From assembly GCA_016285215.1 (NCBI GenBank), contig JAEEQI010000099.1, forward strand, positions 1 through 9,149: 9,149 bases of DNA, given 5' to 3'. The stretch's first letter is position 1, and every line of letters begins with the position of its first letter. Under the pieces are notes generated by a model that did no database searches, had not been told where the DNA came from, and saw only the letters and a list, made by a program, of their open reading frames with translations. Of the stretch, positions 1 to 9,149 are shown piece by piece. The DNA is from Bacteroidales bacterium (GTDB lineage: Bacteria > Bacteroidota > Bacteroidia > Bacteroidales > UBA932). A program made the position numbers and the translations under genes.

Positions 1-854
1 CCGCTGCTTATAACCACGTGCCTATGATGGAGGACAACCCTTCCGAGGCGGTTCTCAATAACATCTGTGGTACCAAGATTATTGCCGACCTCAGCGTAGC
101 CTGCGGGGTGAAGAAGTTTGTGATGATCTCCACAGACAAGGCCGTGAATCCCACCAATGTGATGGGCTGCAGCAAGCGTATCTGCGAGATTTACGTCCAG
201 AGTCTGGACCGCAAGCTCAAGCTGGAAGCCTTGGAGAAGCGCAAAGCCAAAGTAACCGGCAAGGGCGGCAGCAAAGACGGTATTGAGTTCACGCAGTTCG
301 TGACAACGCGTTTTGGCAATGTGCTGGGTTCCAACGGTTCCGTGATTCCGCTGTTCCGTGAGCAAATCAAGAAGGGCGGTCCCGTTACGGTGACCGATGA
401 AAATATCGTGCGTTTCTTTATGCTCATCCCCGAGGCCTGCAAACTGGTGCTGGAAGCCGGTACCAAGGGCAACGGCGGTGAGATTTTTGTCTTTGATATG
501 GGCGCGCCCGTAAAGATTGCAGACCTGGCCAAGCGTATGATTGCTCTCTCCGGTGCCCGTAACGTGAAGATCGAGTACACCGGCCTCCGTGAGGGTGAGA
601 AGCTCTACGAAGAGGTGCTTAACGAGATGGAGGGCACTAAGCCCACCTTCCACGAGAAGATCCGTATTGCGCAAGTCCGTGAGTACGACTATGACGAGGT
701 AAACAAGGAGATTGAAGACCTCTTTGAAACCGCCAAGGAGTACGACAATATGGCCACCGTCCGCAAGATGAAGGAAATGGTCCCCGAATACAAATCCAAC
801 AACTCCGTCTACGAGAAACTCGATGCCGAGTTATCTGCACGGGGGGGGGTATGA
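1..854 (+). CDS. UDP-sugar 4,6-dehydratase, FlaA1/CapD/PglF type (5' end cut off by the window)
   Basis: C-terminal part of an extended short-chain dehydrogenase that dehydrates and epimerises UDP-GlcNAc-like sugars for capsule, O-antigen or glycan synthesis. The reading frame is open from base 3, upstream of the first in-frame GTG at 18, so the start lies outside the window; 283 residues are visible. Full-length relatives of the long form are about 600-650 aa with N-terminal membrane helices, not visible here. Seen: MISTDKAVNPTNVMG, with the Thr-Asp-Lys triad this family uses for dehydration. The usual YxxxK is MGCSK, Met replacing Tyr, as is normal in this subfamily. Also seen are RFGNVLGSNGSVIPLF, RFFMLIPEA and GLREGEKLYEE. 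A Lys-rich stretch of about 20 residues separates the MGCSK segment from FVTTRFGNV. A G9 run (841-849) encodes the last residues. purT follows 19 bases later with no visible promoter between, so cotranscription is likely. Family is sure; exact substrate is not. Confidence 0.9.
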   Translation, partial: AAYNHVPMMEDNPSEAVLNNICGTKIIADLSVACGVKKFVMISTDKAVNPTNVMGCSKRICEIYVQSLDRKLKLEALEKRKAKVTGKGGSKDGIEFTQFVTTRFGNVLGSNGSVIPLFREQIKKGGPVTVTDENIVRFFMLIPEACKLVLEAGTKGNGGEIFVFDMGAPVKIADLAKRMIALSGARNVKIEYTGLREGEKLYEEVLNEMEGTKPTFHEKIRIAQVREYDYDEVNKEIEDLFETAKEYDNMATVRKMKEMVPEYKSNNSVYEKLDAELSARGGV

Positions 855-873
855 GTAAAATATAAAACGAACT

Positions 874-2058
874 ATGGTAAGAATCGGAACTCCGCTCACC
901 AAGGTTGCCAAGAAAGCCTTGCTGTGCGGCTCGGGAGAATTGGGCAAAGAGGTTGCCCTTGAATTGCAGCGTTACGGCGTAGAAGTGATTGCGCTGGACA
1001 GATACGAGAACGCGCCCGCTATGCAGGTGGCCCATCGCAGCTACGTCCTGTCAATGCTCGACGGCCCCAAACTCCGTGAAATCATAGAGACGGAAAAGCC
1101 CGACCTCATCATCCCCGAGGTGGAAGCCATCGCTACCCCCACGCTGGTGGAACTGGAGAAGGAGGGTTACCACGTCATTCCCACGGCCAACGCGGCTTTC
1201 CTCACAATGAACCGCAAGGGCATCCGCCAGCTGGCTCACGAAAAGCTGGGCCTTCCCACCTCCGAATACCGTTTTGCCGCCACCAGGGCCGAATTTGATG
1301 CGGCCATTGCCGCTGTGGGTACTCCCTGCGTGGTGAAGCCCATCATGAGCTCTTCCGGTCACGGGCAGAGCGTCTGCAAGTCCCCGGCCGATGCTGACAA
1401 ATGCTGGGCCATCGCCCAGGAAGGCGGCCGCGCCGGTGCCGGCGAGGTCATCGTGGAAGGCTTCGTAAAGTTCGATTACGAGATTACCCTCCTCACCGTC
1501 CGTCATGCCGGGGGCACTACGTTCCTCAATCCTATCGGCCATCATCAGGTAGATGGAGATTACCGCGAATCCTGGCAGGCCCAGCCTATGAGCGACAAGG
1601 CCCTGGCCCAGGCGCAGGATATTGCCAAAAAGATTACCGATGCCCTGGGCGGCTATGGTATCTTTGGCGTGGAGATGTTCATCTGCGGGGACGATGTCCT
1701 CTTCAGCGAGGTCTCGCCCCGTCCGCACGATACCGGTATGGTTACGATGATTTCCCAGGATCTTTCCGAGTTCGCCCTCCACGCCCGTGCCGTGCTGGGG
1801 CTTCCCATCCCGTCGGTGAATTTCTTCGGCCCGTCGGCCTCCAAGGCCATTGTGGTGGAAGGTGACACCAATATGGTTGAGTTCGAGAACCTGGAAGAGG
1901 TCCTCTCCGAGCCCAATGTCCAGATCCGCCTCTTTGGCAAGCCTTTCATCAAGGGCCACCGCCGCATGGGTGTCCTCCTGGCCCGCGACGAGACCGTCGA
2001 AAAGGCCCTTGCCAAAGTCGAGCGCGCCTACGCCAAGCTTCGCGTCAAGGTTTACTAA
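874..2058 (+). CDS. purT: Formate-dependent phosphoribosylglycinamide formyltransferase (GAR transformylase 2)
   Basis: Cytoplasmic ATP-grasp enzyme that uses formate and ATP to formylate GAR in de novo purine synthesis, replacing the folate-dependent PurN step. The 394 residues match E. coli PurT (392 aa) almost end to end. Seen: N-terminal GSGELGKEV (19-27), [14 protein letters not shown] (42-55), EVEAIAT (82-88), ATP-grasp lysine in [13 protein letters not shown] (153-165), GGRAGAG (184-190), DGDYRESWQ (227-235), and the metal/substrate segment GVEMF to [14 protein letters not shown]267, E279 and D286 fall at the E. coli positions. RLFGKP (352-357) and RRMGV (363-367) close the C-terminal domain. 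The ATG at 874 gives the family N-terminus (VRIGTPL). It lies downstream of the sugar dehydratase. Its TAA overlaps the TAG of the convergent ligase gene by 4 bases. No residue of the core motifs is missing. Confidence 0.98.
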
Positions 2059-3707
2059 CGCCTCTGGTAGATATACCGCTTAATGCTTCGTTTGGGTGTT
2101 CGCTCGAAATCTTCGGGCAAATACTCAAACTTTTTTATGTGGGCATAGTTGGGAAGCTCCTTGTTCACGGCCGGAATGCGGGCCGACAGGTAGGCCTGTA
2201 CCTCCTCGCTTCCCATACCGTTCTGGGCGGCTTTGGGGAAGTCGGGGTAGATGAGGGCGGTGAGGCCGTCCTGGTCTTCAATCACCAGGGAGTCCACTAC
2301 ATAGTCTAGGTTATTGAGGACTCCTTCCAGCTCTTCGGGGTAGATGTTCTGGCCCGAGGGGCCCAGGATCATGCATTTTGTTCGGCCTTTTAAATAGAGG
2401 AAGCCGTCCTGGTCCATGACTCCCATGTCTCCTGTGCGGAGCCAGCCGTCGGCCGTGAAGGTCTGGGCGGTGGCTTCGGGGTTTTTGTAATAGCCCAGGA
2501 ACACGTTGGCTCCGCTTACCTGCACTTCGCCGGGGATGTTCTGCGGGTCTTCGGAGTCTATGCGGATGGTCATGTGTGGGACGGCTACGCCGCAGGAGCC
2601 CATCCGGGCCTGGCCGTACCGGGCGTGGGAGATGAGCGGGCCGCACTCGGTCATGCCGTAGCCCACGGTAAAGGGGAAGTCAATGCTGCGGAAGAACTTT
2701 TCCACCTCGGGGTTTACGGCGGCTCCACCCACCACCAGTTCCAGGAAGTTGCCTCCGAAGGTGGCCGTAAGCTCGTCCTTGATGCGTTTCCGCAGGTACT
2801 GGTCCAGCAGGGGAATGCGGAAGAAGAAGCGGTTGCGGTCTAATATCGGCCTTAATTTGGCGCGGTAAATCTTTTCCACTATCAGCGGCACGGCTACGAT
2901 GATGCGGGGTTTTACCGTCTCCATGGCCTCGACGATGATCTTGGGGCTGGGCATCCGGGTGAGAAAGTGCACGTGCATCCCCAGGGCCATTTCCATGAGG
3001 AAGTCAAACATGAGACCCAGCATGTGGGCCAGGGGGAGCATGGACACCACGTTGTCGCCGGCCTTGAGTTCGGGGAACTTCCGGAACCCGAACTCCATGT
3101 TGGACCACAGCGACCGGTAGGGGATCATCACGCCTTTGGAGAACCCGGAGGTCCCCGACGTATAGTTAATGACCGCCAGCTCGTCCGGAGAGTCTGCATA
3201 ATAGTGGAGGTCTTCCGGGGTAAATTCGCTGGGATATTGATGGCCGAAGCTCTCGTTCAGGTGGTTCCTCACGTTCTGCAGCTGCGGGCTCTCGGCATAG
3301 AAGAGTTTGAGGGTGTTGATGTGCACCACCACCTGCAGGGAGGGCATCTCCTCTATGTTGAGGCCTTCCCAGACTACCTCGTCTACAAAGAGCACGCGGG
3401 CTTCGGAATGGTTCACCAGGTGATGGACGCTGCCGGGCTTGAACTCGTGAAGGATGGGCACCGGCACCGCTCCGTAGGTGATGGCCGCCATGAAGCTCAC
3501 GCCCCAGTTGGCCTGGTTGCGGGAGCAGATGGCCACTTTGTCACCTTTGTTAAGATGGCATTGATCAAATGCTATATGGATTTTGGCTATGCGTCTGGCA
3601 ACGTCGCTGTATTTGAGGGTGACTCCGTTATAGTTGGATAGCGCAGGTTTGTCCCAGTTTTTCCGGAAGCTTTCCTGCAGCAATAGATTGACCGATTTGA
3701 ATTCCAT
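2055..3707 (-). CDS. AMP-dependent acyl-CoA synthetase / long-chain fatty acid--CoA ligase
   Basis: ANL-superfamily adenylate-forming enzyme, 550 aa, expected to activate a fatty acid with ATP and load it onto CoA. Seen: phosphate-binding loop [13 protein letters not shown] (182-194), PLAHMLGL (225-232), [14 protein letters not shown] (326-339), adenine motif YGMTECGPL (350-358), [21 protein letters not shown] (393-413), ribose-binding Asp in GWLRTGDMG (D427), hinge LYLKGRTK (437-444) and the C-terminal TPKRSIKR (537-544). The C-terminal catalytic Lys is K539 or K543. The last motif is typical of Bacteroidota members annotated as long-chain fatty acid ligases. I chose ATG at 3707: the reading frame stays open to 3887, but residues before [10 protein letters not shown] are low-complexity, would overlap the divergent regulator and would cross this gene's own promoter. 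No signal peptide is visible. The acyl substrate cannot be determined. Confidence 0.92.
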
Positions 3708-3729
3708 AACTGTTTCAATTTTGGGCCCG

Positions 3730-3761
3730 CAAAGTAGGTTCTTTTTTTTGGCGCTGGCAAA
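3730..3761 (-). promoter_or_regulatory. Bacteroidota-type promoter for the acyl-CoA ligase
   Basis: On the minus strand a TTTG (3761-3758) is followed after 21 bases by TACTTTG (3736-3730), close to the TAnnTTTG -7 box but one base short. It lies 22 bases upstream of the ATG at 3707. An 11-bp dyad (GCAAA-T-TTTGC, 3757-3767) covers the -33 element and could be an operator. Confidence 0.55.
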
Positions 3762-3800
3762 TTTTGCGGAAAAATGGAACAGTATTAGTGTTATTTTTTC

Positions 3801-3808
3801 TACTTTTG
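3801..3808 (+). promoter_or_regulatory. -7 box of the AraC-family regulator promoter
   Basis: TACTTTTG fits TAnnTTTG exactly and sits in a T-rich stretch. No good TTTG lies 19-21 bases upstream. The box ends only 4 bases before the annotated ATG at 3813, so the transcript would start at about that ATG. Either the mRNA is nearly leaderless or translation starts downstream at ATG 3843. Confidence 0.6.
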
Positions 3809-3812
3809 CACT

Positions 3813-4655
3813 ATGAATAGTGTGAATTATGCCGATGGCGACATGGTGGTCGTAGACAGCCTGGACGCCTTCCTCCATACAGACCATGCTCTGGAGGGGA
3901 TGATTCTTTCCATGATTGTGGTTTCGGGCCGGCTCCGGCTCTCCTTTGGCGGAAAGCCCATCGAGGTGGGGAAGTCCGATATCCTCATCTGTCCTCCGCG
4001 GTCAGTGTTGGCCGGTTTTCGGCCCTCTAAAGACTTCCACGGGCTTCTGTTTGGCATGTCCTACACCAAGTTCCAGAAGACGGTGGGGGCTTCCGGCGGC
4101 CGCCTCTGGTCTGTGATGATGTACGCCATGGAGCATCCTGTCTTCCACATGAACCAGGCCGAAATGAGCATAGCCAGCCACTTCTTCTATCTCTTTGAGG
4201 AGAAGCTCGCCGGCTCCCGCGACTACTATTACAAGGAGGTGATGCAGTCCCTGATGACCGCCGCCTTCTACGAGGTCAGCATCATCGTCGAGCGCAATAT
4301 GAAGTATGGCCGAAGCGCCCTCTTCCAGCAGAAGGACCTCGTCTTCCGCCGCTTCCTGGAACTGCTGGCGGTCTCCGAGGGCCAGCGCCGTTCCGTGGCC
4401 TTCTACGCCCGCCAGCTCTGCATCACGCCCAAGTACCTGTCGGCCGCCGTCAAGCAGGCGAGTGGCCGCACGGCCATGGCCTGGATCCACTCCCACATGC
4501 TGGATGCCATCTCCCACGAGCTCCGCTTCTCCGACCGCTCCATCAAAGAAATCGCCGTGGGCTTCGGTTTCACCAACCTCTCCACCTTTGGCAAGTTCGT
4601 TCGCTCCCGCCTCGGCTCCTCCCCCCGCTCCTACCGCAAGTCTGCCCTGGGGTAG
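3813..4655 (+). CDS. AraC/XylS-family transcriptional regulator
   Basis: A 280-aa DNA-binding regulator. Residues about 10-90 look like a cupin-type ligand-binding half (SGRLRLSFGG, VGKSDILICPPRS, LLFGMS), and 100-170 form a helical linker. The C-terminal AraC domain carries two helix-turn-helix units: SVAFYARQLCITPKYLSAAVK (194-214) and SIKEIAVGFGF plus TNLSTFGKFVRSRLGSSPRSYRK (243-276). The second has the AraC signature order (IAVGFGF, STF, KFVRSRLGSSP, YR). Like many Bacteroidales members, it has an N-terminal domain that names no ligand. It is divergent from the acyl-CoA ligase with a 105-bp shared region, so control of that gene and of itself is the natural guess (inference). The start is uncertain: ATG 3813 lies 4 bases past the -7 box, and ATG 3843 (residue 11) would leave a normal short leader and still keep the cupin part. 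No Shine-Dalgarno sequence precedes either. Confidence 0.9.
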   Translation: MNSVNYADGDMVVVDSLDAFLHTDHALEGMILSMIVVSGRLRLSFGGKPIEVGKSDILICPPRSVLAGFRPSKDFHGLLFGMSYTKFQKTVGASGGRLWSVMMYAMEHPVFHMNQAEMSIASHFFYLFEEKLAGSRDYYYKEVMQSLMTAAFYEVSIIVERNMKYGRSALFQQKDLVFRRFLELLAVSEGQRRSVAFYARQLCITPKYLSAAVKQASGRTAMAWIHSHMLDAISHELRFSDRSIKEIAVGFGFTNLSTFGKFVRSRLGSSPRSYRKSALG

Positions 4656-4698
4656 GGCCCGTCCCCGCCCATCATCCTTCCTGGCCTCGACTGTCGTC

Positions 4699-4720
4699 AT
4701 GGCCGACTCCGATCGGCCAT
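4699..4720. repeat. 8-bp perfect hairpin just downstream of the AraC regulator
   Basis: Arms ATGGCCGA (4699-4706) and TCGGCCAT (4713-4720) with a 6-base loop, 44 bases past the regulator stop codon. No T-run follows, so it is not a classical intrinsic terminator. Confidence 0.6.
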
Positions 4721-4736
4721 CTCCCACCCCGGGCGT

Positions 4737-4819
4737 GGTAGACGTGCCAATTCTTGTCCCGTCTACTGCGTTTTGGGTACCTTTTCGCGGTAGATGGGAC
4801 ACTTTCCGGCACGTCTACC
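4737..4819. repeat. Nested 83-bp hairpin (12-bp outer stem, 15-bp inner stem)
   Basis: Outer arms GGTAGACGTGCC (4737-4748) and GGCACGTCTACC (4808-4819) are perfectly complementary. After a symmetric 7-by-7 internal loop, inner arms 4756-4770 (GTCCCGTCTACTGCG) and 4786-4800 (CGCGGTAGATGGGAC) pair at all 15 positions if two G-U pairs are allowed. The apical loop is 15 bases. An alternative fold exists: GCGGTAGA (4787-4794) with TCTACCGC (4814-4821). The wobble pairs suit an RNA read from this strand. Confidence 0.75.
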
Positions 4820-4835
4820 GCACCTTGACCCTCCC

Positions 4836-5003
4836 TAAAGCACACTTTCGGCCTTCTGCGCCACTTTTTGTGCTTTACCCCCTCTCCTTGACCTGGTCTA
4901 AAGCACACTTTTGGCCCCTGAACCCACGAACTGTGCTTTAAGTGGGGTCTTTACCCTGTGGTAAAGCACACTTTTGGCCGCAGAACCCACAAACTGTGCT
5001 TTA
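4836..5003. repeat. Three-copy 63-bp tandem array of 42-bp palindromic elements
   Basis: Elements at 4836-4877, 4899-4940 and 4962-5003 are each exactly 42 bp, bounded by perfect 9-bp arms TAAAGCACA and TGTGCTTTA. The 21-bp spacers are also related: those before copies 1 and 2 share TTGACC at the same offset (4825, 4888), and the third is diverged. The period is exactly 63 bp, about six helical turns. Copies 2 and 3 also share loop sequence (CTTTTGGCC, then GAACCCAC), and copy 1 is more diverged inside. The arms are invariant, so there is no covariation evidence for RNA; repeated binding sites fit equally well. Confidence 0.85.
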
Positions 5004-5060
5004 AGTATTGGTTAAGTATATGCTTTGACCCCGTCTACCGTCGCAGGTCAGGCCCCAAAA

Positions 5061-5096
5061 CGTCGCCGGTCCGCATTTTTCTCTTGACCGGCGACG
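5061..5096. repeat. 11-bp perfect GC-rich hairpin
   Basis: Arms CGTCGCCGGTC (5061-5071) and GACCGGCGACG (5086-5096) with a 14-base T-rich loop. Flanking AAAA and TTTT could extend the stem after one mismatch, which gives an intrinsic-terminator look on either strand. Confidence 0.7.
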
Positions 5097-5121
5097 CTTT
5101 TCGCTCTCCTACGCATTCTAA

Positions 5122-5201
5122 CGTCGCAGGCCAACAAAAAAACGCGGACCTGGGACACTTTCTTCCCCCACCCGCGACACTTTCTTCCCTCACCTGCGAT
5201 G
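5122..5201. repeat. Nested dyad containing a doubled 22-bp direct repeat
   Basis: Outer arms CGTCGCAGG (5122-5130) and CCTGCGATG (5193-5201) pair at 8 of 9 positions, with a G-T at the ninth. Inner arms CGCGG (5143-5147) and CCGCG (5172-5176) are perfect. GACACTTTCTTCCC occurs twice, at 5154-5167 and 5176-5189, a 22-bp period. The 12-mer TGGGACACTTTC here (5151-5162) also occurs at 4795-4806 in the nested hairpin. Confidence 0.6.
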
Positions 5202-5310
5202 CTATTCCCTTCTTCTACGGCCCTGAGCGAGCACTCTCAGAAGAAGCGCTGGAGACAGTGCAACGCCACCACCACGTATGGTGCCATTCGGTGGCCGGTG
5301 CCAGCGTGTT

Positions 5311-5346
5311 GCACAACGTTTGCCGACAAGCGGCAAACTGTTGCGC
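5311..5346. repeat. Hairpin with 8-bp core stem and 5-base loop
   Basis: GTTTGCCG (5318-5325) pairs with CGGCAAAC (5331-5338) around loop ACAAG. A one-base bulge then CAAC/GTTG extends the stem. No U-tract follows. Confidence 0.65.
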
Positions 5347-5373
5347 CCTTTCTTTAACCTACACCCCAAAAGA

Positions 5374-5387
5374 GTTGCCATGGCAAC
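5374..5387. repeat. 14-bp perfect palindrome GTTGCCATGGCAAC
   Basis: An uninterrupted self-complementary 14-mer, more like a dimeric protein site than an RNA hairpin since it has no loop. GTTGC or GCAAC recurs many times between 5259 and 5664, including a tandem GGGCAAC pair at 5536-5549. Confidence 0.6.
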
Positions 5388-5476
5388 GTTCGTCACATGC
5401 CCGATGGTTCAAAGGTTGGCACACATTTATTCGGGGGTCGGGTGCCGGGCCTACGGCCCAAGAAGGAAGACCCCGG

Positions 5477-5513
5477 AGAAGGGATGGGGCCCCGGGAGGC
5501 CCCCATCCCTTCT
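5477..5513 (+). terminator. Strong hairpin followed by a U-rich run, intrinsic-terminator-like
   Basis: Perfect 13-bp arms AGAAGGGATGGGG (5477-5489) and CCCCATCCCTTCT (5501-5513), loop of 11 bases, then TTCTTTTTCTC on the plus strand. It would stop rightward transcripts coming from the AraC regulator side before they oppose the phosphatase operon. It is 820 bp past the regulator stop, so it may instead belong to an unrecognised RNA ending here. Confidence 0.55.
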
Positions 5514-5545
5514 TTCTTTTTCTCTGCCTGAAAGTGGGCAACGGG

Positions 5546-5588
5546 CAACCCCTTCATGAGCCATTTAATTGAGCTCGTGAAGGGGTTG
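5546..5588. repeat. 16-bp hairpin flanking an AT-rich loop
   Basis: CAACCCCTTCATGAGC (5546-5561) pairs with GCTCGTGAAGGGGTTG (5573-5588) with one T-G position. The loop is 11 bases (CATTTAATTGA). This is the longest stem in the region. No U-tract lies on either side. Confidence 0.7.
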
Positions 5589-5595
5589 TTCCGTA

Positions 5596-5623
5596 GCAGC
5601 CGGATGTCGTATACTCCGGCTGC
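5596..5623. repeat. 9-bp perfect hairpin
   Basis: Arms GCAGCCGGA (5596-5604) and TCCGGCTGC (5615-5623) with a 10-base loop, starting 7 bases after the preceding 16-bp hairpin. Confidence 0.65.
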
Positions 5624-5656
5624 GGTGCCTTCCGTTCCTTTGCCTTTCCGTTGCAG

Positions 5657-5713
5657 CGGGCAACAGACGAAGTCTGTAGCCGCCGAGCCTCGTTACCGAG
5701 GCGGCGGTGCCCG
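5657..5713. other. Potential compact three-way-junction structure
   Basis: Closing stem CGGGCA (5657-5662) with TGCCCG (5708-5713). Inside it are hairpin ACAGAC-GAA-GTCTGT (5663-5677) and hairpin CCGCC plus GCCTC (5680-5691, 2-base GA bulge) pairing with GAGGC plus GGCGG (5698-5707). Only two bases of the junction are unpaired. It ends 4 bases from the phosphatase stop, so on the minus strand it would lie in that gene's 3' untranslated region. A competing hairpin, CCGAAT (5711-5716) with ATTCGG (5726-5731), overlaps it. It does not have tRNA loops. Structure is seen; function is unknown. Confidence 0.5.
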
Positions 5714-5717
5714 AATC

Positions 5718-6422
5718 TTATAACAATTCGGCCCTTAATTCCTGAACATTTCGGACCTGACGGTGTCCGGCTAGGTCTTCTGCAGTTCTGTAGCCCCAGG
5801 TGACGGCGATGGATTCGATTCCTCCGTTGGCGGCAGTTTTCATGTCGGTGGGGGAGTCGCCCACCAGGAGGGCGTCTTCTTTGGACACGCCGGAGCGGCG
5901 CAGGACTTCTTGTACTATCTCCGGGTCTGGTTTGAGAGGCGCACCGGGCTTGTTTCCCAGGATGGCAACAAACCGGATGGCAGGGAAGAACCGGTTAATC
6001 AGGTACTCCGTTCCTTCCTGGAATTTGTTGGAGACTACGGCCAGTTGGATGCCGTGGGCGTGGAGGTCTGTGAGTAGCTCAGGGATGCCGGGGTACGGAC
6101 GGGTGTGCACGTCGATGTGAGCCTGGTAATAGGCCTTGAAGTCTGAGAGGGCAGAGTCGATGAGGGCGTCGGAGACCTGGTCTGAGGAGATACGCTCGCT
6201 TCGCTCGGTATGACAGAAGGGGCTTCGCTCGGTATGACAGATACTGGTCTCCAGGGCTTGTTTCACCAGATTCCGGACGCCGTGACCTACCATGCGGCGG
6301 TATTCGGCGACTGAATGAAGAGGCAGGCCCCGGAGTCCCAGGGCGTGGTTTACGGCTTCGGCCAGATCTTCCAGGGAGTCTATGAGGGTTCCGTCCAGGT
6401 CAAAGAGGATGAGCTTGATCAT
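5718..6422 (-). CDS. HAD-superfamily phosphatase, phosphoglycolate phosphatase-like, with an in-frame repeat insertion
   Basis: A 234-aa haloacid-dehalogenase hydrolase of the Gph/PGPase type, probably hydrolysing small phosphomonoesters such as 2-phosphoglycolate in the cytoplasm. Motif I is DLDGT with nucleophile D8 and general acid D10; motif II Ser in VVSNK (S131); motif III Lys in LKPDP (K164); motif IV GDSPTD (D189, D193). The cap domain lies between D10 and S131. All catalytic residues are present. Oddity: residues about 60-80 read SICHTERSPFCHTERSERIS, absent from relatives as I know them. This is the translation of a doubled 24-bp DNA repeat inserted in the cap domain, and the frame is kept. 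Its ATG overlaps the TGA of the upstream peroxiredoxin gene (ATGA), which points to translational coupling. Substrate is inferred from family only. Confidence 0.9.
   Translation of the reverse strand: MIKLILFDLDGTLIDSLEDLAEAVNHALGLRGLPLHSVAEYRRMVGHGVRNLVKQALETSICHTERSPFCHTERSERISSDQVSDALIDSALSDFKAYYQAHIDVHTRPYPGIPELLTDLHAHGIQLAVVSNKFQEGTEYLINRFFPAIRFVAILGNKPGAPLKPDPEIVQEVLRRSGVSKEDALLVGDSPTDMKTAANGGIESIAVTWGYRTAEDLAGHRQVRNVQELRAELL
6194..6245 (-). repeat. Doubled dispersed-type repeat unit inside the HAD phosphatase gene
   Basis: On the plus strand GCTTCGCTCGGTATGACAGA occurs twice, at 6198-6217 and 6222-6241, 24 bases apart (8 codons). Read on the minus strand it is the GTCATACCGAGCGAAG type of short repeat widely dispersed in bacterial intergenic regions. 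CTGGTCT is found on both sides (6177-6183 and 6244-6250), possibly a target duplication. Confidence 0.8.
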
Positions 6423-6865
6423 ATCTGGGCGGCGGCGTTTTTGGTGTCTACCTTTTCTATTATGCGCTCCAGGTTTCCGTTCTCGTCAAAGATGAAGGTG
6501 CGCCTGAGTGTTCCCAGGGTGGTTTTTCCGTACATTTTCTTCTCGCCCCAGGCGCCGAAGGCTTGGAGCATTTCAGTAGAAGGGTCTGAGAGGAGTCGGA
6601 AGGGGAGTTCGTACTTGGCCCGGAACCCGGCGTGACTCTTGACACTGTCTTTGCTCACTCCTACTACGTTGTAGCCTTGTTCCGTTAGCTCGGCGTAGTT
6701 GTCCCGGAAGCTGCAGGCTTCGGCCGTGCATCCCGATGTATTATCCTTGGGGTAGAAGTAGATGATGGTCTTTTTGCCTTTTCCAATGAAGTCCTCGGAC
6801 TTGACGGTCTTCCCGTCCTGGTCCACCACCTCAAATGCCGGCATCTTGTCTCCAATCTTTAGCAT
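6419..6865 (-). CDS. bcp: Thioredoxin-dependent peroxiredoxin, Bcp/PrxQ family
   Basis: A 148-aa thiol peroxidase that reduces hydrogen peroxide and organic hydroperoxides with thioredoxin as electron donor; cytoplasmic. Thioredoxin fold with the family N-terminus IGDKMPAFEVVDQDGKTV and the active site YFYPKDNTSGCTAEACSFRD. C46 is the peroxidatic Cys, with T43 nearby, and C51 is the resolving Cys five residues on, the arrangement of atypical 2-Cys Bcp proteins. R118 or R119 in TLRRTFIFD is probably the conserved active-site Arg. Length is normal (about 150 aa). The ATG at 6865 gives the standard start and lies 16 bases after a good -7 box. It is the first gene of a two-gene minus-strand operon, with the HAD phosphatase start nested in its stop codon. 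Confidence 0.96.
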   Translation of the reverse strand: MLKIGDKMPAFEVVDQDGKTVKSEDFIGKGKKTIIYFYPKDNTSGCTAEACSFRDNYAELTEQGYNVVGVSKDSVKSHAGFRAKYELPFRLLSDPSTEMLQAFGAWGEKKMYGKTTLGTLRRTFIFDENGNLERIIEKVDTKNAAAQI

Positions 6866-6881
6866 AGCTGTATTCTTTTTT

Positions 6882-6889
6882 CAAAGATA
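6882..6889 (-). promoter_or_regulatory. -7 box of the peroxiredoxin/phosphatase operon
   Basis: On the minus strand TATCTTTG (6889-6882) fits TAnnTTTG exactly, 16 bases before the ATG at 6865. No clear TTTG is visible 19-21 bases upstream. The transcript would have a very short leader, as is common in Bacteroidota. Confidence 0.6.
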
Positions 6890-6920
6890 CTGCTTTTCTT
6901 TAACATTTCTTTCGTCATTT

Positions 6921-6951
6921 CCAAATTCTGGCAAGCCTTGCCAAAATTTGG
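6921..6951. repeat. 31-bp near-perfect dyad between the divergent units
   Basis: Arms 6921-6934 (CCAAATTCTGGCAA) and 6938-6951 (TTGCCAAAATTTGG) match at 13 of 14 positions around a 3-base centre. The right arm contains the TTTG (6947-6950) of the upstream promoter for the toxin-antitoxin unit. That suggests an operator, although a hairpin at the insert boundary is also possible. Confidence 0.65.
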
Positions 6952-6979
6952 GGCAGCTTACGGGGGCGTTTTATATTTG
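6947..6979 (+). promoter_or_regulatory. Distal promoter of the parDE unit
   Basis: TTTG (6947-6950), 21 bases, then TATATTTG (6972-6979): both boxes of the Bacteroidota consensus with allowed spacing. It lies about 65 bases upstream of parD. Confidence 0.5.
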
Positions 6980-6995
6980 CGGAAAAAAGGATTTG

Positions 6996-7027
6996 TTTGT
7001 TAATTGTAAGAAATATTCTTACCTTTG
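6996..7027 (+). promoter_or_regulatory. Proximal promoter of the parDE unit with an embedded operator
   Basis: TTTG (6996-6999), 20 bases, then TACCTTTG (7020-7027), a full match to the consensus, 15 bases before ATG 7043. Between and over these boxes lies the dyad GTAAGAA-ATA-TTCTTAC (7006-7022), which overlaps the first three bases of the -7 box. This is the expected place for ParD/ParDE autorepression (inference). Confidence 0.8.
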
Positions 7028-7042
7028 CTTTAAACCAATCTT

Positions 7043-7312
7043 ATGATGACAATGGCTAGAACAGTAACGGTTTCCTTAGGACCGCATTATGAGGAGTTTA
7101 TCCAGAAGGCAATTGCCGGTGGCAGATTCAATAATGTCAGCGAAGTAATTCGTGCAGCATTGCGTCAAATGGAGGATGAAGAAGCCAGGTTGTCTGCAAT
7201 TCGTTCGGCGCTAATAGAGGGTGAGAATAGTGGCATCGTAGAGGACTTTGATCCTCAAACGTATGTTCAAAAACTTAACGAGGAGTATGATGCGCAAGTT
7301 CAATCTTTCTAA
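7043..7312 (+). CDS. parD: ParD-family ribbon-helix-helix antitoxin
   Basis: An 89-aa antitoxin. The N-terminal part has the ribbon-helix-helix order: strand TVTVSL (7-12), helix PHYEEFIQKAIAGG (14-27), then NVSEVIRAALRQMEDEE (31-47) with the SEVIRAALR signature of ParD. The acidic C-terminal tail (EGENSGIVEDFDPQTYVQKLNEEYDA) is the part that wraps the toxin in this family. It binds DNA as a dimer, represses its own promoter and neutralises ParE. In-frame ATGs at 7043, 7046 and 7052 cannot be separated by RBS; MARTVTV from 7052 looks most like family N-termini, and I give the longest form. It overlaps the toxin gene downstream. The DNA is AT-richer than the flanking genes. Confidence 0.9.
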   Translation: MMTMARTVTVSLGPHYEEFIQKAIAGGRFNNVSEVIRAALRQMEDEEARLSAIRSALIEGENSGIVEDFDPQTYVQKLNEEYDAQVQSF

Positions 7313-7586
7313 TGCTGCAGATAAGGATCTAAAGCAGATTTGGCAATACACACTTGAAACGTGGTCGCGAGAGCAGGCAAATAAGTATGTTTCCGGCTTG
7401 TTGGCGGCTTGTGCAGACATCGCTCAATCACCGGAGTCTTTAGGACAGCCTTATGATTATGTTCGTGTTGGCTATCGCAAGTACCCTTGGTGTAAACACG
7501 TGATCTTTTATCTGATTCAGGACGACGGTACAGTCCTAATTGTCCGTATCTTACACCAAAGAATGGATTACGAAAGGCATTTGTAA
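7290..7586 (+). CDS. parE: ParE-family toxin (RelE/ParE superfamily)
   Basis: A 98-aa toxin from ATG 7290. Seen: LSNAADKDLKQIWQYTLETWSREQA (6-30), GLLAACADIAQSPESLGQPYDYVRVGYRKYP (36-66), the strand HVIFYLIQDDGTVLIVRILHQRMD (70-93) and the terminal YERHL. The RILHQRMD ending is a ParE hallmark. ParE toxins poison DNA gyrase; the RelE-type catalytic set is not evident, so gyrase is the likelier target (family knowledge). AGGAG at 7281-7285 sits 4 bases before ATG 7290; ATG 7287 would be too close, and an in-frame ATG at 7248 would add a tail that only reads parD in another frame. It overlaps parD by 23 bases, the usual coupled antitoxin-first order. Confidence 0.93.
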   Translation: MRKFNLSNAADKDLKQIWQYTLETWSREQANKYVSGLLAACADIAQSPESLGQPYDYVRVGYRKYPWCKHVIFYLIQDDGTVLIVRILHQRMDYERHL

Positions 7587-7671
7587 AAAGTCAGAGAATA
7601 CTACGTTGTCCTTGAGAAAGAATTCGGGAGTCCTAGTGGCCCGTTCGTAATGCAGTAGAGAAGGAGTAATT

Positions 7672-8439
7672 ATGAAGATTCAATATGCATCGGATCTGCA
7701 TTTGGAGTTTGCAGAGAATTTAAGTTTCATAGAGCGCGGGGGCATGGAGCCGGTAGGTGACGTGCTTGTGCTGGCGGGGGATGTGTCGTATCTTGGAGAC
7801 CGCAAGATGTGGAAGCGTCCGTTCTGGGACTGGTGTGCAGAACACTTTCGGGAGACTTTTGTGGTGCCGGGAAACCATGAGTTTTACGGCGGGTTTGATA
7901 TAGGGAGAACACTGACCGATTATATTCTGGATGCCCGGCCAAATGTGCATTACTTAAACAACAAGAGTGTCGTCTTAGAGGATGTGGAATTGTTTTTCAC
8001 AACATTGTGGACGAAGATAGATCCTGTAAAGTTGTGGTCGGTCCAGCAGGGAATGAATGATTTTAGGCTTGGGAAGTTGAATGGTAAACGCTTCTGTGCC
8101 AATGATGTGGATGATCTTCATCAACTGTGTATGCAGTGGCTATCAGGAGCACTGTCAGCGTCAACTGCTAAGCATAAGGTAGTAGTTACGCACCATTGTC
8201 CCACAATGCGAAAGGAGTTCAATAGTTACCCGGGAGGGACGTTAAATTCAGCCTTCCAGGTAGATCTTGACGTTTTTATAGAGGGCTCTGAGGTGGATTA
8301 TTGGATCTATGGCCACACGCACTTTGGAGGAGGGTCTGGTATTATGATAGGACAGACCAAACTGTTAAGTAATCAGTTAGGGTATGTGTTCCAAAACGAG
8401 CATTTGAGTTTTGACGGTAAGGCTTGTATTAATTTCTAG
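7672..8439 (+). CDS. Calcineurin-like metallophosphoesterase
   Basis: A 255-aa two-metal phosphoesterase with all family motifs: SDLHLE (D8, H10), LAGDVSY (D37), PGNHEFYGG (N68, H69), VVVTHHCP (H174) and YGHTHFGG (H215, H217). This set should bind two divalent metals and cut phosphomono- or diesters; the substrate cannot be told. No signal peptide or membrane segment is seen, so it is cytoplasmic. AAGGAG (7661-7666) lies 5 bases before the ATG, an unusually canonical ribosome site for this window. No clear promoter is found in the 85 bases after parE, so it may be read from the parDE promoters. Base composition resembles parDE and not the flanking genes, suggesting they arrived together. An intrinsic-terminator-like hairpin lies just after it. 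Confidence 0.92.
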   Translation: MKIQYASDLHLEFAENLSFIERGGMEPVGDVLVLAGDVSYLGDRKMWKRPFWDWCAEHFRETFVVPGNHEFYGGFDIGRTLTDYILDARPNVHYLNNKSVVLEDVELFFTTLWTKIDPVKLWSVQQGMNDFRLGKLNGKRFCANDVDDLHQLCMQWLSGALSASTAKHKVVVTHHCPTMRKEFNSYPGGTLNSAFQVDLDVFIEGSEVDYWIYGHTHFGGGSGIMIGQTKLLSNQLGYVFQNEHLSFDGKACINF

Positions 8440-8452
8440 GACCGAAGCATCG

Positions 8453-9049
8453 CTACTTGAATAAGGGCCGATAGGCTTCGGCCTTTTTCTCTAGTGGGAG
8501 GGGATAGGCACGGGAGGTGGAGGGCATGCGCCAGAAGCGGAGATCCCGGGTCAAAGCCCGGGATGAGGAGGAAAGGCCGGGCATGACGATATCCACAAAA
8601 CCTCCGACGGGAGGGATGGGGCAGCCGTAGCTGGAGGAAATGACTTCGGTGGCTTTCTGGCCTGTGGTGACCAGCGTGTGGCAGCTGGGAATTCGTGCCA
8701 GAAGGGACGGGATGTCGGTGGGGGTAACAACCTCCAGGAAGGCGTCGGACGCATTGTCTTTGAGCCGACGCACCTCGCAGGCGGTGTCGTAGAAGGCCAG
8801 GCCTTCGGCCATACAGAAAGTGCGGATGGCCGATTCGTCAAACCGTTTCTCACCCGGCACGCAAAAGTGATTCTTGTCCCCAAAGTGGATGAGGCCCATA
8901 ATCCGCCAGAAATCATTGATCCAATTGGGATAATAAAACGGCATGCACCACCTGTGCTCCTGCGGCGGAAAGCTCCCCAGGAACAGAATCTTCGCATTCT
9001 CCGGCAAAAACGGCTCGAAAGGATGTTTCTCAATCGGCGGTTTCATCAT
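8453..9049 (-). CDS. Uracil-DNA-glycosylase superfamily protein with an in-frame palindromic insert
   Basis: A 198-aa member of the UDG superfamily, in a Bacteroidota group related to family 6 (hypoxanthine/deoxyinosine) glycosylases; it should remove deaminated bases from DNA. Seen: FEPFLPENAKILFLGSFPP (11-29) with the GSFPP first motif, RWCMPFYYPNWINDFWRIMG (33-52), FYDTACEVRRLKDNASD (87-102), VTTGQKATE (127-135), and the second catalytic-loop-like motif MPSTSRAYP (175-183). Oddity: residues about 157-169 (PGLSSSSRALTRD) interrupt the stretch between FVDIVM and LRFWRMPSTSRAYP, where relatives as I know them have only a short linker; the DNA there is a perfect palindrome. ATG at 9049 or 9046 is likely; a GTG at 9052 is also in frame. 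Substrate specificity is inferred. Confidence 0.85.
   Translation of the reverse strand: MMKPPIEKHPFEPFLPENAKILFLGSFPPQEHRWCMPFYYPNWINDFWRIMGLIHFGDKNHFCVPGEKRFDESAIRTFCMAEGLAFYDTACEVRRLKDNASDAFLEVVTPTDIPSLLARIPSCHTLVTTGQKATEVISSSYGCPIPPVGGFVDIVMPGLSSSSRALTRDLRFWRMPSTSRAYPLPLEKKAEAYRPLFK
8466..8488 (+). terminator. Intrinsic terminator for the metallophosphoesterase side, inside the glycosylase 3' end
   Basis: GGCCGA (8466-8471) pairs with TCGGCC (8478-8483), followed by TTTTT (8484-8488). An alternative inner stem AGGC-TTCG-GCCT has the very stable C(UUCG)G loop. It begins 26 bases after the metallophosphoesterase stop and overlaps the last codons of the opposing glycosylase gene. Confidence 0.6.
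8543..8564. repeat. Perfect CCCGGG-type palindromic repeat inside the glycosylase gene
   Basis: Arms ATCCCGGG (8543-8550) and CCCGGGAT (8557-8564) around a 6-base centre (TCAAAG). This is the ATCCCGGG-centre-CCCGGGAT type of element I know as a common dispersed intergenic repeat. Here it encodes residues 162-169 of the glycosylase. Confidence 0.75.
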
Positions 9050-9098
9050 CACAAACCTTAGATTTGCAACGTAGTTCTCTGCATCCAGGTTTGTACGA

Positions 9099-9106
9099 CA
9101 AAAATA
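9099..9106 (-). promoter_or_regulatory. -7 box of the glycosylase promoter
   Basis: On the minus strand TATTTTTG (9106-9099) fits TAnnTTTG, with a TTTC (9129-9126; one mismatch to TTTG) 19 bases upstream. The leader would be about 45 bases. Confidence 0.5.
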
Positions 9107-9144
9107 GTAAATTTATGCCGATAAAGAAAGTATAACTAAGGACA

Positions 9145-9149
9145 ATGGA
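9145..9149 (+). CDS. Possible start codon of a next gene, cut by the window edge
   Basis: ATG at 9145-9147 is preceded by AAGGA at 9138-9142 and diverges from the glycosylase gene. Only five bases are visible, so nothing about the product can be said. Confidence 0.25.

Follow-up and report, generated by a model that had tools for sequence, protein, structure and literature searches.

The intergenic kilobase at positions 4656–5717 of the window, by which we mean the whole 9,149-nucleotide stretch of DNA from an uncultured, rumen-type Bacteroidales that was analysed, is very probably a lineage-specific REP/BIME-like mosaic, in which at least families 1 and 3 have RAYT-like HUH tyrosine transposases of their own. 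The cognate RAYT genes are known here from the genomes of relatives, not from the window itself. This is REP/RAYT biology of an atypical Bacteroidota kind, unusually diversified, and it is supported by the dispersal of the repeats, the geometry of their arrays, nearness to cognate genes, the co-divergence of stem and enzyme, residues of the catalytic type and a predicted protein fold. Binding, cleavage and mobilisation of the hairpins are inferred, as is any effect on transcripts, the cleavage step by analogy with the enzyme family.

Hairpin density and flanking genes

Two convergent genes bound the interval, one for an AraC-type regulator, with its stop at 4655, and one for a HAD phosphatase, whose stop is at 5718. 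The 1062 nt of the interval contain 14 perfect, maximal inverted repeats whose arms have 8 nt or more and whose loops span up to 60 nt. A preliminary description had noted at least ten in this gene-free kilobase and had held that chance would give few such arms; both statements are borne out, the mean in 200 dinucleotide shuffles being 0.78 and the maximum 4. For arms of at least 9 nt, ten repeats are present, against 0.21 in shuffles, and 12 overlapping 1062-nt tiles elsewhere in the window contain between none and two each. That the stems are mostly unrelated, as also described, has to be amended for five of the 14, which share the stem TAAAGCAC/GTGCTTTA and form a three-unit tandem array with a period of 63, and for the hairpins of 5036–5207, which have repeats in common among themselves. 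The one long open reading frame tested inside the interval, at 4958–5572, has no Pfam family match, and no remnant of a RAYT gene was found in the interval by tblastn (best E 0.044).

When the interval was searched against 398 genomes of the family, matches were found in 75. The closest relative locus among the 37 listed, L001, belongs to the Bacteroidales metagenome-assembled genome of isolate Tb.RUG.533 (genome G001), with a ligase 79% and a PurT 93% identical to those of the window. The interval is not syntenic with this locus, where genes for polysaccharide export and chain length come after the AraC gene. Orthologues of the AraC gene are present in five of the 398 genomes; in three of them besides G001 (G377 left out), its 3' side carries a tRNA-Ala and no hairpin field. 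Downstream of the HAD gene, G113, G037 and G328 have other sequence without hairpin arrays, while in G001 a transposase gene with its own hairpins directly follows the HAD orthologue. Relatives thus carry other genes or repeats beside the same flanking genes.

Several further features were observed near these genes. In G331 (L273), five tandem TAGGGTGCAC..GTGCACCCTA hairpins with a period of about 44 nt are located 3' of the HAD orthologue. Within the HAD gene of the window itself, two in-frame copies of TCATACCGAGCGAAGC (6180–6250) encode the peptide CHTERSPFCHTERSE; some 20 residues are missing at this place in the G001 orthologue, making this an intragenic palindromic-repeat insertion in the window. 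A ParD/ParE type II toxin-antitoxin pair occupies 7043–7586.

The phage and plasmid collections searched with 4656–5717 gave no match at E 0.001. Of two patterns used to search IMG/VR, one matched nowhere and the other at one place (L280), within an open reading frame among phage-like ones; this match was taken as chance, and a phage or plasmid origin was rejected.

Family 1 arrays and their transposase genes

Family 1 is formed by TAAAGCAC..GTGCTTTA hairpins, of which three units lie on the forward strand at 4833–4880, 4896–4943 and 4959–5006. They match R1, a covariance model for which 26 of the 42 family 1 units of G001, and none from other genomes, were used, with 37.0 bits (E 1.5e-8), 44.8 bits (E 8.5e-11) and 38.4 bits (E 5.8e-9), respectively. 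The window-derived pattern TAAAGCACACTTTYGGCC occurs at 44 places in G001 with at most two mismatches, while its reversed control occurs at none; among 60 relatives, nine have one two-mismatch match each, which is about control level. In 119 genomes of the family, R1 finds 48 matches in G001 and one in G110.

The 42 units of G001, as defined by a regular expression (39 of 49 nt, two of 48 and one of 50), are grouped into 18 clusters of one to five, head to tail, with mixed strands in none. Neighbouring units are spaced by exactly 64 nt in 23 cases, with one wider pair within a cluster at 289, and the weaker matches found by the model only include spacings of 62 and 63. Loops and spacers belong to a few recurring types. 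Cluster orientation agrees with the local GC skew in 8 of 18 cases, and three clusters lie between convergent genes, five between divergent genes, five between co-directional genes and five at contig edges; neither shows a bias. Ordinary terminators between convergent genes, together with chance, would fit the gene arrangement of the window and the terminator-like hairpin at 5477–5513, but the number of hairpins is far above that of the shuffles, exact-period units recur 42 times elsewhere in G001 and so few of their clusters are convergent. This explanation is exceedingly improbable, and for the region as a whole it is refuted.

The eight inner stem pairs are invariant in the 26 copies; none of the pairs has changed on both sides, and in covariation score the copies do not exceed shuffles. 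Stem invariance without covariation fits sequence-specific recognition or recent spread, not a selected RNA fold. It also bears on the suggestion, made in the preliminary description, of one large structured non-coding RNA spanning the kilobase. Dense, stable hairpins agree with such an RNA, but the interval is not syntenic, its blocks recur separately at unrelated loci and the Rfam search returned no family at gathering score, the 11 sub-threshold matches at E ≤ 5 being to microRNA, sRNA and viral families far under their cut-offs. Taken with the absence of both-side changes in family 1, this makes a single RNA very unlikely; for most of the kilobase the suggestion falls by the preliminary description's own standard of refutation, and it survives for a part of 5237–5713, discussed below.

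Genes of the HUH/Y1 type are numerous in G001. The PF01797 profile identifies six, and a search with these six identifies ten of the L072/L073 type (one of them, C20, being cut at a contig end) and four of the L068 type. By eye, all 13 full-length Y1 genes adjoin hairpins. Gene C26, which encodes a cryptic, RAYT-like transposase of the HUH/Y1 type, has the longest unbroken family 1 array of G001, of five units, immediately upstream. The HxH and YxxRN motifs are invariant in nine of nine full-length G001 proteins, in which the HUH-to-Tyr spacing, counted from the second histidine, is 55–58, and the associated protein has a predicted TnpA-REP fold. None of the nine is above the curated cut-off of Pfam Y1_Tnp or NCBIfam REP_Tyr_transpos in hmmscan; in the genome search, the four L068-type genes exceed the Pfam cut-off, and C11 just reaches it with 23.2 bits when scored together with its neighbours in the frame. 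Homologues of C26 that have a name are annotated as hypothetical protein. Matches to this transposase clade, mostly below curated cut-offs, occur in 62 of 119 related genomes, and a single genome may have as many as 16.

The matrix of hairpins against genes in G001 is partly circular, because the hairpins were picked from the flanks of those genes. When 21 hairpin families with at least four members were defined de novo, ten of the 13 Y1 genes had a member no more than 500 bp away; among 555 size-matched genes, the 13 included, this held for 55. In other genomes, common hairpin arms were found in the 600-nt flanks of 13 of 27 RAYT loci (two of 29 having been dropped as short) and of 8 of 180 control open reading frames from L002–L036; about half of the RAYT loci (14 of 27) therefore lack the association.

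Co-divergence is seen along the C26 orthogroup. Chosen by protein alone, orthologues are present at 1e-60 in 7 of 398 genomes, G001 included. At 54–66% identity, tandem TAAAGCAC hairpins lie beside the gene in four of four genomes, with a spacing of 75 in G037 and G328, 63 in G331 and about 62 in G440. At 44% identity, both genomes have the drifted stems TGAAGAGC/TAAAGAGC; the stem follows the enzyme. The preliminary description had also suggested a field of dimeric protein sites, for which the adjacent AraC protein would be one candidate regulator. The hairpins have dyad symmetry, and the period of the arrays, 63–64 nt, comes near to six helical turns. Against this, the family 1 clusters of G001 lie between genes in all orientations, the arrays go with the transposase orthologue and the AraC orthologues of three genomes have no adjoining arrays. 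The suggestion found no support beyond the dyad symmetry, and we regard a regulator field as highly improbable.

Three other observations were made around the RAYT genes. A loop motif, TCGCC/TCGGCC, picked post hoc, was shared by six of nine G001 hairpin loops beside these genes, compared to 0.34 in shuffles; at fresh loci it failed (4 of 26, with 2.8 expected) and was dropped. An inverted repeat, TTATCCGT..ACGGATAA, is present just upstream of several RAYT genes (C26 of G001, L258–L268) and is possibly an operator or the end of an insertion sequence. A CTGTATGTACAG hairpin family of G001 (for example in L043) has 22 copies in 12 clusters with no Y1 gene within 500 bp, and 26 of 34 such hairpins lie inside rough open reading frame calls.

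Family 3 and the composite element

The forward-strand block at 5036–5207 (family 3) contains CGTCGCAGG and CACCTGCGAC hairpins and a 22-nt direct repeat. Positions 5035–5197 match G145:C2:17530-17693 with E 1.6e-7, at a distance of 885 nt from a RAYT gene that has similar hairpins on its other side. The G145 protein is 59% identical to that of C67 of G001, downstream of which tandem CACCTGCGGC hairpins are located. Family 3 is thus a second block with a second likely cognate orthogroup.

At the upstream end of the interval, a single hairpin repeat, GTCATGGCCGA..TCGGCCATCTCCC, occupies 4692–4725 on the forward strand. It recurs in relatives, being 100% identical over 34 nt in G374:C34 and exact over 27 nt in G001:C59, and by our own count of match rows it is matched in 33 of 398 family genomes. 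It is followed by family 2 (4735–4822, no strand assigned), an inverted pair of GGTAGACGTGCC../..GGCACGTCTACC hairpins with 12-bp outer arms, which recurs in G374:C34 and has a similar pair in G440:C66.

The distal part of the interval, 5237–5713 on the forward strand, is a composite dispersed element with a variable centre, present at four places in G374. The copy at G374:C22 is 87% identical over 477 nt and follows purT; pieces are also found at G374:C34, C33 and C24, and the 3' part in G440:C66. At G374:C34, the copy follows an apparent tRNA gene 3' end, which the stretch cuts and ARAGORN does not call. Its centre is replaced there, with similar-size gaps in C33 and C24 judging from coordinates only; the replaced part corresponds to window 5477–5513 on the forward strand, a GC-rich hairpin with 13-bp arms followed by a T-rich stretch, terminator-like in form. 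Family 2 lies upstream of the composite element in the window, in G374:C34 and, with a truncated copy, in G440:C66. Such an arrangement suggests joint movement or joint persistence of the blocks, with turnover of the hairpin arrays in between. A search for cognate transposases gave none for the 4692 repeat, for family 2 or for the composite element, and the RAYT-like matches listed in G374 are all at least 3 kb away from the composite copies. A hairpin GATCCCGGGTCAAAGCCCGGGATG at window 8540–8570 resembles the CATCCCGGG repeats beside the G374 copies.

Within the composite element, module A (5536–5629, forward strand) can be drawn as a three-way junction of the form GGGCAAC-hairpin-CCGTAG-hairpin-GGTGCC, in which GTAG precedes the second hairpin. 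In five distinct sequences, representing about two lineages, 99.3% of cells are paired and 11 of 28 pairs have changed on both sides. None of 500 shuffles reaches the covariation score and two of 500 reach the both-side pair count, while 289 of 500 reach the number of further pair types. The module A model, R2, finds five further matches in G001 with E ≤ 7e-4 (1.66 Mb searched) and matches module B, a shorter form at 5658–5711 on the forward strand, with E 0.0024.

It is possible, though on balance doubtful, that 5237–5713 alone is a structured RNA, or a single-stranded DNA element under selection for structure, beside the REP mosaic. The paired changes of module A, the conserved boxes GGGCAAC, CCGTAG and GGTGCC, the four places in G374 and the strand, which is that of the upstream gene in the window and of purT in G374:C22, point in this direction. 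On the other side stand the small number of lineages and the shuffles that reach the further pair types; R2 has no match at E 0.01 in the loci of 37 named relatives, and stem replacement in mobile hairpins could look alike. In addition, one copy of module A and the start of an IS110-family transposase gene are 85 nt apart (L139:13654-14904), and the excerpts of PMC8450116 give IS110-type elements as a kind of insertion sequence known to enter REPs.

In the mosaic reading, each transposase would recognise its own hairpin in single-stranded DNA, and the conserved tyrosine would nick it. Nicking could lead to units being copied or moved to new intergenic sites. Tandem arrays would subsequently expand, head to tail and with a constant period, and the hairpin would diverge jointly with its enzyme; the composite element would have been added by some route. 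The REP/RAYT reading accounts for the dispersal of the repeats, their restriction to a lineage, the private families and the co-divergence, but as yet for neither the 4692 repeat nor family 2 nor the composite element. Among the three possibilities of the preliminary description, a landing area for palindromic repeats comes closest, with the addition that several families lie side by side and recur elsewhere.

Relation to known systems and significance

Motifs for HUH and a catalytic tyrosine, a TnpA-REP protein fold, and cognate hairpins that flank the gene and disperse are general properties of REP/RAYT systems. All are found here, the motifs in the nine full-length G001 proteins and the hairpins for family 1 in G001 and at the four closer C26 orthologues. 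The GT[AG]G at the foot of canonical REPs is not: GTAG is absent from the foot of the family 1 hairpin. In the excerpts of PMC6006769, TnpA-REP subclass 2.6 (RAYT group 5) comprises atypical REPs of Bacteroidetes, with a median HUH-to-Tyr distance of 82 residues. As far as those excerpts go, subclass 2.6 shares with our system the Bacteroidota host, HUH-Y1 proteins and flanking hairpins without a GTAG tag that recur in the genome. Our system differs in the shorter distance in all nine proteins, although the counting in PMC6006769 may be another, in the many distinct genes per genome and in the head-to-tail arrays of fixed period.

The REPtron/RAYT systems of Pseudomonas and Stenotrophomonas, in the excerpts of PMC2817692 and PMC3686654, have a hairpin family for each transposase, co-varying with it, and a reported maximum of four RAYTs per genome. 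The transposases described here likewise have their own, co-varying hairpin families, but family 1 has no GTAG foot and the RAYT matches per genome can exceed four. Clustered intergenic palindromes of mixed types are a likeness to BIMEs and REPINs in the parts of PMC2817692, PMC3116915 and PMC8049555 consulted; unlike the alternating units of classical BIMEs, those of family 1 are unidirectional in 18 of 18 clusters; in the window, family 2 forms an inverted pair. Palindromic units at regular spacing also recall a CRISPR array, from which the 18 small clusters and the few recurring loop and spacer types set family 1 apart, by array pattern alone.

What is known of REP/RAYT biology comes mostly from Proteobacteria, whose genomes have a handful of transposases each. 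Tentatively, and with somewhat less than even confidence, we propose that rumen-type Bacteroidales harbour a large, barely annotated RAYT clade with private, re-coded hairpins, together with landing-pad kilobases and a new covarying composite element. The richest genomes, of 2–3 Mb, would have around 10 to 16 matches, each with a rapidly re-coded hairpin family, and 5237–5713 would be a new dispersed structured RNA or single-stranded DNA element with a three-way junction. In the portions of the open-licence literature consulted, no report of RAYT expansions in rumen Bacteroidales was found. Curated models mostly miss this clade, and in gut Bacteroidales such repeats may fragment short-read assemblies. 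Genomes that have at least ten enzyme–hairpin pairs would offer a natural series for the joint change of a single-strand nuclease and its hairpin, and the shift from TAAAGCAC to TAAAGAGC/TGAAGAGC within one orthogroup is a case that can be tested directly.
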